Below are positions 1 through 64,000 of a stretch of 64,000 bases of DNA, one piece after another. Origin of the DNA: Microbacterium halotolerans (GTDB taxonomy: Bacteria; Actinomycetota; Actinomycetes; Actinomycetales; Microbacteriaceae); assembly GCF_003569805.1 (NCBI RefSeq), contig NZ_KZ984051.1:244760-308759 (forward strand), given 5' to 3'. Every line of letters begins with the position of its first letter. Positions within the stretch are counted from its first letter, which is position 1. Below the pieces are notes generated by a model. That model did not search any database. It saw only the letters and a list, made by a program, of their open reading frames with translations, and had not been told where the DNA came from. The translations under genes and the position numbers were made by a program.

Positions 1-662
1 ACGGCGGGGTCGACGACTCGGCCGTGCAGACCTTCGCGCTCGTCGAGGGCGAAGATCCGGATCAGCCGCAGACGCCGGAGCTCGCAATCGGCGCCGAGCG
101 GGTGGCAGCGGGAGAATCGGTGCGGGTGAGCGTGACGGGATTCCCCGCTGGTGCGGAGATCGACTTCGCCCTCGTCTCGCCCGACGGCGTCCAGACGCGG
201 GCTATGGTCGCCGCGGCCTTCGCGGCGAGCGCTCCGCTCGGGGTGCTGACCGCCGACGCGGACGGCGAGGCCACGGGTGGGCTGACCATCCCCGCCGGCA
301 CCTCGCCCGGCGCGTACGTGCTGCGGGCCGCGTCCGGTGATGTCAGCGCAGACGCGGCGATCGAGGTGGTCGCCGCCGATGACTCGGACGGCACAGGTGA
401 CGGTGACGGGACGGGTGGCGACGGCGGGACCGACGGCAGCGGAGGCGGATCGGGCGACGACGGCGGCGACGGTGCTGACGGAGACAGCACCGTCACGGAC
501 GGATCGGGCGACGGTTCCGGCACCGGGGCATCCGGAGACTCCCTCCCCGCAACGGGAAGCGCGATCGCCGTCGGGGCGCTCAGCCTTGCGGGCCTGGCGC
601 TGCTCGCGCTCGGCGCGTGGTTCGTCGCGCGACGGCGGCGGCTGGGCCAGCCTCGCGCATAG
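1..662 (+). CDS. LPXTG-anchored surface protein, C-terminal part
   Basis: The reading frame is open to the left edge, so the start and most of the protein are missing. The visible end has an Ig/CARDB-like beta-rich stretch, then a long low-complexity Gly/Asp/Ser/Thr linker, then a sortase motif LPATG encoded at 543-557. A hydrophobic segment of about 20 residues and a basic tail (ARRRR) follow. This is the classic cell-wall sorting signal, so the protein is probably exported and covalently attached to peptidoglycan. The linker is typical of wall-spanning regions. The ligand or enzymatic role cannot be told from this fragment. A large inverted repeat begins two bases after the stop codon. Confidence 0.85.
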   Translation, partial: GGVDDSAVQTFALVEGEDPDQPQTPELAIGAERVAAGESVRVSVTGFPAGAEIDFALVSPDGVQTRAMVAAAFAASAPLGVLTADADGEATGGLTIPAGTSPGAYVLRAASGDVSADAAIEVVAADDSDGTGDGDGTGGDGGTDGSGGGSGDDGGDGADGDSTVTDGSGDGSGTGASGDSLPATGSAIAVGALSLAGLALLALGAWFVARRRRLGQPRA

Positions 663-663
663 C

Positions 664-730
664 GCAGCAGATCGCGCGTTCCCGCACACGAGCATCCGGA
701 CTCCGTGTTGCGGAACGCGCGATCTGCTGC
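664..730. repeat. Inverted repeat with 19-bp perfect arms after the surface protein gene
   Basis: Arms lie at 664-682 and 712-730 and are perfect reverse complements (GCAGCAGATCGCGCGTTCC on the left). The 29-nt centre has a further imperfect match (CACACG/CGTGTTG). It follows the stop codon at 662 immediately, so it may act as a terminator-like hairpin, although no T-run follows. Its build resembles the other long palindromic elements in the window, but the sequence differs. Confidence 0.8.
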
Positions 731-757
731 CGAACGCGCGGGCGCTGGGCGGTGGTC

Positions 758-763
758 TAGCGT
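758..763 (+). promoter_or_regulatory. Leaderless -10 element for the 2-hydroxyacid dehydrogenase gene
   Basis: TAGCGT lies exactly six bases before the ATG at 770, so transcription would start at or near the start codon. The same TANNNT-N6-start layout is seen at 5199, 5756 and 5868. No convincing -35 hexamer is visible. Confidence 0.5.
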
Positions 764-769
764 GGAGAC

Positions 770-1705
770 ATGGCTGAGCACGTCGTCGTCACCGTCCCCA
801 CCGAGCACCTCGTCGCGGACGTGCGCCGCGAGCTGGATCCGAGCCTCGACGTCGACGTCGTGCTGTGGAACCCGGACGACGCACCGCCCGTGGAGCGTGC
901 CGACATGGTCGTGATGCCGTACATGGCGAAGCCCGACACGATGACGGAGCACCTCGCCGCACTCGCGCCGCGCCTGGTGCAGGGGCAGTCGATCGGGTAC
1001 GACGACGTGCACGAATACCTGCCGGACGGGCTGCCGTTCGCGAACGCGTCGAGCGTGCACGAGACGGCGACCGCCGAGCTGGCGATCGGTCTCATCCTGA
1101 TGGCGCAGCGCCAGCTCGCCGACTTCGTGCGCCAGCAGGACCGCGCGGAGTGGACCAAGTCGTGGTCGCGCGGCCTCGCCGACCGCCGCGTGCTGCTGCT
1201 CGGCTACGGCGGCGTGGGCAAGGCGATCGCCTCAAGGCTCGCGCCGTTCGAGGTCGAGGTCGTTCCCGTGGCATCCTCCGCCCGCGTCGAGGACGGAGTG
1301 CAGGTGCACGCGCTCGCCGAGCTGGGCGACCTCGCGCCCACCGCAGAGATCCTCGTCAACGCCCTGCCAGGGGGCGACGCGACCCGACACGTCATCGACG
1401 ACTCCGTGCTCAGCGCCCTCCCCGACGACGCGCTCGTGGTCAACGTCGGCCGCGGCACCAGCGTCGACACCGAGGCGCTCGTCGACCACGTGCATCGGGG
1501 CCGCATCCGGTCCGCCAGCGACGTCTTCGATCCGGAGCCGCTGCCGACCGGCCACCCGCTGTGGTCGCTGCCCGGCTCGATCGTCGCTCCGCACGCCGGC
1601 GGCATCAGCCGCGCCATGTTCACGCGCATCGCCCGGCTCGTCGCCGCACAGGCCGGGCGCCTCGCACGCGGCGAGGCGCCGGCCAACGTGGTGCTGGGCG
1701 GCTGA
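770..1705 (+). CDS. D-isomer-specific 2-hydroxyacid dehydrogenase
   Basis: The 311-residue protein has the two-domain fold order of the family. A Rossmann glycine motif GYGGVGKAIASRL sits near residue 145. Catalytic Arg is in VNVGRGT, the Glu region is in VFDPEPLP, and catalytic His is in PHAGG. It would interconvert a 2-oxoacid and a D-2-hydroxyacid with NAD(P)H in the cytosol. The substrate cannot be assigned; phosphoglycerate dehydrogenase is unlikely because no ACT or extra C-terminal domain is present. The gene stands alone between an inverted repeat and a convergent SDR gene. The start at 770 fits a leaderless mRNA, with only a weak GGAG very close to the ATG. Confidence 0.85.
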   Translation: MAEHVVVTVPTEHLVADVRRELDPSLDVDVVLWNPDDAPPVERADMVVMPYMAKPDTMTEHLAALAPRLVQGQSIGYDDVHEYLPDGLPFANASSVHETATAELAIGLILMAQRQLADFVRQQDRAEWTKSWSRGLADRRVLLLGYGGVGKAIASRLAPFEVEVVPVASSARVEDGVQVHALAELGDLAPTAEILVNALPGGDATRHVIDDSVLSALPDDALVVNVGRGTSVDTEALVDHVHRGRIRSASDVFDPEPLPTGHPLWSLPGSIVAPHAGGISRAMFTRIARLVAAQAGRLARGEAPANVVLGG

Positions 1706-1719
1706 CGAGTGCCTCGTCG

Positions 1720-2472
1720 TCACACCGCGGTGTAGCCGCCGTCGATCAGGTAGTACGAACCGGTGACGAACGAGGCGTCGTCGGAGAGCAGGAACCGGAT
1801 GACCGTGGCGATCTCCTCCGGGCGGCCGAGGCGACCGAGCGGGTGCTTGGCGACCAGACCCTGCTTCACCTCATCCGGAGCGCCGGCCAGCAGAGGGGTG
1901 TCGATGTAGCCGGGGCCGATCGCGTTGACGCGCAGACCCTGCGGGCCGTACTCCGCTGCGGCGTTCTTCGTCACGCCGACGACGGCGTGCTTCGTCGCCG
2001 TGTACGCGGCATTGCCGGGAGCGGCGACCGTGCCGTGGATCGACGCCATGTTCACAATCGCCGACTCCTCGGCACCCGCGGCGAGCATGGCGGGGATCTG
2101 GTGGCGCATGCCGTAGGCGACGCCGTTGAGGTTGATGCCGACGACCGTGTCCCAGCTGTCGAGGTCCATCTCGCCGACCGGTGCGCTGGCGCCCCCGATG
2201 CCGGCGTTGTTGACGGCGTAGTTGAGCTTGCCGTAGGTGTCGACCGCGAAGGCGACGGCCTTCTCACTGTCAGAGGCGACAGCGGTGTTCCCCTCGAACG
2301 CCGAAGCCTCACCGCCTGCCTCCCGGATCTCGTCGACCACGCGCTGTGCGGAGGCGAGCTTGATGTCGGTGACGACGACCTTCGCACCGTGCGAGGCGAG
2401 TTCCTTCGCCGTGGCCTCGCCGATGCCCGATCCTCCGCCGGTCACGAGTGCGACCCTGCCTTCGAATGCCAT
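1720..2472 (-). CDS. SDR-family oxidoreductase
   Basis: Classical short-chain dehydrogenase of 250 residues. The N-terminal cofactor motif is TGGGSGIGE, the structural motif NNAG lies near residue 90, the catalytic Ser is in NMASIHG, and the Tyr/Lys pair is in YTATKHA. It ends in the usual SYYLIDGGYTAV. The start was set at MAFEGRV because a GGAGG Shine-Dalgarno lies 8 bp upstream; the longer frame adds 21 unlikely residues. It is probably a cytosolic NAD(P)-dependent alcohol or polyol dehydrogenase. It is divergent from the purine permease gene, and a perfect palindrome lies in the shared upstream region. Confidence 0.85.
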   Translation of the reverse strand: MAFEGRVALVTGGGSGIGEATAKELASHGAKVVVTDIKLASAQRVVDEIREAGGEASAFEGNTAVASDSEKAVAFAVDTYGKLNYAVNNAGIGGASAPVGEMDLDSWDTVVGINLNGVAYGMRHQIPAMLAAGAEESAIVNMASIHGTVAAPGNAAYTATKHAVVGVTKNAAAEYGPQGLRVNAIGPGYIDTPLLAGAPDEVKQGLVAKHPLGRLGRPEEIATVIRFLLSDDASFVTGSYYLIDGGYTAV

Positions 2473-2503
2473 AATTGAACCTCCGGTTTCCCGCGTCTGA
2501 ACT

Positions 2504-2519
2504 TCATGCGAACGCATGA
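2504..2519. promoter_or_regulatory. Palindromic operator candidate upstream of the SDR gene
   Basis: TCATGCG-AA-CGCATGA has perfect 7-bp arms. It lies 32 bp upstream of the SDR start and about 97 bp upstream of the permease start, in a divergent intergenic region. It is a plausible dimeric repressor site. No regulator gene is adjacent, so the binding protein is unknown. Confidence 0.45.
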
Positions 2520-2615
2520 TTCTTCTTCTCCTCATGCTACGCCCGGCGCGGAGATCCGGCCTCTGTTCCGCGCATTCCTCTCGCGGTTCTCCCTCACCGA
2601 TGGAACGATGACCTC

Positions 2616-4052
2616 ATGACGACGACCTCAACGCGCCCGAACGCAATCGATCGCTTCTTCAGAATCTCGGAGCGCGGCTCCACGATCGGAACTGAGATCC
2701 GCGGCGGTCTCGTCACCTTCTTCGCGATGAGCTACATCATCGTGCTGAACCCGCTCATCATCGGCACCTCACCCGACAGCACGGGCGCCTTCCTCGGCGG
2801 CGGCGACGCCCCGAACCTCGGCATGATCGCCTCGGCGACGGCGCTCATCGCCGGCGTGATGTCCATCCTGATGGGCCTGCTCGCCAACTTTCCGCTGGCG
2901 ATGGCCGCGGGCCTCGGCATCAACGCGATCGTGGCGTACTCGATCGCCACGATGCCGGATGTGACCTGGGCGGATGCGATGGGCGTCATCGTGATCGAGG
3001 GAGTGCTCATCCTGATCCTGGTGCTCACCGGGTTCCGGACCGCGGTCTTCCGCGCGGTGCCGGCGCCGCTGAAGACCGCGATCGGCGTAGGCATCGGTCT
3101 GTTCATCACACTGATCGGGCTCACCAACGCCGGCTTCGTGGTCGGTGACGGCGGTACGATCCTCTCCCTGGGCGATCTCGGCACGTGGCCGATCCTGGTG
3201 TTCGTGTTCGGCCTGGTTCTCGCGATCGTGCTGCACGTGCGCAAGGTGCGCGGCGCCATCCTGATCTCGATCCTCGCGGCGACCGTGCTCGCGGTGATCC
3301 TCGAGAACACCATGCACATCGGGGGCCGCGGCGAGGACAACCCCGGCGGCTTCAACTCCCCGCCGACCTTCGACGGGGTGTTCGCGCTGCCCGACTTCTC
3401 GCTGCTCGGCCAGTTCGACATCGTCGGGGCCTTCGTGCACATCGGGCCGGTCGCGCTGATCCTGCTCGTGTTCACGGTGATGCTCGCCGACTTCTTCGAC
3501 ACGATGGGAACGATGGTCGCCATCGGCGGTGAGGCGAAGCTGCTCGACAAGAACGGCAACCCGCCGCGCACGAAGCAGATCCTGATCGTCGACTCGGTCG
3601 GCGCGATCGCCGGAGGCGCCGGTTCGGTGTCGTCGAACACCGCCTTCGTCGAGTCGACCGCCGGTGTCGCAGAAGGCGCGCGCACGGGCCTCGCCGCCAT
3701 CGTGACGGGCATCGCCTTCCTGCTGTCGACGCTGTTCGCCCCGCTCGTCGCGCTGGTGCCCTACGAGGCCGCGGCGCCAGCGCTGGTGCTGGTCGGGTTC
3801 CTGATGCTGACGCAGGTGTCGGGCATCGACTGGAAGTCGATCGACGTGTCGCTGCCCGCATTCCTCACGATCGCGATCATGCCGTTCACCTACTCGATCG
3901 CAGACGGCATCGGCGCGGGCTTCGTCGCGTACATCATCGTGAAGCTCGCCCGCGGCAGGGCGCGCGAGATCCACCCGCTGATGTGGGTGGTGGGCGCCCT
4001 CTTCGTGATCTACTTCACGATCGATCCGATCAGCGCCCTGCTCGGCGTCTGA
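2616..4052 (+). CDS. NCS2-family purine permease (AzgA/PbuG type)
   Basis: 478-residue polytopic membrane protein with 12 or more hydrophobic segments. The N-terminal block GGLVTFFAMSYIIVLNP, ADFFDTMGT and the NTAFVESTAGV region are typical of the hypoxanthine/guanine/adenine branch of nucleobase:cation symporters (COG2252). It would import purine bases across the cytoplasmic membrane. The apt gene nearby on the other strand supports a purine salvage role. The length matches the family. The start follows only a weak Shine-Dalgarno (GGAACGATGACCTC). Confidence 0.9.
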   Translation: MTTTSTRPNAIDRFFRISERGSTIGTEIRGGLVTFFAMSYIIVLNPLIIGTSPDSTGAFLGGGDAPNLGMIASATALIAGVMSILMGLLANFPLAMAAGLGINAIVAYSIATMPDVTWADAMGVIVIEGVLILILVLTGFRTAVFRAVPAPLKTAIGVGIGLFITLIGLTNAGFVVGDGGTILSLGDLGTWPILVFVFGLVLAIVLHVRKVRGAILISILAATVLAVILENTMHIGGRGEDNPGGFNSPPTFDGVFALPDFSLLGQFDIVGAFVHIGPVALILLVFTVMLADFFDTMGTMVAIGGEAKLLDKNGNPPRTKQILIVDSVGAIAGGAGSVSSNTAFVESTAGVAEGARTGLAAIVTGIAFLLSTLFAPLVALVPYEAAAPALVLVGFLMLTQVSGIDWKSIDVSLPAFLTIAIMPFTYSIADGIGAGFVAYIIVKLARGRAREIHPLMWVVGALFVIYFTIDPISALLGV

Positions 4053-4067
4053 TGCAGGCTCTTTTCT

Positions 4068-5192
4068 TCAAGCCTCCGGTTTGAAGGGCTGCGCCGGATG
4101 CGCGGGGCGCGAGTCAGGTGTGAGACCGGATGGCTTGTCGGTGCGGGCGGGCTCGGCACGTGAGTCGACGGGGCGGGCACCGGAGACCAGGCCGGGCAGG
4201 CCGCCGCGGCCCGGCGTCGCGATCAGCGCGATCACCACGGCGAGCACGAACAGAGCGTCGAAGCCCGGCGCGAACGCCATCACGAGCTGCCACCCGCCGA
4301 CTCCTCCCAGATAGCGCAGCAGGTTGCGCACGACCGCGGGGCGCGCTCCGCCCTGCCACCGGATGGCGATGGCAGCATCGCCGATGGTGCGGCCGGTGAT
4401 CAGGGTGATCAGACCGAACAGGACCAGCGGAACCGCCGTGAAGGCGATATCTGCCAACCTCGACCCACCGTCGAGGTCACGGCCCAGCACGAAGAGCAGG
4501 AAGCCGTTCACTGCGACACCGGCGACAGTGCCGACCAGCCAGTACGCAAGCGCATCGCACAGCATGCCGAGCATCCGGCGCCAGAACGTCACAGGGCGCG
4601 CCGTCGGCGGCTCGTACGCCGCGTCTCGGCGCGCCAAGATCGGTCTCAGCGCGAGCGAGAGCACACCACCGGCGAGTGCTCCTGCCGTGTTCGCGATCAG
4701 GTCGTCGACGTCGAAGAGCCGGTACCCGCACGAGTAGATGCCCCACACACCGGTGTACTGCGTGCATTCGATGAGGAACGAGATCGCCAGCCCGGCGGCC
4801 GTCGTGACGACGATCCCGCGACGCCACACCATCCGGAGGAAGAAGCCCAGCGGGACGAACAGCGCCACGTTGAGCACGAACTGCATCACCGCGGGGTTGC
4901 GCGCGATCGCGCCGAGCGATCCGACCGGGTAGCTCAGGATGTCGTCGACGAACTGGAACGGCGTCGTCTGCGCGCTGACGCATCTGATCGCCTCGGGGCT
5001 CGGCAGCGGGAGGAGCGTGTAGGTCCACAGCGCGAGCCCGTAGATCAGGAAGCCCACCCAGACGAGGATCTGCACGAGCGACAGCCGCCCCGTGCGGCGG
5101 TACTGCACTGCGACGAACGGGATGAACAGGACGGCGGCCAGCCCGACACCGAGCATGATCGCGACGACGGCTGGATAGACCTGCGAGCTCAC
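4068..5192 (-). CDS. VanZ-like and RDD-domain fusion membrane protein
   Basis: 374 residues. The N-terminal half has VanZ-like helices with the short motifs LLPLPSPEA and FLIECTQY. The C-terminal half, from about residue 205, is an RDD domain (RMLGMLCDALAYWLVG, GRTIGDAAIAIRW) with three more membrane segments, followed by a Pro/Arg-rich tail. This fusion is common in actinobacteria but its biochemical role is not established; VanZ proteins are linked to glycopeptide tolerance in some species only. The GTG start at 5192 is preceded by TAGCGT at exactly six bases, suggesting a leaderless mRNA. It converges on the purine permease gene. Confidence 0.8.
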   Translation of the reverse strand: MSSQVYPAVVAIMLGVGLAAVLFIPFVAVQYRRTGRLSLVQILVWVGFLIYGLALWTYTLLPLPSPEAIRCVSAQTTPFQFVDDILSYPVGSLGAIARNPAVMQFVLNVALFVPLGFFLRMVWRRGIVVTTAAGLAISFLIECTQYTGVWGIYSCGYRLFDVDDLIANTAGALAGGVLSLALRPILARRDAAYEPPTARPVTFWRRMLGMLCDALAYWLVGTVAGVAVNGFLLFVLGRDLDGGSRLADIAFTAVPLVLFGLITLITGRTIGDAAIAIRWQGGARPAVVRNLLRYLGGVGGWQLVMAFAPGFDALFVLAVVIALIATPGRGGLPGLVSGARPVDSRAEPARTDKPSGLTPDSRPAHPAQPFKPEA

Positions 5193-5198
5193 GGCACC

Positions 5199-5204
5199 AC
5201 GCTA
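5199..5204 (-). promoter_or_regulatory. Leaderless -10 element for the VanZ/RDD gene
   Basis: On the minus strand TAGCGT is followed by six bases and then the GTG start at 5192. The hexamer is identical to the one before the gene at 770. Confidence 0.5.
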
Positions 5205-5221
5205 CCCGGGCCCCGCTGAGT

Positions 5222-5749
5222 TCAGAATGCGGGCGCTGTGAACACCGTGCGCACGTCGCCGGCGTGCTCGCGGCCGCTGAGGCCGGTGAGCTCGAGGATG
5301 ACGCCGGTTCCTGCCACGACGGCGCCGAGATCGCTCACCAGCTGCTGCGCCGCGGCGAGGGTGCCGCCCGTGGCGAGCACGTCGTCGAGCAGGAGCACGC
5401 GCTCTCCGGGCTTCAGGACGTCAGGGCCCTCGATCGTGGCCGTGCCGTATTCGAGGGAGTACGACACCGCGGCGGCGGGACGCGGGAGCTTGCCGGCTTT
5501 GCGGATCGGCAGCATGCCGACGCCTGTCTGCGCCGCGATGTATCCGGCGATCAGGAAGCCGCGCGCCTCGATGCCCGCGACGATGTCGAACGACCCGCGG
5601 AACGGTTCGACGATCGCGTCGCACACGGCGCGCATGGCTCCGCCGTCAGCGATCAGCGGCGAGATGTCGCGGAACAGCACCCCCGCCTCCGGGTAGTCCG
5701 GGATCTGGGCGATCAGCGATTCGGCACGTTCCAGCGCGGCGTTCGTCAC
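5222..5749 (-). CDS. apt: Adenine phosphoribosyltransferase
   Basis: 175 residues, the usual family length. The PRPP-binding loop VLLLDDVLATGGTLAA lies near residues 115-130. EARGFLIAG and the early PDYPEAGVLFRDISPL block are characteristic of Apt. It converts adenine plus PRPP to AMP in the cytosol for purine salvage and complements the purine permease nearby. The GTG start at 5749 is preceded by TAATCT at six bases, the leaderless layout. The gene lies just upstream of the VanZ/RDD gene on the same strand, with a 29-bp gap. Confidence 0.95.
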   Translation of the reverse strand: MTNAALERAESLIAQIPDYPEAGVLFRDISPLIADGGAMRAVCDAIVEPFRGSFDIVAGIEARGFLIAGYIAAQTGVGMLPIRKAGKLPRPAAAVSYSLEYGTATIEGPDVLKPGERVLLLDDVLATGGTLAAAQQLVSDLGAVVAGTGVILELTGLSGREHAGDVRTVFTAPAF

Positions 5750-5755
5750 CCCGCC

Positions 5756-5761
5756 AGATTA
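5756..5761 (-). promoter_or_regulatory. Leaderless -10 element for apt
   Basis: TAATCT on the minus strand, six bases (GGCGGG) before the GTG start at 5749. A palindromic repeat element begins about 16 bp further upstream, so the -35 region would lie inside or next to it. Confidence 0.5.
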
Positions 5762-5776
5762 CCCTCCGCGCCCGCT

Positions 5777-5850
5777 GCCGAGATGCGCACTTCTCGTCGA
5801 GATGCGCCGCTTCGGACGCCGATCCGTCGAATAAGTGCGCATCTCGCGAG
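5777..5850. repeat. Palindromic element, copy 1 (inverted orientation)
   Basis: Outer arms CGAGATGCGCACTT (5779-5792) and AAGTGCGCATCTCG (5833-5846) are perfect complements. The reverse complement of the whole element aligns with the copies at 7622-7697 and 55939-56018, including the inner block GATCGGCGTC. It lies between two divergent genes, apt and the unknown gene at 5880. Confidence 0.8.
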
Positions 5851-5867
5851 CCGGTTCGCGCGGGCTC

Positions 5868-5873
5868 TAAGCT
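5868..5873 (+). promoter_or_regulatory. Leaderless -10 element for the gene at 5880
   Basis: TAAGCT is followed by GAGGGC and the ATG at 5880. The six-base spacer could also serve as a short GAGGG ribosome contact, but it would be too close to the start for a standard site. Confidence 0.45.
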
Positions 5874-5879
5874 GAGGGC

Positions 5880-6464
5880 ATGAGACTGACCGCCATCGCC
5901 GACGAGACGCACTGGGTGCCCGTCACGGGCTCCATGGGGTTCGCTGGACGCAGGCACCGCAAGGCGGCCATCCGGATGCTGATGACCCAGACGCGCAGAC
6001 AGCTCGGGCTCGAGGGGAAAGCGGGGAAGTTCGGAGCGTGGCTGCTCAGCCAGGCCGCGCCCGCCCTGCTGAAGAAGGCCGACGGCCGGATGCTCGCATG
6101 GGTGTGGCGCGACGACGCGGAGCTGCTCGTGGCGATCGCGCAGACACAGGAGATGACGCCGAACCTGCGCGCGGCTCGTGCCATGGCACCGATGGAGTAC
6201 GACGACACCGAGGACTTCCATAGTCCGTTCCTCGGAACGGGCGAGAAGCTGGTGCTCGATCTGCCGAGCGACCGCAACCAGCCGCCGACGGCGACCTACA
6301 CCTGGGACACGGGCACGCACCTGATCACGCTGAGCGCGATGTGCTCCGACCGCGAGCGGTTCGGCACGGTGCTCGCACCCCTCGACGATCTGGCTCGCAC
6401 CATCCGGATCGCGGGGGACGAGACCGTCGGCGAGTCGAACACGCTGCGCATCGACCCCGCCTGA
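5880..6464 (+). CDS. Uncharacterised 194-residue protein
   Basis: The product is not recognised. It has no signal peptide and no clear membrane helix. The first 65 residues are basic and include RRHRKAAIRML and RRQLGLEGKAGK. The second half looks like a small alpha/beta domain with YTWDTGTHLITLSAMCSDRERF. Codon use matches the neighbours and the frame is uninterrupted, so it is probably a real gene. It is flanked on both sides by palindromic elements. The start at 5880 is supported by the leaderless -10 layout. Confidence 0.6.
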   Translation: MRLTAIADETHWVPVTGSMGFAGRRHRKAAIRMLMTQTRRQLGLEGKAGKFGAWLLSQAAPALLKKADGRMLAWVWRDDAELLVAIAQTQEMTPNLRAARAMAPMEYDDTEDFHSPFLGTGEKLVLDLPSDRNQPPTATYTWDTGTHLITLSAMCSDRERFGTVLAPLDDLARTIRIAGDETVGESNTLRIDPA

Positions 6465-6505
6465 CGCCAGCGCCGCGCGCCCTGTTCGCGAAGTGCCCCG
6501 TTGTC

Positions 6506-6558
6506 GCCGAGATGCGCCGTTCTCGCCGTCGTTTCGGACGACAACGGCGCATCTCGGC
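6506..6558. repeat. Related palindromic element, variant copy
   Basis: Perfect 16-bp arms, GCCGAGATGCGCCGTT at 6506-6521 and its complement at 6543-6558. The centre also pairs in part. It shares the GAGATGCGC core with the three 75-bp elements but has a different interior. It lies between convergent genes ending at 6464 and 6566, where it could act as a bidirectional terminator. Confidence 0.75.
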
Positions 6559-6565
6559 GAACGGA

Positions 6566-7588
6566 CTACGGCACGGTGACGAGAACCTTCACCTGTTCCG
6601 GATCGTCCGAGGCGCGGAACGCGTCGCCCGTCTGCGCAAGCGGGAAGGTCGCCGTGACCAGCTCGTCGATCGCGAATGTCTTGCGGCGCAGCAGGGCGAT
6701 GGCGTGGTCGACGTCCTCGCGCACGTACATCAGGTTGCCGATCAGCTCGATCTCATGGTCCTGGATGAGGTCGAGCGGCACGAGCGTTCCGCCGGCCGGA
6801 ACGCCCACGATCATCAGCCTGCCGCCCTTGTAGAGCAGGTCGATGCCGAGCGCCACCGTCGACTCGCGCGAGACGCCGTCGAACACCACGTGCGCGTCGC
6901 CGCCCAGCGCGGCCTTCGCGTCGGCGGCCGCCGTCGGCGATGTCGGATCGAATGTGCCCGTCGCCCCGAGCCGCTCCGCGCGCTCGCGCTTGCTCGCGAC
7001 CAGGTCGGCCACCACAACGGCCTCGGCGCCCGCGTCCTTCGCCGCGATGGCGAGGAACAGCCCGATCGGGCCCGCACCGAACACGACGACGCGGCGGCCG
7101 GCCAGATCGCCGGCGCGACGCACGGCGTGCACCGGCGTCGCGAGCGGCTCGATGAGCGCGGCCCAGGCGTCGTCGAGGTCGTCCGGCAGCTCGATCACGC
7201 GGTCTGCGCCGATTACGAACTCATCGGCCAGGCCGCCGGGCGTCTGGCACCCGAACACGTCGAGCGTCGCGCAGATGTTGTAGCGCCCCTCGCGGCACGG
7301 TTCGCACTCACCGCACGCGAGGTTCGGCTCGATCACGACCCGCTTGCCGATGACATCCGGATCGACTCCCTCGCCTGCACCGGCGACGACGCCCACGATC
7401 TCGTGGCCCGGCCGGAACGGAAGGTCGATGAACGGATGGCGGCCGTGGGCCGCGTGCACGTCGGAGCCGCAGATGCCGACGACCGTGCTGCGAACCAGCA
7501 CCTCGCCCGCCGCGGGCACCGGCGCAGGAACCGTCTCGACCGAGACCTCGTCGATGCCCTCGACAAGGATTCTCCTGATCTCCTTCAT
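6566..7588 (-). CDS. Zinc-dependent alcohol/polyol dehydrogenase (MDR family)
   Basis: 340 residues. Catalytic zinc ligands lie in GICGSD and PGHE. The structural zinc loop is CGECEPCREGRYNIC near residues 90-105, and the NAD site is VVFGAGPIGLF. This resembles sorbitol, xylitol and threonine-type dehydrogenases, so it probably oxidises a sugar alcohol to a ketose in the cytosol. A GGGAG Shine-Dalgarno precedes the ATG by 7 bp. It is the last gene of the minus-strand pentitol unit, separated from the SDR upstream by a palindromic element of about 75 bp. Confidence 0.85.
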   Translation of the reverse strand: MKEIRRILVEGIDEVSVETVPAPVPAAGEVLVRSTVVGICGSDVHAAHGRHPFIDLPFRPGHEIVGVVAGAGEGVDPDVIGKRVVIEPNLACGECEPCREGRYNICATLDVFGCQTPGGLADEFVIGADRVIELPDDLDDAWAALIEPLATPVHAVRRAGDLAGRRVVVFGAGPIGLFLAIAAKDAGAEAVVVADLVASKRERAERLGATGTFDPTSPTAAADAKAALGGDAHVVFDGVSRESTVALGIDLLYKGGRLMIVGVPAGGTLVPLDLIQDHEIELIGNLMYVREDVDHAIALLRRKTFAIDELVTATFPLAQTGDAFRASDDPEQVKVLVTVP

Positions 7589-7621
7589 GATGTTCTCCCT
7601 GGTGATTCTGGTGCGACAACC

Positions 7622-7697
7622 GCTCGCGAGATGCGCACTTTTCGTTCAGATCGGCGTCAAAACTGGCGCATTTCGACGAAATGTGCGCATCTCGGCA
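7622..7697. repeat. Palindromic element, copy 2
   Basis: Arms CGAGATGCGCAC (7627-7638) and GTGCGCATCTCG (7683-7694) flank an interior containing CAGATCGGCGTCAA and TTTCGACGAAA. Almost the same sequence is found at 55939-56018. The element sits between the SDR stop and the dehydrogenase start and may affect expression of the downstream gene. Confidence 0.85.
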
Positions 7698-7711
7698 GCT
7701 GGGCGCGGGGC

Positions 7712-8476
7712 TCAGACGGCGGTGTAGCCGCCGTCTGCGACGAGGACCGAGCCGGTGATGAAGGACGACGCGGGGCCGGCGAGGAACACCACGCTGGGGG
7801 CGATCTCCTCGGGAAGGGCGAACCGCTGCTGCGGGGTGTCCTCGACCCAGTACCGCTGGAACTCCGGCTTGTCGACCGGCGCCATCTCGGTCTTCACGTA
7901 GCCGGGGGCGACGGCGTTGACCCGGATGCCCAGGGGCGCCCACTCGACGGCGAGCGACTTGGTGAGGTGGTGCACCGCCGCCTTGGAGGCGTTGTACGCC
8001 GGCTGCATCTGCGGGCGGTTCACGATCAGCCCCGACATGCTGCCGATGTTCACGACCGAGCCGCTGCCGTTCTCGCGCATGTGCGCGCCGAAGGCGAGCG
8101 ACGCCTTCCACAGTGCGCGCACGTTGAGCTGCCAGACGTCGTCCCACTCGCTGTCCGTGACGTCCCACGACTCATTGTGATAACAGGTTCCCGCGTTGTT
8201 GACAAGGATGTCGACGCGACCGCCGAGGCCTTCTACGGCCTCCGCTGTCATCCGTGCCACCTGCTCATCGTCGGTGATGTCGGCCGTGATCGCGAAGATC
8301 TCGTGACCGGCCTCACGAGCCTCGGCGACCATCTTCTCGTTGCGCTCGGCGTTGCGTGCGACGATCGCCACGCGTGCGCCGTTCTCAGCGAGCGCCAGCG
8401 CGAACGCCCTGCCGAGACCCTGATTCCCTCCGGTGACCACGGCGGTGAGTCCGGAGAGGCTGAACATCTGTGTCAT
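7712..8476 (-). CDS. SDR-family oxidoreductase of the pentitol unit
   Basis: 254-residue classical SDR. Cofactor motif TGGNQGLGR, NNAG at about residue 93, catalytic Ser in NIGSMSG, and Tyr/Lys in YNASKAA. It ends with VLVADGGYTAV. It is probably a ketose/polyol reductase-dehydrogenase acting with NAD(P). The ATG overlaps the stop of the upstream zinc dehydrogenase (ATGA), and GGAAGG lies 7-8 bp before it, so the two are translationally coupled. Exact substrate unknown. Confidence 0.85.
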   Translation of the reverse strand: MTQMFSLSGLTAVVTGGNQGLGRAFALALAENGARVAIVARNAERNEKMVAEAREAGHEIFAITADITDDEQVARMTAEAVEGLGGRVDILVNNAGTCYHNESWDVTDSEWDDVWQLNVRALWKASLAFGAHMRENGSGSVVNIGSMSGLIVNRPQMQPAYNASKAAVHHLTKSLAVEWAPLGIRVNAVAPGYVKTEMAPVDKPEFQRYWVEDTPQQRFALPEEIAPSVVFLAGPASSFITGSVLVADGGYTAV

Positions 8477-9522
8477 GCGATTTCCTTCCGTGCGTTCGGG
8501 TAGACGACGGCCTTGAGGCTGTTGGGGTCCTTGTCGCTGTCGAGCGCCTCGGCGGCGTGCTCGAGGTCGAATCGTCCGGTCACGAGTGAGTCGAGGTCGA
8601 CCTGACCGCTCGCCACCAGCTCGATGCCGACGCGCCAGGTGTCGGTGTAGCGGAAGATGCCCGTCACCGAGATCTCGAGGTTCTGGATGTGCTCTACGGG
8701 CAGGTTCATCTCGGAGTTGCCGAGGCCGACCAGCACGGCGTATCCGGCAGGACGGATCGCCTTGATGCCGTCGAACACCGCGCGGGGTGCGCCGCTGGCG
8801 TCGATGAACGCGTCGACCTCGAGGCCCGCGTTCGCGATGTCGACCTGGGTCGGGTCGATCGTCTTCGTCGCCCCGTAGCCGAGTGCGCGCTCGCGCCGCT
8901 CGGCGACGAGGTCGCTGATGATGATCTCGGTCGCGCCGAACGCCCGCGCGATCTGCGCGCAGATGATGCCGATGGGCCCGGCACCGGCGATGAGCACGCG
9001 CGAGCCCGGCACGATGTGCGCCTTGCGGGCCGTGGTGATGGCGACCGACAGCGGCTCGAGCAGCGCGGCAGCCTCGTCGGAGATCTCATCCGGAATCGCA
9101 TGGGCGAAGATCGACTCGATCGTCACGTAGCCGCAGAAGGCACCGTCGATCGGCGGCGTCGCGTAGAACTCCATGTGCGGGCAGAGGTTGTAGCGGCCTG
9201 CGAGGCACTCGCGGCAGGTGTGGCACGGCTTCTGCGGCTCGACCGCGACGCGCTGGCCGACGCGGGCGGGGTCGACGCCGTCGCCGACCGCGACGATGCG
9301 CCCCGACAGTTCGTGCCCGAGAACGAGCGGGTCGGTGACGACGAAGTCGCCGATGCGGCCGTGTCGGAAATAGTGCGTGTCGGAACCGCACACGCCGACA
9401 GCTGCGACCTCGACGACGACGTCGCCGTGGCCGGCCTGGGGAACTGGGCGCTCCTGGATCTCGAGCGACTGCGTGCCGGTGAGCACGCTGGCGCGCATGG
9501 TGTCTGGCAGTGCGGTGGTCAT
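8473..9522 (-). CDS. Zinc-dependent xylitol/sorbitol-type dehydrogenase
   Basis: 349 residues from the ATG at 9522, which has GGAGAGGAAC upstream; a longer frame adds an implausible Arg-rich lead. Catalytic motifs are GVCGSDTHYF and LGHELSG. The structural zinc loop is CHTCRECLAGRYNLC, and the NAD site is LIAGAGPIGII. The CGSDTHYFRHG pattern is typical of polyol dehydrogenases such as xylitol/L-iditol 2-dehydrogenase. Together with the adjacent xylulokinase it would convert xylitol or arabitol to a pentulose ready for phosphorylation. The start overlaps the end of the epimerase-like gene. Confidence 0.88.
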   Translation of the reverse strand: MTTALPDTMRASVLTGTQSLEIQERPVPQAGHGDVVVEVAAVGVCGSDTHYFRHGRIGDFVVTDPLVLGHELSGRIVAVGDGVDPARVGQRVAVEPQKPCHTCRECLAGRYNLCPHMEFYATPPIDGAFCGYVTIESIFAHAIPDEISDEAAALLEPLSVAITTARKAHIVPGSRVLIAGAGPIGIICAQIARAFGATEIIISDLVAERRERALGYGATKTIDPTQVDIANAGLEVDAFIDASGAPRAVFDGIKAIRPAGYAVLVGLGNSEMNLPVEHIQNLEISVTGIFRYTDTWRVGIELVASGQVDLDSLVTGRFDLEHAAEALDSDKDPNSLKAVVYPNARKEIA

Positions 9523-10220
9523 GACTGTTCCTCTCCTGTGCGTGCGGCGGCGAACAGCGCTCGCCCCGCAACGATGGTGGTGGCGCCGGCGGCGATGCAC
9601 CGCTCGGCGAGCTCTTCCGTCACGCCTCCGTCGACGCCGACGGCGCGACGCCCGCTCAGCTCGGCGACCCGGTCGACGAGAGCGGGGTCCGCGATATCGA
9701 TTGTGCCCGGTTCGATCAGCATCACAAGGGCACCGTCTGCATCGGCGGGCACGACGGCCGCATCGTGCGGACCGATCGCAGCCCACACGGCGATGCCGGT
9801 GCTCCGCAACGCCGTCACGAGGGCACCGGGCTCGGCCCACAGCTCGGGCGGCAGCATGACGACGGCCGCTCGCGTCTCGATCGCCGCGGCGATCGTCTCG
9901 CCGACTGCGCGATCGGCACAGGCGTCGATCTCTGCGCCGTCGACGATCAGGTGCACCTCGAGCCGCGCATCCGGTGCGGCCTCGCGCGCGGCGCGCATCT
10001 CATCCGGTGTGAGCCCGCGGTGGCGGCCGGTCGGATCGATGACCACGTCGACGTGCACGTGCAGCCCTCGGGCGGCGAGCGCCGATGCAGCGGCCGCACG
10101 CTCGGCGGGAGCAACCGCATAGAGGCTCCCCGATGCACGAGGTCCGTCGGGCGCGTCAGCGGAGATCGCGACGGCCCACTCTGCGATCTCCACGGCTTCG
10201 GCCGGGCGGACGGCGCTCAC
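9519..10220 (-). CDS. Ribulose-phosphate 3-epimerase-like TIM-barrel protein
   Basis: 233 residues from a GTG that overlaps the xylulokinase stop (GTGA). Metal ligands expected in RPE can be traced: His and Asp in HVHVDVV, His in LEVHLIV, and Asp in VGVDGGV. The phosphate site is near TIVAGRALF. The rest is divergent from the housekeeping enzyme, and the N-terminal strand is poorly matched. It may epimerise the pentulose 5-phosphate made by the kinase, feeding the pentose phosphate pathway. An alternative is another phosphosugar epimerase of the RPE/allulose-6-phosphate group. Confidence 0.75.
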   Translation of the reverse strand: MSAVRPAEAVEIAEWAVAISADAPDGPRASGSLYAVAPAERAAAASALAARGLHVHVDVVIDPTGRHRGLTPDEMRAAREAAPDARLEVHLIVDGAEIDACADRAVGETIAAAIETRAAVVMLPPELWAEPGALVTALRSTGIAVWAAIGPHDAAVVPADADGALVMLIEPGTIDIADPALVDRVAELSGRRAVGVDGGVTEELAERCIAAGATTIVAGRALFAAARTGEEQS

Positions 10221-11698
10221 GCGTCGTCCAGCGTCCGGATGGCCGCGGTTGCGGCGTAGGCGGCGGCCGGATCTCGGTCGATCTCGCGCGGCGAGGCGAT
10301 GATCTCGCGGGCCGGTGCCCACGCGGTGCGCACCTCTGCGACCGAGCGACCCGTCGCGACGGCGGCTGCCTGCACGGCCGCGCCGCGCGCCGTGGCCTCG
10401 CCGGCATCGGTGCGATGCACAGGACGGCCGAGAAGGTCGGCGAGGAGCTGCGGGTACGACGCGGAGCGGGCTCCTCCGCCGAGCGCGATCACGTCGGCCG
10501 AGGTGTCGACGCCCTCGCGTGCGATGGCGCGATGGGCGGCGATGAGGCCGAGCACGACGCCCTCGTACGCGGCGCGCGCGACCTCCTCACGGGTCGAGTC
10601 GGTGCGGATGCCGCCGAGGATGCCGACCGCGTTCGGCAGATTCGGGGTGCGCTCGCCGTCGAGGTACGCCGCCAGCACGGGGCCGCTGCGGTCGAGCGGG
10701 GCCGACATCGCGAGCTCGTCGAGCTCCGCGTGACCGACACCGAGGATGCGGGCGAAGGCGTCGGTGACCTTCGCGGCGTTGAGCGTCGAGGAGATCGGCA
10801 GGTAGCCGCCGGTCATGTCGGAGACGCCGTCGACGTCGCCCGACAGGTCGAAGGTGGGGTCGGCGCTGAGCGCCGAGACGACCCCGGATGTGCCGAACGA
10901 GTAGGCGACGTCGCCGGGCTGGAGCCCGAGCCCGAGGGCTGCGGCGTGCTGATCGCCGCCGCCGGAGCCGACGGAGACGGGGCCGGCGATGCCGAGTGCC
11001 TCGAGTGCCTGCGCGTGCACGGTGCCCACGGCTTCATCCGGATGGGCGACGCGCGGAAGCATGGCATCCCACGCACGATCCGGATCGATGTGCGCGAGGA
11101 ACTCGGGCAGGTATCGTCCGTGGGCGGCGTCGAAGTAGCCGGTGCCCGAGGCCTCGGAGCGGTCTGTGACGCGCTCGCCGGTCAGGCGGAAGGTCAGATA
11201 GTCGTGCGGCAGCAGCACGGTGCTGGTGCGCGCGAAGTTCTCCGGCTCGTGCTCGGCGAGCCAGGCCAGCTTGCTGATCGTGAAGGCGGCCGTCGGCAGC
11301 GTGCCCGTCGCGCGCACGAAGCGCTCGCGCCCTATGGTGTCGAGCAGGCGCGTCATCTGCTCGGCACTCGTGGTGTCGTTCCAGAGCTTGGCGGCTCGCA
11401 CGGGCTCGCCCGCATCGTCGAGCGCAACGAGGCCGTGGCACTGCGCCGCGATCGAGATCGCGATGACGCGATCGCCGGGCGCCGCGTCCGAGCGCGCCTC
11501 GCGGAACGCCGCGACGAACGCGTCCCACCATGCCCGCGGGTCCTGCTCGCTCGCCGGCGGTGTCACGGGCGGGTGCGCCGCCGAACCGGTCGCGACGAAC
11601 TCGCCCGTCGCCGCGTCGCACAGCTCTACCTTGCACGACTGCGTCGAGGAGTCCACGCCCGCGACGAGCTCGCGGGCGGGTGCGGTGGGGTGGGTCAC
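10217..11698 (-). CDS. xylB: Xylulokinase (FGGY family)
   Basis: 493 residues from GTG 11698. N-terminal phosphate motif GVDSSTQSCKVE, the xylulokinase-like block QCHGLVALDDAG followed by KLWNDT, and C-terminal adenosine motif ALGGGARSASYPQLLADLLG. It would phosphorylate D-xylulose with ATP. It starts a tightly coupled run (kinase, epimerase, dehydrogenase, SDR) on the minus strand. It is separated from the upstream binding-protein gene by about 240 bp of repeat-rich DNA. Only a weak AGGA lies before the start; an in-frame extension to 11755 is possible. Confidence 0.85.
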   Translation of the reverse strand: MTHPTAPARELVAGVDSSTQSCKVELCDAATGEFVATGSAAHPPVTPPASEQDPRAWWDAFVAAFREARSDAAPGDRVIAISIAAQCHGLVALDDAGEPVRAAKLWNDTTSAEQMTRLLDTIGRERFVRATGTLPTAAFTISKLAWLAEHEPENFARTSTVLLPHDYLTFRLTGERVTDRSEASGTGYFDAAHGRYLPEFLAHIDPDRAWDAMLPRVAHPDEAVGTVHAQALEALGIAGPVSVGSGGGDQHAAALGLGLQPGDVAYSFGTSGVVSALSADPTFDLSGDVDGVSDMTGGYLPISSTLNAAKVTDAFARILGVGHAELDELAMSAPLDRSGPVLAAYLDGERTPNLPNAVGILGGIRTDSTREEVARAAYEGVVLGLIAAHRAIAREGVDTSADVIALGGGARSASYPQLLADLLGRPVHRTDAGEATARGAAVQAAAVATGRSVAEVRTAWAPAREIIASPREIDRDPAAAYAATAAIRTLDDA

Positions 11699-11806
11699 AT
11701 CACGTCCTGTATGAGGAGGGGCTTCTGGTGTCCGTGGCCCGGGCCGAACCCGCACTGCGGATCCGGCCCAGGCAACGCTTGCGCCGCGGGGACGCGCTGG
11801 GCCGCA

Positions 11807-11955
11807 GCGAGGCGCGTACTCACTCCCAGCGCACCGCGCTCAGCTCACCCGTTCCGGACAGGAGTGAGTGCGTGCCTCGCAAGGCGGAGGAGGGAGTCGT
11901 ACTGCGTACGGCGACTGACGACAACGCAGCGAGGCGCGTGGTCACTCCTGTCCGG
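11807..11955. repeat. Three-arm inverted repeat between transporter and kinase genes
   Basis: A 27-nt arm at 11854-11880 pairs with 11929-11955 at 23 of 27 positions. Its 20-nt inner part also pairs with 11807-11826 at 18 of 20. The two alternative hairpins are mutually exclusive, and a smaller imperfect hairpin (AGTCGTAC) lies between. The third arm runs into the 3' end of the binding-protein gene. The position fits an attenuator or mRNA-stability structure that lowers expression of the kinase side relative to the transporter side, but a mobile palindromic repeat is equally possible. Confidence 0.65.
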
Positions 11956-13000
11956 GCAGGCCTTCGTAGGCGACGTCGCCGGACTCGAGGTTCCGCTCGG
12001 TCAGCTCGGTGAGGCCGTCGAGGAACGCGTCGCGCTCGGTGACGACGTGGCCGATCGCGTCATCGACGTTCTCGGTCGTGACGGCGGGCATCGTGTAGAC
12101 GAGGTGGTTGTCCGCGACGTCGTCGCCGCGGGCGATCTTGCCGGCCAGTGCGACGCCTGCGGCGAGCTGCACGGTGCCGTTCTGCAGCGAGGTGCCGATG
12201 AAGTCACCGTTCTTGACGGCGTTCAGGCCGTCCTCGATGCCGTCGATGCCGACGACCGGAACGTCGCCCATGCCGGCCTCGTCGAGTGCCTGCTTGGCGC
12301 CGATCCCCATGTCGTCGTTCTGCGAGATGACGCCGTCGATGTCGTCGCCGAAGGCCGAGATCCAGTTGCTCATCTTGTTGATGGCCTCTTCACGGCTCCA
12401 GTTGGCGGTGTCCTTGGCGAGCACCTCCATGTCGGGGTTCTCCTCGAGCACCTGGTCGATGCCGGCGCCGCGGTTGATCTCGCCCGAGCCGCCGAGCGGA
12501 CCCTGCAGCACGACCACGTTGCCCTCGCCGCCGAGCTCGTCGACCATCATCTGCGCCTCCTGGGCGCCGGCGGCCACGTCATCCGGCTGCACGGAACCGG
12601 CGACCTCGTCGTTGTTCAGCGTCGCGTTGACGTCGAGAAGCGGGATCTCGGCGGCTGCCGCTGCAGTGACCTGCGGCTGCAGGGTGTCCTGCTGCACGGG
12701 AACGACCACGATGGCGTCGACGCCTGCGTTGATGTACTGGTCGATCTGGTCGGCCTGGGTCGGCACGTCCATCGACGCCGAGTTCCAGAGGATCTCGATG
12801 TCGTTCTCCTCGGCGTAGCGGTCGATGCCCTCCTTGCCCTCGGTGATGAACGAGGACATCTCGTAGACGCTGACGCCGATCGTGATGGTGTCGTCGCCAC
12901 CGGCGTTCGGGTCTCCTGCGCCGCAGGCGGTGAGTGCGACGGCGGTGGTGGCCACGGCGCCGACGCCGATGGTGCCACGGATGAGGCTGCGGAACTTCAT
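11942..13000 (-). CDS. Sugar-binding lipoprotein of a CUT2 ABC importer
   Basis: 352 residues with a lipoprotein signal (basic start, hydrophobic core, lipobox LTAC). The mature part is a periplasmic-binding-protein type 1 fold: [31 protein letters not shown] and [13 protein letters not shown]. Ribose/xylose-type binding proteins of this class capture pentoses or polyols outside the membrane. It follows the permease gene by 42 bp, with AAGGAGAAA before the ATG. With the permease and dual ATPase upstream it forms a full RbsBCA-like importer. Confidence 0.9.
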
Positions 13001-13042
13001 TGTGTTTCTCCTTGGTTGCGGGTCAGGTGAAGGGAGGGGTGG

Positions 13043-14026
13043 TCAGCTTCTGCGTTTCGCTGCCCAGACGTCGACGGAGACGGCCGCGACGATCAGCAGA
13101 CCCTTGACGACGTCCTGCCAGTAGGCGGGTACGGTGAGGATGTCGAGGCCGTTGTTCAGCGTCTGGATCATCAGCAGGCCGAGCGCCGTGCCCCAGATGG
13201 TGCCGCGGCCGCCCATCAGGCTGGCGCCGCCGATCACGACGGCTGCGATCGCGTCGAGCTCGTACCCGACGCCGAGGCTGGGCGAGCCGTTGATCGTGCG
13301 CGAGGCCAGCATGATGCCGGAGACGCCTGCGAGCGCGCCGCTGATCGTGTAGACGAGGAACTTCACGCGCCCGGTCTTGATGCCGGCGATGCGTGAGGCC
13401 TGCTCGTTGCCGCCGACGGCGTACACGTGCATGCCGAACTTGGTGCGGCGCATCATGATGCCGAAGCCGACGATGCCGATGATCATCAGGATGACCGGGA
13501 TGGTGAGGCCGAGGACCTCGGTGTTCGCGAACTGGCTGAAGTTCTGGGGCAGGCCGTTGATCGGGGCGCCGCCGCCGATCACATAGGCGAGTCCGGATGC
13601 CAGTGTCAGCATTCCCAGCGTGGCGATGAACGGTGGAACGTCGAGCACTGAGACCACGAAGCCGTTCACTGCTCCCGCCACTGCTCCGACCAGGATCGCG
13701 ACGGCGAGTGCGAGGAACAGCTGATCGGGCAGCGACTTCGCAGTGTAGGCACCGGCCATCGCGCTGAGGGCGATGACGCTGCCGACCGAGAGGTCGATGC
13801 CACCGGTCAGGATGACGAGGGTCTGCCCGAGCGCGATCAGGGCGAACGGTGCGGCGGCGATCAGGATCGTGACCACGTTGTCCGGCGTGGCGAATCGCGC
13901 GCTGCGGTAGGCGAAGAATGCGATCACGACGATCAGCACGAGAACCATGGCGTAGCGGATCGCCATGTCCTGCAGCCACTTGGCGCTGAATGCGCGCCGC
14001 TTCTCGACGGCGGTGTCGGTGCTCAT
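13043..14026 (-). CDS. CUT2 sugar ABC transporter permease (RbsC-like)
   Basis: 327-residue integral membrane protein with 8-10 hydrophobic segments. GGIDLSVGS and PPFIATLGML are hallmarks of ribose/xylose permeases, as is GGASLMGGRGTIWG. The ATG overlaps the ATPase stop (ATGA) and has AGGAGGAAA upstream. It forms the membrane pore of the importer with the ATPase and binding protein on either side. Confidence 0.92.
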   Translation of the reverse strand: MSTDTAVEKRRAFSAKWLQDMAIRYAMVLVLIVVIAFFAYRSARFATPDNVVTILIAAAPFALIALGQTLVILTGGIDLSVGSVIALSAMAGAYTAKSLPDQLFLALAVAILVGAVAGAVNGFVVSVLDVPPFIATLGMLTLASGLAYVIGGGAPINGLPQNFSQFANTEVLGLTIPVILMIIGIVGFGIMMRRTKFGMHVYAVGGNEQASRIAGIKTGRVKFLVYTISGALAGVSGIMLASRTINGSPSLGVGYELDAIAAVVIGGASLMGGRGTIWGTALGLLMIQTLNNGLDILTVPAYWQDVVKGLLIVAAVSVDVWAAKRRS

Positions 14027-15609
14027 CGTTCCGTTTCCTCCTGGGTTTCTGCGGTGGTGGCGGTGCCCTCCAGGAGGCCACTCGCATAGCGGAAGATGCG
14101 GTCCTGCGCATCCTCCTGCTGAAGTTCTTCCTTGCTGAGTTCGGCGACCACGCCGCCGTCGCGCATCACCAGCGCGCGGTGCGAGAGACTGAGGATCTCC
14201 GGCATGTCGCTGGAGGCCATCAGCACGGCCATTCCCTTGGCCGCGAGGTCGACGATGATCCGGTAGATCTCGCTGCGCGCCCCGACGTCCACGCCGCGGG
14301 TCGGCTCATCGAGCAGCAGCACATCGACGTCGCCGACGAGCCAGCGCGCGAATACGACCTTCTGCTGGTTGCCGCCCGAGAGCGTCTCCATCGGCTGGTT
14401 CAGTCCGCGGCTCTTCAGGCGCACCGACTCCGTCGCCGCCCCGACGTCCTCACGGCGCTTGCGCTGGCGCAGCCATCCGGCGATGTTGAACTGCTCGATC
14501 CGCGGCAGCGTGGCGTTGTCGAGCACGTCCATCTGCAGCACCCCGCCCGCGCCCTTGCGGTCCTCCGGCACGAAGGCGACGTTCGCGACGATCGACGCGC
14601 CGGGGTCGTTGCGGCGCACCTTCTTGCCGGCGATGCGCACCTCGCCCGACTCGACCCTGCGGATGCCGAAGATGCCCTCCATCAGCTCGGAGCGCCCCGC
14701 GCCGACGAGGCCGGACAGGCCGACGATCTCGCCCCGGCGCACCGAGAGGTCGACGGTGTTGTGCGCGTCCTCGATCTGAAGCTTCGTCACCTCGAGCACG
14801 ACCTCGTCTGCCGGCTCTGCGACATCCGGGAAGAGGTCCTCGAGCTCACGACCGATCATCGCCGTGACGATGTCGTCGTCGGAGACGTCGCGCATCGGCG
14901 CGTCCATCACGAGACCGCCGTCGCGGAGCACGACCACTTTGTCGGCGAGCTCGCGCATCTCCTCCATCTTGTGCGTCGTGAACAGCAGCGCCACGCCCTG
15001 GTCGCGCAGCTTGCGCATCACCTCGACCAGGCGAGCGACCTCGCGCGCGGCGATCGCGCTCGACGGCTCGTCGAGCAGAATCGCGCGGGCGCCGGTGTTG
15101 GTGGCCTTGATGATCTCGATCATCTGCCTGACGCCGACGGGGAGCGTGCCCATCCGGGTGCTCGGGTCGATCGTCAGATCGAACTCCGCAAGGTTCCTGC
15201 GGGCCTCCTCGATCATCTCGCGTCGGCGAAGCCCCATCGGTCCGCGCAGCTCGCGGCCGATGAAGATGTTCTCGTAGACCGTCATGTCGGGCAGCGACGC
15301 GAGCTCCTGCGGAACGATCGCCACTCCCGCCTTGGCCGCGGCCTGTGTGCTTCCCGTCGGCAGCTCGGCGCCGCGCGCGAGCACGATGCCGCTGTCTGCC
15401 TTGTACTGCCCCGACGCGATCTTCATCAGCGTCGACTTTCCCGCGCCGTTCTCCCCGGCGAGGGCCGTGATCGTGCCCGGTTCGAGCGCGAGGCTGATTC
15501 CCTTCAGCACCGGCACCCCGCCGAACCCCTTGTAGATGTCACGCACCTCGAGCGCGACCGGAGCTTCGGTCGCGCCCGACGGCACGGGCGTCGTCTGCAT
15601 CGTTGCCAC
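14023..15609 (-). CDS. CUT2 sugar ABC transporter ATPase, two nucleotide-binding domains (RbsA-like)
   Basis: About 528 residues. First domain: Walker A GENGAGKST, then ILLDEPSSA. Second domain: degenerate Walker A GLVGAGRSE, signature LSGGNQQKV and Walker B LLLDEPTRG. This is the normal layout of ribose-type ATPases, where the second site is altered. The GTG at 15609 is preferred because AAGGA lies 6 bp before it; the in-frame ATG at 15600 would have a 15-bp spacing. It is the first gene of the pentitol unit, divergent from the SorC-type regulator. Confidence 0.92.
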   Translation of the reverse strand: MATMQTTPVPSGATEAPVALEVRDIYKGFGGVPVLKGISLALEPGTITALAGENGAGKSTLMKIASGQYKADSGIVLARGAELPTGSTQAAAKAGVAIVPQELASLPDMTVYENIFIGRELRGPMGLRRREMIEEARRNLAEFDLTIDPSTRMGTLPVGVRQMIEIIKATNTGARAILLDEPSSAIAAREVARLVEVMRKLRDQGVALLFTTHKMEEMRELADKVVVLRDGGLVMDAPMRDVSDDDIVTAMIGRELEDLFPDVAEPADEVVLEVTKLQIEDAHNTVDLSVRRGEIVGLSGLVGAGRSELMEGIFGIRRVESGEVRIAGKKVRRNDPGASIVANVAFVPEDRKGAGGVLQMDVLDNATLPRIEQFNIAGWLRQRKRREDVGAATESVRLKSRGLNQPMETLSGGNQQKVVFARWLVGDVDVLLLDEPTRGVDVGARSEIYRIIVDLAAKGMAVLMASSDMPEILSLSHRALVMRDGGVVAELSKEELQQEDAQDRIFRYASGLLEGTATTAETQEETER

Positions 15610-15624
15610 AACTGGTCCTTCCGC

Positions 15625-15647
15625 GAGCACGCGCACGGTGCGTGCTC
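15625..15647. promoter_or_regulatory. Operator candidate GAGCACGC-N7-GCGTGCTC
   Basis: Perfect 8-bp arms with a 7-bp centre, placed 16-38 bp upstream of the ATPase start in the divergent region shared with the SorC-type regulator gene. A natural candidate for autoregulation and pathway control by that protein. Confidence 0.5.
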
Positions 15648-15696
15648 AGATCGACGGATCGACTGTACATGAAATCGCTCTTGTGTGCATATGGGG

Positions 15697-15710
15697 CGCT
15701 CAGATGAGCG
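15697..15710. promoter_or_regulatory. Second palindrome CGCTCA-GA-TGAGCG in the divergent region
   Basis: Perfect 6-bp arms, about 60 bp upstream of the regulator start and about 90 bp upstream of the ATPase start. It does not share sequence with the palindrome at 15625. It may be a second binding site or overlap one of the two promoters. Confidence 0.35.
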
Positions 15711-15768
15711 GCGATGCTGTACGGTGGGTGCACGGTTGCGCACGGGAGCGCGGCACGAGGAAGCGAAG

Positions 15769-16704
15769 ATGATCATGGGCCCAGACGAACTCATCCGGAT
15801 CGCACACGCGGCACGCCGGTACTATCTGCAGGACCGCAGCAGGGTCGACATCGCAGCCGAACTGGGCGTGTCGCGGTTCAAGGTCGCCCGGATGCTCGAG
15901 AAGGCGCGAGAGCTCGCCATCGTCACCATCGATGTGCAGCTGCCCGACGCGATCGATCCCGAGCTCTCCATCGGCCTGAAGAACGAGTTCGGGCTCGTCC
16001 ACTCGATCGCCGTGACCTCGCCGAGTCAGACGCCAGAGGCCATTCGGCAGGCGCTCGGAGAGGCGACGGCCACCCTGCTGCAGGAGATCGTGACACCGGC
16101 CGACACGCTGGGGTTCACGGCGGGGCGCACCCTCGACGAGGCGACCAAGCTGCTCGTCGATCTCCCCCACTGCGACGTCGTAGCGCTCGGCGGCATCGCC
16201 GGGCCGGTTCGAGAGCACGGCATCGAGATCGTCCGCCGCGTCGCGCGAGCCTCTGGCGGCGAGAGCTATCCGATCTTCGCCCCGCTGCTCGTGCAGGACG
16301 ACGCGACGGCCGAGGCGCTGAAGGCCGATCCGCTCATCCGGGACGCCTATTCGCGCTTCGGGCAGGTCACGAAGGGCGTCGTCGCGATCGGCAGCTGGAA
16401 CCCGCCGGACTCGCAGCTGTACGACTCGGCGAATCAGGGCGCGATCGCTCAGGAACTCGTCGATCGCGGCGTCGTCGGAGAGGTCGTCGCCACACTGTAC
16501 GACCGCAACGGCACCGTCGATTCGACCCTCGATCACCGTTCGCTGGCCATCACGGCGGACGAGCTGCGCCGTGTGCCTGAGGTCATCGGCGTCGCCGGCG
16601 GCGCGACGAAGGTCGAAGCGATCCGGGCCGCCCTGCTCGGCGGCCTGATCACCTCGCTCATCACCGACACGGTGACGGCCCGAGCCCTCCTCGACGCCTC
16701 ATAG
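15769..16704 (+). CDS. SorC/DeoR-type sugar-responsive transcriptional regulator
   Basis: 311 residues from the ATG at 15769, which has GAGGAAG upstream. The N-terminal helix-turn-helix (IAAELGVSRFKVARMLEKA, residues 25-45) is followed by a sugar-binding domain of the SorC family (VALGGIAGPV, GSWNPPDSQLYD, VIGVAGGATKVEAIRAAL). Such proteins bind a phosphosugar effector and act on the adjacent operon. It is divergent from the CUT2 importer and pentitol genes, and two palindromes lie between. LsrR belongs to the same family, but this copy is not next to the lsr-like genes. Confidence 0.88.
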   Translation: MIMGPDELIRIAHAARRYYLQDRSRVDIAAELGVSRFKVARMLEKARELAIVTIDVQLPDAIDPELSIGLKNEFGLVHSIAVTSPSQTPEAIRQALGEATATLLQEIVTPADTLGFTAGRTLDEATKLLVDLPHCDVVALGGIAGPVREHGIEIVRRVARASGGESYPIFAPLLVQDDATAEALKADPLIRDAYSRFGQVTKGVVAIGSWNPPDSQLYDSANQGAIAQELVDRGVVGEVVATLYDRNGTVDSTLDHRSLAITADELRRVPEVIGVAGGATKVEAIRAALLGGLITSLITDTVTARALLDAS

Positions 16705-16713
16705 CCGTCAGTT

Positions 16714-16771
16714 CTTCATTTCTGGCACATCTCCGGGTGGGCACCCCACCGGAGATGTGCCAGAAATGAAG
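16714..16771. terminator. Perfect 23-bp stem between convergent regulators
   Basis: Arms 16714-16736 and 16749-16771 are exact complements (left arm begins CTTCATTTCTGGCACATC), with a 12-nt loop. It lies between the stops of the SorC-type and LacI-type regulators. No T-run follows on either strand. The position favours a bidirectional terminator, although the length is unusual and it may be another mobile palindrome. Confidence 0.7.
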
Positions 16772-16793
16772 AGATAGGGCAGGTCGGCGCGGG

Positions 16794-17789
16794 TCAGCGT
16801 GCCTCGCTGCCGCGGAGGACGAGGTCGGGCTCGAGGAGCACGTCGGGTGGCGTGACGCCGTCGAGCAGAGAGAAGGCCGCTTCGGCGGCGGCGCGGCCGA
16901 GCACCGCCGGTGCGGCGTTCGCAACGGAGACGGGCGGGCTTGCGAGCTTCGCGGCCTCGAACTCGTCGAAGCCGATCATGGGCACTCGCCGCCCTGCGGC
17001 GGCGAACGCCAGCAGCGCGCCGACGGACGCGCGGTTATTGGCCGTGAACAGGGCGTCGACACCTGCGTCGAGCAGCTCGGCCGCGGCGGTCTGAGCATCC
17101 TCCATGGTGTGCGCGCTGTGCCGCACGATCTCCTCATCGACTGCACCGACGGCCTCCGCGTAGCCGCGGAACCGCTCGCTCATCGTCCACATTCCCGTCG
17201 TGTCGCCGACATACCCCACCCTGCCGTGCTCCCGCAGGATCTCGACCGCCGCCCGAGCGCCGTGGGCGTTGTCGTAGAGCACGTTGCATGCCGCATGCTC
17301 GCTCGGGCGGTCGATGGCCACGACGGGCACGTCGCCCGCCGCCCGATCGAGAGCCGGAAGCTCCTCGCCGGGCGGTCGCACGACCATGAGCGCGTCGACG
17401 CGCTGCTCGACCAGGCGGTCGATCAGTCGCGCGAAGCGATCCGGATCCTCCTCGCTGCTCGCCGTGAGCAGAAGCCAGCGCCGCTCGGCGCAGACCCGCT
17501 CAGCTGCGCGCGCCATCCCCGACCAGAACGGGTTGCCCAGGTCGCCGATGATCAGCCCGAGAACGCGCGACTGCTGACCCGGTCGGATGCTCGCGGCCGC
17601 CAGATTTCGCCGATACCCGAGGTCTGCGATGGCCCGTGCGATGCGATCGGCGAGCTGCGGCCGGATGTTGGTCTCACCGTTGACGAAGCGCGAGACGGTC
17701 TTGAGCCCCACATCCGCGCGCTCGGCGACGTCGCGCATCGTCGGCACGCGCCCTGCCCGCTCGTCCGCGGCCGCTCCGGTCTCGCTCAT
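16794..17789 (-). CDS. LacI-family transcriptional regulator
   Basis: 331 residues from ATG 17789, which is preceded by GAGGGG. N-terminal HTH: TMRDVAERADVGLKTVSRFVNGE, with the hinge helix in RRNLAAASIRPGQ. The effector domain includes GLIIGDLGNPFWSGM, VDALMVVRPPGEE and VPMIGFDEF. It probably represses a nearby sugar unit until a sugar ligand binds. The palindrome AGACAACGTTGTCT upstream of the PfkB gene at 18076 has the central CG usual for LacI-type sites and is a candidate target. Confidence 0.88.
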   Translation of the reverse strand: MSETGAAADERAGRVPTMRDVAERADVGLKTVSRFVNGETNIRPQLADRIARAIADLGYRRNLAAASIRPGQQSRVLGLIIGDLGNPFWSGMARAAERVCAERRWLLLTASSEEDPDRFARLIDRLVEQRVDALMVVRPPGEELPALDRAAGDVPVVAIDRPSEHAACNVLYDNAHGARAAVEILREHGRVGYVGDTTGMWTMSERFRGYAEAVGAVDEEIVRHSAHTMEDAQTAAAELLDAGVDALFTANNRASVGALLAFAAAGRRVPMIGFDEFEAAKLASPPVSVANAAPAVLGRAAAEAAFSLLDGVTPPDVLLEPDLVLRGSEAR

Positions 17790-18075
17790 GACCCCTCCCG
17801 CGTCAATATTCCCATATCGGCATGGTCGGTCGAGCCGTCTCCTTCGCGTGCCCATTGGCGGTCACGGTGCTCCTCCGGTGGGAACCATGCGCGGCCCCGC
17901 GTCCGCGCGCTCACCGGACGGTCCTTATCCCGTTGTCCGCGCTTTCTGGCGGGCCGGCTCGCCGATGCGCACGAGTCGAGCCCAGTGCCCTGCTCCCCCG
18001 TTTCTGGTGCACCGGCCAGCCTTCGCTGCCAGGAGGCGAGCGGCCAGCCGTCCCTGAGCGACAGCAGCTCCGAAC

Positions 18076-19119
18076 TCATCCCCGCGCCCACGGTGCGACC
18101 CCCGCCGCTCGCGCCGCGATGCGGGCGCCGCTGCACGAGGACGACTCGATCCAGTCAGCCGCCGCCCAAGCGGCGAGCCTCACCGCGTCGCCGGGCGGAG
18201 CAGCCCGCAGCAGCCCCGCCAGAAGCCCCGCAGTCGCCGCATCCCCCGCACCGTTGGTCGTACCGAGTCGGTCGACGGGCACGGGTTCGACGCGCACTCG
18301 CGCGTGGGCCCATTCAGCACCGAGTGCGCGCAGCACCGGCCCGCCCCGCGCCAGCCGCTCGGCTCCCGCAGCGCGCAGGAGCAGCCCTTCCTCTCCTGCC
18401 GAGATCGCGACGATGCCCGCCCCGCGGGCGAGCAGATCCTCCGCGAGCTCATCGGCGAGGCCTGTGCGCGGTGCGAGTCGCAGCGCCGAGGTGAGGTCGT
18501 CGAGCGACGGAGTCAGCACGTCGGTGTGCGGCAGCACCTCGGTCAGAATCGCATTCCAGTCGTATCCGCCCGCGGGGGACGCCTCATCGACGACCGCCAG
18601 ATCGAGCGACGTGGTCGCATTCGCGTCCTTGACCCTTGCGAGGGTCGCCGCCAGCGGGGCTCCGCCGTCGGCCGCGATGCCCGGCAGCAGCGGTGGGTAG
18701 CCCAGATGCACGAGCCGTGCACCCGCGGGGTCGAGCGTCGTGCCGTCGAAGGCGTCGTTGGCGCCGGTGTGGTGCCAGAACGAACGGTCCTCGCCGCGCG
18801 GCTGCACGACGATCGAGTACGAGGTGGCGTGATCCCGCGTCGTGACCAGATCCGCCCGCACCCCGTCGATCGCGGAGAGCCGGTCGCGCGCGATCGCACC
18901 GAGCGCGTCGTCGCCGACCAGTCCGTGCGCCCGCACGGGAATCCCGAGACCGGCCAGCGCGGATCCGGTGTTGGCGATGCTGCCGCCGACGCGCATGCCG
19001 AGCGCTCCGACGTTGAACAGCGCGCCGGGTTCGACCCGCGCCTCGCCGGGGAAGTCCGGAACGAGGTCGACGCATACATGCCCGGCGACCAGAACGTCGC
19101 CCACCCCGCGAACCTGCAT
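18076..19119 (-). CDS. PfkB-family carbohydrate kinase
   Basis: 347 residues starting at MQVRG (GAGGAG four bases upstream). An alternative ATG at 19152 would place the leader over the operator. Ribokinase-fold features: GGSIANTGSALAGLG near residue 50, and the anion-hole/base motif TTNGAGDAATAGLL near the C-terminus with the catalytic Asp. The C-terminus ends in a Cys-containing tail (ESSSCSG) not usual for the family. Likely phosphorylates a sugar or inositol-like compound. It is divergent from the aldolase/oxidoreductase pair at 19382. Confidence 0.85.
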   Translation of the reverse strand: MQVRGVGDVLVAGHVCVDLVPDFPGEARVEPGALFNVGALGMRVGGSIANTGSALAGLGIPVRAHGLVGDDALGAIARDRLSAIDGVRADLVTTRDHATSYSIVVQPRGEDRSFWHHTGANDAFDGTTLDPAGARLVHLGYPPLLPGIAADGGAPLAATLARVKDANATTSLDLAVVDEASPAGGYDWNAILTEVLPHTDVLTPSLDDLTSALRLAPRTGLADELAEDLLARGAGIVAISAGEEGLLLRAAGAERLARGGPVLRALGAEWAHARVRVEPVPVDRLGTTNGAGDAATAGLLAGLLRAAPPGDAVRLAAWAAADWIESSSCSGARIAARAAGVAPWARG

Positions 19120-19153
19120 GATGCTCCTCTCGCGGTCCTCTTCGACCGACATT

Positions 19154-19167
19154 AGACAACGTTGTCT
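19154..19167. promoter_or_regulatory. LacI-type operator AGACAACGTTGTCT
   Basis: Perfect 14-bp palindrome with central CG, 35 bp upstream of the PfkB start. Its 12-bp core GACAACGTTGTC recurs at 34500-34511 before the ManA-like gene. The local LacI regulators (16794 and 54646) are candidate binders. Confidence 0.6.
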
Positions 19168-19183
19168 TTATCCCCCTATCCTG

Positions 19184-19337
19184 GCACCTGATTGAGTGAG
19201 TCACAATAACGCCTGCGTTCTTGAGACGAACGATTGAAGGTCGTAGGCGCACAGCGCCGAGCACCTGATTGAGTGAGTCACAACAACGCCTGCGTTCTTG
19301 AGACGAACGATCGAAGGTCGCAGGCGCACAGCGCCGA
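19184..19337 (+). repeat. Two 77-bp direct tandem repeats upstream of the aldolase gene
   Basis: 19184-19260 and 19261-19337 abut exactly and differ at only three positions. Each copy holds TGAGTGAGTCAC (19193 and 19270), the complement of a motif found before the GH4 and AgaS-like genes, and the block GCCTGCGTTCTTGAGACG followed by a partly complementary GGTCG(C/T)AGGC. The pair lies 45 bp upstream of the aldolase start, so it may be a duplicated operator or promoter module. Confidence 0.85.
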
Positions 19338-19381
19338 ACACCACGCGACGACACGCACAAGCGAAGCAAAGGAGCAGCGCC

Positions 19382-20224
19382 ATGCATCCGTACCGCCTCA
19401 ACCGACTCTTCGACCCCGATTCCGGCAAGGCCCTCGACGTGGCGATCGACCACGGATTCTTCGGCGAGCGCAGCTTCCTCGACGGTATCGAGGACATCCG
19501 TGCATCGGTGCAGACGCTGGTCGATGCCGGCCCCGACGCCGTTCAGATGACACTGGGCCAGGCGCACCACCTGCAGGAGGTGCCGGGCAAGCATAAGCCG
19601 GGGCTGGTGATGCGCACCGACGTCGCCAACGTCTACAACTCCCCCCTCGACGAGGAGCTCTACAGTCACCACGTGCCGTTCGCGGTCGAAGAGGCCGTGC
19701 GCCTGGACGCCGTCGCGATATGCGTCAACCTGATGCAGCTGCCTGGCCATCCCGGCATCAGGGGCGAGAACATCCGGTCGATCCTCGCCCTGCGCGAGCA
19801 GGCGACGAAGTACGGCATGCCGCTGATGGTCGAGCCGCTCGTGATGCAGGACAACTCGGTCGCCGGCGGCTACATGGTCGACGGCGACCTCGACAAGATC
19901 ATGGCCCTCGTTCGCCAGGGCGTCGAGCTCGGCGCCGATCTGATCAAGGCCGACCCCTGCGACGACCCGAGCGAGTACCACCGCGTGATCAGGGTCGCCG
20001 GCTCCGTGCCCGTGCTGGTGCGCGGCGGCGGACGCGTCGACGACCGCACCTTGCTCGAACGCACCGTTGCGGTGCTCGACGCGGGCGCCGCCGGCATCGT
20101 CTACGGCCGCAACGTCGTGCAGCACCGCAACCCCTACGGCATCACGGCGGCGCTGATGGCCGTGCTGCACCGCGGCGTCGGCGTCGACGAGGCGCTGAAG
20201 CTCGTCGACGAGGTGCGCTCGTGA
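19382..20224 (+). CDS. DhnA/LacD-type class I aldolase
   Basis: 280 residues from the ATG at 19382 (GGAGCAGCGCC upstream). The ALDVAIDHGFFGE start, VMRTDVAN and YNSPLDEELYSHH blocks and the likely Schiff-base lysine in GADLIKADPCDD place it in the fructose-bisphosphate aldolase class I/DeoC-LacD superfamily. GIVYGRNVVQH forms the phosphate site. It would cleave a phosphorylated ketose or keto acid in the cytosol. The next gene overlaps its stop, so both are one operon. Exact substrate unknown. Confidence 0.8.
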   Translation: MHPYRLNRLFDPDSGKALDVAIDHGFFGERSFLDGIEDIRASVQTLVDAGPDAVQMTLGQAHHLQEVPGKHKPGLVMRTDVANVYNSPLDEELYSHHVPFAVEEAVRLDAVAICVNLMQLPGHPGIRGENIRSILALREQATKYGMPLMVEPLVMQDNSVAGGYMVDGDLDKIMALVRQGVELGADLIKADPCDDPSEYHRVIRVAGSVPVLVRGGGRVDDRTLLERTVAVLDAGAAGIVYGRNVVQHRNPYGITAALMAVLHRGVGVDEALKLVDEVRS

Positions 20225-21375
20225 CCGCGCAGAAGCGGGTCGGCGTCGCGATCATCGGCGGCGGCCTGATGGGCCGCGAGATGGCCGCCGCGATCGCCCG
20301 CTGGCCCGCGCTCATCGATCACCCGGTCACACCGGAGGTGCGTGCCGTGTGCGACATCAACCCTGACGCCCTTGGCTGGTTCTCCGAGCTGCCCACCGTC
20401 GAGCTGACCACGACCGACTACCGCGACCTGCTCGCGGACGACCGCGTCGACGTGGTCTACGTGGCCGTGCGGCACGACCTGCACGCGCAGATCTACTCCG
20501 ATGTGATCAGGGCGGGCAAGTCGCTGTTCGCCGAGAAGCCGTTCGGGATCGACGGCTCCGCGTCCGACGAGATCATGGCGGCCGTCTCCGAGCATCCGGA
20601 GTCGTTCGTGCGCTGTTCGAGCGAGATGCCGTTCCTGCCAGGCGCTCAGGCCGCGATCGACCACGTGCGTTCCGGCGCACTGGGCGAGATCGTCGAGGCG
20701 CGGTGCGGCTTCCTGCACGCCAGTGACACCGATCGCTCCAAGCCCGTCAACTGGAAGCGGCAGGCGCGCTTCTGCGGCGAGGCGGGCGTGATGAACGATC
20801 TCGGTCTGCACGCGTGGCACGTGCCGCTGCGGCTGGGCTGGAACCCGGATCGTGTGCTCGGCATGCTGCAGAACATCGTCACAGAACGACCGGGCCCGGA
20901 CGGGACGCCCGTGCCGTGCGACACCTGGGACAACGCGGTCGTGCACGCGCGCATCGCGCAGCAGGGCGGGGCCGACTTCCCGCTCGCGATCGAGACGAAG
21001 CGCATCGCGCCTGGCCAGAAGAACACGTGGTTCTTCGAGGCGATCGGCATGTCGGGCGGCGTGCGGTTCTCGACGAAGAACCCGAAGGCGATCGAGGTGT
21101 TCCAGATGCCGGATGTTCCGGGCATCGGCCGCGAACAGGCGTGGGCCACCATCGACGCGGGCAGTCAGTCGGTGTGGCCGACCGTGACGGGCGGGATCTT
21201 CGAGGCCGGGTTCTCCGATGCGATCCTGCAGATGTGGGCGGCGTTCCTCGCCGAGCGCGAGGGCGTGCTGGGTGAGCGCTTCGGCGCCGTGCGCCCGGAT
21301 GAGGCGGCCCGCACCCATGCGATCTACGCCGCGGCCATCGCGTCGAACGATTCCGACGCCTTCGAGGCGGTGTGA
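20221..21375 (+). CDS. Gfo/Idh/MocA-family NAD(P)-dependent oxidoreductase
   Basis: 384 residues from a GTG that overlaps the aldolase stop (GTGA). N-terminal Rossmann motif VGVAIIGGGLMGREMA, and the family signature FAEKPFG near residue 105. The EMPFLPGAQ region and NDLGLHAWHVPLRLG supply the putative active-site residues. It resembles inositol and sugar dehydrogenases, so it may oxidise a cyclitol or pyranose before the kinase/aldolase steps. No signal peptide; cytosolic. Confidence 0.87.
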   Translation: MTAQKRVGVAIIGGGLMGREMAAAIARWPALIDHPVTPEVRAVCDINPDALGWFSELPTVELTTTDYRDLLADDRVDVVYVAVRHDLHAQIYSDVIRAGKSLFAEKPFGIDGSASDEIMAAVSEHPESFVRCSSEMPFLPGAQAAIDHVRSGALGEIVEARCGFLHASDTDRSKPVNWKRQARFCGEAGVMNDLGLHAWHVPLRLGWNPDRVLGMLQNIVTERPGPDGTPVPCDTWDNAVVHARIAQQGGADFPLAIETKRIAPGQKNTWFFEAIGMSGGVRFSTKNPKAIEVFQMPDVPGIGREQAWATIDAGSQSVWPTVTGGIFEAGFSDAILQMWAAFLAEREGVLGERFGAVRPDEAARTHAIYAAAIASNDSDAFEAV

Positions 21376-21402
21376 CCCGGGCCGTCTCAGAGTGACCGCC
21401 CT

Positions 21403-21498
21403 TGCACAACGCAGTCGATCTCGCACCGCACGTCGGTATCCGCCGCCGATCCGCGCGGGTCGGCCGAGCCGCAGAGTACGGGCCGACTGCGTTGTGCA
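21403..21498. repeat. 15-bp perfect inverted repeat bounding a convergent gap
   Basis: TGCACAACGCAGTCG at 21403-21417 and its complement at 21484-21498, 66 bp apart. The element fills the gap between the convergent oxidoreductase and SDR genes. It may be a terminator region, or another palindromic insertion. Confidence 0.6.
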
Positions 21499-21516
21499 TG
21501 CCGTCAACCCGAGTGG

Positions 21517-22242
21517 CTACTGCGCCGTGTAGCCGCCGTCGATCGGGAGATGCGCGCCGGAGATCATGCTGGCATCGTCGCTGAGCAGGAACGCGATGGG
21601 GCCGGCGATCTCGTCCTCGGTCGCCCACCGCCCCAGGGGCATCGCCTTCAGGAACGGGCCCTCGACATCCGGACGCCCCCAGTACCAGGCGGACATCTCG
21701 GTCATCACCACGGTCGGGTGCACGCTGTTGACCCGGATGCCGTGCGGCCCGAGTTCGAGTGCCGAGACGCGAGTGATGTTGTCGAGCGCCGCCTTCGACG
21801 AGCCGTAGGCGATGTGACCGTGCAGGGCGACGAGGCTGGCCTGGCTGGAGACGTTCACGATCGCGCCGCCGCCGAGCCGGATCATCTCGCGCGAGGCGTA
21901 CTTCGTCACGAGCAGCGAGCCGCGTGTGTTGATCGCCATGACCTTGTCGAACACGTCGATGTCGGCTTCCTGCGGCGTCTCGATCGCGCCGCCCCATCCG
22001 CCGCAGTTCACCACGCCCCAGATATCGCGCCCCTCGATCGCGGTGCGCACCTCTTCCTCGCTGGTGAGGTCGAAGGCCAGCGGCGTCGCGCCGGTCTCTT
22101 CGGCAAGTGCGGCCAGCTCATCGAGGTCGCGTCCACCGGCGAGCACCGTGGCGCCGTCACGCACCAGCCGTCGCACCGTCGTGCCGCCGATGCCTCCCGA
22201 CGCTCCCGTCACGAGAACCGTGCGCCCGTCGAATCCAGCCAT
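21517..22242 (-). CDS. SDR-family oxidoreductase
   Basis: 241 residues from the ATG at 22242; longer frames are Arg-rich and unlikely. TGASGGIGG cofactor motif, NCGGWGG in place of the usual NNAG, catalytic Ser in NVSSQAS and Tyr/Lys in YGSSKAALDN. It ends with HLPIDGGYTAQ. The altered NNAG motif is common in the xylulose reductase-like branch. It probably interconverts a sugar alcohol and a ketose. A CATCGATG-centred near-palindrome lies about 50 bp upstream. Confidence 0.83.
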   Translation of the reverse strand: MAGFDGRTVLVTGASGGIGGTTVRRLVRDGATVLAGGRDLDELAALAEETGATPLAFDLTSEEEVRTAIEGRDIWGVVNCGGWGGAIETPQEADIDVFDKVMAINTRGSLLVTKYASREMIRLGGGAIVNVSSQASLVALHGHIAYGSSKAALDNITRVSALELGPHGIRVNSVHPTVVMTEMSAWYWGRPDVEGPFLKAMPLGRWATEDEIAGPIAFLLSDDASMISGAHLPIDGGYTAQ

Positions 22243-22293
22243 CAGCCGCCGCCCTCTCTTCGCCCGCGTCTTCGCGAGTCGTCCGCACTCACA

Positions 22294-22309
22294 ATGACAT
22301 CGATGACAT
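22294..22309. promoter_or_regulatory. CATCGATG-centred operator candidate
   Basis: ATGACATCGATGACAT, a near-palindrome with the same core as the perfect palindromes at 34566 and 39438. Located upstream of the SDR start at 22242. Confidence 0.4.
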
Positions 22310-22472
22310 GCCGGGCGCAAGTCCGCGGTTCCTGTGCCTTGCGGCACGGGAGACGCCTCCCCTTTTCCGAGGCGCGCACGACCGGCAGAGGCGCGCACGG
22401 TCCGCGCCGAAACGGGCGGCTCCTGCGCGGTCGGACTCGCCCGACGCACCAGGGCGAGCGACAGGGCGAGGC

Positions 22473-23009
22473 TCAGCGCGACTGCGAAGTGAGCCGCTCC
22501 ACCACGAACCGCACCTGATCGGCCGTGGGGGCTGCGGCGTCCACGGCGATGTGCGCGACCGCGGGCGACGAACCGCCGTCGACGATGTGCGCGTCACGGT
22601 CGAGTCCGCGGTTCTCGCGCCGCCTGGCGAGCAGCTCGCTGCCTGCTCTCAGCCACACGACGAACGGTTCGCCGCCCAGCGAATCGACGAGCACGCGCCA
22701 TTCCTCGCCGCCTGCGAGCTCGGCCGTCCACGGCGCGACCGCCACGGTCGACACGGTCTGCGCAGCCATGGTGTCGCGCAGCGCCGCGTATCTGGCCGGG
22801 CGGAGCAGCGGCCGCAGCGATGCGTCGTTCCAGTGCCTGTCCCCGAACAGTCTTTCCGCCTGCAGTCGATCGAGCACCGGGTTCGTCACGACGTCGAGGT
22901 CGAGCAGCGCGGCGCCGAGATCGGCGGCCAGCGCTCCCCCCAACGTCGATTTGCCGCTTCCCGCGGGGCCGGCCACGAGAACGACGCTGGCGGAGTGTTC
23001 GTGTGTCAT
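22473..23009 (-). CDS. P-loop kinase of the gluconokinase-like AAA group
   Basis: 178 residues with Walker A GPAGSGKST at residues 14-22. The lid region has LLARRRENRGLDRD, and the size fits small-molecule kinases such as gluconokinase or shikimate-like kinases. Substrate motifs are not clear enough for a name. It may phosphorylate a sugar or sugar acid released by the unit upstream. On the minus strand TTGACA (23046-23041) lies about 31 bp before the ATG, inside the gap after the amidohydrolase gene, so it may have its own promoter. Only a weak ribosome site is seen. Confidence 0.65.
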   Translation of the reverse strand: MTHEHSASVVLVAGPAGSGKSTLGGALAADLGAALLDLDVVTNPVLDRLQAERLFGDRHWNDASLRPLLRPARYAALRDTMAAQTVSTVAVAPWTAELAGGEEWRVLVDSLGGEPFVVWLRAGSELLARRRENRGLDRDAHIVDGGSSPAVAHIAVDAAAPTADQVRFVVERLTSQSR

Positions 23010-23047
23010 AGCTCTGCACGATCCCCGCGCGGCTCGTGGTTGTCAAG

Positions 23048-24172
23048 TCACCGAGGCGGAGGCGGCGCGGCACTCGGCCCGCCCGCATCGCACAGCCCCA
23101 GCACACGACGGGCGTTGTCTGCGTACACGCCGGGCAGCAGGCGTCGCGGCAGATCGGCGGCCGAGATCGACCAGCGGCCCTGCGGCGGCACGTCGGACCC
23201 CGGTGCGTAGTCGAAGCTCTCGTCGTCGGTCTCGAGGAAGCGGAAGTGGGTTGTCAGGTCGCCCCTGTGCAGCGGGAACGCATCGGTGCCGAACAGCACC
23301 CGGTCCGGATGCCGCTCAACGAGCCGTCGGAACCGACGAGGCTGACGGCCGAGCTCGGCGAGGCGCCCCGCGATGTCGATCGACAGGTTCGGCGCCGCAT
23401 CCAGCATCCGCTCGACGCGATCGAGATCCTCCGCGACGCAGCCCATGTGCGCACCGATGTACTGCGTGCGAGGGGTCGCCGCAAGCAGCCGTTCGAACGA
23501 CGTGAGCAGGTCGTCGAAGGAGGGGAACCTCGAGCGGTCGGCGAACGACCACTGCGGCTGCTCCGACAGCTCGTCGAACCGTTCGTTGCGGTGATCGAGC
23601 GGTTCGAAGAACGCCCTGGGGTCGGCGACGTGGATCAGCACGGGAAGGCCGAGCTCCCCCGCCGCTCCGAGGATGTCCACCACCTCGGGGGCGTCCGGTC
23701 GCACGAGTGCATCGTCACGCCCACGAACGGAGAGCCCGAGGTTCTTCCACACCTTCACGCCGCGCGCGCCCCGGTCCGCCGATTCGCGCAGCTGGCGCTC
23801 CAGCACGGCCGCGCCGCCCGACGTGCCGAGCAGATCCCAGTCCAGCTGGCAGAAGGTGAGGAATCGGTCCGGATGCGCACGGTCGTATCGGTCGAGGTTC
23901 GCTTCGAGCTCCTCTTCCCAGCGCCCGTCGAGGTTGACGATCGTCCCGACAGCCGTCTCGTCCATCAGGTCGATGAGCGCACCGACATCCGGCGCACACC
24001 AATCGTCGGTGAGCCACCTGCCGAGATGGTTGTGCACATCGATCGCGGGTGCGGCCGGTCGTTCCACCGCCGTCGTCGGCAGCTCCAGCTGCGCGCGGGG
24101 CTGCCAATCGGCCAGCTTCAGGCTCAGCACGGGCGGGAGGTCCTCCCCACCGTCGATGAGCGGATCATGCAT
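23048..24172 (-). CDS. Amidohydrolase-family TIM-barrel hydrolase
   Basis: 374 residues. The metal-binding start AIDVHNHLG is at about residue 43. Further metal/active-site candidates are VLIHVADP, QYIGAHMG and LFGTDAFPLH with the C-terminal Asp. This matches the amidohydrolase-2 group (decarboxylase/lactonase-like). It could open a sugar lactone or act on another small molecule. It does not look like NagA/AgaA GlcNAc/GalNAc-6-phosphate deacetylase, so a deacetylase role in the galactosamine unit is not supported. It follows the GH114 gene by 33 bp on the same strand. Confidence 0.75.
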   Translation of the reverse strand: MHDPLIDGGEDLPPVLSLKLADWQPRAQLELPTTAVERPAAPAIDVHNHLGRWLTDDWCAPDVGALIDLMDETAVGTIVNLDGRWEEELEANLDRYDRAHPDRFLTFCQLDWDLLGTSGGAAVLERQLRESADRGARGVKVWKNLGLSVRGRDDALVRPDAPEVVDILGAAGELGLPVLIHVADPRAFFEPLDHRNERFDELSEQPQWSFADRSRFPSFDDLLTSFERLLAATPRTQYIGAHMGCVAEDLDRVERMLDAAPNLSIDIAGRLAELGRQPRRFRRLVERHPDRVLFGTDAFPLHRGDLTTHFRFLETDDESFDYAPGSDVPPQGRWSISAADLPRRLLPGVYADNARRVLGLCDAGGPSAAPPPPR

Positions 24173-24205
24173 GGCGGTTCACCGGATCCGAGTCGTCGCT
24201 TCGCC

Positions 24206-25075
24206 CTAGCATGCTCGATACACATAGTCGTCCTCGCCCGCCGCGACAAGGTCGAGGTCGCGCAGGATCGTCAGCGGCGCGCGATCCGGAAGCGCGCAGA
24301 CGCCGTCGAACGTCATGCCCTCTTCCTCCAGCGCGCCCGGGTACTCGATCTGGAGCACATGGTCGCCGTACACGTCGGTGTACGACGCGCATTCCTGCCA
24401 CACCCCGCATTCCTCCGTCACGGCGAAGTCGAACCCGAGGTCATCGTGCGCGAACTCCGTGATCTCCGCGGCGTTCTTCTGGGCGATCGCCATCCCCGCG
24501 TCGTGCGCACGGGAGACGTACGCGGCGGCGAGCGCATGGGCACCGTCCGCATCGATCTCGTCGAAGCGCGTCCAGGTGTCGAGGTTGTCGATCTCGACGG
24601 CGTCGAAGCCGTCCGCCGCACAGCCGTCGATCACCGGGCCGATGATGCCGATGATGCCGTCGCGCTGCCCGCTCGTACCGGGATCGAGGACGAACTCATC
24701 CGGCCACTCCGGATCGATGATGAGCTCGCCGTCCGAGTCGTGGAGCAGAAGCTCCTCGTGCTCCGACCACAGATCGGCATCATCCGGCTGCGTCTGGAAA
24801 CCGTTGACGTAGCAGACGCTGTAGGCGCCGGCCAGCGGTTCCGCCGTCGAATCGCGCACGACGACGTCGATCCCGACCGGCCCGTCCCCCAGGTCGAGCT
24901 CGTCGTACGCACCGCCGAGCTGATAGTCGAACACGCCGCTCGTCGGCGGCAGCGCCATGTCAGTCGCTGCCGGGATCGGATCATCGGCCGGTTCGCCGCT
25001 CTGCGGTGCTGAGGCGCACGCCGACACAGCGGCCATGGCGACGGCCGCCCCCGCAAGAATCATCGTCCTGTTCAT
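24206..25075 (-). CDS. Secreted GH114-type endo-alpha-1,4-polygalactosaminidase-like lipoprotein
   Basis: 289 residues from the ATG at 25075. A lipoprotein signal (VAMAAVSACAS) leads into a spacer and then a TIM barrel with FDYQLGGAYD, YSVCYVNGFQTQPDD, DGFDAVEIDNLDTW and GMAIAQKNAAEI. The VEIDN acidic pair and the QKN motif are typical of the GH114/TM1410-like group. Known members cleave alpha-1,4-galactosamine polymers such as fungal galactosaminogalactan. The protein would work on the cell surface. Its neighbours encode galactose/tagatose-type enzymes, which supports a galactosaminide role. No transmembrane segment beyond the signal. Confidence 0.75.
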   Translation of the reverse strand: MNRTMILAGAAVAMAAVSACASAPQSGEPADDPIPAATDMALPPTSGVFDYQLGGAYDELDLGDGPVGIDVVVRDSTAEPLAGAYSVCYVNGFQTQPDDADLWSEHEELLLHDSDGELIIDPEWPDEFVLDPGTSGQRDGIIGIIGPVIDGCAADGFDAVEIDNLDTWTRFDEIDADGAHALAAAYVSRAHDAGMAIAQKNAAEITEFAHDDLGFDFAVTEECGVWQECASYTDVYGDHVLQIEYPGALEEEGMTFDGVCALPDRAPLTILRDLDLVAAGEDDYVYRAC

Positions 25076-25116
25076 CCCTCTGCCTCTCCTACGTCGTCGT
25101 TCCTTCGTGCGGGCCG

Positions 25117-25968
25117 TCACCGCGACAGCACCGAGGTGCTCACGGCGGCGACGGACTCGGCGACGGCGTCGCGCGCCGGCGCCAGGTAGGTGCGCGGATC
25201 GGTCACGGCGAGATCCGCCTCCAGCGTCTCCCGCACGCGGCGGGTGAAGTCGACGTTGAGCGCCGTGCCGATGTTGATCTTGCGGATCCCGCGCGCAACG
25301 GCGGTGCGCAGCGTCTCGATAGGAACGCCGGATGATCCGTGCAGCACGAGGGGCACCGTCACTTCGGCGGCGATGCGCCCGATCAGGTCGAGGTCGAGCT
25401 GCGCGGTCGCCGAGGTCATCGCGTGGGTGCTGCCGACCGCGACGGCGAGTCCGTCGACGCCCGTCGACGCCACGAACGCCGCCGCCTCGCGCGGGTCCGT
25501 CCTCACGCCTGGCGCATGCGCGCCGTCCTTCCCGCCGATCTCGCCGAGTTCCGCCTCCACCCACAGCGATGCGCCGTGGGCCTCGTGCGCGAGCGCCGCA
25601 GTGGTGCGCACGTTGTCGTCGTAGTCGAGATGCGCCGCATCCACCATGATCGAGGATGTTCCGCGCTGCCGCGCTTCGGCGATGACGGTGTGCGCGAGAC
25701 CGGCGTCCTGCACATGATCGAGATGGATCGACACCGAGCACGACGACGCCGCAGCGAGTTCGCGGCAGGCCGCGACGAGAGGGCCGTGCAGGCCGCCACG
25801 ATGGCGCACGGCGTTCTCGCTGATCTGCAGAATGCCCGGCGCGCCCGCCCGCTCGAGCCCGGCCACGATCCCTTCTGCATGCTCGAGGCCGATCACGTTG
25901 AACGCCAGCACGGCGCCGCCGTCGCGCACGGCCGCATCGACGAGTGCCCCGGTATCCGCGAGACTCAC
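25117..25968 (-). CDS. Class II aldolase of the tagatose/fructose-bisphosphate (KbaY/GatY) type
   Basis: 283 residues from a GTG overlapping the GH4 stop (GTGA). Zinc ligands: His in SIHLDHVQD and in VLHGSSGV. EAELGEIGGKDG is the family loop, and KINIGTALN binds phosphate. It would cleave tagatose- or fructose-1,6-bisphosphate to DHAP and glyceraldehyde-3-phosphate. A second aldolase at 63491 shares a block of 24 identical residues beginning WVEAELGEIGG. Context with GH4, LacC-like kinase and SIS protein favours tagatose-1,6-bisphosphate. Confidence 0.85.
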   Translation of the reverse strand: MSLADTGALVDAAVRDGGAVLAFNVIGLEHAEGIVAGLERAGAPGILQISENAVRHRGGLHGPLVAACRELAAASSCSVSIHLDHVQDAGLAHTVIAEARQRGTSSIMVDAAHLDYDDNVRTTAALAHEAHGASLWVEAELGEIGGKDGAHAPGVRTDPREAAAFVASTGVDGLAVAVGSTHAMTSATAQLDLDLIGRIAAEVTVPLVLHGSSGVPIETLRTAVARGIRKINIGTALNVDFTRRVRETLEADLAVTDPRTYLAPARDAVAESVAAVSTSVLSR

Positions 25969-27281
25969 AGTGCGCTCGTCCGCACGCCGGCACGCAGAGC
26001 CGGAGGGAGCAGCAGCCCGTGGGCCTCGGTCAGCTCGTCGCAGAGCCGCCAGATCTGCTCCGGGGTCAGCGTCGACTGCGCATTCGGGTCCATCAGCACG
26101 GCCTGCCTGACGAGGGAGGGGTCTCCGGTGCGAGCGGCCTCGACGGTCAGGCGCCCGACCGACACGTACGGCTGATTCACCGCGGCGCACTGCACGGGCA
26201 GGGAGCCCATCGGCACGGGCGAGACGCCGGTTCCGTCGACCGTCGCCGGCACTTCCACGACGCAGTCATCAGGCAGATTGTCGATCAGACCGCGGTTGGG
26301 CACGTTCACGTGCACCTCGCTCGGCGTGCCGGTGACGAGGGAATGGATGATCTGCGGAGCGTACTCGCTCGCCCCGTCCGGGAGCTCGAGATCGCGCCCC
26401 GCAGCGAGCGCGTCGCGCGTCGCTTCGAACTCCGCGACGTTCTCACGGCTGATGTCGACGTATTCGAGGGGCTGCAGGCGGAAGCGCTCGACCTGCTCGT
26501 CCGACCGCAGGAACCACGAAAGGTACTCCGCCGAGTGCTCGCTCGTCTCCGTCGGATACCGGCCGAGGCGGCGGAACATCTCGACCCGCACCCGGCGGGC
26601 GAGTTCGTCGTCGCCGCGGATGCGCTCGCTCAGCCGCGGATAGAGGTCCTGCCCGTGGTGCGTCCACTCGAGCAGCCACGCCTGGTGGTTGACTCCTGCC
26701 GCACGGTATCGGGTCTCCTCGAACGGGACGCCGATGAGTTCGGCGAGGTCGTGCGCGGTCCAGTGCACGCTGTGGCAGAGGCCTGCGACCTTGATGTCCG
26801 GGGCGGTGACGGACAGCCACCAGACGTTCATGGCCATCGGGTTCGTGTAGTTGAGCAGCCAGGCGTCAGGGCAGAGATCGCGCATATCCGCGGCCAGATC
26901 GCTCAGCACGGGGAACGTGCGCAGCGCACGGAAGACTCCGCCGATGCCCGTCGTGTCGCCGATCGTCTGGCGCAGCCCATGCCGTGCCGGGATCTCCAGA
27001 TCGGCGAGCGTCGCGTCGATGCCGCCGACCTGGATCATGTTGATGACGAAGTCGGCTCCGTCCAGCGCGGCACGCCTGTCGGTGGTTCCGACGACGACGG
27101 CGCGCGCGCCGAGCCGGTCGCTGACGTGGCTCACCGTCGCCTCCGCCACGGAGAGCCTCGCCGGATCGATGTCGTGCAGCACGAAGCGCGCATCGGCGAG
27201 CTCGGGGAAGCGCAGGATGTCCGCGACGAGCTGCCGGGTGAACACGACGCTTCCCGCGCCGATGAATGCGATGTTGACCAT
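25965..27281 (-). CDS. GH4 alpha-galactosidase/6-phospho-glycosidase-like enzyme
   Basis: 438 residues from MVNIAF at 27281. NAD-binding GAGSVVFTRQL at the N-terminus, then the GH4 metal and catalytic motifs LCHSVHW and GVNHQAWLL. GH4 enzymes need NAD+ and a divalent metal and cleave through an oxidation-elimination route. The CHS/NH pattern without phosphate-recognition features looks more like MelA-type alpha-galactosidases than 6-phospho-beta-glucosidases. It is cytosolic, so imported oligosaccharides would be its substrate. It is divergent from the DeoR-type regulator, with two operator-like motifs in between. Confidence 0.85.
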   Translation of the reverse strand: MVNIAFIGAGSVVFTRQLVADILRFPELADARFVLHDIDPARLSVAEATVSHVSDRLGARAVVVGTTDRRAALDGADFVINMIQVGGIDATLADLEIPARHGLRQTIGDTTGIGGVFRALRTFPVLSDLAADMRDLCPDAWLLNYTNPMAMNVWWLSVTAPDIKVAGLCHSVHWTAHDLAELIGVPFEETRYRAAGVNHQAWLLEWTHHGQDLYPRLSERIRGDDELARRVRVEMFRRLGRYPTETSEHSAEYLSWFLRSDEQVERFRLQPLEYVDISRENVAEFEATRDALAAGRDLELPDGASEYAPQIIHSLVTGTPSEVHVNVPNRGLIDNLPDDCVVEVPATVDGTGVSPVPMGSLPVQCAAVNQPYVSVGRLTVEAARTGDPSLVRQAVLMDPNAQSTLTPEQIWRLCDELTEAHGLLLPPALRAGVRTSAL

Positions 27282-27302
27282 GCGTCGATCATCCTCGAGT
27301 AC

Positions 27303-27315
27303 GCACGTAACGTGC
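27303..27315. promoter_or_regulatory. Palindrome GCACGTAACGTGC upstream of the GH4 gene
   Basis: Perfect 6-bp arms around a single central base, 22-34 bp before the GH4 start. It would overlap the promoter or leader of that gene. Confidence 0.4.
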
Positions 27316-27334
27316 AATAATCAAGGCACAGTTT

Positions 27335-27360
27335 GCGTGATTCGCTCATTTTTTTGACTG
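27335..27360. promoter_or_regulatory. Shared motif of the galactosamine unit, copy 1
   Basis: GCGTGATTCGCTCA, a T-run and GACTG. The same string with one base inserted and three substitutions occurs at 34387-34413 before the AgaS-like gene. On the minus strand the two copies have the same orientation relative to the catabolic gene they precede. Here the motif also lies before the DeoR-type gene at 27407, the likely binder. Confidence 0.6.
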
Positions 27361-27406
27361 TTTCGATTGTATGCATCGCTGAGGCACGAACACAGGAGGC
27401 GTCGAC

Positions 27407-28225
27407 ATGTCCATCGCACAGGCGCAGGCACCGCACGCGACGTCTCGTCGGCGCTCCGACCGGATGGCCCGGATCCTCAGCTATGTGAACGAACGCGGGT
27501 CCGCACGACTCACGGAGATCGCGGACGCCCTCGCCGTGTCGACGGCGACCATGCGCCGCGACCTCACCGACATGGACGAGCAGGGCCTGCTGATCCGTTC
27601 GCACGGCGGCGCGCGCGCCCTCGACCCGGCAACCGAGGTCCCCGTCCAGCTGCGCGACTCCCGTTTCAGGGAGGCCAAGCTGCGCATCGCGGAGCACGCG
27701 GCACGCCTGCTTCCCGACGGCCAGTACTCCGTCGCGATCAGCGGCGGCACGACGGCCGCAGCGGTCGCCAGAGCGCTGACGGTGCGTGACGATCTCTCCG
27801 TCGCGACCAACGCACTCACCACGGCGACGGAGCTGGCCTCCCGCAGCAGACTGACGGTCATCATGACCGGCGGGTTCGTCCGGTCCAGCTCGCTGGAGGC
27901 CGTCGGGGTGCTCGCGGAGAAGACGTTCTCGGCGATCAACGTCGGTACCGCGTTCCTCGGCACGGACGGCATCAGCGCCCGTGGCGGTGCGACCACGCAC
28001 AACGAGACCGAGGCGCGCACCAATCATGCGATGGTGACGCAGGCCGATCGGGTCGTGGTGGTGGCGGACGGGTCGAAGATCGGGCGGGCGACGCTGGCGA
28101 AGGTCGCAGAGCTGTCGGAGATCGATGTGCTCGTCACCGACTCGTCCGCCGACCAGCGCGAGCTCGAGGCCATCGCGGCGGCCGGCGTCGATGTTCAGGT
28201 CGTGGCGGACGCGCAGGAAGGCTGA
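27407..28225 (+). CDS. DeoR-family transcriptional regulator of the galactosamine unit
   Basis: 272 residues, with GGAGG seven bases before the ATG. N-terminal HTH: RMARILSYVNERGSARLTE, ALAVSTATMRRDL and the family wing IRSHGGAR. The C-terminal sensor domain has SISGGTTAAAVA-like and FLGTDGISARGGATTHN motifs and a late VVVVADGSKIGR, where a phosphosugar would bind. It is divergent from the GH4 operon and convergent with the LacC-like gene, with which it overlaps by 31 bp at the 3' ends. Confidence 0.88.
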   Translation: MSIAQAQAPHATSRRRSDRMARILSYVNERGSARLTEIADALAVSTATMRRDLTDMDEQGLLIRSHGGARALDPATEVPVQLRDSRFREAKLRIAEHAARLLPDGQYSVAISGGTTAAAVARALTVRDDLSVATNALTTATELASRSRLTVIMTGGFVRSSSLEAVGVLAEKTFSAINVGTAFLGTDGISARGGATTHNETEARTNHAMVTQADRVVVVADGSKIGRATLAKVAELSEIDVLVTDSSADQRELEAIAAAGVDVQVVADAQEG

Positions 28226-29184
28226 TCCGTCAGCGCGGACGCGCCGGAGAACGAGTCCACCCGGATGTCCGCCGCGAGCCGGCGCGCCATGGCGGCGTCC
28301 AGCCGCGCGGCGCCGGGGAGCTGAGCGTTGGCCGCACCGGCGGCTGTGCCCAACGGGAGCGCTTCCCGCAGCGAGAGCGACGCTTCGAATGCGACCATCA
28401 GCCCGCCGAGGAAGGAGTCGCCGCTGCCGACGGGGAATGCTCCCACAGGGCCGCTTCTGCGCGCCCTGAGCACCTCTCCCCCGTCGGATCCCCATGCCCC
28501 GTCCTCGCCGTCCGTGACCACGACGCACGATGAGCGCCCCACGCCGGAGACGAACCCGTGCAGACGGGAGACCAGAAGGTCACCCGGAGCGTCAGGGGCG
28601 CAGCCGAGCAGCTCCACCGCTTCGGCACGGTTCACCTTGACGAGATCGGGCCCTGCCTCTGCACCCGCTCGCAGGGCGGGCCCGTGGGTGTCGAGTGCGA
28701 TCCGGCCGCCGGCGCCGCGCACGCGCCGCACCACTTCGGCGACCGTCTCAGGGGCGAGGTTCTGCGGAAGGCCTCCGGAGAGCAGGAACCAGTCGCCGGC
28801 CGCATCCCGCCCTCCCAGAGCGGTGTCCAGCACGAGGTCGACCTCGGCGGCGGATACCGCGACCGGCCTCTCGTAGATCTCGGTGAGCTCGCCCGCGCCG
28901 ACATCGAAGATCGACACGCAGGTGCGCGTCGGCGTCGCCCCGTCGATCGCGGTCAGTGAGACGCCGTCGCCGCGAGCGGCATCCGCCACGTCCGCGCCTG
29001 CTCCGCCGGCGAGGACGGCGACGGCGGCGACGTCCCGTGCGCCGAGTGCCACGGCCGCGCGCGCAGCGTTGAGCGACTTCCCACCGGCGACCCTCACCAC
29101 TTCGCGGGGGCGCTGGATCCCCTGCAGGCGGTCGACGACATAGGTCACGTCGAGCGCCGGACTCAGCGCGAGCGCAGTGATCAC
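28195..29184 (-). CDS. LacC/1-phosphofructokinase-type PfkB kinase
   Basis: 329 residues from a GTG overlapping the preceding kinase stop (GTGA). The ALSPALDVTYVVD start and GGKSLNAARAAVALG are typical of the 1-phosphofructokinase/tagatose-6-phosphate kinase branch. The catalytic Asp lies in VGSGDSFLGGL. It would phosphorylate tagatose-6-phosphate (or fructose-1-phosphate) at the remaining terminal hydroxyl, producing the substrate of the class II aldolase at 25117. It is the last gene of the minus-strand importer operon. Confidence 0.8.
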   Translation of the reverse strand: MITALALSPALDVTYVVDRLQGIQRPREVVRVAGGKSLNAARAAVALGARDVAAVAVLAGGAGADVADAARGDGVSLTAIDGATPTRTCVSIFDVGAGELTEIYERPVAVSAAEVDLVLDTALGGRDAAGDWFLLSGGLPQNLAPETVAEVVRRVRGAGGRIALDTHGPALRAGAEAGPDLVKVNRAEAVELLGCAPDAPGDLLVSRLHGFVSGVGRSSCVVVTDGEDGAWGSDGGEVLRARRSGPVGAFPVGSGDSFLGGLMVAFEASLSLREALPLGTAAGAANAQLPGAARLDAAMARRLAADIRVDSFSGASALTDQPSCASATT

Positions 29185-30146
29185 GATGCCACCGCCGCGC
29201 GCAGCTCGGCCAGGTCCGCTTGTCCGGCGGTTCCGCCCGGTCGTCCCGTCGACATCGATCCGGCCGTCGTCGCCCAGCGCAGCCGGTCGCGCTCGAGTTC
29301 GACGCCGTGCGCGAGCGCCGCCAGATATCCCGCGTCGAAGCTGTCCCCCGCTCCCGTCGTGTCGACGACCTGGACGGTGAGGCCCGGTGCGCTCTCCCGC
29401 GCCTCGTCGGCGCGCACGGACCAGCCTCCACGGGCGCCGTCCTTCACGACGACCCGCGGCCCGCGGTGCGAGATCCTGCGTGCGAGGTCCTCGTCGCGCT
29501 CGCCCGTGTCGCCGAGCGACCGAGCGATCGCCTGCAGCTCGTTCCGATTGGGCAGCAGCAGATCGAGGTGAGGCAGTGCGCGTTCGACACCGTGCCAGTT
29601 CTCGCTCGGATCCCAGTTGGTATCGAGGGATGTCGTCCATCCGGCGGCGCGTGCGGCTGCGAGCACAGAAGGCAGTTCGACCGCCAGAGACGGCTGCAGG
29701 AAGTAGCTCGCGACGTGCAGGATGCCCGGCGCCCCTCGCCACGCTTCGAGGCCGGAGATCACATCGTCCGCGGCGAGCAGCGGGATCGCACCGGGCGCCG
29801 TCAGGATCGCGCGATCCTCCGGCGCGGACAGGATGACCGACACTCCCGTCGCAGCGGTGGCCGTGGCGGCGACCCCTGCCACGTCGACTCCGTTTCCGCG
29901 AAGCGCATCGAGAGCGAATCTGCCGAAGGCGTCGTCCCCCACTCGCGCCATCAGGGCAGTCGGCGCTCCGAGTCTCGCCGTGCCGCTGGCGACGATGCTG
30001 GCAGACCCTCCCAGCACCAGGTCCGCACGATCGAGCAGCTGCTCGGCCTGGCCGAACCGCGGCACGACATCGCCGCGGAGCACCAGGTCGACGTTCGCAT
30101 CCCCGACGACGAGGATCGGACGCGCGTCCGGAGTCGAACGGCTCAT
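29181..30146 (-). CDS. PfkB-family sugar kinase (ribokinase-like)
   Basis: 321 residues, with the ATG overlapping the permease stop (ATGA). GGSASIVASGTARLGA is the first PfkB signature, and DTTGAGDSFDAGYLAAL holds the catalytic Asp. It differs from the LacC-like kinase next to it and may phosphorylate the incoming monosaccharide (galactosamine, galactose or a derivative) at a first position. It lies between the importer permeases and the LacC-like kinase in one operon. Confidence 0.85.
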   Translation of the reverse strand: MSRSTPDARPILVVGDANVDLVLRGDVVPRFGQAEQLLDRADLVLGGSASIVASGTARLGAPTALMARVGDDAFGRFALDALRGNGVDVAGVAATATAATGVSVILSAPEDRAILTAPGAIPLLAADDVISGLEAWRGAPGILHVASYFLQPSLAVELPSVLAAARAAGWTTSLDTNWDPSENWHGVERALPHLDLLLPNRNELQAIARSLGDTGERDEDLARRISHRGPRVVVKDGARGGWSVRADEARESAPGLTVQVVDTTGAGDSFDAGYLAALAHGVELERDRLRWATTAGSMSTGRPGGTAGQADLAELRAAVAS

Positions 30147-31048
30147 CCCTTCACCCCCGAGAACGACATGGTCGCGATGAACTGTCGCTGTGCGACCACG
30201 AAGAAGACGATGAGTGGGAGCGTGGCGACCACGTTCGCCGCCATCAGCAGCGACCAGTCGGTGCGCCGCGCTCCCTGGAAGTTCGTGATGCCCAGCTGCA
30301 CGGTGAACGCGCCGGGGTCGTTGATCGCGATGAGCGGCCACACCAGATCGTTCCACGACCCCAGCAGCGTGAAGATCGCGAGAGTGGCGAGGGCCGGCCG
30401 CGCCAGCGGAAAGATGATCCGCCAGAACGTGCCGAACTTCGAGCAGCCGTCCAGCAGCGCGGCCTCCTCGAGCTCCGCCGGCAGCGATAGGAAGAACTGC
30501 CGCATCAGGAAGATGCCGAAGGTCGTCGCCAGCCACGGCACGATCGCGGCCATCAGTGTGTCGATGATGCCCACGGAGGCGAACATCACGTAGGTGGGGA
30601 CCATCAGCAGCTGCGTCGGGATCATGATCGTCGCCACGATCATCATGAAGCTCACGTCTCGGCCGGCGAATCGCAGTCGAGCGAACCCGTACCCCGCCAG
30701 GGAGCAGAGCACGATGTGCGAGGCGATTCCGGCGGCGGAGACGATCACGGAGTTGCCCAGCCACAGCAGGATGTCCGACTGCTGGAACAGCTTCGCATAG
30801 CCGTCGAACGTCAGCGCCGAAGGGATGAAGCTCGGCGGGAACCGGTTGATCTCGGATTCGGGCGTGAGAGATGTGATGAACATCTGAAGGAACGGAATCG
30901 CGAAGACGAGCGAGACCGGGATGAGCAGCAGGTGCGCCCAGGAACGGCGACGGCGACGCTTCCTCTGCACGATGACCGCGCGCGTCGTCGTCGGAGCCGT
31001 GCTCGGGCTCGAGCTCTGCGGCAGACCTCTGTCGATGAGCGTCGTCAT
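30143..31048 (-). CDS. CUT1 sugar ABC permease (MalG-like)
   Basis: 301 residues with six membrane helices after a basic N-terminal tail (QRKRRRRRSW). The EAA loop is EEAALLDGCSKFGTFWRIIFP. The C-terminal FSGVKG ending is typical of MalG-type subunits. The ATG overlaps the stop of the partner permease. No ATPase gene is in the operon, so a shared MsiK/UgpC-type ATPase from elsewhere must energise it. Confidence 0.9.
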   Translation of the reverse strand: MTTLIDRGLPQSSSPSTAPTTTRAVIVQRKRRRRRSWAHLLLIPVSLVFAIPFLQMFITSLTPESEINRFPPSFIPSALTFDGYAKLFQQSDILLWLGNSVIVSAAGIASHIVLCSLAGYGFARLRFAGRDVSFMMIVATIMIPTQLLMVPTYVMFASVGIIDTLMAAIVPWLATTFGIFLMRQFFLSLPAELEEAALLDGCSKFGTFWRIIFPLARPALATLAIFTLLGSWNDLVWPLIAINDPGAFTVQLGITNFQGARRTDWSLLMAANVVATLPLIVFFVVAQRQFIATMSFSGVKG

Positions 31049-31962
31049 ACGGACTCTCCCTTCGCCGTGCGCCGCTGCGCGATGACCACGATGAGTGTGA
31101 TGCCGAGCGTCAGCGCGAACAGGCCATATGCGACGGCCGACGCGTATCCGAACTCGAGCTCCCGGAACGCGGCGTTCCAGAGGTAGTAGACGATGGTCTC
31201 CGTCGCGCCGAGCGGGCCGCCGCGGGTGGTCGTGTACACGACGTCGAAGAGCTGGATCGCCTGGATGCCCTGCCAGATCGTGACGAAGACGGTGACGGGA
31301 GCGAGCTGCGGGAAGATCACGCGCCAGAACGTCTGCCAGCGACTCGCACCGTCGACCCTGGCCGCCTCCGACAGCTCGGCGGGGATATCCTGCAGCGCCG
31401 CGAGGTAGATCACCGTCGTCAGCGCCGCCTGGCCCCACACCGACATGATCGCGATGACGAGCATCGCCTGCGCCGGGTCTTCGAGCCATCCCTGCTGCGG
31501 GAGCCCGAGGGTCCTGAGCAGGTTGTTGACGAGCCCGAACTGGGGGTTGAACAGGTAGGTGGTGAGGATTCCCGTCGCAGCGGCCGACACGACGAAGGGC
31601 AGGAAGATGAGCGTGCGATACAGCCCGACGAGGATGATCCGTCGGTTCAGCGCGACGGCCAGGCCGAGGCCGAGCAGCACGGAGGCCGGCACGAACATCG
31701 CCGAGTACACGAGCGTGTGCATCACGGCGGCACCGAGATCGGCGTCTGCGGCCATGTCGGCGTAGTTTCCGCCGCCCACCCACTCGGGTTCGGAGAATCC
31801 GTTCCACTCCTGCAGCGACAGCAGGAACGCCCACACTGCGGGGAAGATCGACAGGCCGAGCACGATCAGGGTCGCCGGCCCGACGAACCCCCAGCCCGTC
31901 GCGGTGTCGCGCGCGCGGCGCAGCCGGATGCCCGGCCGCCGCGCTGGGGCGCTCACCGTCAT
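31045..31962 (-). CDS. CUT1 sugar ABC permease (MalF/UgpA-like)
   Basis: 305 residues and six membrane helices. EAA loop SEAARVDGASRWQTFWRVIFP. The ATG overlaps the binding-protein stop (ATGA). It pairs with the MalG-like permease that follows to form the pore for the oligosaccharide or amino sugar captured by the lipoprotein upstream. Confidence 0.9.
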   Translation of the reverse strand: MTVSAPARRPGIRLRRARDTATGWGFVGPATLIVLGLSIFPAVWAFLLSLQEWNGFSEPEWVGGGNYADMAADADLGAAVMHTLVYSAMFVPASVLLGLGLAVALNRRIILVGLYRTLIFLPFVVSAAATGILTTYLFNPQFGLVNNLLRTLGLPQQGWLEDPAQAMLVIAIMSVWGQAALTTVIYLAALQDIPAELSEAARVDGASRWQTFWRVIFPQLAPVTVFVTIWQGIQAIQLFDVVYTTTRGGPLGATETIVYYLWNAAFRELEFGYASAVAYGLFALTLGITLIVVIAQRRTAKGESV

Positions 31963-33299
31963 TCGTCCTCCAGAGCGGCGGTGGCGTCATCCGCTGCGTC
32001 TTCCAGAGCCTGCTGAGGCTCTGCCTGCCCCTGCAGGACCTGCGAGATCGCCGTGCCGATCGCCTCGGACAGGTTGACGTAGCCGGGGACGGTCGGCCGC
32101 GGAATCGTCGCGTTCTCGCTGTTCGCAGCCATCACGTCGAGACCGGGCATCTGTTCGACCTGCTCCTGGAACTCCGGAGTCTCCGTCTCGCTCTCGCGCA
32201 GCGGCAGGTTCCCGTAGACCACGTTCCAGCGCACATCCTGCTCCGCAGCCGTCAGCCACTTCATGAACTCGTACGACCAGTGCTCGCGGTTCGGGTCCTC
32301 GTGGTCGAACATCACCCAGATGTCCGCACCGGAGATCGTGGTGTGGTCACCGTCCGTGCCGGGCAGCGGAACGACGCCGTAGTCCGTGCCCGCGGTCTGC
32401 AGGTCGTAGAGCGTCCACGGTCCCGACGTGATCATGCCGATCTGGTCGCTGGCGAAGAACTGCCCGAACTTCGTGTCGGTCTGATCCAGGTACACGGATT
32501 CGTCGTCGACGGCCATCTCCTGCAGGAAGGTGAGCGCGTCGACGCCCTCCTGAGAGTCGAACGTCGCCTCGGCGTCGTCGAGGATCTGTCCGCCTCGCTG
32601 CCACAGGTGGGGCCAGAACTGCCACGTCGTCTCCTCGGAACCCGACACGGAGTATCCGTACCCGTAGGTCTTGGTGGCGGGGTCGGTGAGCTCGGCCGCG
32701 GCCTCGCGGAAGTCCTGCCACGTCCAGTCCTCGGTCGGGTAGTCGACGCCCGCAGCGTCGAAGACCGTCTTGTTGTAGATCAGGGAGATGTTGTCCACGA
32801 CGGCGGGGAAGCCGATCGTGGCGCCGCCCTCCGGCTGAGCGGTCGCCTGTGCCGCACCGGAGAACTCCTCCCATCCCACCTCGGAGTCCTCACTCAGCCG
32901 GTCCGTGATGTCGAGGGTCCGGTCGGAGCCGGCGAGTTCGCTCGCCCACGATCCGAACGCGTACGAGATGTCTGGGTAGGTGCCTCCCGCGAACGACGAC
33001 GACAGCTTCTGCAGCAGATCTTCGGTCGACGGAGCGCCCGAGGACATCTCGATCGTGACGTTCGGGTGCTCCTGCTCGAATTCGTCCGCGAGGCCCTCCA
33101 GGATCGTCTGGGCCTGATCCGCCTGCCCCGTCCACCATGTCAGGGTGACGTCGGCATCCGGATCGAGGCTCGTCGCCGGCTGCGCTCCGGATGAGCAGGC
33201 GGCGAGTCCCAGGGCGGCGGATGCGGCGATCGCGACGGCCGCGGTACGGCGGCGGATCGTGCGGCTGTGACGGAATGCGCTGTGGTGGTGGCGAATCAT
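31959..33299 (-). CDS. Extracellular sugar-binding lipoprotein of the CUT1 importer
   Basis: 446 residues. A basic, His-rich start and hydrophobic core end in lipobox LAAC. The mature protein has the SBP_bac type 1 layout: LTWWTGQADQAQTILE, YNKTVFDAAGVDYP and GPWTLYD. It binds a mono- or oligosaccharide outside the membrane. A Shine-Dalgarno GAGGAAG lies 6 bp before the ATG and is repeated 18 bp further upstream in an identical 14-bp block. It is first in the importer operon, 93 bp after the SIS gene. Confidence 0.9.
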   Translation of the reverse strand: MIRHHHSAFRHSRTIRRRTAAVAIAASAALGLAACSSGAQPATSLDPDADVTLTWWTGQADQAQTILEGLADEFEQEHPNVTIEMSSGAPSTEDLLQKLSSSFAGGTYPDISYAFGSWASELAGSDRTLDITDRLSEDSEVGWEEFSGAAQATAQPEGGATIGFPAVVDNISLIYNKTVFDAAGVDYPTEDWTWQDFREAAAELTDPATKTYGYGYSVSGSEETTWQFWPHLWQRGGQILDDAEATFDSQEGVDALTFLQEMAVDDESVYLDQTDTKFGQFFASDQIGMITSGPWTLYDLQTAGTDYGVVPLPGTDGDHTTISGADIWVMFDHEDPNREHWSYEFMKWLTAAEQDVRWNVVYGNLPLRESETETPEFQEQVEQMPGLDVMAANSENATIPRPTVPGYVNLSEAIGTAISQVLQGQAEPQQALEDAADDATAALEDE

Positions 33300-33392
33300 G
33301 ATTGCTTCCTCTGCGGGTTGTGCTTCCTCTGCGGACTGCTCATCGACCGGTCTGCGGCGGGTCGCCGGAGCTCCCGCCGTCAGAGTCTCATC

Positions 33393-34277
33393 TCAGCTCA
33401 GAACGACGGATCGCGTCAGGTGTCGGGGCGAATCGGGGTCGAGCCCCCGCTCCTCGGCCAAGCGGATGGCGAGGGTCTGGGCGAGAGCCAGTTGGATCAA
33501 GGGGTCGACGTCGTGGTGCAGGACCTCGGCGCCCGTGCGCCGCACGTCGTCCGCGAGCGCGGAGTCGAGGTCGCCGAAGAGCGTGACGAGCGACCCCGTA
33601 CCGGCGACGGCGATCGGGCCGTGACGGTAGTCGAGCGCGGGGTAGGCTTCCGACCACGCCTGCGCCGCCTCACGGATCTTCAGCGCCGCTTCCTGCGCCA
33701 GCCCTCTGGTCCACGCGCGACCGAGGAAGACGAAGTGCGAGTGATCGGCGACGCGCACGGGCAGCGGGCGCGCCAGCGCGGCCTCGCACTGCGCGGCCAG
33801 ATCCGTGAGCTCCTCGCCGAATGCGCGGCGCGCGAGCACCAGCACGGTGCTCGGGAATCGGGTCTGCACGACGGAGCTCTCGTCGGCGAAGTCGAGAACC
33901 AGCGCCTGATCGACGGCGGCTGCGACGGGTGAGCCCTCGACGCCGACGATCGCAGTGGTCGCCGTCCCCGACGGCACCTGGTCGAGCACGGCGAGCACTT
34001 CGCTCGTCGTGCCGGACCTGCTGATCACGACGATCCGGTCGTAGGTGCGCCCCGGCAGCCATTCCGATGCGTATCCCGCGTCGGTCACCCCGTGCCCCGC
34101 GGTCTCGCGCAGCATCGCAATCGACTCGGACACGTAGGCGCTGGTACCGCACCCGAGGAAGAGCACGCGCTCTCCCCGCCTTCCGAAGGCGGGGATGCTG
34201 ATGTCGAGTTCCAGCGCCTGCCGCCACACCGCAGGCTGGCTCAGAATCTCACGTTCGGTCACGTTGCTCGTGCGCAA
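33393..34277 (-). CDS. SIS-domain sugar isomerase/deaminase (AgaS-like)
   Basis: 294 residues with two SIS domains: LFLGCGTSAYVSES near residue 40 and ISRSGTTSEVLAVL near residue 85, then a second fold ending in DPLIQLALAQTLAIRLAEERGL. Related proteins isomerise or deaminate hexosamine-6-phosphates; AgaS converts galactosamine-6-phosphate to tagatose-6-phosphate. It lacks the glutamine-hydrolysing domain of GlmS. The TTG at 34277 is chosen because AAGG lies 6 bp before it; a GTG at 34262 is the alternative. It heads the minus-strand importer operon, and the shared motif lies upstream. Confidence 0.8.
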   Translation of the reverse strand: MRTSNVTEREILSQPAVWRQALELDISIPAFGRRGERVLFLGCGTSAYVSESIAMLRETAGHGVTDAGYASEWLPGRTYDRIVVISRSGTTSEVLAVLDQVPSGTATTAIVGVEGSPVAAAVDQALVLDFADESSVVQTRFPSTVLVLARRAFGEELTDLAAQCEAALARPLPVRVADHSHFVFLGRAWTRGLAQEAALKIREAAQAWSEAYPALDYRHGPIAVAGTGSLVTLFGDLDSALADDVRRTGAEVLHHDVDPLIQLALAQTLAIRLAEERGLDPDSPRHLTRSVVLS

Positions 34278-34363
34278 TTGGGGCCTTGTCCTTCCGGCCG
34301 AGAGGGCCTCGTCTGGGCGGTCCTCCTATGAGCGGAACCGCTGTGCCCCCATATTGCGCATTC

Positions 34364-34376
34364 ACAACATTGTTGT
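34364..34376. promoter_or_regulatory. Palindrome ACAACA-T-TGTTGT
   Basis: Perfect 6-bp arms around one central T, lying in the proposed minus-strand promoter spacer of the AgaS-like gene. Its half-site resembles the ACAAC half of the LacI-type palindromes at 19154 and 34500, but the spacing differs. Confidence 0.45.
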
Positions 34377-34386
34377 CATCAGAACT

Positions 34387-34413
34387 GCGTGATTCACTCA
34401 GTTTTTATGACTG
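34387..34413. promoter_or_regulatory. Shared motif of the galactosamine unit, copy 2
   Basis: GCGTGATTCACTCA, a T-rich run and TGACTG. Nearly identical to 27335-27360. ATTCA and TGAAT at its ends form a short inverted repeat. It lies about 110 bp upstream of the AgaS-like start, and its core GTGATTCACTCA is matched by two copies in the tandem repeat at 19184-19337. Confidence 0.6.
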
Positions 34414-34497
34414 AATAGATGCCGCCTCCGAACTCGTACGGCCCTGACTCCTGCGGACGTTCGGAGCACCTCATCTCAGATTGCCCCCGATATGGTC

Positions 34498-34526
34498 TTG
34501 ACAACGTTGTCTGATGCGCCCATGCT
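34498..34526 (+). promoter_or_regulatory. Promoter candidate of the ManA-like operon overlapping a LacI-type operator
   Basis: TTGACA (34498-34503), 17 bp, then CATGCT (34521-34526). The operator GACAACGTTGTC (34500-34511) covers the -35 box, a layout typical of repression. The -10 box is weak. Confidence 0.5.
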
Positions 34527-34565
34527 TGGTCATCAGAAGTCGGAAAGGCAGAGAGGCCCTTCCAG

Positions 34566-34581
34566 ATGACATCGATGTCAT
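34566..34581. promoter_or_regulatory. Perfect 16-bp palindrome ATGACATCGATGTCAT
   Basis: Located in the leader of the ManA-like gene, just before its GGAGA ribosome site. The same CATCGATG core is centred in palindromes at 39438 and 22294. Central CG symmetry is usual for LacI-family sites. Confidence 0.5.
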
Positions 34582-34595
34582 GACCGGAGACGAAC

Positions 34596-35645
34596 GTGGA
34601 CCCACAGCTGCACCCGCGCACGATGGCGCCGAACCTGATCGACCACTTCTACCGTGGCGGCGACAGGATCGCGGCGCTGCGCGGGATCGAGCAGTCGAAC
34701 CCGTTCCAGCCGGAGGAATGGCTGGCGGCGACCGTGCCGCGCGCAGGCGAAGGCGAGATCGGTCTGGCCAGCACGACCGACGGCGAACTGCTGCGCGACC
34801 TCGTCGCCGCCGATCCAGAGGCCTGGATCGGCCCCGGCCACTCGCTGGCTGCCCGGCCCAGCGACACCGGCGTGCTCGTGAAGCTCCTCGACGCACGCCA
34901 GCGACTCCCCGTTCACGTGCACCCCGCCCGTGCATTCGCGCTGTCGCATCTCGACTGCCCCTACGGCAAGACCGAGTCGTGGCTCGTGCTCGACGCCGAA
35001 CCGGGTTCGGCCTTCCACCTCGGGTGGAGCGAGGCCGTCGATCCGGATGAGCTCGACCGTCGGCGCGACGCACAGGACTCCGAATGGATGCTCGCCCGCA
35101 TGAACCGCTTCGAGGCGCGACGCGGCATGGGCGTGCTGGTTCCGGCAGGCACGGTGCACGCCGTCGATGCCGGTATCTTCGTCGCCGAAGTGCAGGAGCC
35201 CACCGACTTCTCGCTGCTGCTGGAGTGGTCGGTCACGACGTCGACGCGTGACGAATCGCACCTCGATCTCGGCTTCGATACCGCGATGGGCGCCGTGAGC
35301 ACCTCCGCCCTCACCGACATCGACGCTCTTGTGCGCTCGAACGACCTCGATTCCCCGGCATCCGGTGCCGCCCGCCTGCTCCCGCCGACGGCAGACGCCT
35401 ACTTCCGGCTCGACCGAGCCGGTGCAGGAGCCGAGTTCGACGCTGGATTCGCCGTCGTCCTGGCTCTGGCCGACACAGTGCTGCACGGCGCCAGCGGCGA
35501 GACGGTCTCCGCAGCACGCGGAGACGTGCTCGCGGTGCCCGCGGCCTTCGGCCCGTGGCGGACCGAAGGCACCGAGGCGAACCTCATCGTGCATCGACCG
35601 GGCTCCGGATGGCCCCAGACACTCGGCGACAGCGACGTCGCCTGA
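34596..35645 (+). CDS. ManA-like class I phosphomannose isomerase-family protein
   Basis: 349 residues from a GTG with GGAGA five bases upstream. Zinc-site motifs of type I phosphomannose isomerases are visible: LPVHVHPARAFA (ligand His near residue 108), GKTESWLVLDAEPG (Glu), and VPAGTVHAVDAG (His). The C-terminal lid is degenerate. It probably isomerises an aldose-6-phosphate, or an unphosphorylated sugar, to a ketose. It leads a plus-strand operon with a CUT2 importer, SDR, FGGY kinase and aldolase, so the true substrate may not be mannose-6-phosphate. Confidence 0.78.
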   Translation: MDPQLHPRTMAPNLIDHFYRGGDRIAALRGIEQSNPFQPEEWLAATVPRAGEGEIGLASTTDGELLRDLVAADPEAWIGPGHSLAARPSDTGVLVKLLDARQRLPVHVHPARAFALSHLDCPYGKTESWLVLDAEPGSAFHLGWSEAVDPDELDRRRDAQDSEWMLARMNRFEARRGMGVLVPAGTVHAVDAGIFVAEVQEPTDFSLLLEWSVTTSTRDESHLDLGFDTAMGAVSTSALTDIDALVRSNDLDSPASGAARLLPPTADAYFRLDRAGAGAEFDAGFAVVLALADTVLHGASGETVSAARGDVLAVPAAFGPWRTEGTEANLIVHRPGSGWPQTLGDSDVA

Positions 35646-35658
35646 TCGGAAGGAACCC

Positions 35659-36423
35659 ATGACGACCCCCATCCTGAAAGCACGCGGCCTGAACCGTCAG
35701 TTCGGTCACGTGCGCGCGCTCGACGATGCCGACTTCGAGGTGTATCCCGGCGAGGTCACCGCCCTCATCGGCGACAACGGAGCGGGCAAGTCCACGCTCG
35801 TGAAGGCCCTCAGCGGGAACCTCGCCGTCGACAGCGGCACGATCGAGTTCGAGGGACGCCCCATAGATCTTTCCACTCCTGCCGCCGCGAGCGAGCTCGG
35901 CATGGAGACGGTGCATCAGGACCTCGCGCTCGCCCCTCATCTGAATCCAGTGCAGAACATGTATCTGGGCCGCGAGGTGATGCGCAGCGGGCTGGCCGGC
36001 GCTCTCGGGTTCATGAACGACGGGGAGATGCGGCGCCAGTCGCGCCGTGCGTTCGACGACCTCGGCGCCACGGTGCGCTCGATGACCAGTCAGGTCGGGT
36101 CGATGTCGGGCGGCCAGCGCCAGGCGATCGCGATCGCGCGCGCCGTGCACTGGGCGAAGAAGCTCGTCTTCCTCGATGAGCCGACCGCGGCGCTCGGCGT
36201 GCGTCAGACGAAGAACGTGCTCGACCTCATCCGGCGCGTCAGCGACACCGGCATCGCCGTCGTCTTCATCAGCCACTCGATGCCGCACGTGATCGACGTG
36301 GCTGACCGGGTGCAGGTGCTCCGTCTCGGACATCGCGTCGCCACACTCGACGCCGAGAAGACCAGCATGGAGGAGCTCGTCGGCCTGATGACCGGCGCGA
36401 ACGTGGGAGACGCGGCAGCATGA
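35659..36423 (+). CDS. Single-domain CUT2 sugar ABC ATPase (FrcA-like)
   Basis: 254 residues, half the size of RbsA-type ATPases. Walker A GDNGAGKST, signature MSGGQRQAIAIA, Walker B LVFLDEPTAALG and switch His in FISHSM. Single-domain ATPases of this type occur in fructose-type FrcBCA importers. The ATG at 35659 has GGAAGGAA upstream; the stop overlaps the permease start. It drives uptake through the next gene's pore. Confidence 0.9.
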   Translation: MTTPILKARGLNRQFGHVRALDDADFEVYPGEVTALIGDNGAGKSTLVKALSGNLAVDSGTIEFEGRPIDLSTPAAASELGMETVHQDLALAPHLNPVQNMYLGREVMRSGLAGALGFMNDGEMRRQSRRAFDDLGATVRSMTSQVGSMSGGQRQAIAIARAVHWAKKLVFLDEPTAALGVRQTKNVLDLIRRVSDTGIAVVFISHSMPHVIDVADRVQVLRLGHRVATLDAEKTSMEELVGLMTGANVGDAAA

Positions 36424-37508
36424 GCATCGACGCCAGAACACCGAAGATGGGCCCGGAGACCACCGCGATCGCCGAGGTCGATGCGAAGGAGACCCTGTTC
36501 GCGCGGCTCGCCCGCACCCAGTGGCTGCAGATCCTGATCGTGCTGATCGCGATCGTCGCGGTCTTCTCGGTCATGGCGCCCGACACGTTCCCGCACTGGG
36601 GCAATGTGCGCCTGATCATCCAGAATGCGTCGATCCTCGCGGTCCTCGCCGTCGGGATCACGTTCGTGATCATCACCAGCGGCATCGACCTGTCGATCGG
36701 CTCCGTCCTGGTCTTCTCCGGCGTCGCCGCGGCGATCGCCATGCGCACGATCGGCGGCGACGGCTGGGGAACCGCCATCGTCGGGATCGTGGTCTCAATC
36801 GCCGCCGGCCTGTTCTGGGGCTTCTTCAACGGCTTCGTGATCGCGAAGCTGAAGGTGCCGCCGCTGATCGTGACGCTCGGCACGATGGGGATCGCGCTCG
36901 GCCTCGCGCAGATCCTCACCGGCGGGGTCGACATCCGAGAGGTGCCTGAGGTGCTCACGAACTCCATCGGCTACGGAAACGTGTTCGGCACGATCCCGAT
37001 CATCTCGGTCATCGCACTCGTCGTGATCGTCATCGGCGCAATCGTGCTGCATCGGACGCGATTCGGCCTGCACACCTATGCCGTCGGCTCGAACGAGGAG
37101 TCGGCCAGGCGGGTCGGCGTCAAGGTCGACCGTCGGCTGATCGCGGTGTACGCCCTCACCGGTGGCCTCGCGGGCCTGGCCGGGATCATGTCGCTGGCGC
37201 AGTTCTCCACGACGGCGATCGCCGGCCAGACCGAGACCAACCTGAACGTGATCACCGCGGTGGTCATCGGAGGCACCTCGCTGTTCGGCGGCATCGGCAC
37301 GATCATCGGTTCGATCGTCGGCCTGTTCATCCCCGCCGTGCTGCAGAACGGCTTCGTCATCCTCGGCGTGCAGCCGTTCTGGCAGCAGGTCGCCGTCGGC
37401 GCCGTGCTCATCGTCGCCGTGTACGTCGACCAGGTGCGCCGTGCCCAGGCATCCCGCGGCGGTGACGTCAGCGTCTGGAAGCACCTGTTCGCCCGCAGAC
37501 GCGGATGA
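36420..37508 (+). CDS. CUT2 sugar ABC permease (FrcC/RbsC-like)
   Basis: 362 residues, 9-10 hydrophobic segments. TSGIDLSIGS, PPLIVTLGTMGIALG and GGTSLFGGIGTIIGS are hallmark motifs. The ATG overlaps the ATPase stop (ATGA). A hydrophilic N-terminal tail of about 30 residues precedes the first helix. Part of the ATPase-permease-binding protein set. Confidence 0.92.
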   Translation: MSIDARTPKMGPETTAIAEVDAKETLFARLARTQWLQILIVLIAIVAVFSVMAPDTFPHWGNVRLIIQNASILAVLAVGITFVIITSGIDLSIGSVLVFSGVAAAIAMRTIGGDGWGTAIVGIVVSIAAGLFWGFFNGFVIAKLKVPPLIVTLGTMGIALGLAQILTGGVDIREVPEVLTNSIGYGNVFGTIPIISVIALVVIVIGAIVLHRTRFGLHTYAVGSNEESARRVGVKVDRRLIAVYALTGGLAGLAGIMSLAQFSTTAIAGQTETNLNVITAVVIGGTSLFGGIGTIIGSIVGLFIPAVLQNGFVILGVQPFWQQVAVGAVLIVAVYVDQVRRAQASRGGDVSVWKHLFARRRG

Positions 37509-37597
37509 GCCGAGCGGAGCGGTCGCCGCGAACGCGTCCGCCCGCCACAGACACCAACAGCCCATATCCCTCACCTTTCACCAACAAGGAGGACACG

Positions 37598-38596
37598 ATG
37601 AAGTGGTCCAAGGCACTGTCCATCACAGCCATCGGGGCGGTCGGCGCTCTCGCCCTCGCCGGATGTTCGTCGGGCGACGGCGGATCCGGCGGCGACTCCG
37701 GCGGATCCGGCGGATCCGGCGATGGCGACTACAGCCTCGCCTTCGTACAAGGCGTCGCCGGCGACGAGTTCTACATCTCGATGCAGTGCGGCATCGAGGC
37801 CAAGGCCGAAGAGCTCGGCGTCTCGGTCAAGACGCAGGGCGCGAAGCAGTTCGACCCCGCCCTGCAGAAGCCGCTCGTAGATTCGGTCGTGGCATCGAGC
37901 CCCGACGCGCTGCTCATCGCCGCGACGGACCAGTCGGCCATGCAGGCGCCCATCGAAGCTGCGGCGAACTCGGGCATCGAGGTCGTGCTCGTCGACACCA
38001 CGGTGGAGGACCCGTCGTTCGCGGCGTCCGCCATCGCGAGCGACAACTACGGCGGGGGCGAGGCCGCCTTCGAGGCGATCGAGGAGGCCCATCCCGAGGG
38101 CGGAAAGGTGCTCGTCGTCTCCATCGACCCCGGCATCACCACATCGGACGCTCGTGCCGAGGGCTTCGAGGCCGCGGTCGCCGAGAACGACAAGTTCGAG
38201 TCGGTCGGGATCGAGTACAGCCACAATCAGCCTGATGAGGCCGCCCGCATCGTGACGGCCGCGCTGCAGCGGGACAAGGACCTCGTCGGCATCTTCGCCG
38301 CGAACCTGTTCGCGGCCGAGGGCACGGCGACCGGTGTGCAGCAGGCCGGCCGCGATGATGTCACCGTCGTCGGCTTCGACGCGGGCCCCGCCCAGGTGGA
38401 GCAGCTGCGCGACGGCATCGTGCAGGCGCTCGTCGCCCAGGAGCCCGCATCGATCGGCGAGCAGGCCGTCGAGCAGGCCGTCGCCGCTCTCAACGGCGAG
38501 GACACGACGGCGGAGATCCAGACCGGCTTCACCGTCATCACGCAGGACAACATCGATGGCGAAGGCGGCGAGGCCGTCTACCAGTCGAGCTGCTGA
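37598..38596 (+). CDS. Sugar-binding lipoprotein of the FrcBCA-like importer
   Basis: 332 residues from the ATG at 37598 (AAGGAGG 6-7 bp upstream). Signal peptide with lipobox LAGC, then a Gly/Ser/Asp repeat linker (GGSGGDSGGSGGSG) encoded by a reiterated GGATCCGGC block. The type 1 binding fold shows DALLIAATDQSAMQ, SIDPGITTSDARAEGF and VVGFDAGPAQVEQL. It captures a monosaccharide or polyol for the importer. It lies 89 bp after the permease gene. Confidence 0.9.
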   Translation: MKWSKALSITAIGAVGALALAGCSSGDGGSGGDSGGSGGSGDGDYSLAFVQGVAGDEFYISMQCGIEAKAEELGVSVKTQGAKQFDPALQKPLVDSVVASSPDALLIAATDQSAMQAPIEAAANSGIEVVLVDTTVEDPSFAASAIASDNYGGGEAAFEAIEEAHPEGGKVLVVSIDPGITTSDARAEGFEAAVAENDKFESVGIEYSHNQPDEAARIVTAALQRDKDLVGIFAANLFAAEGTATGVQQAGRDDVTVVGFDAGPAQVEQLRDGIVQALVAQEPASIGEQAVEQAVAALNGEDTTAEIQTGFTVITQDNIDGEGGEAVYQSSC

Positions 38597-38672
38597 TCGT
38601 TCCGACTCCGGTGGGCGTCGCCTGCGCCTCGCGCGGCGCCCACCGGGCCCACCTCACTTCGAAGGAGAAGCC

Positions 38673-39401
38673 ATGACGACCGACGAACAGGTCGCGATCA
38701 TCACCGGCGCCGGTTCTGGCATCGGGCGCGCCACCGCGCGCCGGCTCGCGGACCGCGGCGTGCGCACGGTTCTGGTCGGCCGCTCGGCCGCACGCCTCGA
38801 ATCGGTCGCGGCCTCCCTCGCATCCGAGTCGGTGGTCATCGAGGGCGATGTCGCAGACGGCGCCGCGATCGAACTCGCGGTCCGCACCGCCACCGAGCGG
38901 TTCGGCCGCCTCGACATCGTGCTCGCCAACGCCGGCCTGTACCTCGGCGGCGACTTCCTCACCGCGGGCTACGACGAGATCGCCGCAACCGTGCAGGCGA
39001 ACGTCACCGGTGTGATGACCACCGTGCGCGGGGCGCTGCCTCACCTCGTCGCCCAGGGCACGGGCGACGTCGTCGTCACCAGCTCGGTCGCCGGCCACAT
39101 CGACGTGCAGTGGGAGCCGGTGTACTCCCCGACAAAGCACGCCGTGCAGGCGTTCACCCACGCAGTGCGCCAGCAGCTCGTCGGCACGGGAGTCCGGATG
39201 GGCGCGATCGCGCCGGGCGTCGTGCTCAACGAGCTGTGGGGCTATCAGGAGAGCGAGACCGACCGCGTCGCGGAGAAGGTCGCCGATCGCACGGGCATCA
39301 CCAGCGACGACGTCGCCGACGCGATCGAGTACATGCTCACCCGGCCGCGTCACGTCACTCTGCGCGACGTCGTGATCCTGCCCACCGACCAGGACATCTG
39401 A
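38673..39401 (+). CDS. SDR-family oxidoreductase (clavaldehyde/ribitol-dehydrogenase-like)
   Basis: 242 residues, ATG at 38673 with GAAGGAGAAG upstream. TGAGSGIGRATAR, NAG at about residue 88, Ser in TSSVAGH and Tyr/Lys in YSPTKHAVQ. The C-terminal IEYMLTRPRHVTLRDVVILPTDQ is typical of the YdfG/ribitol dehydrogenase-like group. It probably oxidises a polyol or sugar imported by the upstream transporter. It is followed by a palindrome and the FGGY kinase gene. Confidence 0.85.
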   Translation: MTTDEQVAIITGAGSGIGRATARRLADRGVRTVLVGRSAARLESVAASLASESVVIEGDVADGAAIELAVRTATERFGRLDIVLANAGLYLGGDFLTAGYDEIAATVQANVTGVMTTVRGALPHLVAQGTGDVVVTSSVAGHIDVQWEPVYSPTKHAVQAFTHAVRQQLVGTGVRMGAIAPGVVLNELWGYQESETDRVAEKVADRTGITSDDVADAIEYMLTRPRHVTLRDVVILPTDQDI

Positions 39402-39437
39402 GCGATGCTGACCCGCGACTCGCTCGCTTCTGCCCGC

Positions 39438-39453
39438 ATGTCATCGATGACAT
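39438..39453. promoter_or_regulatory. Perfect 16-bp palindrome ATGTCATCGATGACAT
   Basis: Located in the 98-bp gap between the SDR stop and the FGGY kinase start. It shares the CATCGATG core with 34566-34581 at the head of the same operon, suggesting a second control point inside the operon. Confidence 0.5.
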
Positions 39454-39499
39454 ACCTGAGCTCCGCCCGTGCCGATGCATCCGGATCGATGGTGATCCC

Positions 39500-40837
39500 G
39501 TGAGCCTCGTCGCCGGTCTCGACATCGGCAGCACCGGCATCAAGGTGCTCGTCACCACGGCGGATGCGCCGGATGACGAGGTGCTGCGCGAGCAGGTTCC
39601 GACGCCGTGGGCGCCCGGGCCGGACGGCACGACCGATCTGGAGCCGATAGCCCTGCACGCCGCGCTCGAGGAGCTGCTGAGGCGCGCGTCAGCCCGTCTC
39701 GCCGAGCTGCGCCCAGGCGAGCGCGTCGACGCGATCGCAGCGACGGGAATGGGCGAGTCCGGGTTCCTGGTCGGACCCGCCGGCGCACCCCTTGCGCCGG
39801 CGCCGGCGTGGTTCGACCCGCGCGGAGCCGAGCAGCTCGACCGCGTGCCCGCCACGATCGCAGCGGAGTTCGCCGGCAGATGCGGCATCCCCCTCGGGGT
39901 TCAGGTGACCACGACCAAGATCGCCGTTCGCCGCGACGAGGGGATCCCGCTCGCCGGTGCGCGCTTCTCGAGTGTGCCGGAGTGGGCGGCGCACCTGCTC
40001 GGCGGAGAGCTCGTCGCCGAGCGCTCGCTGCTCGGCCGGACCGGACTGATCGACCAGGACACCGGTCGCGCGTGGCCGGAGATGCTCGCACACCTCGGCA
40101 CGGATGAGTCGCTGATCCCGCCCGTCGTCGACGCCGGCACACCATCCGGCGCAGCGGGGGCCGCGTGGGTGCCCGCTGCTTTCCGCGACGCGGTCGTCAC
40201 GGTGGCGGGGCACGATCACCTCGTCGCCTCCGCCGGTGCGGGTGTCGCCGATGACCGCTACGACGTGTCGCTCGGCACAGCCGAAGTGCTGCTGCGCGTG
40301 CTCGACACTCCACTCGATCTGACGGCGCGCGCTCGGCTCGCCGAGCGCCTGATCAACGTCGTCCCGCACGTGATCCCCGGCCGATGGGCGCTGGTCGCCG
40401 GTGTCAAGACGGGGCTGCTGCTGCGCCGCGCGCTGCGGCTGTTCGGCGTTGCGGGCACGCAGGCCCGCGACGCGCTCGACGCCGAGGTGATGCGCATCGA
40501 CGGCGACCTGCCTGCCGTCGACGTCTCGGGTGCGCGCAACGACGACGGCGCTCTGCGCCTGAGCGTGCTCGCCGACGACGCCGCGCCGGCGGCCGTGTTC
40601 GAGGCGATCCTGCGCCACAGCAACGACGAGATCCGGCTGCTCATCGACGCGATCGACCGGGAGGTGCAGCCGGCGACGTCGGCGCTGCTCACCGGCGGCT
40701 GGTCATCGATGCGCAGCGTGCGTCGCGCCCGCAGCGCCGTTCTGCCTGATCTGCGCGTGAGCGAGCGCGAACAGGACACCGCATACGGAGCGGCGCTGAC
40801 CGCCGCTCGAGCCCTCCGATCAACCCTCACACCTTGA
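39500..40837 (+). CDS. FGGY-family carbohydrate kinase
   Basis: 445 residues from a GTG at 39500. N-terminal GLDIGSTGIKVLV phosphate loop, TGMGESGFLVG and the C-terminal adenosine motif LLTGGWSSMRSVRRAR. TVAGHDHLVASAGAG and YDVSLGTAEVLLR are in the expected order. It is shorter than xylulokinases (about 490) and the substrate branch is not recognised. With the SDR and aldolase it would phosphorylate a ketose. The ribosome site is weak, and the operator palindrome lies about 50 bp upstream. Confidence 0.82.
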   Translation: MSLVAGLDIGSTGIKVLVTTADAPDDEVLREQVPTPWAPGPDGTTDLEPIALHAALEELLRRASARLAELRPGERVDAIAATGMGESGFLVGPAGAPLAPAPAWFDPRGAEQLDRVPATIAAEFAGRCGIPLGVQVTTTKIAVRRDEGIPLAGARFSSVPEWAAHLLGGELVAERSLLGRTGLIDQDTGRAWPEMLAHLGTDESLIPPVVDAGTPSGAAGAAWVPAAFRDAVVTVAGHDHLVASAGAGVADDRYDVSLGTAEVLLRVLDTPLDLTARARLAERLINVVPHVIPGRWALVAGVKTGLLLRRALRLFGVAGTQARDALDAEVMRIDGDLPAVDVSGARNDDGALRLSVLADDAAPAAVFEAILRHSNDEIRLLIDAIDREVQPATSALLTGGWSSMRSVRRARSAVLPDLRVSEREQDTAYGAALTAARALRSTLTP

Positions 40838-40895
40838 CGACCCACGTGCACCGCACATCCGGACTCGCCCGAACCACCCCATGAGAAGGAGCCCC

Positions 40896-41789
40896 ATGAA
40901 CGAGCTGACCACACTGGAACGCCGCGCACTGAGCAGGTTGACCACGCCGGGCGGCGGCATGCTGATCGTCGCCGCCGACCAGCGCAACAGCATGAAGAAG
41001 GTGATGACCGACGACCCGCAGACGGTCGACCGGGCGGGCCTCGCCGCCGCCAAGGCCGATCTGGTGAGCCATCTCGGCAACCGGGCACCGGCGATCCTGC
41101 TCGATCCTGAGACTGCGCTGCCCGAGATCGTCGACGACGGCGTGATCGCGCCGGAGACCGGCCTGGTCGTCGCGCTCGACGCGAGCGGATTCGCCGAGAC
41201 GGACGAGGGGCTGCGCCGCACCCGCTACATCGACGGCATGTCACCGCGGCGCGTGCGCGAACTCGGCGGCGACGCGGCCAAGATGCTCTTCTACCTTCGC
41301 CCCGACCAGGGCGCCGCTGAGGACGAGGTCATCACGGCCATCCGGGATCTCGTCGCCGCCGCGAACGACGAGGGCGTGCTGCTGATCGTCGAGATCCTCA
41401 CCTACCGACTGCCCGGTGAGAGCGAGGACGAGTACGCCGCTGCGTTCGGCGGGCTGATCGAGCAGGCGACGAGGATCTGCGTCGAGCAGGGCGTGAAGGT
41501 GCTGAAGATCCCGTACCCCGGGTCGGCCGAGGCGTCGGATGCCGTGCATGCAGCCGCGCAGGGCGTGCCGTGGGCGGTGCTGTCGGCCGGCGTCGATCAC
41601 GCCACCTTCGTCGGGCAGGTGCGCACCGCCGTCCGCCACGGCAGCGCGGGCGCGATGGCCGGTCGCTCGCTGTGGAAGGACTGCCTGTCGACGTCGGCCG
41701 ACGAGCGCGAGCAGCGACTCACCGGCGTCGCCGCCGTGCGCGCCGCAGAGCTGGCCGAGGTGATCGACGAGGAGCTGGCGGCGCGGTGA
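40896..41789 (+). CDS. LacD/YihT-like class I aldolase
   Basis: 297 residues from the ATG at 40896 (AAGGAG eight bases upstream). The start LTTPGGGMLIVAADQRNSM, the block LDPETALPEI and the putative Schiff-base lysine in VKVLKIPYPG fit the tagatose-1,6-bisphosphate/sulfofructose-phosphate aldolase group. It would cleave the phosphorylated ketose made by the kinase upstream. Last gene of the plus-strand operon, converging on the permease gene at 41812. Which ketose phosphate it uses cannot be told. Confidence 0.82.
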   Translation: MNELTTLERRALSRLTTPGGGMLIVAADQRNSMKKVMTDDPQTVDRAGLAAAKADLVSHLGNRAPAILLDPETALPEIVDDGVIAPETGLVVALDASGFAETDEGLRRTRYIDGMSPRRVRELGGDAAKMLFYLRPDQGAAEDEVITAIRDLVAAANDEGVLLIVEILTYRLPGESEDEYAAAFGGLIEQATRICVEQGVKVLKIPYPGSAEASDAVHAAAQGVPWAVLSAGVDHATFVGQVRTAVRHGSAGAMAGRSLWKDCLSTSADEREQRLTGVAAVRAAELAEVIDEELAAR

Positions 41790-41811
41790 CGGGGTGACGC
41801 GAGCGGAGACG

Positions 41812-42720
41812 TCACTTCACACTGCCCTGCGTGAGGCCGCCGATCAGCCAGCGCTGTGCGAAAAGCGCCAGCAGATAGACGGGGACCATGCCCGTCAGAC
41901 TCGCCGCCGCCATCTGGCCGAACATCACCTCACGACCGCCCTGCATGAGCGCGATGCCGACCGGCAGGGTCTGCGCGTCGCCGCTCTGCGTGAGCAGCAG
42001 CGGGACGAGGAAGTCATTGTAGACCAGGATGAAGACGATGATGCCGACGGCGACCAGTCCTGGAACGATGAGCGGCATGAGAACGGACACCAGTGTTCTC
42101 ACGGGGCCGCAGCCGTCGAGCTGCGCTGCTTCGTCGATCTCCTCCGGGATGGCCCGGAAGAAGCCGTCGAGGAGCCACACGGCGACCGGTGTCAGCATCA
42201 GCCCCTCGACAAGACCGAGACCGAGCGGCGAGTTCATCAGCCCGGCCGTTCGCACCAGAAGGAAGAGGGGAACGATCGCGACGACGGGCGGCGCGATGTA
42301 CGCCGACACGATGAGCAGCAGCGTCTGACTTCCGCCGACGCCGAGCCGGGCGATCGCGTAGTTCGCGGGCACCGCGATGACGAGCGCGACCACGACGGCG
42401 ACGGCGGCCACGAGCAGAGAGTTGCCGAGGTAGGTGAAGATCGGCCAGTTCGCCATCGCGGAGACCCAGTTCTCCACGGCCAGGCGGGCCGGGAGCATCC
42501 GCGTCGACAGTATGTCGTCCGGGGACTTGAACGATGTCGCGAGGAGGTACAGAATCGGCGCGACGGCGACCGCGACGGCGATGACGAGCACGGCCCACTT
42601 GATCGCGGCGGTCGAACGCGTCGAACCGCTCCGAGTACGCGCGGTCGACGGTCGCGATCCGGGAAGGACGACCGCGCGCGTCGCATCCGGACGATCGGCT
42701 GTTCCGATGACAGAGGTCAC
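41812..42720 (-). CDS. CUT1 sugar ABC permease (MalG-like) of the long minus-strand array
   Basis: 302 residues from a GTG that overlaps the partner permease stop (GTGA). Six helices; EAA loop DEAAQLDGCGPVRTLVSVLMP. Ends in LIGGLTQGSVK. It has no dedicated ATPase nearby of the CUT1 type. It is the last gene of the minus-strand array that begins with the GntR regulator at 54217. Confidence 0.88.
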   Translation of the reverse strand: MTSVIGTADRPDATRAVVLPGSRPSTARTRSGSTRSTAAIKWAVLVIAVAVAVAPILYLLATSFKSPDDILSTRMLPARLAVENWVSAMANWPIFTYLGNSLLVAAVAVVVALVIAVPANYAIARLGVGGSQTLLLIVSAYIAPPVVAIVPLFLLVRTAGLMNSPLGLGLVEGLMLTPVAVWLLDGFFRAIPEEIDEAAQLDGCGPVRTLVSVLMPLIVPGLVAVGIIVFILVYNDFLVPLLLTQSGDAQTLPVGIALMQGGREVMFGQMAAASLTGMVPVYLLALFAQRWLIGGLTQGSVK

Positions 42721-43631
42721 GATGCACCTTTCTCCGCATGCCGCCGCGCCGCGTTGAGCGGGACGATCACAATGGTCACGAGGACGAGGAACACGACGGT
42801 CTGCGCGGCGGCCGCCCCGATGTCGAATGTCTGGAACCCCGTCCGGTAGATCTCGTAGCTCGACACCGTGGTGTCGAATCCGGGACCGCCTCCGGTCATC
42901 AGGAACACGAGGTCGAAGACCTTGAATGAGAGCACCGCTTTCAGCAGCAGCGTCGTGAGCAGAGACGGCAGGATGAGCGGGAAGGTGATGCGGCGGAAGA
43001 CCTGCAGCACACCGGCACCGTCCACCTGCGCGGCTTCGTAGACCTCCGATGGAAGGGTCTGCAGCGCGGCGAAGACCAGCAGCGCGCAGAACGGAGCCCA
43101 CTGCCACGCGTCGACGACGATCACCGAGACCATCGCTGCCGGACTCGATCCGAGGAACAGGACGGGCTCGGCGTCCGGGGCGACGGCCTGGAGGATGTTG
43201 TTGAACAGACCGCCGGTGGGTGCCAGCATGAGACGCCAGATCACGCCCGCCATCACGGGAGGTGTCATCAGCGGCAGCAGGAGCAGGACTCTCAGAACGC
43301 GTCCCGATCTCACTGCCACGTCAAGACACAATGCGACGACGGCGCCGCCGACGAGTGCGAGCATCGCCGATGCGAGCGCGAACACCACGGATCGCGCGAG
43401 CGATGGCACGGTGACACCGTCGGCGAACATGGCGCCGTAGTTCGCACCACCGACCCATTCGGTGAACTGCCTGCCCAGATCCGACTCGGAGAACGACGCG
43501 GCCACGCTGAAGATCAGCGGATACAGCGCGATGACGCAGACGGCGGCAACGGCCGGGACGAGCATCGCCCGCCCCGTCCAGGCCGTCCGGCTCGTGCGTC
43601 GCCGGACGACCTGTCGGGTGATCGCAGTCAT
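42717..43631 (-). CDS. CUT1 sugar ABC permease (MalF-like)
   Basis: 304 residues from MTAITRQ at 43631, with GGGAG upstream. Six helices; EAA loop YEAAQVDGAGVLQVFRRITFP. Partner of the MalG-like gene that follows. The longer frame to 43700 would overlap the binding-protein stop. Confidence 0.88.
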   Translation of the reverse strand: MTAITRQVVRRRTSRTAWTGRAMLVPAVAAVCVIALYPLIFSVAASFSESDLGRQFTEWVGGANYGAMFADGVTVPSLARSVVFALASAMLALVGGAVVALCLDVAVRSGRVLRVLLLLPLMTPPVMAGVIWRLMLAPTGGLFNNILQAVAPDAEPVLFLGSSPAAMVSVIVVDAWQWAPFCALLVFAALQTLPSEVYEAAQVDGAGVLQVFRRITFPLILPSLLTTLLLKAVLSFKVFDLVFLMTGGGPGFDTTVSSYEIYRTGFQTFDIGAAAAQTVVFLVLVTIVIVPLNAARRHAEKGAS

Positions 43632-43653
43632 GAGCACTCCCGGAGTCGAGGCC

Positions 43654-44952
43654 TCAGCCTGCCAACGGCTGCCACGCGTCCCAGGTATCGGAGACGGCAT
43701 CCTCAGCGCTGACGTTTCCCTGCAGCATCAGCGCGAGGTTGTCGCCGAGCACCTGGATCATCTCCGGCGCCGATGGGCTCGTCGGCCAGGACTGCGCGTT
43801 CGGCAGCACCTGTTCGTTCACGTCGGCCACTTCGGGAACGAGTTCCGCGTAGTCCTCGCTCTCGAGAGTCGACGTGCGCGTGGGGTCGATACCGGACCCG
43901 GTGGTGGTGATGAGCATCTCATTCGTCTCCGCCGACGAGGCGAATGCCACGAACTCCTTCGCGAGATCCTCGTCCGCGGCGTTCGGGCTGATCCCCATCG
44001 CCCATCCGGCGTTCAGCGCACCCGAGACTGAGCCCTCCGGCCCGACGGGCAGCGGGGCCACGCCCCACCCGTCGACGATCTGCGACTGCTCGGGATCCTG
44101 CGCGAACACGCCGAGATCGGTCCAGAACTCGATCATGCCGACCTTTCCCGACAGGAACTGCGGCAGTGCCTGTTCGAAACCGATCTCCAGCGGACTCGGC
44201 AGGGCGTACTCGGAGACGTCGAGCATCGCCTGCGCTGCCTGGACGGCGACATCGCCGTCCAGCTGCGGCAGCGCCGGGTCGATGGGGTTGCCCGCCATCG
44301 TCGCCATCCGATTGAAGAACGACGACCCGATGTTGAACGCGCTCTTCGATCCGAGCAGCGCCGTGCCGTACACGCCGTCGCCGCTCTCGTTCTCCGTGAT
44401 GGTGCGAGCGACGTCGACGTACTCCTCCCAGGTGGCGGGGGGCTGGACATCGTTCCGCTCGAAGATCTCCTTGTTGTAGAACAGCACGTGCGTATCGCCG
44501 TCGATCGGGACACCGTACGTGCCGCCGTCGTACTGCGTGTACGGCTGGTAGACGGCGTCGATGAAGTCAGCCTGATCGATGTCCTCGCTCTCCGACACCC
44601 AGTCCGTGATGTCCGCCAGCGCTCCGGCTTCGGCGAGCGCGCCGACCGTCGGGTACCAGTACTGGATGACGTCATAGGCGCTCGTGCCGGACTGCACGTC
44701 GAGGGTGACCTTCGACTGGATCTGGTCGTACGGCACGACCTCGACCTCGACGTCGACGTCATGCGTCGCTTCGAACTCCTTCTCCAGGATCTTTCCCGCC
44801 CCTTCCTGGGGAGCCGCGATGAGCACGCTGAGGGTGCCCGCTCCTTCGCTCCCCGATGGAGTTCCGGAGCATCCCGCGGTGACGATGACGCCCGCAGCGA
44901 TCACGGAGGCGGTGATCATGCGACGCGACGACCTGCTTCGTTGCGCAGCCAT
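43654..44952 (-). CDS. Extracellular sugar-binding lipoprotein (CUT1)
   Basis: About 432 residues. AAAGGA lies inside the first codons of a longer frame and best serves the ATG at 44952. Lipobox VTAGC ends the signal peptide. The SBP_bac type 1 fold shows YDVIQYWYPTVGALAEAG, VLFYNKEIFERNDVQPP and FWTDLGVFA. It would deliver an oligosaccharide or polyol to the two permeases downstream. It follows the VOC gene by about 50 bp. Confidence 0.88.
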   Translation of the reverse strand: MAAQRSRSSRRMITASVIAAGVIVTAGCSGTPSGSEGAGTLSVLIAAPQEGAGKILEKEFEATHDVDVEVEVVPYDQIQSKVTLDVQSGTSAYDVIQYWYPTVGALAEAGALADITDWVSESEDIDQADFIDAVYQPYTQYDGGTYGVPIDGDTHVLFYNKEIFERNDVQPPATWEEYVDVARTITENESGDGVYGTALLGSKSAFNIGSSFFNRMATMAGNPIDPALPQLDGDVAVQAAQAMLDVSEYALPSPLEIGFEQALPQFLSGKVGMIEFWTDLGVFAQDPEQSQIVDGWGVAPLPVGPEGSVSGALNAGWAMGISPNAADEDLAKEFVAFASSAETNEMLITTTGSGIDPTRTSTLESEDYAELVPEVADVNEQVLPNAQSWPTSPSAPEMIQVLGDNLALMLQGNVSAEDAVSDTWDAWQPLAG

Positions 44953-45000
44953 CATGTGTCCTTTCATTGTGCTCGGTGAGACCTGCGCCTGTCGGCGCTC

Positions 45001-45501
45001 TCACCCTTTCCGGTGATCGACGACGCGAGTCGGCTCGATGTCGATCGCATGCCCGCTTCCGCTCTCGATGACGACGCCGAGCTCCGGCCGGGCATCGAGG
45101 TAGTAGAACTCGATGCTGTCGGCGGTGCGTCCGCCCATCACCTTCGGTGCGCCGAGCTCCTCGACCAGTTCCTCGGCTTCGCTCGCATCGTGCTTCATGA
45201 CGGCGATGTGCTGCACACCCTCGCCGTGCTCGTCGAGGAACTCCTGGTAGATCGATGCTCCTCCCGTCGGCTGGATCAGTTCGAATCCGAGATCGCCGAC
45301 CATCGTCTCGGCCGCGATCATCGTGAACTCCGCATCTTCGCCGCGCAGGTGCGTGTGGTGAAGGAACGGCGCCTTGTATTCGAAGACCTTCCACGGGCCC
45401 CAACCCAGACGCTCGCTGTACTCCTTCATCGATCGCTCGAGGTCGCGTACGACGATGCAGATCTGGCTGATGGTGTGCTTCGATTCGGTGCTTTCGGTCA
45501 T
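45001..45501 (-). CDS. VOC-superfamily (glyoxalase-like) protein
   Basis: 166 residues with two beta-alpha-beta-beta-beta modules: ISQICIVVRDLERSMKEYSERLGWGPWKV and GEGVQHIAVMKHDA. Candidate metal ligands are the early Gln, GFELIQP and the second-module His in HIAVM. It resembles epimerase/dioxygenase-like single-domain VOC proteins. AGGAGAGAAA precedes the ATG. In the lsr-like array it may isomerise or cleave a dicarbonyl sugar derivative; this is inference from location. Confidence 0.75.
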   Translation of the reverse strand: MTESTESKHTISQICIVVRDLERSMKEYSERLGWGPWKVFEYKAPFLHHTHLRGEDAEFTMIAAETMVGDLGFELIQPTGGASIYQEFLDEHGEGVQHIAVMKHDASEAEELVEELGAPKVMGGRTADSIEFYYLDARPELGVVIESGSGHAIDIEPTRVVDHRKG

Positions 45502-45532
45502 TTTCTCTCCTTGTCGAGTGGGGTGATGGCGT

Positions 45533-47071
45533 TCAGACCATGAGGGCTACAACGGCTTCTTCGCTGGCAGGGTGCTCTTTGGGTGAAGGGATCTCACCGG
45601 TGACCGCTCCGTCGTGCATGAGAAGGATCCGGTCGGACAGGCCGATCAGCTCGAGCAGGTCGTCGCTGACGAGCAGAACGGCTGCACCCTGATCGGTGAG
45701 ATCTCGGAGGAGCCCGTAGATCTCTTCCTTCGCTCCTGCGTCGACGCCTCGGGTGGGGTTGTCCGCCAGGATCACCTCGGCTCCCTGCGACAGCCATTTG
45801 GCGAAGACGACTTTCTGCTGATTGCCGCCGGACAGAGTCCGCACACGCTGCTCCACGGACCGCATCCGCACACGAAGCCTCTCGGCCCATGCGCGCGCTT
45901 CGGCGATCTCCCGCTGACGATGACGAACCCCGAGACCAGGTCGGCGACCGAGGCTCACCTCGTTGACGTTCTCGGCGATCGACAGACCGAGGCTCGCCCC
46001 CTCCGCATGACGGTGCAGAGGGATGTAGCCCATTCGCGATCTCACACGCGAAGCGACGCTGCGACGCACCTCGGCACCGTCGACCGCAATCGAGCCCGTC
46101 GACTCAGCGGCGCCGAACAGGGCCGCTGCGAGTTGGTTCTTGCCCGATCCGAGCAGCCCGCCGACGCCGACGATCTCACCGGCGTGCACACGCAGGTCCG
46201 TCGGCTGCAGGCCTGCCGCGGCTACCCCGGAAGCAGCCAGCCGCACGGCGCCGGACGGGCCGGTCTGGCGCGACTTCTGGTACACGTCGTCCGCGCGCTC
46301 GCGCCCCACCATCAGCCTGTGCAGTTCGGCCTCAGACGTCTCGGGCGACACCTCGTCGACCAACGCGCCGTCTTTGAGCACGTACAGCCGATCGGAGTAC
46401 TTCAGCAACTCGGGAAGCCGATGCGAGACGAACACGAATCCCGCGCCCGCCGCGCGGAGACGGACGAGCAGCTCGAAGAAGATCTCGAGTTCGGCGCCCG
46501 ACAGCGCGGCCGTCGGCTCGTCCATGAGGATCACCGGATGCGACGTGCGGAAGATGCGCGACAACGAGACGGCGCGGGCGATCTCGAGGAGCTGTCGTTC
46601 GCCGAACGAGTAGTCGCCCACTGGTCGATCGACGTCGTACTCGAGCCCCAGTTCGGTCAGCAGCGAACGGGCATGCTCCCGTGCGCGTGAAGCGCGGAAC
46701 ACGCCTGCGGTGCTGAACCGGTCCTCGGCTCCCAGACACAGGTTCACTGCAACGGGGAGTCGCGCAACGAGGCTCTGCTCCTGGAAGACGCGGAAGATGC
46801 CTCGCACAGCGCCATCGACGAGCGTCTCGAGCTCGACGTCGTCGCCGTCGACCCGCAGGACGCCATCGGTGGGCTTGAGCACGCCGCACATGATGTCCAT
46901 GAGGGTCGACTTCCCCGCGCCGTTCTCGCCGATGAGCCCGACGATCTCGCCCGCGGACACATCGATCGAGACGTCGTCGAGCACTCGCGTCGTATCGAAC
47001 ACCTTCCCGACGCCGGCCGTCGACAGACGAGGCTCTCGCGCTGCGTGCGCAGTGGTCTCCAAGCGAGGCAT
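45533..47071 (-). CDS. CUT2 sugar ABC ATPase with two nucleotide-binding domains (LsrA/RbsA-like)
   Basis: 512 residues. First domain Walker A GENGAGKST with YSFGERQLLEIA as signature and ILMDEPTAAL. Second domain has GLLGSGKNQLAAALFG, a fairly intact Walker A, and LSGGNQQKVVFAKWL with ILADNPTRG, where Asn replaces the usual Glu. That substitution marks a non-hydrolysing second site, as in related ATPases. It works with the permease at 48432 and the binding protein at 47081. It is a typical RbsA-size protein. Confidence 0.9.
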   Translation of the reverse strand: MPRLETTAHAAREPRLSTAGVGKVFDTTRVLDDVSIDVSAGEIVGLIGENGAGKSTLMDIMCGVLKPTDGVLRVDGDDVELETLVDGAVRGIFRVFQEQSLVARLPVAVNLCLGAEDRFSTAGVFRASRAREHARSLLTELGLEYDVDRPVGDYSFGERQLLEIARAVSLSRIFRTSHPVILMDEPTAALSGAELEIFFELLVRLRAAGAGFVFVSHRLPELLKYSDRLYVLKDGALVDEVSPETSEAELHRLMVGRERADDVYQKSRQTGPSGAVRLAASGVAAAGLQPTDLRVHAGEIVGVGGLLGSGKNQLAAALFGAAESTGSIAVDGAEVRRSVASRVRSRMGYIPLHRHAEGASLGLSIAENVNEVSLGRRPGLGVRHRQREIAEARAWAERLRVRMRSVEQRVRTLSGGNQQKVVFAKWLSQGAEVILADNPTRGVDAGAKEEIYGLLRDLTDQGAAVLLVSDDLLELIGLSDRILLMHDGAVTGEIPSPKEHPASEEAVVALMV

Positions 47072-47080
47072 GACGCGTCC

Positions 47081-48367
47081 CTACTTCTGACCGAACGAGG
47101 ACTCGCCGGCGCGCGTCAGCCCGATCGCGCTGCCCAGCGGATTCGACACCGCATGTTCGAGATGCGCCCCTGCGACCGACTCGATCGAACCGTCGGCGAG
47201 CTCCGATCCGAGATCATCCGGAAGCGCATACCCGTCCGGTGCGGGCTGGTCGATCCGGCCCCAGTACTCGTCCGGATCGATCGGCCGCAGCGGGAGCTGC
47301 GTGTCCCAGTCGTCACCGGAGACAGCGCGCGACATCGCCGCCCAGTCGAACGGAAGCGGGTCGGCGTCGTACACCACCGACTGGTACTCGTCCGCCGCGT
47401 CGCCGGTATCGATCGTCAGCGAGTCCTGGAACATCATCGACTCGGATGCGGAGTATTCGGCCCCCTCGAACGCGTCGTACAGGCGGACCACGTTGTAGCC
47501 TCCGAACCAGGCGCCGTGGATCGCAACCGTCGCAGCCGCATTTCCACCCGCGCTCATGTCATCGAGGAACTCCTCGATGGCGTCGATGCCGCCGACCTTG
47601 ACCTCGGACATGCTCCGTTCGCGCAGCGCGTTGATGACGGCGATCGCCGAGTCGTCGTTGTGGCAGATGACGGCCTTCACATCCGGGTGCGCCGTCAGCA
47701 GGTCCTCGATCACGGGCTGTGTATCCACACGGCTCTCTCCGCCGCTCTCCCGCCCGACGAGTTCGACATCCGGGAACTCCGCGAGCGCACGGTCGACACC
47801 CAGCTGCCGTTCATCTGAGGTGGTGTTGCCCGGCGTTCCGGTGATGTGCAGGACTTCGCCTTCTCCGCCGATCTGATCGAGCACCGACGCAGCCATGTTG
47901 TACGAGTCCTGCACGTTGTCCGGCAGGAAGTAGCCGACGTAGTGATCGTCGTACTCCGCTTCGCGCGGAGTGGACCACGGCTGGTTCGAGAAGACGTTCG
48001 TGATGTAGACGCCCTGATCCGTCGCCGCTCGGATGAGCGTCGGCGACGATGCCTGGTCCTGAGCGAAGACCATCGCCATGTCGATGCCCTTCGAGCCGGC
48101 CTGCTGGATCTGGCTGAGCTGGGTGTCGATGGACTGGCCGTAGACCTGCACGTCCGAATTGATACCGAGCTCGTCAGCGGCGGCCTCTGCGCCCTTGATG
48201 ACATCTGCCCAGTACGAGTTGTCGAGCGACGGCACCTGGATCATGACGGTCGGCGCATCGGGATCGGCCGCGGGTTCTGAGCCATCGGACGCGCAGCCGA
48301 CGATCGAAGTCGTCAGAGCGGCGGCCGCAGCGAGTGCGACGGCGGTACGACGGAATGACTTGTTCAT
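47081..48367 (-). CDS. Sugar-binding lipoprotein of the lsr-like CUT2 importer
   Basis: 428 residues with lipobox IVGC and a type 1 binding fold: IQVPSLDNSYWADVIKGAE, LHITGTPGNTTSDERQLG and VICHNDDSAIAVINAL. It is longer than RbsB or LsrB (about 300-340), with an added C-terminal region of about 80 residues (DEYWGRIDQPAPDGY). GGAAG lies before the ATG. The ligand is unknown; the neighbours suggest a pentose-like or diketo-sugar compound. Confidence 0.87.
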   Translation of the reverse strand: MNKSFRRTAVALAAAAALTTSIVGCASDGSEPAADPDAPTVMIQVPSLDNSYWADVIKGAEAAADELGINSDVQVYGQSIDTQLSQIQQAGSKGIDMAMVFAQDQASSPTLIRAATDQGVYITNVFSNQPWSTPREAEYDDHYVGYFLPDNVQDSYNMAASVLDQIGGEGEVLHITGTPGNTTSDERQLGVDRALAEFPDVELVGRESGGESRVDTQPVIEDLLTAHPDVKAVICHNDDSAIAVINALRERSMSEVKVGGIDAIEEFLDDMSAGGNAAATVAIHGAWFGGYNVVRLYDAFEGAEYSASESMMFQDSLTIDTGDAADEYQSVVYDADPLPFDWAAMSRAVSGDDWDTQLPLRPIDPDEYWGRIDQPAPDGYALPDDLGSELADGSIESVAGAHLEHAVSNPLGSAIGLTRAGESSFGQK

Positions 48368-48431
48368 ATGACACTTCCTTGTGTGCGAGTGAGGGAGGGG
48401 AAAGCGAACTCTGCCGCTCAGAGGCGACGGT

Positions 48432-49439
48432 CTATTTGACGCTCGAGAGCTCGCGACGGTTGAGAGTGACGGCGACGGCCGCGATGAGCACGGCGCCCTT
48501 GATCGTCTGCTGCAGGAACGGATCGACGCTGGCGAGGTTCATTCCGTTGCTGAGCACGGAGATGACGAGCACGCCGAGCACGGTGCGCGACGGACCGCCC
48601 ACTCCGCCCATCAGGGATGTTCCGCCGAGCAGGATCGCCGCGAGCGCCTCCATCAGGAAGGGCTCGCCCATGCTGCCCGATGCCGAGTTCGTGCGGACCA
48701 TGAGGAGCAGTCCGGCGAACGAGGCGAACACCCCGGAGAGCACGAAAGCGAGCAGCTTCACCCGTTGCACGTCTATGCCCGACAGCTTCGCGACCGTCTC
48801 GTTGTCGCCGACGGCGCGCGCCCGATACCCGAAGACGAGCAGTCGTTCGACGACCACGGCCACGACGAGCGCAAGTAGCGCCCACAGTGCGATCTTCGGC
48901 ACCACGCCGAACAGCGTGCCTCCGAAGAGTGCGCCGAGCTCCGGCGAGCGCAGTGCCTGCGGCCGCCCGCCGGTCACGATGAGGGCGAGGCCGGCGAAGA
49001 CGAACATCGTCCCGAGAGTGACGATGAAGCTCGGCACCTTCAGGTGCACGTGCACAACACCGTTGACGAGGCCGCACAACAGGCCGACGACGAATCCGAG
49101 AACGGCACCCCACGGCCCCAACGCGGTCGTCAGCATCGCGGCGCTCACGCCCGTGAGCGTCACGATCGACCCGATCGACAGATCGATGCTGCCGATGAGC
49201 ACGACGTATGTTGCGCCGAGGGCGACGACGAGCAGCACGGCCATCTGCCTGACGAGGTTCTGGAAGTTCGCCGCGGTGAGGAACGTCGGCGTGGTGATCG
49301 CGAAGAACACGATCAGGACGAGGAGCGCGACGATCGGAGCGAGGAGCACCAGCTGCGACCGCAGCCTCCCGCCTCTCTCCGCCCGGCTGCGCTGCGTCGT
49401 GACACGCGCAGTCAGCGATGTTCCCGTCGTCCCGCTCAT
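48432..49439 (-). CDS. CUT2 sugar ABC permease (LsrC/RbsC-like)
   Basis: 335 residues from the ATG at 49439, which shares one base with the cupin stop and has GGAGGA upstream. GSIDLSIGS, VPSFIVTLGTMF and GGTSLMGGVGG are family hallmarks. Only one permease gene is present, whereas enterobacterial lsr operons have two (LsrC and LsrD); the subunit would act as a homodimer. Confidence 0.9.
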   Translation of the reverse strand: MSGTTGTSLTARVTTQRSRAERGGRLRSQLVLLAPIVALLVLIVFFAITTPTFLTAANFQNLVRQMAVLLVVALGATYVVLIGSIDLSIGSIVTLTGVSAAMLTTALGPWGAVLGFVVGLLCGLVNGVVHVHLKVPSFIVTLGTMFVFAGLALIVTGGRPQALRSPELGALFGGTLFGVVPKIALWALLALVVAVVVERLLVFGYRARAVGDNETVAKLSGIDVQRVKLLAFVLSGVFASFAGLLLMVRTNSASGSMGEPFLMEALAAILLGGTSLMGGVGGPSRTVLGVLVISVLSNGMNLASVDPFLQQTIKGAVLIAAVAVTLNRRELSSVK

Positions 49440-49804
49440 CAGTCGTCCTCCGGCTGCCACGGGCGCTCGACCTTGTCGCCGTCGACCCAGGGGGTCTTGA
49501 CGAACACGGCTCGGAACAGCTGCCCCGCGACGTTCCGCAGGAAGTGCTCTTCGCCGGGTTCTGCGTGCAGCACCTCACCCGCGCGCAGCGTTGCGCGGCG
49601 GGTGCGGTCTATCCACACCTCTGCTTCTCCCTCGAGTGCGACGAACGACTCGGTGTGCCGCTCATGCAGGTGATTGTCGAATGCGTCGCCCGGTCTGAGC
49701 ACCACCGTGCCGAACGCCGCGGCTTCGGCCTTCGACAGATACGCAGGGCCCCACTCGCCGAAGCGCAGTTCGGCGTCAGCGGGTCGCAGCACCTCCGCCG
49801 TCAT
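49439..49804 (-). CDS. Small cupin-domain protein in the lsr-like cluster
   Basis: 121 residues; single cupin barrel with metal ligands in HLHERHTESF (two His and a Glu) and the second motif EPGEEHFLRN (His). The ATG overlaps the LsrF-like stop (ATGA). Cupins of this size often isomerise sugars or act on dicarbonyl compounds. It occupies the place where an LsrG-type isomerase would be expected after LsrK, so it may do the isomerisation step before the thiolase; this is a hypothesis. Confidence 0.85.
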   Translation of the reverse strand: MTAEVLRPADAELRFGEWGPAYLSKAEAAAFGTVVLRPGDAFDNHLHERHTESFVALEGEAEVWIDRTRRATLRAGEVLHAEPGEEHFLRNVAGQLFRAVFVKTPWVDGDKVERPWQPEDD

Positions 49805-50685
49805 GATGCATCTCCTGCGGCTTCGCGGAAGATCTCGTATGCTTCCTCCGGTTGCGCGTCGCTGTGCACAACGGCGCGCACTGCGGCCAGCATCGCCGAC
49901 GGGCTGCTGCTCTGGAAGATGTTCCTCCCCATGTCGACTCCGGCGGCACCAGCGCGGACTGCGCGGCTCGCCATCGTCAGCGCCTCCAGCTCGGGAAGCT
50001 TCTTGCCCCCGGCCATGATGACGGGCACGGGACAGCCGGCCACGACGTCTTCGAAATCCTCCTCGCAGTAATAGGTCTTCACGATCTGCGCGCCCAGCTC
50101 CGCGATGATGCGTGTCGCGAGGCCCAGGTAGCGAGCGTCGCGAGTGAGCTCCTTGCCGACGGCCGTGACGCCGAGTACGGGGATGCCCGCGTCGTATCCG
50201 GAATCCACGAGAGAGGTGAGGTTCTTCACGCTGCGAGATTCGTGTTCTCCGCCGATGAACACCTGCACGGCGACTGCATCGGCGTCGACGCGGATCGCGT
50301 CGCGCATCGACATCGCAGGGTGCTCGTCGGATAGCTCCTTCAGGATCGACGGGCCGCCGGATGCGCGGAGCACGAGACCCGCCTGGGTTGCGGGCGGGAT
50401 CGATGTGCGCAGCGCACCGCGCGTGCACATCAGCGCGTCCGCTTGTGCTTCGAGCGGCGCGATGTTGAGGTCGACGCGCTCGAGACCGCGGGTCGGACCC
50501 TGGAAGTATCCGTGGTCGAATGCGAGCATCACGGTGCGTCCGGTATCGGGACTCAGGATCCGAGAGAGCCGGTGCTGCATCCCCCAGTCGAGGTTCGATG
50601 CGCCGCGCACGGCGTGAGAGAACGTCGCGAGCGGGGTCTGTGGGGCGAACGTCTTCGCGTCGCGGTTTCCTTCGAGGTCAGCCAT
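49801..50685 (-). CDS. lsrF: LsrF-like 3-hydroxy-5-phosphonooxypentane-2,4-dione thiolase family protein
   Basis: 294 residues. It matches what is known of LsrF over its full length: LDWGMQHRLSRILSP, TVMLAFDHGYFQGPT, ADALMCTRGALR, IVKTYYCEEDF with the catalytic lysine, IMAGGKKLPE and GVDMGRNIFQS. In Enterobacteria LsrF transfers an acetyl group from the phosphorylated AI-2 derivative to CoA, giving DHAP and acetyl-CoA. Here it follows an LsrK-like kinase and precedes the cupin. A different diketose phosphate could be the substrate. GGAAGGAG upstream of the ATG. Confidence 0.88.
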   Translation of the reverse strand: MADLEGNRDAKTFAPQTPLATFSHAVRGASNLDWGMQHRLSRILSPDTGRTVMLAFDHGYFQGPTRGLERVDLNIAPLEAQADALMCTRGALRTSIPPATQAGLVLRASGGPSILKELSDEHPAMSMRDAIRVDADAVAVQVFIGGEHESRSVKNLTSLVDSGYDAGIPVLGVTAVGKELTRDARYLGLATRIIAELGAQIVKTYYCEEDFEDVVAGCPVPVIMAGGKKLPELEALTMASRAVRAGAAGVDMGRNIFQSSSPSAMLAAVRAVVHSDAQPEEAYEIFREAAGDAS

Positions 50686-50709
50686 GAGACGGGTCTCCTT
50701 CCGTAGCTG

Positions 50710-52308
50710 TCAGCGTCCTGCGCCGACGATGGTTGTTGCGGAGCGGGTCGCTCCCGCCGCTCGGGCGGCGCCCGGCGGCACGAACAGGGGGTCGACGCCG
50801 GCCGAGGAGATCCCTCGGGATGCGTCGTAGGCGCGCCGCCATTTCGCGGAGGCACGGTTGTACTGGGCGATGTCGTACTCGCTCGCGGTGATCGTGCGCT
50901 GAGGCGTCGACATCGGTGCGAGATCGGCCCCGACGCCCCTGGCCGCGAGACGTGCGGCGCCGTACGACGTCGCTTCCGGCGCAGGCGTCACCCGCACGTC
51001 GAGTCCTGTGGTGCCTGCGATGATCTCAGGCCATAGTCGTCCGGCGCTCGATCCCCCGGTGAACGTGACCTCACCCGTTGCCGTTGCCGCGCCGGACGTG
51101 ATCTCGGAGAGGATCCGCACGTGGTCGCGGGCGATGTACGCCGCAGCCTCTTCGATGGCTCGGATGAACGCGCCGCGACCGGTTGCGCCCTGATCGGTGA
51201 TGTCGAACCCGGTGAACGTGGGGGCGGTGTGGTGCCAGGCATCCGCCTGCATCGTGTCGGCGAGAAGTGCGAGCACGCCGTTCGCACCAGGCGGGATCTC
51301 TGCGGCCCACTCCTCCATCACGGCGAACGCCGATGCCTCTCCGTCGCGCGCCGCGGCGACGGCGTCGCCGCAGAAGGCGTCCCTGAACCATCGCATGGCC
51401 AGCCCGCTGAGGAAGCCGATGCCCTCGATCATCCACTGCCCCGGTTCGACGTGGCACAGTGTGCGCAGACGACGTTCAGGGTCGACGAGCGGTCTGTCGA
51501 TCACGCTCGTCGTCTGCCAGAAGGTGCCGCCGACGATCGTGGGGCGACCTCGCTGCGCCCCGATGCCGTGCAGGGCGAGCTGCGTGTCCGCACCGCCCGC
51601 GACGACGGGCGTTCCGACGGGGAGCCCGGTCGCCGCGGCCGCCGTCGGTGTGACCGAGCCGATGCGCTCCCCGCACTCGACGACGTCCGGCAGTATCGCC
51701 GAGTCGATGCCGACGCGGTCGGCGAGCGCGCCCGACCAGTCGCGCTCCGACAGGTCGAACAGTGCGGAGCTGGAGCCACAGGTCGGCTCCGTGGTGAACT
51801 CACCGGTCAGCCGCGTCGCGACCCAGTCGCTGAGCATGCCGAGATGCGCGGCGCGCGTGAGCAGCTCCGGCTCATGGCGTGCGATCCAGCGAATGCGCGC
51901 GGGCGCGGTGATCGAGACCCAGTCGCCGGCGATGCGGTATATGTCGTCCGCCGTTCCGTCGACGACCAGTTCGTCGGCTTCACGACGCGCTCGCCCGTCG
52001 GTGTTGGGGCAGGCCCAGAGCTCGACTCCCGCGCGGTCGTAGAGCACGAACCCCTCACGCATGCTTGATGCGGCGACGCTCGCGACGGAGTATGCGCCGG
52101 CGAGGGCATCTGCGACATCTCGTACGGCACCGGATACCGCGTGCCACCCCTCGTCCGTGTCGAACACGGTGCCGCCTGGATGCCCCTCGACGGCCGCGTG
52201 CGACCACTCGCGATGGGCGTGCGCGACGAGCCGTCCGTCCGCGTCGAAGGCCAGCGCTCGAGCGGATCCGGTGCCCGCATCGATCGCGAGGAAGACGGGA
52301 GTCGTCAT
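50710..52308 (-). CDS. lsrK: LsrK-like FGGY kinase (autoinducer-2 kinase family)
   Basis: 532 residues, close to E. coli LsrK. The N-terminal loop AIDAGTGSARALAFD, ASSMREGFVLYDRAG, ACPNTDGRA, MLSDWVATRLTGE, GGTFWQ and LAMRWFRDAFCG match LsrK in order. A Pro/Ala-rich C-terminal tail follows. LsrK phosphorylates DPD (AI-2). The ATG overlaps the stop of the hydroxyacid dehydrogenase (ATGA). Assignment to AI-2 itself is uncertain because related kinases may use other C5 or C6 compounds. Confidence 0.82.
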   Translation of the reverse strand: MTTPVFLAIDAGTGSARALAFDADGRLVAHAHREWSHAAVEGHPGGTVFDTDEGWHAVSGAVRDVADALAGAYSVASVAASSMREGFVLYDRAGVELWACPNTDGRARREADELVVDGTADDIYRIAGDWVSITAPARIRWIARHEPELLTRAAHLGMLSDWVATRLTGEFTTEPTCGSSSALFDLSERDWSGALADRVGIDSAILPDVVECGERIGSVTPTAAAATGLPVGTPVVAGGADTQLALHGIGAQRGRPTIVGGTFWQTTSVIDRPLVDPERRLRTLCHVEPGQWMIEGIGFLSGLAMRWFRDAFCGDAVAAARDGEASAFAVMEEWAAEIPPGANGVLALLADTMQADAWHHTAPTFTGFDITDQGATGRGAFIRAIEEAAAYIARDHVRILSEITSGAATATGEVTFTGGSSAGRLWPEIIAGTTGLDVRVTPAPEATSYGAARLAARGVGADLAPMSTPQRTITASEYDIAQYNRASAKWRRAYDASRGISSAGVDPLFVPPGAARAAGATRSATTIVGAGR

Positions 52309-53324
52309 CGTTCCCACCGCAGTTCGTCGCCGGCCAGGAAGGCGTCGACCTCGGAAGCGAGCATCTCCGCGCCGCGCTGGAGAGTCTCGTAGGTCGCCCC
52401 CGCGAGATGCGGCGTCAGCACGAGGTTCGACTGCGCAACGAGCTCCCGCCATGGGCCGTCGGGCTCGTTCACGTCCAGTGCTGCTCCACCGAGATGCCCC
52501 GAGGTCAGCGCCTCGAGAAGGTCCTGCTCGTCGACGAGGGACTCACGAGCGGTGTTGATGAACAGGCTCCCCTGCCGCATCGCGCCGAACTGCTCGGCGC
52601 CCACCATGCCGCGGTTGTCCTCCGTTGCGCGAGCGTGCACGCTGACGACCTCGGAACGGGCGAACAGATCGTTCAGCTCGGCCACGACCTCGATCTCCGG
52701 CACGGAGGCCGGGTCGACGAACGGGTCGTATGCGATCACCCGGGTGCCAAGCGCACGTGCCCGCTGTGACACGAGGCGTGCGACGTTGCCGTAGCCGACG
52801 AGGCCGAGAGTGGTCGTGCTCAGCTCCCGGCCGAACCAACGGGCGCCTTCGAAAGTCGACTCGGCGAGCTGCCGCCCTGTCCTGACGCGATCGTCGACCT
52901 CCCGGAGCGAGGCGGGCACGTTGCGCAGGAGCGAGACGAGAAACCCGATCGTGAGGTCCGCGACGGCATCGGCGTTCTTGCCCGGCGTCGTCGTCACTCG
53001 AACGCCGCGGGCCTTCGCTGCCGCGATGTCGACGTTCACCGGGCCGCCACGGGCGCATCCGACCAGACGCAGCTCCGCGGCGGCATCGAGCACATCGGCG
53101 GTGATGGGAGCCGCATGCAGAGCGACGACCTCGTAACCGGCGATGAGTCGTGCCACCTGCGCCGGATCGCCCTCGAACTCACGAATCGCCGATACGTCGG
53201 TCGACGCCGCCTGCGGGCCGACCGTCTCGACGTCGGCGTCGAGCCCGCGCGCGTCGAATGCGACGCGGAACGTCTCAGCGTTCATATAGCTGTCGCCGAT
53301 GATGAGGATCCGGTTCTTCGTCAC
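52305..53324 (-). CDS. D-isomer-specific 2-hydroxyacid dehydrogenase of the lsr-like cluster
   Basis: 339 residues from a GTG overlapping the GntR stop (GTGA). NAD motif GLVGYGNVARLVSQRA near residue 165, catalytic Arg in FINTARESLVD, Glu in ALDVNEPDGP and His in TPHLAGAT. It lies between the regulator and the LsrK-like kinase, a position not found in canonical lsr operons. It could reduce or oxidise a hydroxy/oxo-sugar derivative before phosphorylation. Confidence 0.85.
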   Translation of the reverse strand: MTKNRILIIGDSYMNAETFRVAFDARGLDADVETVGPQAASTDVSAIREFEGDPAQVARLIAGYEVVALHAAPITADVLDAAAELRLVGCARGGPVNVDIAAAKARGVRVTTTPGKNADAVADLTIGFLVSLLRNVPASLREVDDRVRTGRQLAESTFEGARWFGRELSTTTLGLVGYGNVARLVSQRARALGTRVIAYDPFVDPASVPEIEVVAELNDLFARSEVVSVHARATEDNRGMVGAEQFGAMRQGSLFINTARESLVDEQDLLEALTSGHLGGAALDVNEPDGPWRELVAQSNLVLTPHLAGATYETLQRGAEMLASEVDAFLAGDELRWER

Positions 53325-54217
53325 GATTTCTGCTCCTTCGAGGGGTTCGCTGGGTTCGCTGAGGTCGGCTGCACGCGCCGCGGCCGACCTCGAGCCGATG
53401 CGCGTGCCGAGGGATAGTGACCGGCCGCATCCGCACCGGACATGCCGGTGGAGTCGAACCCCGTGTCGACGCTCACGCGCAGACGGTCTGTGCGCACGGA
53501 GGCGCGGGAGAAGTCGATGGGCGCGCCGTCGCTGTCGTACGCCACTGCTTCGACGACGACGATCGGATGCCCGATCTCCACTTCCAGGAGCGGTGCAAGC
53601 GTGCGATCGGCGATCGCCGCCTCGATCGTCCTGTGCATGCGAGCGATGCGCACCCCGGCGACACGGGTCACCACGTTGTACAGACTCGCTCGAGGCTCCC
53701 GCAGGTCGGGAACGAGCCCCGCGAAACGACGCGGCATGTAGTTGACCACGTGCACCGCCGTACGGGCGCCGATGGCGCGAACGCGCTCGAGGACGAAGCC
53801 GTATCCGTCCGGTTCTCCCGCATCCCCGCGGCCGACGACGGCAGCCGCCCACGATGGCAGCGGTTCGATGCCGGAGCGAAGAATCGTCGAGGTGAGGGCG
53901 CTCTTGCCGTCCTCGCTGTACTCCCCGAGCAGGCTGGGGGCGGAAGGCAGCGTCCACGCAGAGGGGCCGGGCAGGTGCGCGACAAAGGCGCCCTTGCCCT
54001 GTCTGCGCGTCACGATCCCCGCGGTCGTCAGGTGGGAGAGCGCCTCTCGCACAGTGGTTCGCGACACGTCGTAGTGCGCGCACAACGCGTGCTCGCTCGG
54101 CAGCTTATCGCCCTCATGCCATACGCCTTCGGCGATCGACCGCTCGATCGCACGCATGATCTGAAACCAGATCGGTGCGCCGGATGCACGGTCGAGCTCG
54201 GGAATCGGCAATGTCAC
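53321..54217 (-). CDS. GntR-family (HutC/UTRA-type) transcriptional regulator
   Basis: 298 residues from the GTG at 54217 with GGAGAG upstream; a longer frame to 54328 would run over the operator region. Winged-helix domain: GAPIWFQIMRAIERSIAEG, KLPSEHALCAHYDVSRTTVREAL. The C-terminal UTRA effector domain includes RFPS-like and VVEAVAYDSDGAPIDFSRA segments, plus an Arg/Pro-rich tail. It is the first gene of the minus-strand array and probably controls it. Enterobacterial lsr operons use an LsrR of another family. Confidence 0.87.
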   Translation of the reverse strand: MTLPIPELDRASGAPIWFQIMRAIERSIAEGVWHEGDKLPSEHALCAHYDVSRTTVREALSHLTTAGIVTRRQGKGAFVAHLPGPSAWTLPSAPSLLGEYSEDGKSALTSTILRSGIEPLPSWAAAVVGRGDAGEPDGYGFVLERVRAIGARTAVHVVNYMPRRFAGLVPDLREPRASLYNVVTRVAGVRIARMHRTIEAAIADRTLAPLLEVEIGHPIVVVEAVAYDSDGAPIDFSRASVRTDRLRVSVDTGFDSTGMSGADAAGHYPSARASARGRPRRVQPTSANPANPSKEQKS

Positions 54218-54645
54218 AGCTTCGTCTCTCCATCGATACGAAACCGCCTGAGAATCTACGGACAGCGACTGTGCTGTCGGCGGCTTGTACCTATCGTGGC
54301 GGGCAACTTGTACCTGCAGTAGAGACAAGTGAGCAGAAATCCCTCGAATCTCAGATTCTCGGAGAAACCACTGATGAACTGGACATTTATGCGTTCGAGG
54401 GGCATTGACGCACCGTCATGGCCTCACAGGATTGTGCGCATCGACTGATGAACCAGACAAGTGAGGAATCCGGCGCCGTAGGTTGCGACGGCATCCAGAT
54501 CGCAGAGAGCCCCAGACGACGCAGCCCGCAGACAGCAGCAAGGACGCATGCGTCGGCGAATGCGCTTCTCTCGACCGCCTGCACGACACGTTCCGGAGCG
54601 AGCGGTCCACGCGCGACACGAAGCGCCGGATAGGGTAAGCGCAAT
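54218..54645. other. Intergenic region between divergent GntR and LacI genes
   Basis: 428 bp without a supported gene; small open frames here lack ribosome sites and codon bias. The left third (54284-54330) holds the GntR operator candidates. The middle has TCTCAGATTCTCGGAGA-like partial symmetry. The right end carries TAGGGT nine bases before the ATG of the LacI gene, an almost leaderless arrangement. Confidence 0.6.
54284..54330. promoter_or_regulatory. GntR-type operator candidates
   Basis: CTTGTACCT occurs twice as a direct repeat at 54284-54292 and 54307-54315, 23 bp apart (about two helical turns). The second copy is also the left arm of ACTTGT-N13-ACAAGT (54306-54330). All lie 67-113 bp upstream of the GntR start, in the right place for autoregulation. 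Confidence 0.5.
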
Positions 54646-55686
54646 ATGTCGACGATGCAGGATGTGGCCTCGCACGCGGGGGTGAGCGCGAAGACGGTGT
54701 CGCGCGTGTTCAACGCCGACCCGCACGTGCGGCCGGAGACCCGCGACCGCGTCGAGCGCGCCATGCGTGAGACCGGCTACGTGCCGAACGTGCTCGCGCG
54801 CACATTCCGGCACGGGCGGTCGCAGTCGGTCGGCGTGGCGATTCCGGATGTCGGCGACCCGTTCTTCGCCGCGATCGTGCGGGCGGTCGAGACCGTGTGC
54901 GCGCCGGCCGGCGTCACCACGCTGGTCGCCAGCATCGGCGACGATCCGGAGCGGGAGCGCGATGTGATCGAGGCTCTGCTGAAGGCGCAGCTGATGGGGC
55001 TGATCCTCGCGCCGGTCGCGCAGGACCAGTCGTGGCTTGAGCCGTGGCTGGAGCACACGCCGATCGAGTTCGTCGACCGCCCGGCGCAGGGCGTCGAGGC
55101 GGAGGAGCTGCGCGAGGACGACCTCGACGGTGCGCGACGGGCCGTCGAGCACCTGGTCTCACGCGGCCACCGGCGCATCGCGTTCCTGGCAGACAGTGTG
55201 CATCCGCCGAGCACCCAGCGCCGCCGAGACGGGTGGCGGCTCGGCCTGCGCGATGCGGGGATCGAGCCGACGGATGTCGCAGCGCACGCGACCGACGACT
55301 CCGATCATCCGCGGCACGAACTCGTCTCGATCGAGGCGACCGATCCCGAATCGGCCGCGGCGGCGATCGCGCGGATGCGGGCACTGCCCGATCCGCCGAC
55401 CGCGGCGGTCACGGCGAACGCCCGCGTCACGATGAGGGCCTTCGAGTCGCTGAAGCACGGAGGGTGGGCATTCGTCGGCATCGGCGACTTCCCGATGGCG
55501 CACGCGCTGACCCCCGCGGTCACCGTGATGGCGCAGGACCCCGCCGAGCTCGGTCGCCGCGCCGCAGAGCGGGCGCTCGAGCGCTTCGAGTCCCCCGCCG
55601 AACCGGCCCGCGAACATCCGCTCATCCCGATGCACCTGACCGTGCGGGACAGCACACCCGCGCCGCGCAGGGCGTACCCGTTGTGA
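54646..55686 (+). CDS. LacI-family transcriptional regulator
   Basis: 346 residues. HTH: TMQDVASHAGVSAKTVSRVFNAD, with NVLARTFRHGRSQSVGVAI as hinge. Effector domain includes VGDPFFAAIVRAVE, RGHRRIAFLAD and a slightly unusual FVGIGDFPMAHAL in place of the common GFDD motif. TAGGGT lies nine bases before the ATG, and no clear Shine-Dalgarno is present. It is convergent with the PfkB kinase and may control the sugar units on either side; candidate sites are the CG-centred palindromes elsewhere in the window. Confidence 0.88.
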   Translation: MSTMQDVASHAGVSAKTVSRVFNADPHVRPETRDRVERAMRETGYVPNVLARTFRHGRSQSVGVAIPDVGDPFFAAIVRAVETVCAPAGVTTLVASIGDDPERERDVIEALLKAQLMGLILAPVAQDQSWLEPWLEHTPIEFVDRPAQGVEAEELREDDLDGARRAVEHLVSRGHRRIAFLADSVHPPSTQRRRDGWRLGLRDAGIEPTDVAAHATDDSDHPRHELVSIEATDPESAAAAIARMRALPDPPTAAVTANARVTMRAFESLKHGGWAFVGIGDFPMAHALTPAVTVMAQDPAELGRRAAERALERFESPAEPAREHPLIPMHLTVRDSTPAPRRAYPL

Positions 55687-55734
55687 CCGGTTATGCCCCT
55701 TGCGTCCGGTTCTGAGGCATACGCTCGATCACAA
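55681..55734. terminator. Imperfect hairpin between convergent LacI and PfkB genes
   Basis: TTGTGA/TCACAA (55681 and 55729) and TATGCC/GGCATA (55692 and 55716) pair in register around a loop. It includes the LacI stop codon. Its position between convergent genes fits a bidirectional terminator. Confidence 0.45.
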
Positions 55735-55754
55735 CAGGTACGTTCGCGATTCGC

Positions 55755-56852
55755 CTACCCCGCCGGGTCGGCCAGCCGGATGTCGCCGTCGGGGTCTGCG
55801 ATGACGGTGGCCTGCGGTGCCGAGGCCGGGTCGCGCAGCAGGGTTCCCGACTGAGACACGGAGAGCGCCCCGAAGCTGGCGGCGCCCGCGATAGCGGCCG
55901 CCACATCGATGCCTGCGCGCGGCGCATCCGGCTCATCCGGCTCGCGAGATGCGCACTTTTTCGACAGATCGGCGTCAATATCGGCGCATCTCGACGAAAG
56001 GTGCGCATCTCGCGAGCCTGGCGCGGCGGCGAGAGCGTGTACGAGGAAGCCGGCGAGCGAGGCATCGCCCGCGCCGGTGGAGTTGATGATCGCGGCGGGG
56101 GCGGCGCGGGCCCACCACGAGCCGTCGCGTGTGACGGCGAGTGCGCCGTCCTCGCCCATCGAGACGTACACGGTCTCGCAGCCGCGCTCGACCAACCGGA
56201 GCGCGGCGCTGCGCACCTCGCCGAGCGTGCGCAGCGGAAGACTCGTCGCCGCGGCGAGCTCGTGCGTGTTCGGCTTCACCAGCGCGACCCGTGCGAGAGA
56301 GCGCGCGAACACGCCCTCGAGCGCGCCACCGCTGGTATCGACCGCGATTCGCGCATCGGTCTCCGCAGAGAGCGCATCGATCAGACGGCACAGGTCGACA
56401 GAGCCGCCGCCCGGCGCGCCTTCTCCCTCCGCGGCGAGCGGGGGCACCGAGCCTGCCAGCACGATCCAGTCCGCGCCGATCGCCCGCACCCGGCTGACGG
56501 TCTCGGCGAGCACCGCCTCCACCTCGCCGTGCGTCAGCGGGCTCGTCGGAGCGTTCAGCTTCGTCGTCACGCCGTCGGCGGTGACCATCGTCACGTTCAC
56601 GCGCGTGCGCTCACGGGCCGCGACCGGCCGCAGCCATTCCGCTTCCGCTTCACGCGCATCCGCCTCTGCCATCGGCAGCACGGCGACGGTGCGCGTGCCA
56701 GACAGCGCCACAGCGTGCGAGACGTTGACGCCCTTGCCGCTGAGTTCCCGGGTCCACGCGCTGGCGCGGTTCACGGCCCCGGGAACCACGGCGTCCGCCC
56801 GATACGTCAGGTCGATCGCCGGGGCGAGCGTCACGGTCACGATTCCGCTCAT
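55755..56852 (-). CDS. 1-phosphofructokinase-type PfkB kinase carrying an in-frame palindromic element
   Basis: 365 residues, longer than the usual 310-330. TLAPAIDLTYRADAVVPG and GKGVNVSHAVALSG are typical of the fructose-1-phosphate/tagatose-6-phosphate kinase branch. The catalytic Asp is in NSTGAGDASLAGFLVHALA. Directly after it, residues about 279-305 are encoded by a copy of the palindromic repeat (RDAHLSSRCADIDADLSKK). The normal C-terminal helices resume with AAAIAGAASFGALSVSQ. The reading frame stays open, so the protein may still be active with an extra surface loop. GAGGG precedes the ATG. It follows the DeoR gene in the polyol operon. Confidence 0.85.
   Translation of the reverse strand: MSGIVTVTLAPAIDLTYRADAVVPGAVNRASAWTRELSGKGVNVSHAVALSGTRTVAVLPMAEADAREAEAEWLRPVAARERTRVNVTMVTADGVTTKLNAPTSPLTHGEVEAVLAETVSRVRAIGADWIVLAGSVPPLAAEGEGAPGGGSVDLCRLIDALSAETDARIAVDTSGGALEGVFARSLARVALVKPNTHELAAATSLPLRTLGEVRSAALRLVERGCETVYVSMGEDGALAVTRDGSWWARAAPAAIINSTGAGDASLAGFLVHALAAAPGSRDAHLSSRCADIDADLSKKCASREPDEPDAPRAGIDVAAAIAGAASFGALSVSQSGTLLRDPASAPQATVIADPDGDIRLADPAG
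55939..56018. repeat. Palindromic element, copy 3, inside the PfkB coding sequence
   Basis: Arms 55939-55956 and 56001-56018 are perfect 18-bp complements (GGCTCGCGAGATGCGCAC). The interior (CAGATCGGCGTCAA, CATCTCGACGAAA) matches the intergenic copy at 7622-7697 at most positions. It encodes about 27 residues in the kinase without a stop codon. Confidence 0.9.
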
Positions 56853-56925
56853 CCGGATGCCCTCTCCGCACGCTGCGCCGACGGATCATTTCGTCGAGTC
56901 GCGCAGGACGCGTCGCCTGGACCGC

Positions 56926-57714
56926 TCATGCCGCAGCCCCCGCCGCCTCCGGCACCACGACCCGGATATCGGCTTCGGCCGCCCGCGCTGCGAGATCGCG
57001 GGGAAGCTGCGCGACCGAGACGATGTCGTCGAAATCGGCCAGTCCCGCGGCGACTGCCAGACCCGGTTCACTGCCGCGGCCCGTCACCACGAGCACTCGC
57101 CGCTCCGCGATCTCGAGCGCCTGCTCCACCTGCTCCGCCTGCTGCGGCGTCTGCGCCAGCACCGCTCCGTCCTGGCCCATGGCACCGACCTCGATCACGG
57201 CGGTCCCGATCCGCAGCTCGGCGAGCAGTTCGTTCGTCCACGGACCGAACTGCGCGTCCCCCGAGCGCACGTCGCCGCGCACCCTCCCCCCGAGGTTGTA
57301 GACGACCGTCGCCGGCTTGATGGCGGCGAGCAGTGCGATCTCGATCGACGAGGTGATGAGCGTGCGGTCGGCGGCGTCGGGCAGCGCCTCCGCAACGGCG
57401 TGCGAGACCGGCCCCGAGGCGAGGTAGACGCTTCCTGATGCCGGCAGCAGCCCGAGCACGGCACCGACGACTCCGTCGTCATCGACCGCCGGTCTGATCT
57501 GTCCCGGCTCGACCGCCGCCGTCGGCACGATCGCGCCGCCGTGCACGCGCACAGCGTCGCCGCTGTGCTCGAGGGCGACCAGATCGCGCCGGATCGTCTC
57601 CTCCGAGACGTCGAAGCGCGCGGCCAGGTCCGACACGTGCACGCGCTGCTGCCGCGCCAGCTGGGCGAGGATGCCCTCGTGCCTCATCGCCGTTCCGCCC
57701 TGCTTCGCCGACAT
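56926..57714 (-). CDS. DeoR-family transcriptional regulator within the polyol operon
   Basis: 262 residues from the ATG at 57714, which shares its A with the FGGY kinase stop; MRHEG at 57687 is an alternative start. HTH: ILAQLARQQRVHVSDLAARFDVSEETIRRDL, wing VRVHGGA. The sensor domain is divergent: the usual FLGADGI motif is replaced by VIEVGAMGQDGAV. It lies between the kinase and PfkB genes on the minus strand, so it may be an autoregulated repressor of its own operon. Confidence 0.82.
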   Translation of the reverse strand: MSAKQGGTAMRHEGILAQLARQQRVHVSDLAARFDVSEETIRRDLVALEHSGDAVRVHGGAIVPTAAVEPGQIRPAVDDDGVVGAVLGLLPASGSVYLASGPVSHAVAEALPDAADRTLITSSIEIALLAAIKPATVVYNLGGRVRGDVRSGDAQFGPWTNELLAELRIGTAVIEVGAMGQDGAVLAQTPQQAEQVEQALEIAERRVLVVTGRGSEPGLAVAAGLADFDDIVSVAQLPRDLAARAAEADIRVVVPEAAGAAA

Positions 57715-59198
57715 CAGGCGTTCTCGTTCCACCACGGAGCGAGGCTATCGTTCAGAGCGTCGAAGCGCGCGACGATACGCTGCCAGTGCCCGGCGAGTTC
57801 GACGCGGGGCACGACGGGATCTGCGAGTTCGACGAGTTCCTGCGCTTCGTCGATCGACGCGAAGTGCCCGACGCCGAGCGCCGCGACGGCGGCAGCTCCG
57901 AAAGCGCCCACCTCGTCTCCGCGCACGACGCTGACCGGCTGTCCCATCGCATCCGCCACCATCTGCACGTACAGCGGCGAGCGCGAGATGCCGCCGCCGA
58001 GCCGGATGGGTCCGCTCCAGTCGTAGCTCGTCGCCAGCGCGCGGGTGTGCCACACGTGCATGCAGACGATGCCCTCGAGCACGCCGCGGAACACGTGCCC
58101 GCGACCGTGCCCCGCGCCGATTCCTGCGAACGCCGCCGTCGGCGCATCACCCAGCGGTGATCCGAGCAGATACGGGAGCATCGCGGGGGTGTCGGCGTCG
58201 GGCTCGAGCGCCGCCGCCTCGGCGAACAGCGCATCGCGGGCGTCGTCCGCCTCGCCTCCGAATACCCGCACCGCCCATTCGAGAGCGGGCGACGCGGTCG
58301 GCGACGTCGACATCGCCACCCGCAGATCGGGCCGGATGGAGACGCGGCACTGCCAGCGGGGATCGACCTCATCGCCCGTCGTCGTCACACCGTTGGTGCT
58401 GAACGATCCGGCGATGAGCGAGAGCCGACCGGGCACGAGCGCCGCGGATCCGATCGCCGACGCCTGCACGTCGTGCAGCCCGACGACGACGGGAGTCCCC
58501 TCCGCCAGCCCGGTCGCTGCGACGGCATCCGCGGTGACGGCTCCCGCGATGTCGGCGGAGCGGCGCAGCGGCGGCAGCAGTCGCTCGGCCCACCCGAGGT
58601 CGTACGCCTCCAGCACCTCCCGGCTCCATTCACCGCGACGCATGTCGAGGAACGACGCCGTCGCGTCGGAGAGATCGGTCTCCGGCCGCCCTCCGATCAG
58701 GCGCAGCCGCAGCACGTCCTTGCACCAGATCAGATGCGCGGCGCGCTCCGTGGCATCCGGATCATTCTCCCGCATCCAGGCGAGCAGCGGTCCGGCACCG
58801 CCGAGCGGCGCCTGCTGCCCCGACACCTCGAGGATCGTCTTCGCTCTGTCGGCGACGCCGGTGATCCGCTGCCACTCGCGGAACGCGCGCCCGTCCATCG
58901 CCGTGATCGCGGGCGAGACGGGCCCGCCGTCATCGTCGACGAGGTGCAGCCCGTCTCCGTGGCCGCTGATGCCGATCGCGGCGATCCGGCTCGCATCCAC
59001 CTGCGAGACGGCGTCGGCGATCGCTCCGGCCGCACTCGCCCAGAGCTCATCCTGCGTGCGCTCGGCGAACCGCGGCCGCGGGTGGTGCACGGGGCTCGAT
59101 CGTCGCCCGGTCGCGACGGGGTGAAGGCGGTCGTCGTGTACGACCGCCTTCACCGTCGTCTGGCCTGCGTCGATGCCGAGGAAGAGAGGACCAGTCAT
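57714..59198 (-). CDS. FGGY-family carbohydrate kinase (L-xylulose/xylulokinase-like)
   Basis: 494 residues from the ATG at 59198. N-terminal GIDAGQTTVKAVVHD, ISGHGDGLHLVDDDG, GLHDVQASAIGSAAL and the C-terminal GGGISRSPLYVQMVADAMG are in the expected order. It starts 5 bp after the permease stop, with no strong ribosome site, so translation is probably coupled. It would phosphorylate a ketose derived from the imported polyol. Confidence 0.87.
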   Translation of the reverse strand: MTGPLFLGIDAGQTTVKAVVHDDRLHPVATGRRSSPVHHPRPRFAERTQDELWASAAGAIADAVSQVDASRIAAIGISGHGDGLHLVDDDGGPVSPAITAMDGRAFREWQRITGVADRAKTILEVSGQQAPLGGAGPLLAWMRENDPDATERAAHLIWCKDVLRLRLIGGRPETDLSDATASFLDMRRGEWSREVLEAYDLGWAERLLPPLRRSADIAGAVTADAVAATGLAEGTPVVVGLHDVQASAIGSAALVPGRLSLIAGSFSTNGVTTTGDEVDPRWQCRVSIRPDLRVAMSTSPTASPALEWAVRVFGGEADDARDALFAEAAALEPDADTPAMLPYLLGSPLGDAPTAAFAGIGAGHGRGHVFRGVLEGIVCMHVWHTRALATSYDWSGPIRLGGGISRSPLYVQMVADAMGQPVSVVRGDEVGAFGAAAVAALGVGHFASIDEAQELVELADPVVPRVELAGHWQRIVARFDALNDSLAPWWNENA

Positions 59199-59203
59199 AT
59201 CGA

Positions 59204-60052
59204 CTACTTGATGGCACCCATCGCGAGGCCGCGCACGAGGCGCTTCTGCGCCACCCACCCCGCGATGATCACCGGCAGCACGGCCACCGTCGCCGCGGCG
59301 CTCAGCACCGCGAGGAACTGCCCGCGACCCGAGACGAAGCTGCCCAGCGCCGGCGGGGCCGTACGGGCGACCGTGGACGTGAGCAGATTCGCCAGGAAGT
59401 ACTCGTTCCAGGCGAAGATGAAGCAGATCAGCGCGGCCGCTGCGATGCCGGGTGCGACCAGCGGCAGCACGATCCGCAGCATCTCGGTGCTGAACTTGGC
59501 GCCGTCGACCTGTGCCGCCTCGATGATCTCGCGCGGCACCTCCATCAGGAACGAACGCATCATCCAGACCGCGAGCGGCAGGTTCATGCCGAGGTACAGA
59601 ATCGTCAGGGCGCTGACGTTGTCGAGCATTCCGAAGTTCTGCAGCAGCAGATAGATCGGGATGATCGCCGCCGCCAGCGGCAGGAACTTCGTCGAGATGA
59701 AGAAGAACAGCGCGTCGGTGGATCTCACGATCGGCCGCACCGAGAGCCCGTAGGCGGCGGGGAACGCGAGCACCATCACGATGATCGTCGACATCACGGA
59801 TGCCGAGAACGAGTTGATCAGGTACGCGGAGAACCCGGAGTCGAACACCCGCACGAAGTTGTCGAACGTGAGCTCGGTGATGAACGTCGGCGGGTTCGTC
59901 GACGCCGCGCGCTCCGGCTTGAACGCTGTGAACACCATCCACGCGACCGGGAAGAAGAACCCGAGTGTGACGACCCAGGTGACGACGGTGAGCACACCGC
60001 CGATGACGCGCTTGCGCGCGCGACCCCCAGGGGGGACGACTGCAGTGCTCAT
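59204..60052 (-). CDS. CUT1 polyol-type ABC permease (MalG/SmoG-like)
   Basis: 282 residues, six helices. EAA loop IEAAQVDGAKFSTEMLRIVLP; FISTKFLPLAAAIIPIYLLL and FAWNEYFLANLLTS are typical of sorbitol/mannitol-type permeases. The ATG overlaps the partner permease stop (ATGA). Ends in RGLAMGAIK. Confidence 0.9.
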   Translation of the reverse strand: MSTAVVPPGGRARKRVIGGVLTVVTWVVTLGFFFPVAWMVFTAFKPERAASTNPPTFITELTFDNFVRVFDSGFSAYLINSFSASVMSTIIVMVLAFPAAYGLSVRPIVRSTDALFFFISTKFLPLAAAIIPIYLLLQNFGMLDNVSALTILYLGMNLPLAVWMMRSFLMEVPREIIEAAQVDGAKFSTEMLRIVLPLVAPGIAAAALICFIFAWNEYFLANLLTSTVARTAPPALGSFVSGRGQFLAVLSAAATVAVLPVIIAGWVAQKRLVRGLAMGAIK

Positions 60053-61020
60053 CTCAGGTCTCCTTCCACCTTGAACATCTTGAACAGCGTGCGCAGCGCG
60101 ATCGTGGCCACGATGATCGTGACGATCACCGTCAGCACGCCGTACGCTGCGGCTTCCCCGATGTCGAGCCCGATGAACGCGCGCTCGTACAGCAGGTAGG
60201 CCATGGTCTTCGTGCCGCCGGTGCCCTTCGTCATGATCGCGATCGGGTCGAACACCTGCAGCATCAGGATGACGCCGAGCAGCACGGCGAGTTCGACGTA
60301 CTGGCGCAGGTGCGGCAGCGTCATCGATACGAACGTGCGCAGGGGCCCGGCGCCGTCGACCGACGCTGCCTCGATCACATCCTGCGGCTGGCTCTGCAGC
60401 CCGGCCAGCAGGATCAGCATCATGAACGGCGTGTACTGCCATGCCAGCGCGATGATCACGGTGGCGACGGGGAAGCTGGTGTTCCACGCGACCGGATCGA
60501 TGCCGATGAATCCGAGCGCCCAGTTCACGAACCCGGCATCGTTGTCGAGCATCGACCACTTCCAGATGAGCGCCGACGCGGCCGGCATCATCAGGAACGG
60601 CGTGATGAGCAGGGTGCGCGCAAGGCCCTGGCCGAAGAACTTCCGGTCGAGCAGCATCGCCAGCAGCATGCCGACGACGAGCGACACGATCGCGCTGACG
60701 CCGACGATGAGGACGGTCGCCCACAGCGAGCTGAAGAACTCGCCGTTCGCGAGCACCCTGGCGTAGTTGTCGAAACCCGCGAAGCCGCGGTCGCCCGGGC
60801 GCTGCAGGTTCCACGTCTGGAACGAGTAGTAGATCGTGATGAGGAACGGCACCTGCGTGATGACGATCGCGACGGCGAGCGCTGGCCACAGCAGAGCGCG
60901 GGCGAGACGGAGGTTCTTCCGCTCGCGCGGCGTCATCGGCACCTTAGGTGCCTTGCGCTTGCTGCGTGCTTTCGCTTCAGGGGCGGTCACCACGAGGCGA
61001 GTCGAATCGGCGATTGCCAT
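60049..61020 (-). CDS. CUT1 polyol-type ABC permease (MalF/SmoF-like)
   Basis: 323 residues with a basic cytosolic tail of about 40 residues, then six helices. EAA loop IEAASVDGAGPLRTFVSMTLP. FLMMPAASALIWKW is characteristic of the sugar-alcohol branch. GAGGAGT precedes the ATG. It follows the binding-protein gene after about 90 bp. Confidence 0.9.
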   Translation of the reverse strand: MAIADSTRLVVTAPEAKARSKRKAPKVPMTPRERKNLRLARALLWPALAVAIVITQVPFLITIYYSFQTWNLQRPGDRGFAGFDNYARVLANGEFFSSLWATVLIVGVSAIVSLVVGMLLAMLLDRKFFGQGLARTLLITPFLMMPAASALIWKWSMLDNDAGFVNWALGFIGIDPVAWNTSFPVATVIIALAWQYTPFMMLILLAGLQSQPQDVIEAASVDGAGPLRTFVSMTLPHLRQYVELAVLLGVILMLQVFDPIAIMTKGTGGTKTMAYLLYERAFIGLDIGEAAAYGVLTVIVTIIVATIALRTLFKMFKVEGDLR

Positions 61021-61113
61021 TGCGGACTCCTCGGGAGGGGATGGTGGGTCGTATCCGTCGCTGTGACGGCGGGGTGCGGGCCGGGCCGTCTCCGGCCCGA
61101 CCCGCGGAGGGCG

Positions 61114-62472
61114 CTACTTCTGCGCGTCTCCCGCGTCCTGCGCGATCTTCTGTCCTGCGGCGAGTGCGTCCTCGACGCTGGCCCGCCCGGCGAAGACCTC
61201 GGCGATCTCCTGCGAGACCTGGTTGCCGACGTCCTGGAACTCCGGAATCGTCACGTACTGGATGCCGGTCCACGGCTGCGGGTCGACGCCAGGCTGCGTC
61301 GGGTCGACTGCCGTCATGATGTCGTACGTGAGGTCGGCGAAGGCTCCCGCCTCCTCCTGGTACTCAGCGAGCTCGTACGTCGACTGGCGCGACCCCGGGG
61401 GCACGCGGCTCCAGCCGAGCTCGTTGCCGACCAGTTCGACGTACTCCTTGCTCGTGGCCCACTGCATGAACTCCCACGCGGCGTCCTTCTTCTCCGAGGA
61501 CTCCGGGATCGCGAGGTTCCACGCCCACAGCCAGCCGGACTCATCCGTCTCGACCGTCGGCGCGTGTGCGTAGCCGATCTTGCCGGCGACATCGCTCAGT
61601 TCGGCTGACTCGACGGAGCCTGCCGCGCTCGTGGCGTCGTACCAGAACGCCGCGTCGCCCTGTGTGAACAGGTTCAGGCACTCGGTGAAGCCGTAGGAGA
61701 CGGGGTCGGACTCACCGGCGTCCGAGACGAGGTCGGTGTAGAACTGCACGGCCTCGGTGAAGCCCTCGCCGTCGACCTGTGCGTTCCAGTCCTCGTCGTA
61801 CCAGTTGCCGCCGAAGGTCTGCACGACTGTGGTCAGCGGCGCGAACAGCTCGCCCCATCCCGGCTTGCCGCGCAGGCAGATGCCCGTGGTGTCATCGTCG
61901 TCGACCTCGCGCGCCATGTCGGCGATCTCCTGCCAGGTCGGGTGCTCAGGCACCTCGAGGCCCGCCTCATCGAGGATCTCCTTGTTGTACATCAGGAACG
62001 ACGACTCGGCGTAGAACGGCACGGCGTAGAGACTGTCGTCGACCGTCAGCGCATCGCGCACGGGCGGCATCAGGTCGTCGACGTCGTACTCCTCGGCCGA
62101 CGAGTACTCGGTGAGGTCGGCGAGCCAGCCGTTCTCGGCCCAGATCGGCACCTCGTACGATCCGATCGTCATGATGTCGTACTGGCCACCGCCCGTCGAG
62201 ATGTCGGTGGTGACCTTGTCGCGGAGGTCGTTCTCCTCCATCTGCACGAACTCGACCCTGATGTCCTCGTGCTCCTCGTGGAAGGCGTCCGCGAGCTCCT
62301 GCATGTCGACCATCTGGGGGTTGTTCACGGTCGCGAGGGTCAGCGTCGTGACGCCGTCCTCACCGCCGCCACCTCCGCCCCCGCCCGCGCCGGCGCAGCT
62401 GGCCAGCAGCGCGCCGCTTGCGAGAAGGCCGACCCCTGCGACGATGCGTCGGCGGCCTGTGTGCTGTGTCAT
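61114..62472 (-). CDS. Polyol/sugar-binding lipoprotein (CUT1, SmoE/MtlE-like)
   Basis: 452 residues from the ATG at 62472 (AAAGGG upstream). Lipobox LASC is followed by a Gly-rich linker (AGAGGGGGGGG). The mature domain has YDIMTIGSYEVPIWAENGWL, VPFYAESSFLMYNKEIL and CLRGKPGWGE, which match sorbitol/mannitol-binding proteins. It is the first gene of the minus-strand polyol operon (binding protein, two permeases, FGGY kinase, DeoR, PfkB). No ATPase gene accompanies it. Confidence 0.9.
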   Translation of the reverse strand: MTQHTGRRRIVAGVGLLASGALLASCAGAGGGGGGGGEDGVTTLTLATVNNPQMVDMQELADAFHEEHEDIRVEFVQMEENDLRDKVTTDISTGGGQYDIMTIGSYEVPIWAENGWLADLTEYSSAEEYDVDDLMPPVRDALTVDDSLYAVPFYAESSFLMYNKEILDEAGLEVPEHPTWQEIADMAREVDDDDTTGICLRGKPGWGELFAPLTTVVQTFGGNWYDEDWNAQVDGEGFTEAVQFYTDLVSDAGESDPVSYGFTECLNLFTQGDAAFWYDATSAAGSVESAELSDVAGKIGYAHAPTVETDESGWLWAWNLAIPESSEKKDAAWEFMQWATSKEYVELVGNELGWSRVPPGSRQSTYELAEYQEEAGAFADLTYDIMTAVDPTQPGVDPQPWTGIQYVTIPEFQDVGNQVSQEIAEVFAGRASVEDALAAGQKIAQDAGDAQK

Positions 62473-62509
62473 GATGTGCCCTTTCGTCTTCGTTGACCCG
62501 ATGGCACGG

Positions 62510-62624
62510 TCGGATGTGTGGTTCCGACCGCTGAGCGAACTAAACGATGCCCGATCGCGAGGAAAACCACAAGACCAGATGTGAGTTTGTGACGGAATCG
62601 CCACATCCGGATGTGTGTTTGTGT
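62510..62624. promoter_or_regulatory. Three spaced copies of an RGATGTGWG motif in a divergent promoter region
   Basis: GGATGTGTGGTT (62512), AGATGTGAGTTTGTG (62577) and GGATGTGTGTTTGTG (62609). The last two are 32 bp apart, three helical turns, in direct orientation. The region separates the polyol operon from the DeoR/aldolase genes. Tandem GTTTGTG-like repeats are usual for DeoR-family sites. Confidence 0.55.
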
Positions 62625-62703
62625 TGCGATTGCGGCCGCGGCGGGCCACAATTCAAGAGGGCGCCCGACATCGGGAGCCCGGCCCGCATCGCGAAGGAGC
62701 GAC

Positions 62704-63462
62704 ATGTACCCCGCCGAGCGCCAGAGCGAGATCGTCCGTCTCGCGCGCACAGGCGACGGCAGCGTGACGATCTCCTCGCTCACCGATCACCTCGACGTCA
62801 CGGCGGAGACCATCCGACGCGACCTCTCCGTGCTCGAACGGCAGGGAATCCTGCACCGGCACCGCGGCGGCGCGGTGCTGCGCGAGCCCGAACCGTTCGA
62901 GGCGGCGATCGGCAGCCGCAACGAGCGCGAACGCGACGCGAAGCTGTCGATCGCCGCGCGCATCATCGAGCTGCTGCCGGACGACGGGGTCGTGATGATG
63001 GACTCCGGGTCGACGACGCACGTGCTCGCCGAGGTGTTCCCCGACAGGGATCTCACCGTCGTGACCAACAACATCCCGGCGATCTCGCTGCTGGCCGAAC
63101 GGCCGCGGCTGTCGGTGTTCGCGCTGCCTGGGCGCGTCCGCCACGTCACTCACGGCGCCGTCGATCTGTGGGGTTGGCAGCGTCTCACCAAGCTGCGCGG
63201 CGACGTGGCGGTCGTCGGCGCCAACGGCGTGACGTCGCACGGCGCGACGACGACGGTGCCAGAGGAAGCGGCGCTGAAGTCGGCCCTGGTGAGGTCCGCA
63301 CGTTTCAGGGTGCTGGCGGTGACGTCGTCGAAGCTCGGCCGCGAGTCGTTCTGCCGCTACGCCGATCTCGACGAGTTCGACGTCGTCGTCACCGATTCCG
63401 CCGCTCCCCCCGATATCGCCGACGAGATCAGGGCCGCAGGCCCCGAGCTGATCCTCGCCTGA
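62704..63462 (+). CDS. DeoR-family transcriptional regulator
   Basis: 252 residues from the ATG at 62704 (GAAGGAG upstream). HTH: RQSEIVRLARTGDGSVTISSLTDHLDVTAETIRRDL (family signature region), wing LHRHRGGAV. Sensor domain: MMDSGSTTHVLAEVF, VVTNNIPAISLL, VVGANGVTSHGATTTVPEEAALK and AVTSSKLGRESF. It is divergent from the polyol operon and co-transcribed with the class II aldolase gene 28 bp downstream. Likely controls both. Confidence 0.9.
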   Translation: MYPAERQSEIVRLARTGDGSVTISSLTDHLDVTAETIRRDLSVLERQGILHRHRGGAVLREPEPFEAAIGSRNERERDAKLSIAARIIELLPDDGVVMMDSGSTTHVLAEVFPDRDLTVVTNNIPAISLLAERPRLSVFALPGRVRHVTHGAVDLWGWQRLTKLRGDVAVVGANGVTSHGATTTVPEEAALKSALVRSARFRVLAVTSSKLGRESFCRYADLDEFDVVVTDSAAPPDIADEIRAAGPELILA

Positions 63463-63490
63463 TTCCACACGACCACCTCAACGGAGAGAC

Positions 63491-64000
63491 ATGCCCCTCG
63501 TCACCACCGACCGCATCCTCGCTGGCCGCCGGGTCGTTCCGGCGTTCAACGTGATCCAGCTCGAGCATGCGGAGGCGATCGTCGTCGGCGCAGAGGGTGC
63601 GTCGTCACCCGTGGTGCTGCAGATCTCGGAGAACGCCGCGAAGTACCACGGGTCGCTTGCGCCCATCGCGCTCGCCAGTCGCCGCATCGCGGAGTCCGCA
63701 CAGGTCGATGTCGCGCTGCACCTCGACCACGCCGAGCACGAGGCGCTCGTGAGGGAGGCGCTGCGACTCGGGTTCACGTCGGTGATGTTCGACGCGGCGA
63801 CGTCGCCGTACGACGAGAACGTCTCGCGCACCGCACAGATCGTCGCAGAGGCGCACGAGCACGGGGCATGGGTCGAGGCGGAGCTCGGTGAGATCGGCGG
63901 CAAGGACGGCGCCCACGCTCCGGGCGTGCGCACCGACCCGGATGAGGCGGTCGCCTTCGTGGAGGCGACCGGAGTCGACGCGCTGGCCGTCGCCGTCGGC
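63491..64000 (+). CDS. Class II aldolase (KbaY/GatY/FbaA type), cut by the right edge
   Basis: The first 170 residues are present; the frame is open to the edge. PAFNVIQLEHAEAIV start, zinc His in ALHLDHAEH, VMFDAATSPYDENV and EAELGEIGGKDG are the family motifs. A block of 24 residues is identical to the aldolase at 25117. GGAGAGAC lies directly before the ATG. It would cleave a ketose-1,6-bisphosphate formed by the PfkB kinase of the polyol operon. Confidence 0.88.
   Translation, partial: MPLVTTDRILAGRRVVPAFNVIQLEHAEAIVVGAEGASSPVVLQISENAAKYHGSLAPIALASRRIAESAQVDVALHLDHAEHEALVREALRLGFTSVMFDAATSPYDENVSRTAQIVAEAHEHGAWVEAELGEIGGKDGAHAPGVRTDPDEAVAFVEATGVDALAVAVG

Follow-up and report, generated by a model that had tools for sequence, protein, structure and literature searches.

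The PfkB-family kinase gene at 55755..56852 (minus strand) of the analysed DNA, a 64,000-nucleotide stretch from Microbacterium halotolerans referred to here as the window, contains a palindrome that leaves its reading frame intact. This raises the question of what the segment is, where it came from and how such a sequence could enter a protein gene.

A hairpin element inside a kinase gene

The kinase gene encodes 365 aa and matches Pfam PfkB with E = 1.4e-20. The initial annotation described an 80-bp palindrome with perfect 18-bp arms inside this coding sequence, and we found it as described at 55939-56018. The repeat unit proper is slightly shorter: it occupies 55940-56017 with its standard orientation on the minus strand, measures 78 bp, or exactly 26 codons, and includes 17 bp of each arm, the 18th being a flanking base pair. 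It lies in the stretch after the GAGD helix, where residues about 279-305 of the protein are element-derived. Folded as RNA, this copy reached -46.1 kcal/mol, compared with -25.1 on average for shuffles (z = -6.3), and 0 of 200 shuffles were equally stable. Both of its ends are of a CG variant that only 4 of 75 aligned copies carry in this way, and its arms are perfect for this reason.

Homologous kinases were compared at the insertion site. Within the genus, 30 further genomes gave a match at E ≤ 1e-45; two of them had no locus, and the remaining 28 gave aligned kinases of 46-50% identity; all 28 have 0-5 residues in the columns where the two carriers have 27. The second carrier is the sister genome G026, the closest relative, in which the element sits at the identical kinase site with 3 differences in 78 bases, and the frame is kept across the insert in both species. 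The kinase insertion is therefore older than the split of the two sister species. In G026 the same loop is lengthened by 36 extra bases directly behind the insert, rich in CCGGATG-like words (window 55755-56852 compared with L072). These results indicate that the 78-bp element in the kinase is an insertion, as had been proposed for a dispersed palindromic repeat on the strength of the window, with orthologue alignment as the suggested check. Two observations had been named that would speak against it, namely orthologues carrying the same residues and a lack of further copies; so far the 28 homologues are without the 27 residues, and further genomic copies are numerous.

Several of these copies lie in the window itself. 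Related DNA had been reported between genes at 7.6 kb, and a copy at 7622-7708 is indeed 85% identical over 87 bases, the full intergenic element between two genes being 7622..7699 (minus strand). Another full intergenic copy stands at 5774..5851 (plus strand), and a diverged one lies at about 6500..6560 (plus strand; hairpin 6504-6560). Beside the sister's orthologue of the copy at 5774, about 4.8 kb is present that is absent from the window (L074:7206-11980 compared with window 5774-5859); by ORF reading it encodes an isomerase-like protein, a sugar-binding protein, an ABC ATPase and a permease. The window also holds other repeats: a 77-bp unit in two tandem copies, 96% identical, at 19184-19337, and at 16713..16772 a perfect 60-bp hairpin beginning TCTTCATTTCTGGCACATCTCCGG, which represents a second repeat family. 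More copies of this 60-bp family occur in stretches of both sister genomes (L017, L073, L075, L090 and others), one of them, in the sister, roughly 100 bp upstream of a DUF559-like gene (L336).

Structure, reading frames and distribution of the 78-bp family

The 75 copies aligned from the two genomes have highly conserved arms, and 73 of them are exactly 78 bp long. Their consensus starts with GCTGCCGAG and ends with CTCGCGAGC, and the end word CGAGATGCGC occurs once more 19 bases downstream of its first occurrence. One end has GC where the other has CG, an inverted dinucleotide, in 52 of these copies, which leaves a 2-bp mismatch in the stem. Seven pairs were changed on both sides, compared with 3.3 in shuffles, a value reached by 2 of 500 shuffles; as a sign of RNA this covariation is modest only, since related sequences can beat shuffles without any structure and the arms barely vary. 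At gathering thresholds no Rfam family matched in the window. Many copies are preceded by a C-rich stretch, which we considered as a part of the element and then counted as flank, because the empty allele at one site has it too.

The initial annotation had noted one and the same open peptide frame in all three full copies and suggested that the element tolerates or exploits residence in genes. The first statement is true, yet the frame is not special: frames +0, +1 and +2 are open in 59, 42 and 74 of the 75 copies and frames -0, -1 and -2 in 70, 71 and 70, so that every frame but one is open in 59 copies or more, compared with 47% in shuffles. The scarcity of stop codons in the sequence keeps most frames open. 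The element does tolerate genes, since a second in-frame intragenic copy exists at L024:1496-1573, antisense in the linker between the two ABC domains of a fused ABC-transporter ATPase; the kinase copy is thereby ruled out as the sole intragenic one. Exploitation was not supported, with 3 of 75 copies being intragenic (the kinase copy in both species and the ABC-transporter copy). The notion of one kept peptide was not supported either: inserted in opposite orientations, the kinase and ABC-transporter copies encode different peptides, which, together with the open-frame counts, rules out a single peptide function of the element. The view that palindromes inside genes are limited to Rickettsia and a few others was too narrow, as they are known well beyond Rickettsia in the accessible part of PMC3733652, and intragenic REP copies encoding 20-30 residues are described in the parts available of PMC3733652 and PMC3116915. 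By description rather than by sequence, the element resembles the rickettsial palindromic elements in being an in-frame palindromic insert inside protein genes; unlike them, it is intragenic in 3 of 75 copies and occurs there in two orientations.

A DNA search of the own genome yielded 40 places (40 scored of 96 first-look candidates). With a covariance model, whose E-values are rough, at least 67 distinct places were found in the own genome and at least 68 in G026 among the matches listed. Across the genus, 2 of 366 genomes matched when two candidates were scored per genome. In a collection of 84,980 species, which may leave out records near the own genome, the exact pattern was found in Frigoribacterium sp. 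JB110 (Microbacteriaceae) alone, in 31 stretches. Spread by a phage or plasmid was rejected as an explanation: a 101-bp query comprising the element and its flanks had no match in plasmids and phages, and the exact element pattern had none in viral contigs.

The end word and the DUF559/Vsr-like genes between hairpins

The end word of the element led beyond the two sister species. Among 398 genomes of the family, a draw from a larger number, the word CGAG[AT]TGC(N)CACTT was present in 118 and had at least 10 exact hits in 19 (the own genome included) from 9 genera, with up to 179 hits; the reversed pattern, used as control, never exceeded 4 per genome. In genomes with one or two hits, many isolated end words look like chance words in genes. 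Forward and reverse end words frequently form pairs with their starts 44 bases apart. Such pairs mark hairpins of 57-58 bp, and the arms of these hairpins are particular to each genome or genus. In the same 398 genomes the covariance model gave weak matches in 12 further genomes, and 11 loci were inspected: six are CGAG[AT]TGC hairpins with different arms, two have near variants and three other words. The 78-bp element belongs to this class, being a hairpin with the CGAG[AT]TGC end word or its clade-specific equivalent. Other hairpin repeats stand outside the end-word class, for example GGGTCTCGATACGCCC..CTACTCGACCAGCATG and AAGTTGCGGTAGTCG in one further genome (L274 and L275 of G433).

Regions with hairpins about 1 kb apart (L265-L270) drew attention to the genes in between. 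Five of the six regions were inspected for genes, and in three of them (L267, L268, L270) a DUF559-type gene lies between the hairpins, with ordinary genes in the other two (L265, L266). A motif scan of the loci collected nine DUF559-type proteins of 299-317 aa. Hairpins or end words also adjoin such genes in L205, L206, L211, L212, L227 and L242, and by inspection hairpins stand on both sides in L211, L212, L242, L267, L268 and L270. The Pfam matches of the nine proteins were partial (six of nine for each of two families), and AbiEi families gave weak, below cut-off scores at the N-terminus of some members. The protein is presumably a nuclease of PD-(D/E)XK type. The nearest solved relatives of the profile were weak ones, the endonuclease-like 3hrl (E = 0.1) and the mobile intron protein 3r3p, a structure that we take to be I-Bth0305I; as the nearest solved structure by sequence (E only 0.044), 3r3p likens the proteins to the Vsr-like EDxHD homing endonucleases. 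An enzyme of that group dimerises on a target of nearly 60 bp, according to the accessible part of PMC3943268, a length similar to that of the hairpins here. Unlike those homing endonucleases, the genes seen here are free-standing between hairpins, with no intron or intein seen.

A profile of the nine proteins was then searched in 16 genomes, and 30 loci were obtained. A hairpin was present within 320 bp at 25 of these loci, on both sides at 13 and with matching sequence on both sides at 12; without the three loci used to train the profile, the counts were 22 of 27 for any hairpin and 10 of 27 for matching pairs. Kinase loci served as a control (49 of 52 were long enough), and 4 of the 49 had a hairpin, none on both sides and none a matching pair. 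Among 468 ordinary predicted genes, whose stretches were partly chosen near hairpins, 141 had a hairpin, 13 had one on both sides and 3 had a matching pair. One of these three is itself a DUF559 gene, that of G117; at the other two genes it is the 78-bp element that stands on both sides. For matching pairs at DUF559 loci against the 468 genes, Fisher's test gave p of about 1e-11; the gene caller, hairpin detector and similarity threshold were custom, and the controls went through the same code. In eight genomes of the same genus that have 0-2 end words, a hairpin was found at 14 of 15 DUF559 loci, and five had matching hairpins on both sides. These results show an association of DUF559/Vsr-like genes with flanking hairpins.

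The matching pairs vary from one DUF559 gene to the next, and the flanking families are also dispersed: in stretches of 180 kb each, G117 has three additional copies and G605 has one. When the threshold was loosened, the three stronger G026 genes (L297, L311, L333) also had similar hairpins on both sides. Protein relatives in named records, of which four of five hits were fetched, came from three Arthrobacter plasmids and one phage contig; at the looser threshold all four had a hairpin near the gene, and NZ_CP012477 had matching ones on both sides. Among the titles and abstract openings searched, with subscription papers mostly outside reach, no DUF559 genes flanked by palindromes were described. 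Some observations go the other way. DUF559-type genes are frequent (3-8 per genome) in genomes without the end word, which counts against the class proposal; 5 of the 30 loci lacked a hairpin at the test threshold, and hairpins as such are frequent near ordinary genes as well (141 of 468).

In the two sister genomes seven DUF559-type genes were found, and the 78-bp element itself flanks not one of them; its family looks orphan because none of its own copies was found at such genes. The own genome has one profile hit, a weak one (44 bits), at C2:170789-171325. The N-terminus of the encoded protein is AbiEi-like at a score below threshold, Pfam DUF559 does not match the protein, and its best hit among solved structures (E = 2.1) is not meaningful. 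GAGATGC hairpins related but not identical to the 78-bp element stand on both sides of this gene: CGAGATGCCACGG..CCATGGCATCTCG is found on the 5' side, while the 3' hairpin contains the word GAGATGC three times, and two of these occurrences are spaced by 19 bp, like the pair in the 78-bp element. The corresponding sister unit is 88% identical and keeps the 19-bp word pair on the 3' side, but its 5' hairpin, CGAGGTGCC..GGCACTTCG, has a different end word, CGAGGTGCC. Another G026 profile hit (L337; 43 bits, no Pfam match) lies between four-word hairpins of 72 and 80 bp. The 78-bp family thus shares end word, spacing and architecture with the hairpins at DUF559-like genes, and its source is likely a diverged DUF559-like unit at G000:C2 near 170.6-171.5 kb.

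In our judgement the insert is, with slightly better than even probability, a REP-like non-autonomous hairpin repeat of a class in which a DUF559/Vsr-like gene stands between cognate hairpins. The layout of this class would be one such gene between two cognate hairpins of about 50-80 bp each, with gene-free hairpins scattered genome-wide, often just behind stop codons. The DUF559/Vsr-like protein may bind the hairpin as a dimer and cut or nick it or a target, after which repair of the break would copy the hairpin to a new place; a double-strand cut, a nick of the extruded hairpin and a single-stranded intermediate are candidate details. We infer that the nuclease spreads the repeats and that selection would then leave copies mainly in 3' untranslated DNA. 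The kinase copy would be a rare tolerated landing, in which 78 bp preserve the frame, five of six frames are mostly stop-free and the site is a variable loop.

Among the closest known parallels is the REP/REPIN system with its RAYT enzyme. In the proposed class, as there, high-copy palindromes that are mostly intergenic at 3' ends carry a conserved end tag, and an enzyme gene of the system's own stands between palindromes of the same kind; for REPs, both the position beside 3' ends and the flanking of RAYT genes are described in the accessible parts of PMC3733652 and PMC3116915. Here, unlike there, the flanked gene is DUF559/Vsr-like, the unit measures 57-78 bp, and the consensus of the 75 copies shows no unpaired GTAG or CGTC end tag. 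RAYT as mobiliser was rejected, its Y1 transposase (PF01797) being absent from both sister genomes in a search that was positive in 8 of 14 control genomes.

Gene context, sister genomes and other explanations

AbiEi antitoxins bind their operators through an N-terminal helix-turn-helix domain. By analogy, the flanking hairpins could be operators or terminators bound by the N-terminal helix-turn-helix of the DUF559/Vsr-like protein, and the dispersed copies a regulon or sponge that some unrelated process has spread. The weak AbiEi scores of some members fit this, as does the position of the flanking hairpins, mostly within about 140 bp of the start or stop; a terminator would also act where many copies of the 78-bp family lie, at most 30 bp behind a stop codon (45 of 75). 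We nevertheless regard it as unlikely. Matching hairpins downstream of the stop are unexpected for an operator, the arms are gene-specific while the copies have multiplied, and at least 67 copies would be needless for one autoregulatory operator.

The gene context of the copies was examined in those scoring 45 or more against the profile (31 own, 44 from G026), which are 75 of at least 135 copies; orthologous pairs were counted twice, copies scoring below 45 were left out, and the surrounding genes were called by a custom codon-score script. In standard orientation, 32 copies lie between convergent genes, 21 between two forward genes, 8 between two reverse genes and 9 between divergent genes; two lack a called gene on one side, and the rest are the three intragenic ones. 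Where the upstream gene points at the element (n = 53), the copies follow the stop codon of that gene at a median of 12 bp, 45 of them within 30 bp. Within the copies examined, the family is thus a high-copy extragenic palindrome mainly at gene 3' ends, as in REP/REPIN. The same position, together with the stable fold, would suit hairpins for 3'-end processing (terminators or mRNA stabilisers) that are under selection and owe their similarity to gene conversion rather than mobility. Such an origin is distinctly improbable in view of the 364 of 366 genus genomes without a match (two candidates scored per genome), the sites filled in one sister only and the insertion inside two different genes.

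The filled and empty sites came from a comparison of two stretches with G026. Of 17 own copies there with a score of at least 45, 13 have a counterpart in G026, two have none and two could not be placed. Individual aligned sites differ in kind: at one, a full copy is present in the own genome only, and G026 is also without flanking bases there; at others, a full copy is present in G026 only, another hairpin replaces the element in the own genome, or a shortened copy is found in the own genome only. An element common to both species has decayed in G026 at a further site. At the intergenic site L077:1417-1494 (G026:C13:101417; near G000:C1:205000 in the own genome), one species carries the 78-bp element and the other a GAGCGTGCC..GGCACGCTC hairpin. 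On the preferred reading, the 78-bp family had expanded by the time the two sister species split.

No target-site duplication was visible at the sites differing between the sisters, where the flanks have diverged. This bears on a classical MITE, an IS derivative with 17-bp terminal inverted repeats moved by some DDE or HUH transposase. The element is like MITEs in being a short, non-autonomous inverted-repeat element with terminal inverted repeats, and its fixed length (73 of 75 copies exactly 78 bp) and patchy distribution (2 of 366 genomes of the genus) agree with that. Against it, no target duplication was visible at the differing sites, the search for a parent element, which covered PF01797, found no Y1 transposase in either genome, and the internal third end word and the DUF559 association would be left unexplained; we consider a MITE very doubtful.

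The REP-like reading, in which a DUF559/Vsr-like gene stands between cognate hairpins, extends to a broader and more tentative proposal, to which we give somewhat less than even credence: an actinobacterial mobile-repeat system made of a Vsr/EDxHD-like nuclease with a DNA-binding N-terminus and two cognate hairpins of about 50-80 bp. The nuclease would multiply free-standing hairpins by cut-and-repair, and each nuclease clade would have its own hairpin code. Such a system would parallel RAYT/REP while using an enzyme unrelated to RAYT, and it would occasionally write 26-residue loops into proteins.

According to the accessible part of PMC3733652, one of the two large REP classes (CGTC) is apparently without a dedicated transposase. 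If the proposal is true, a second, unrelated enzyme family would be tied to REP-like repeats, and the arrangement would have arisen more than once. DUF559, still listed in Pfam as a 'protein of unknown function', would gain a testable role, and many natural nuclease-hairpin pairs would become available for studying how palindromes are recognised. For these bacteria, hairpin insertion also accounts for how short loops may enter their proteins.
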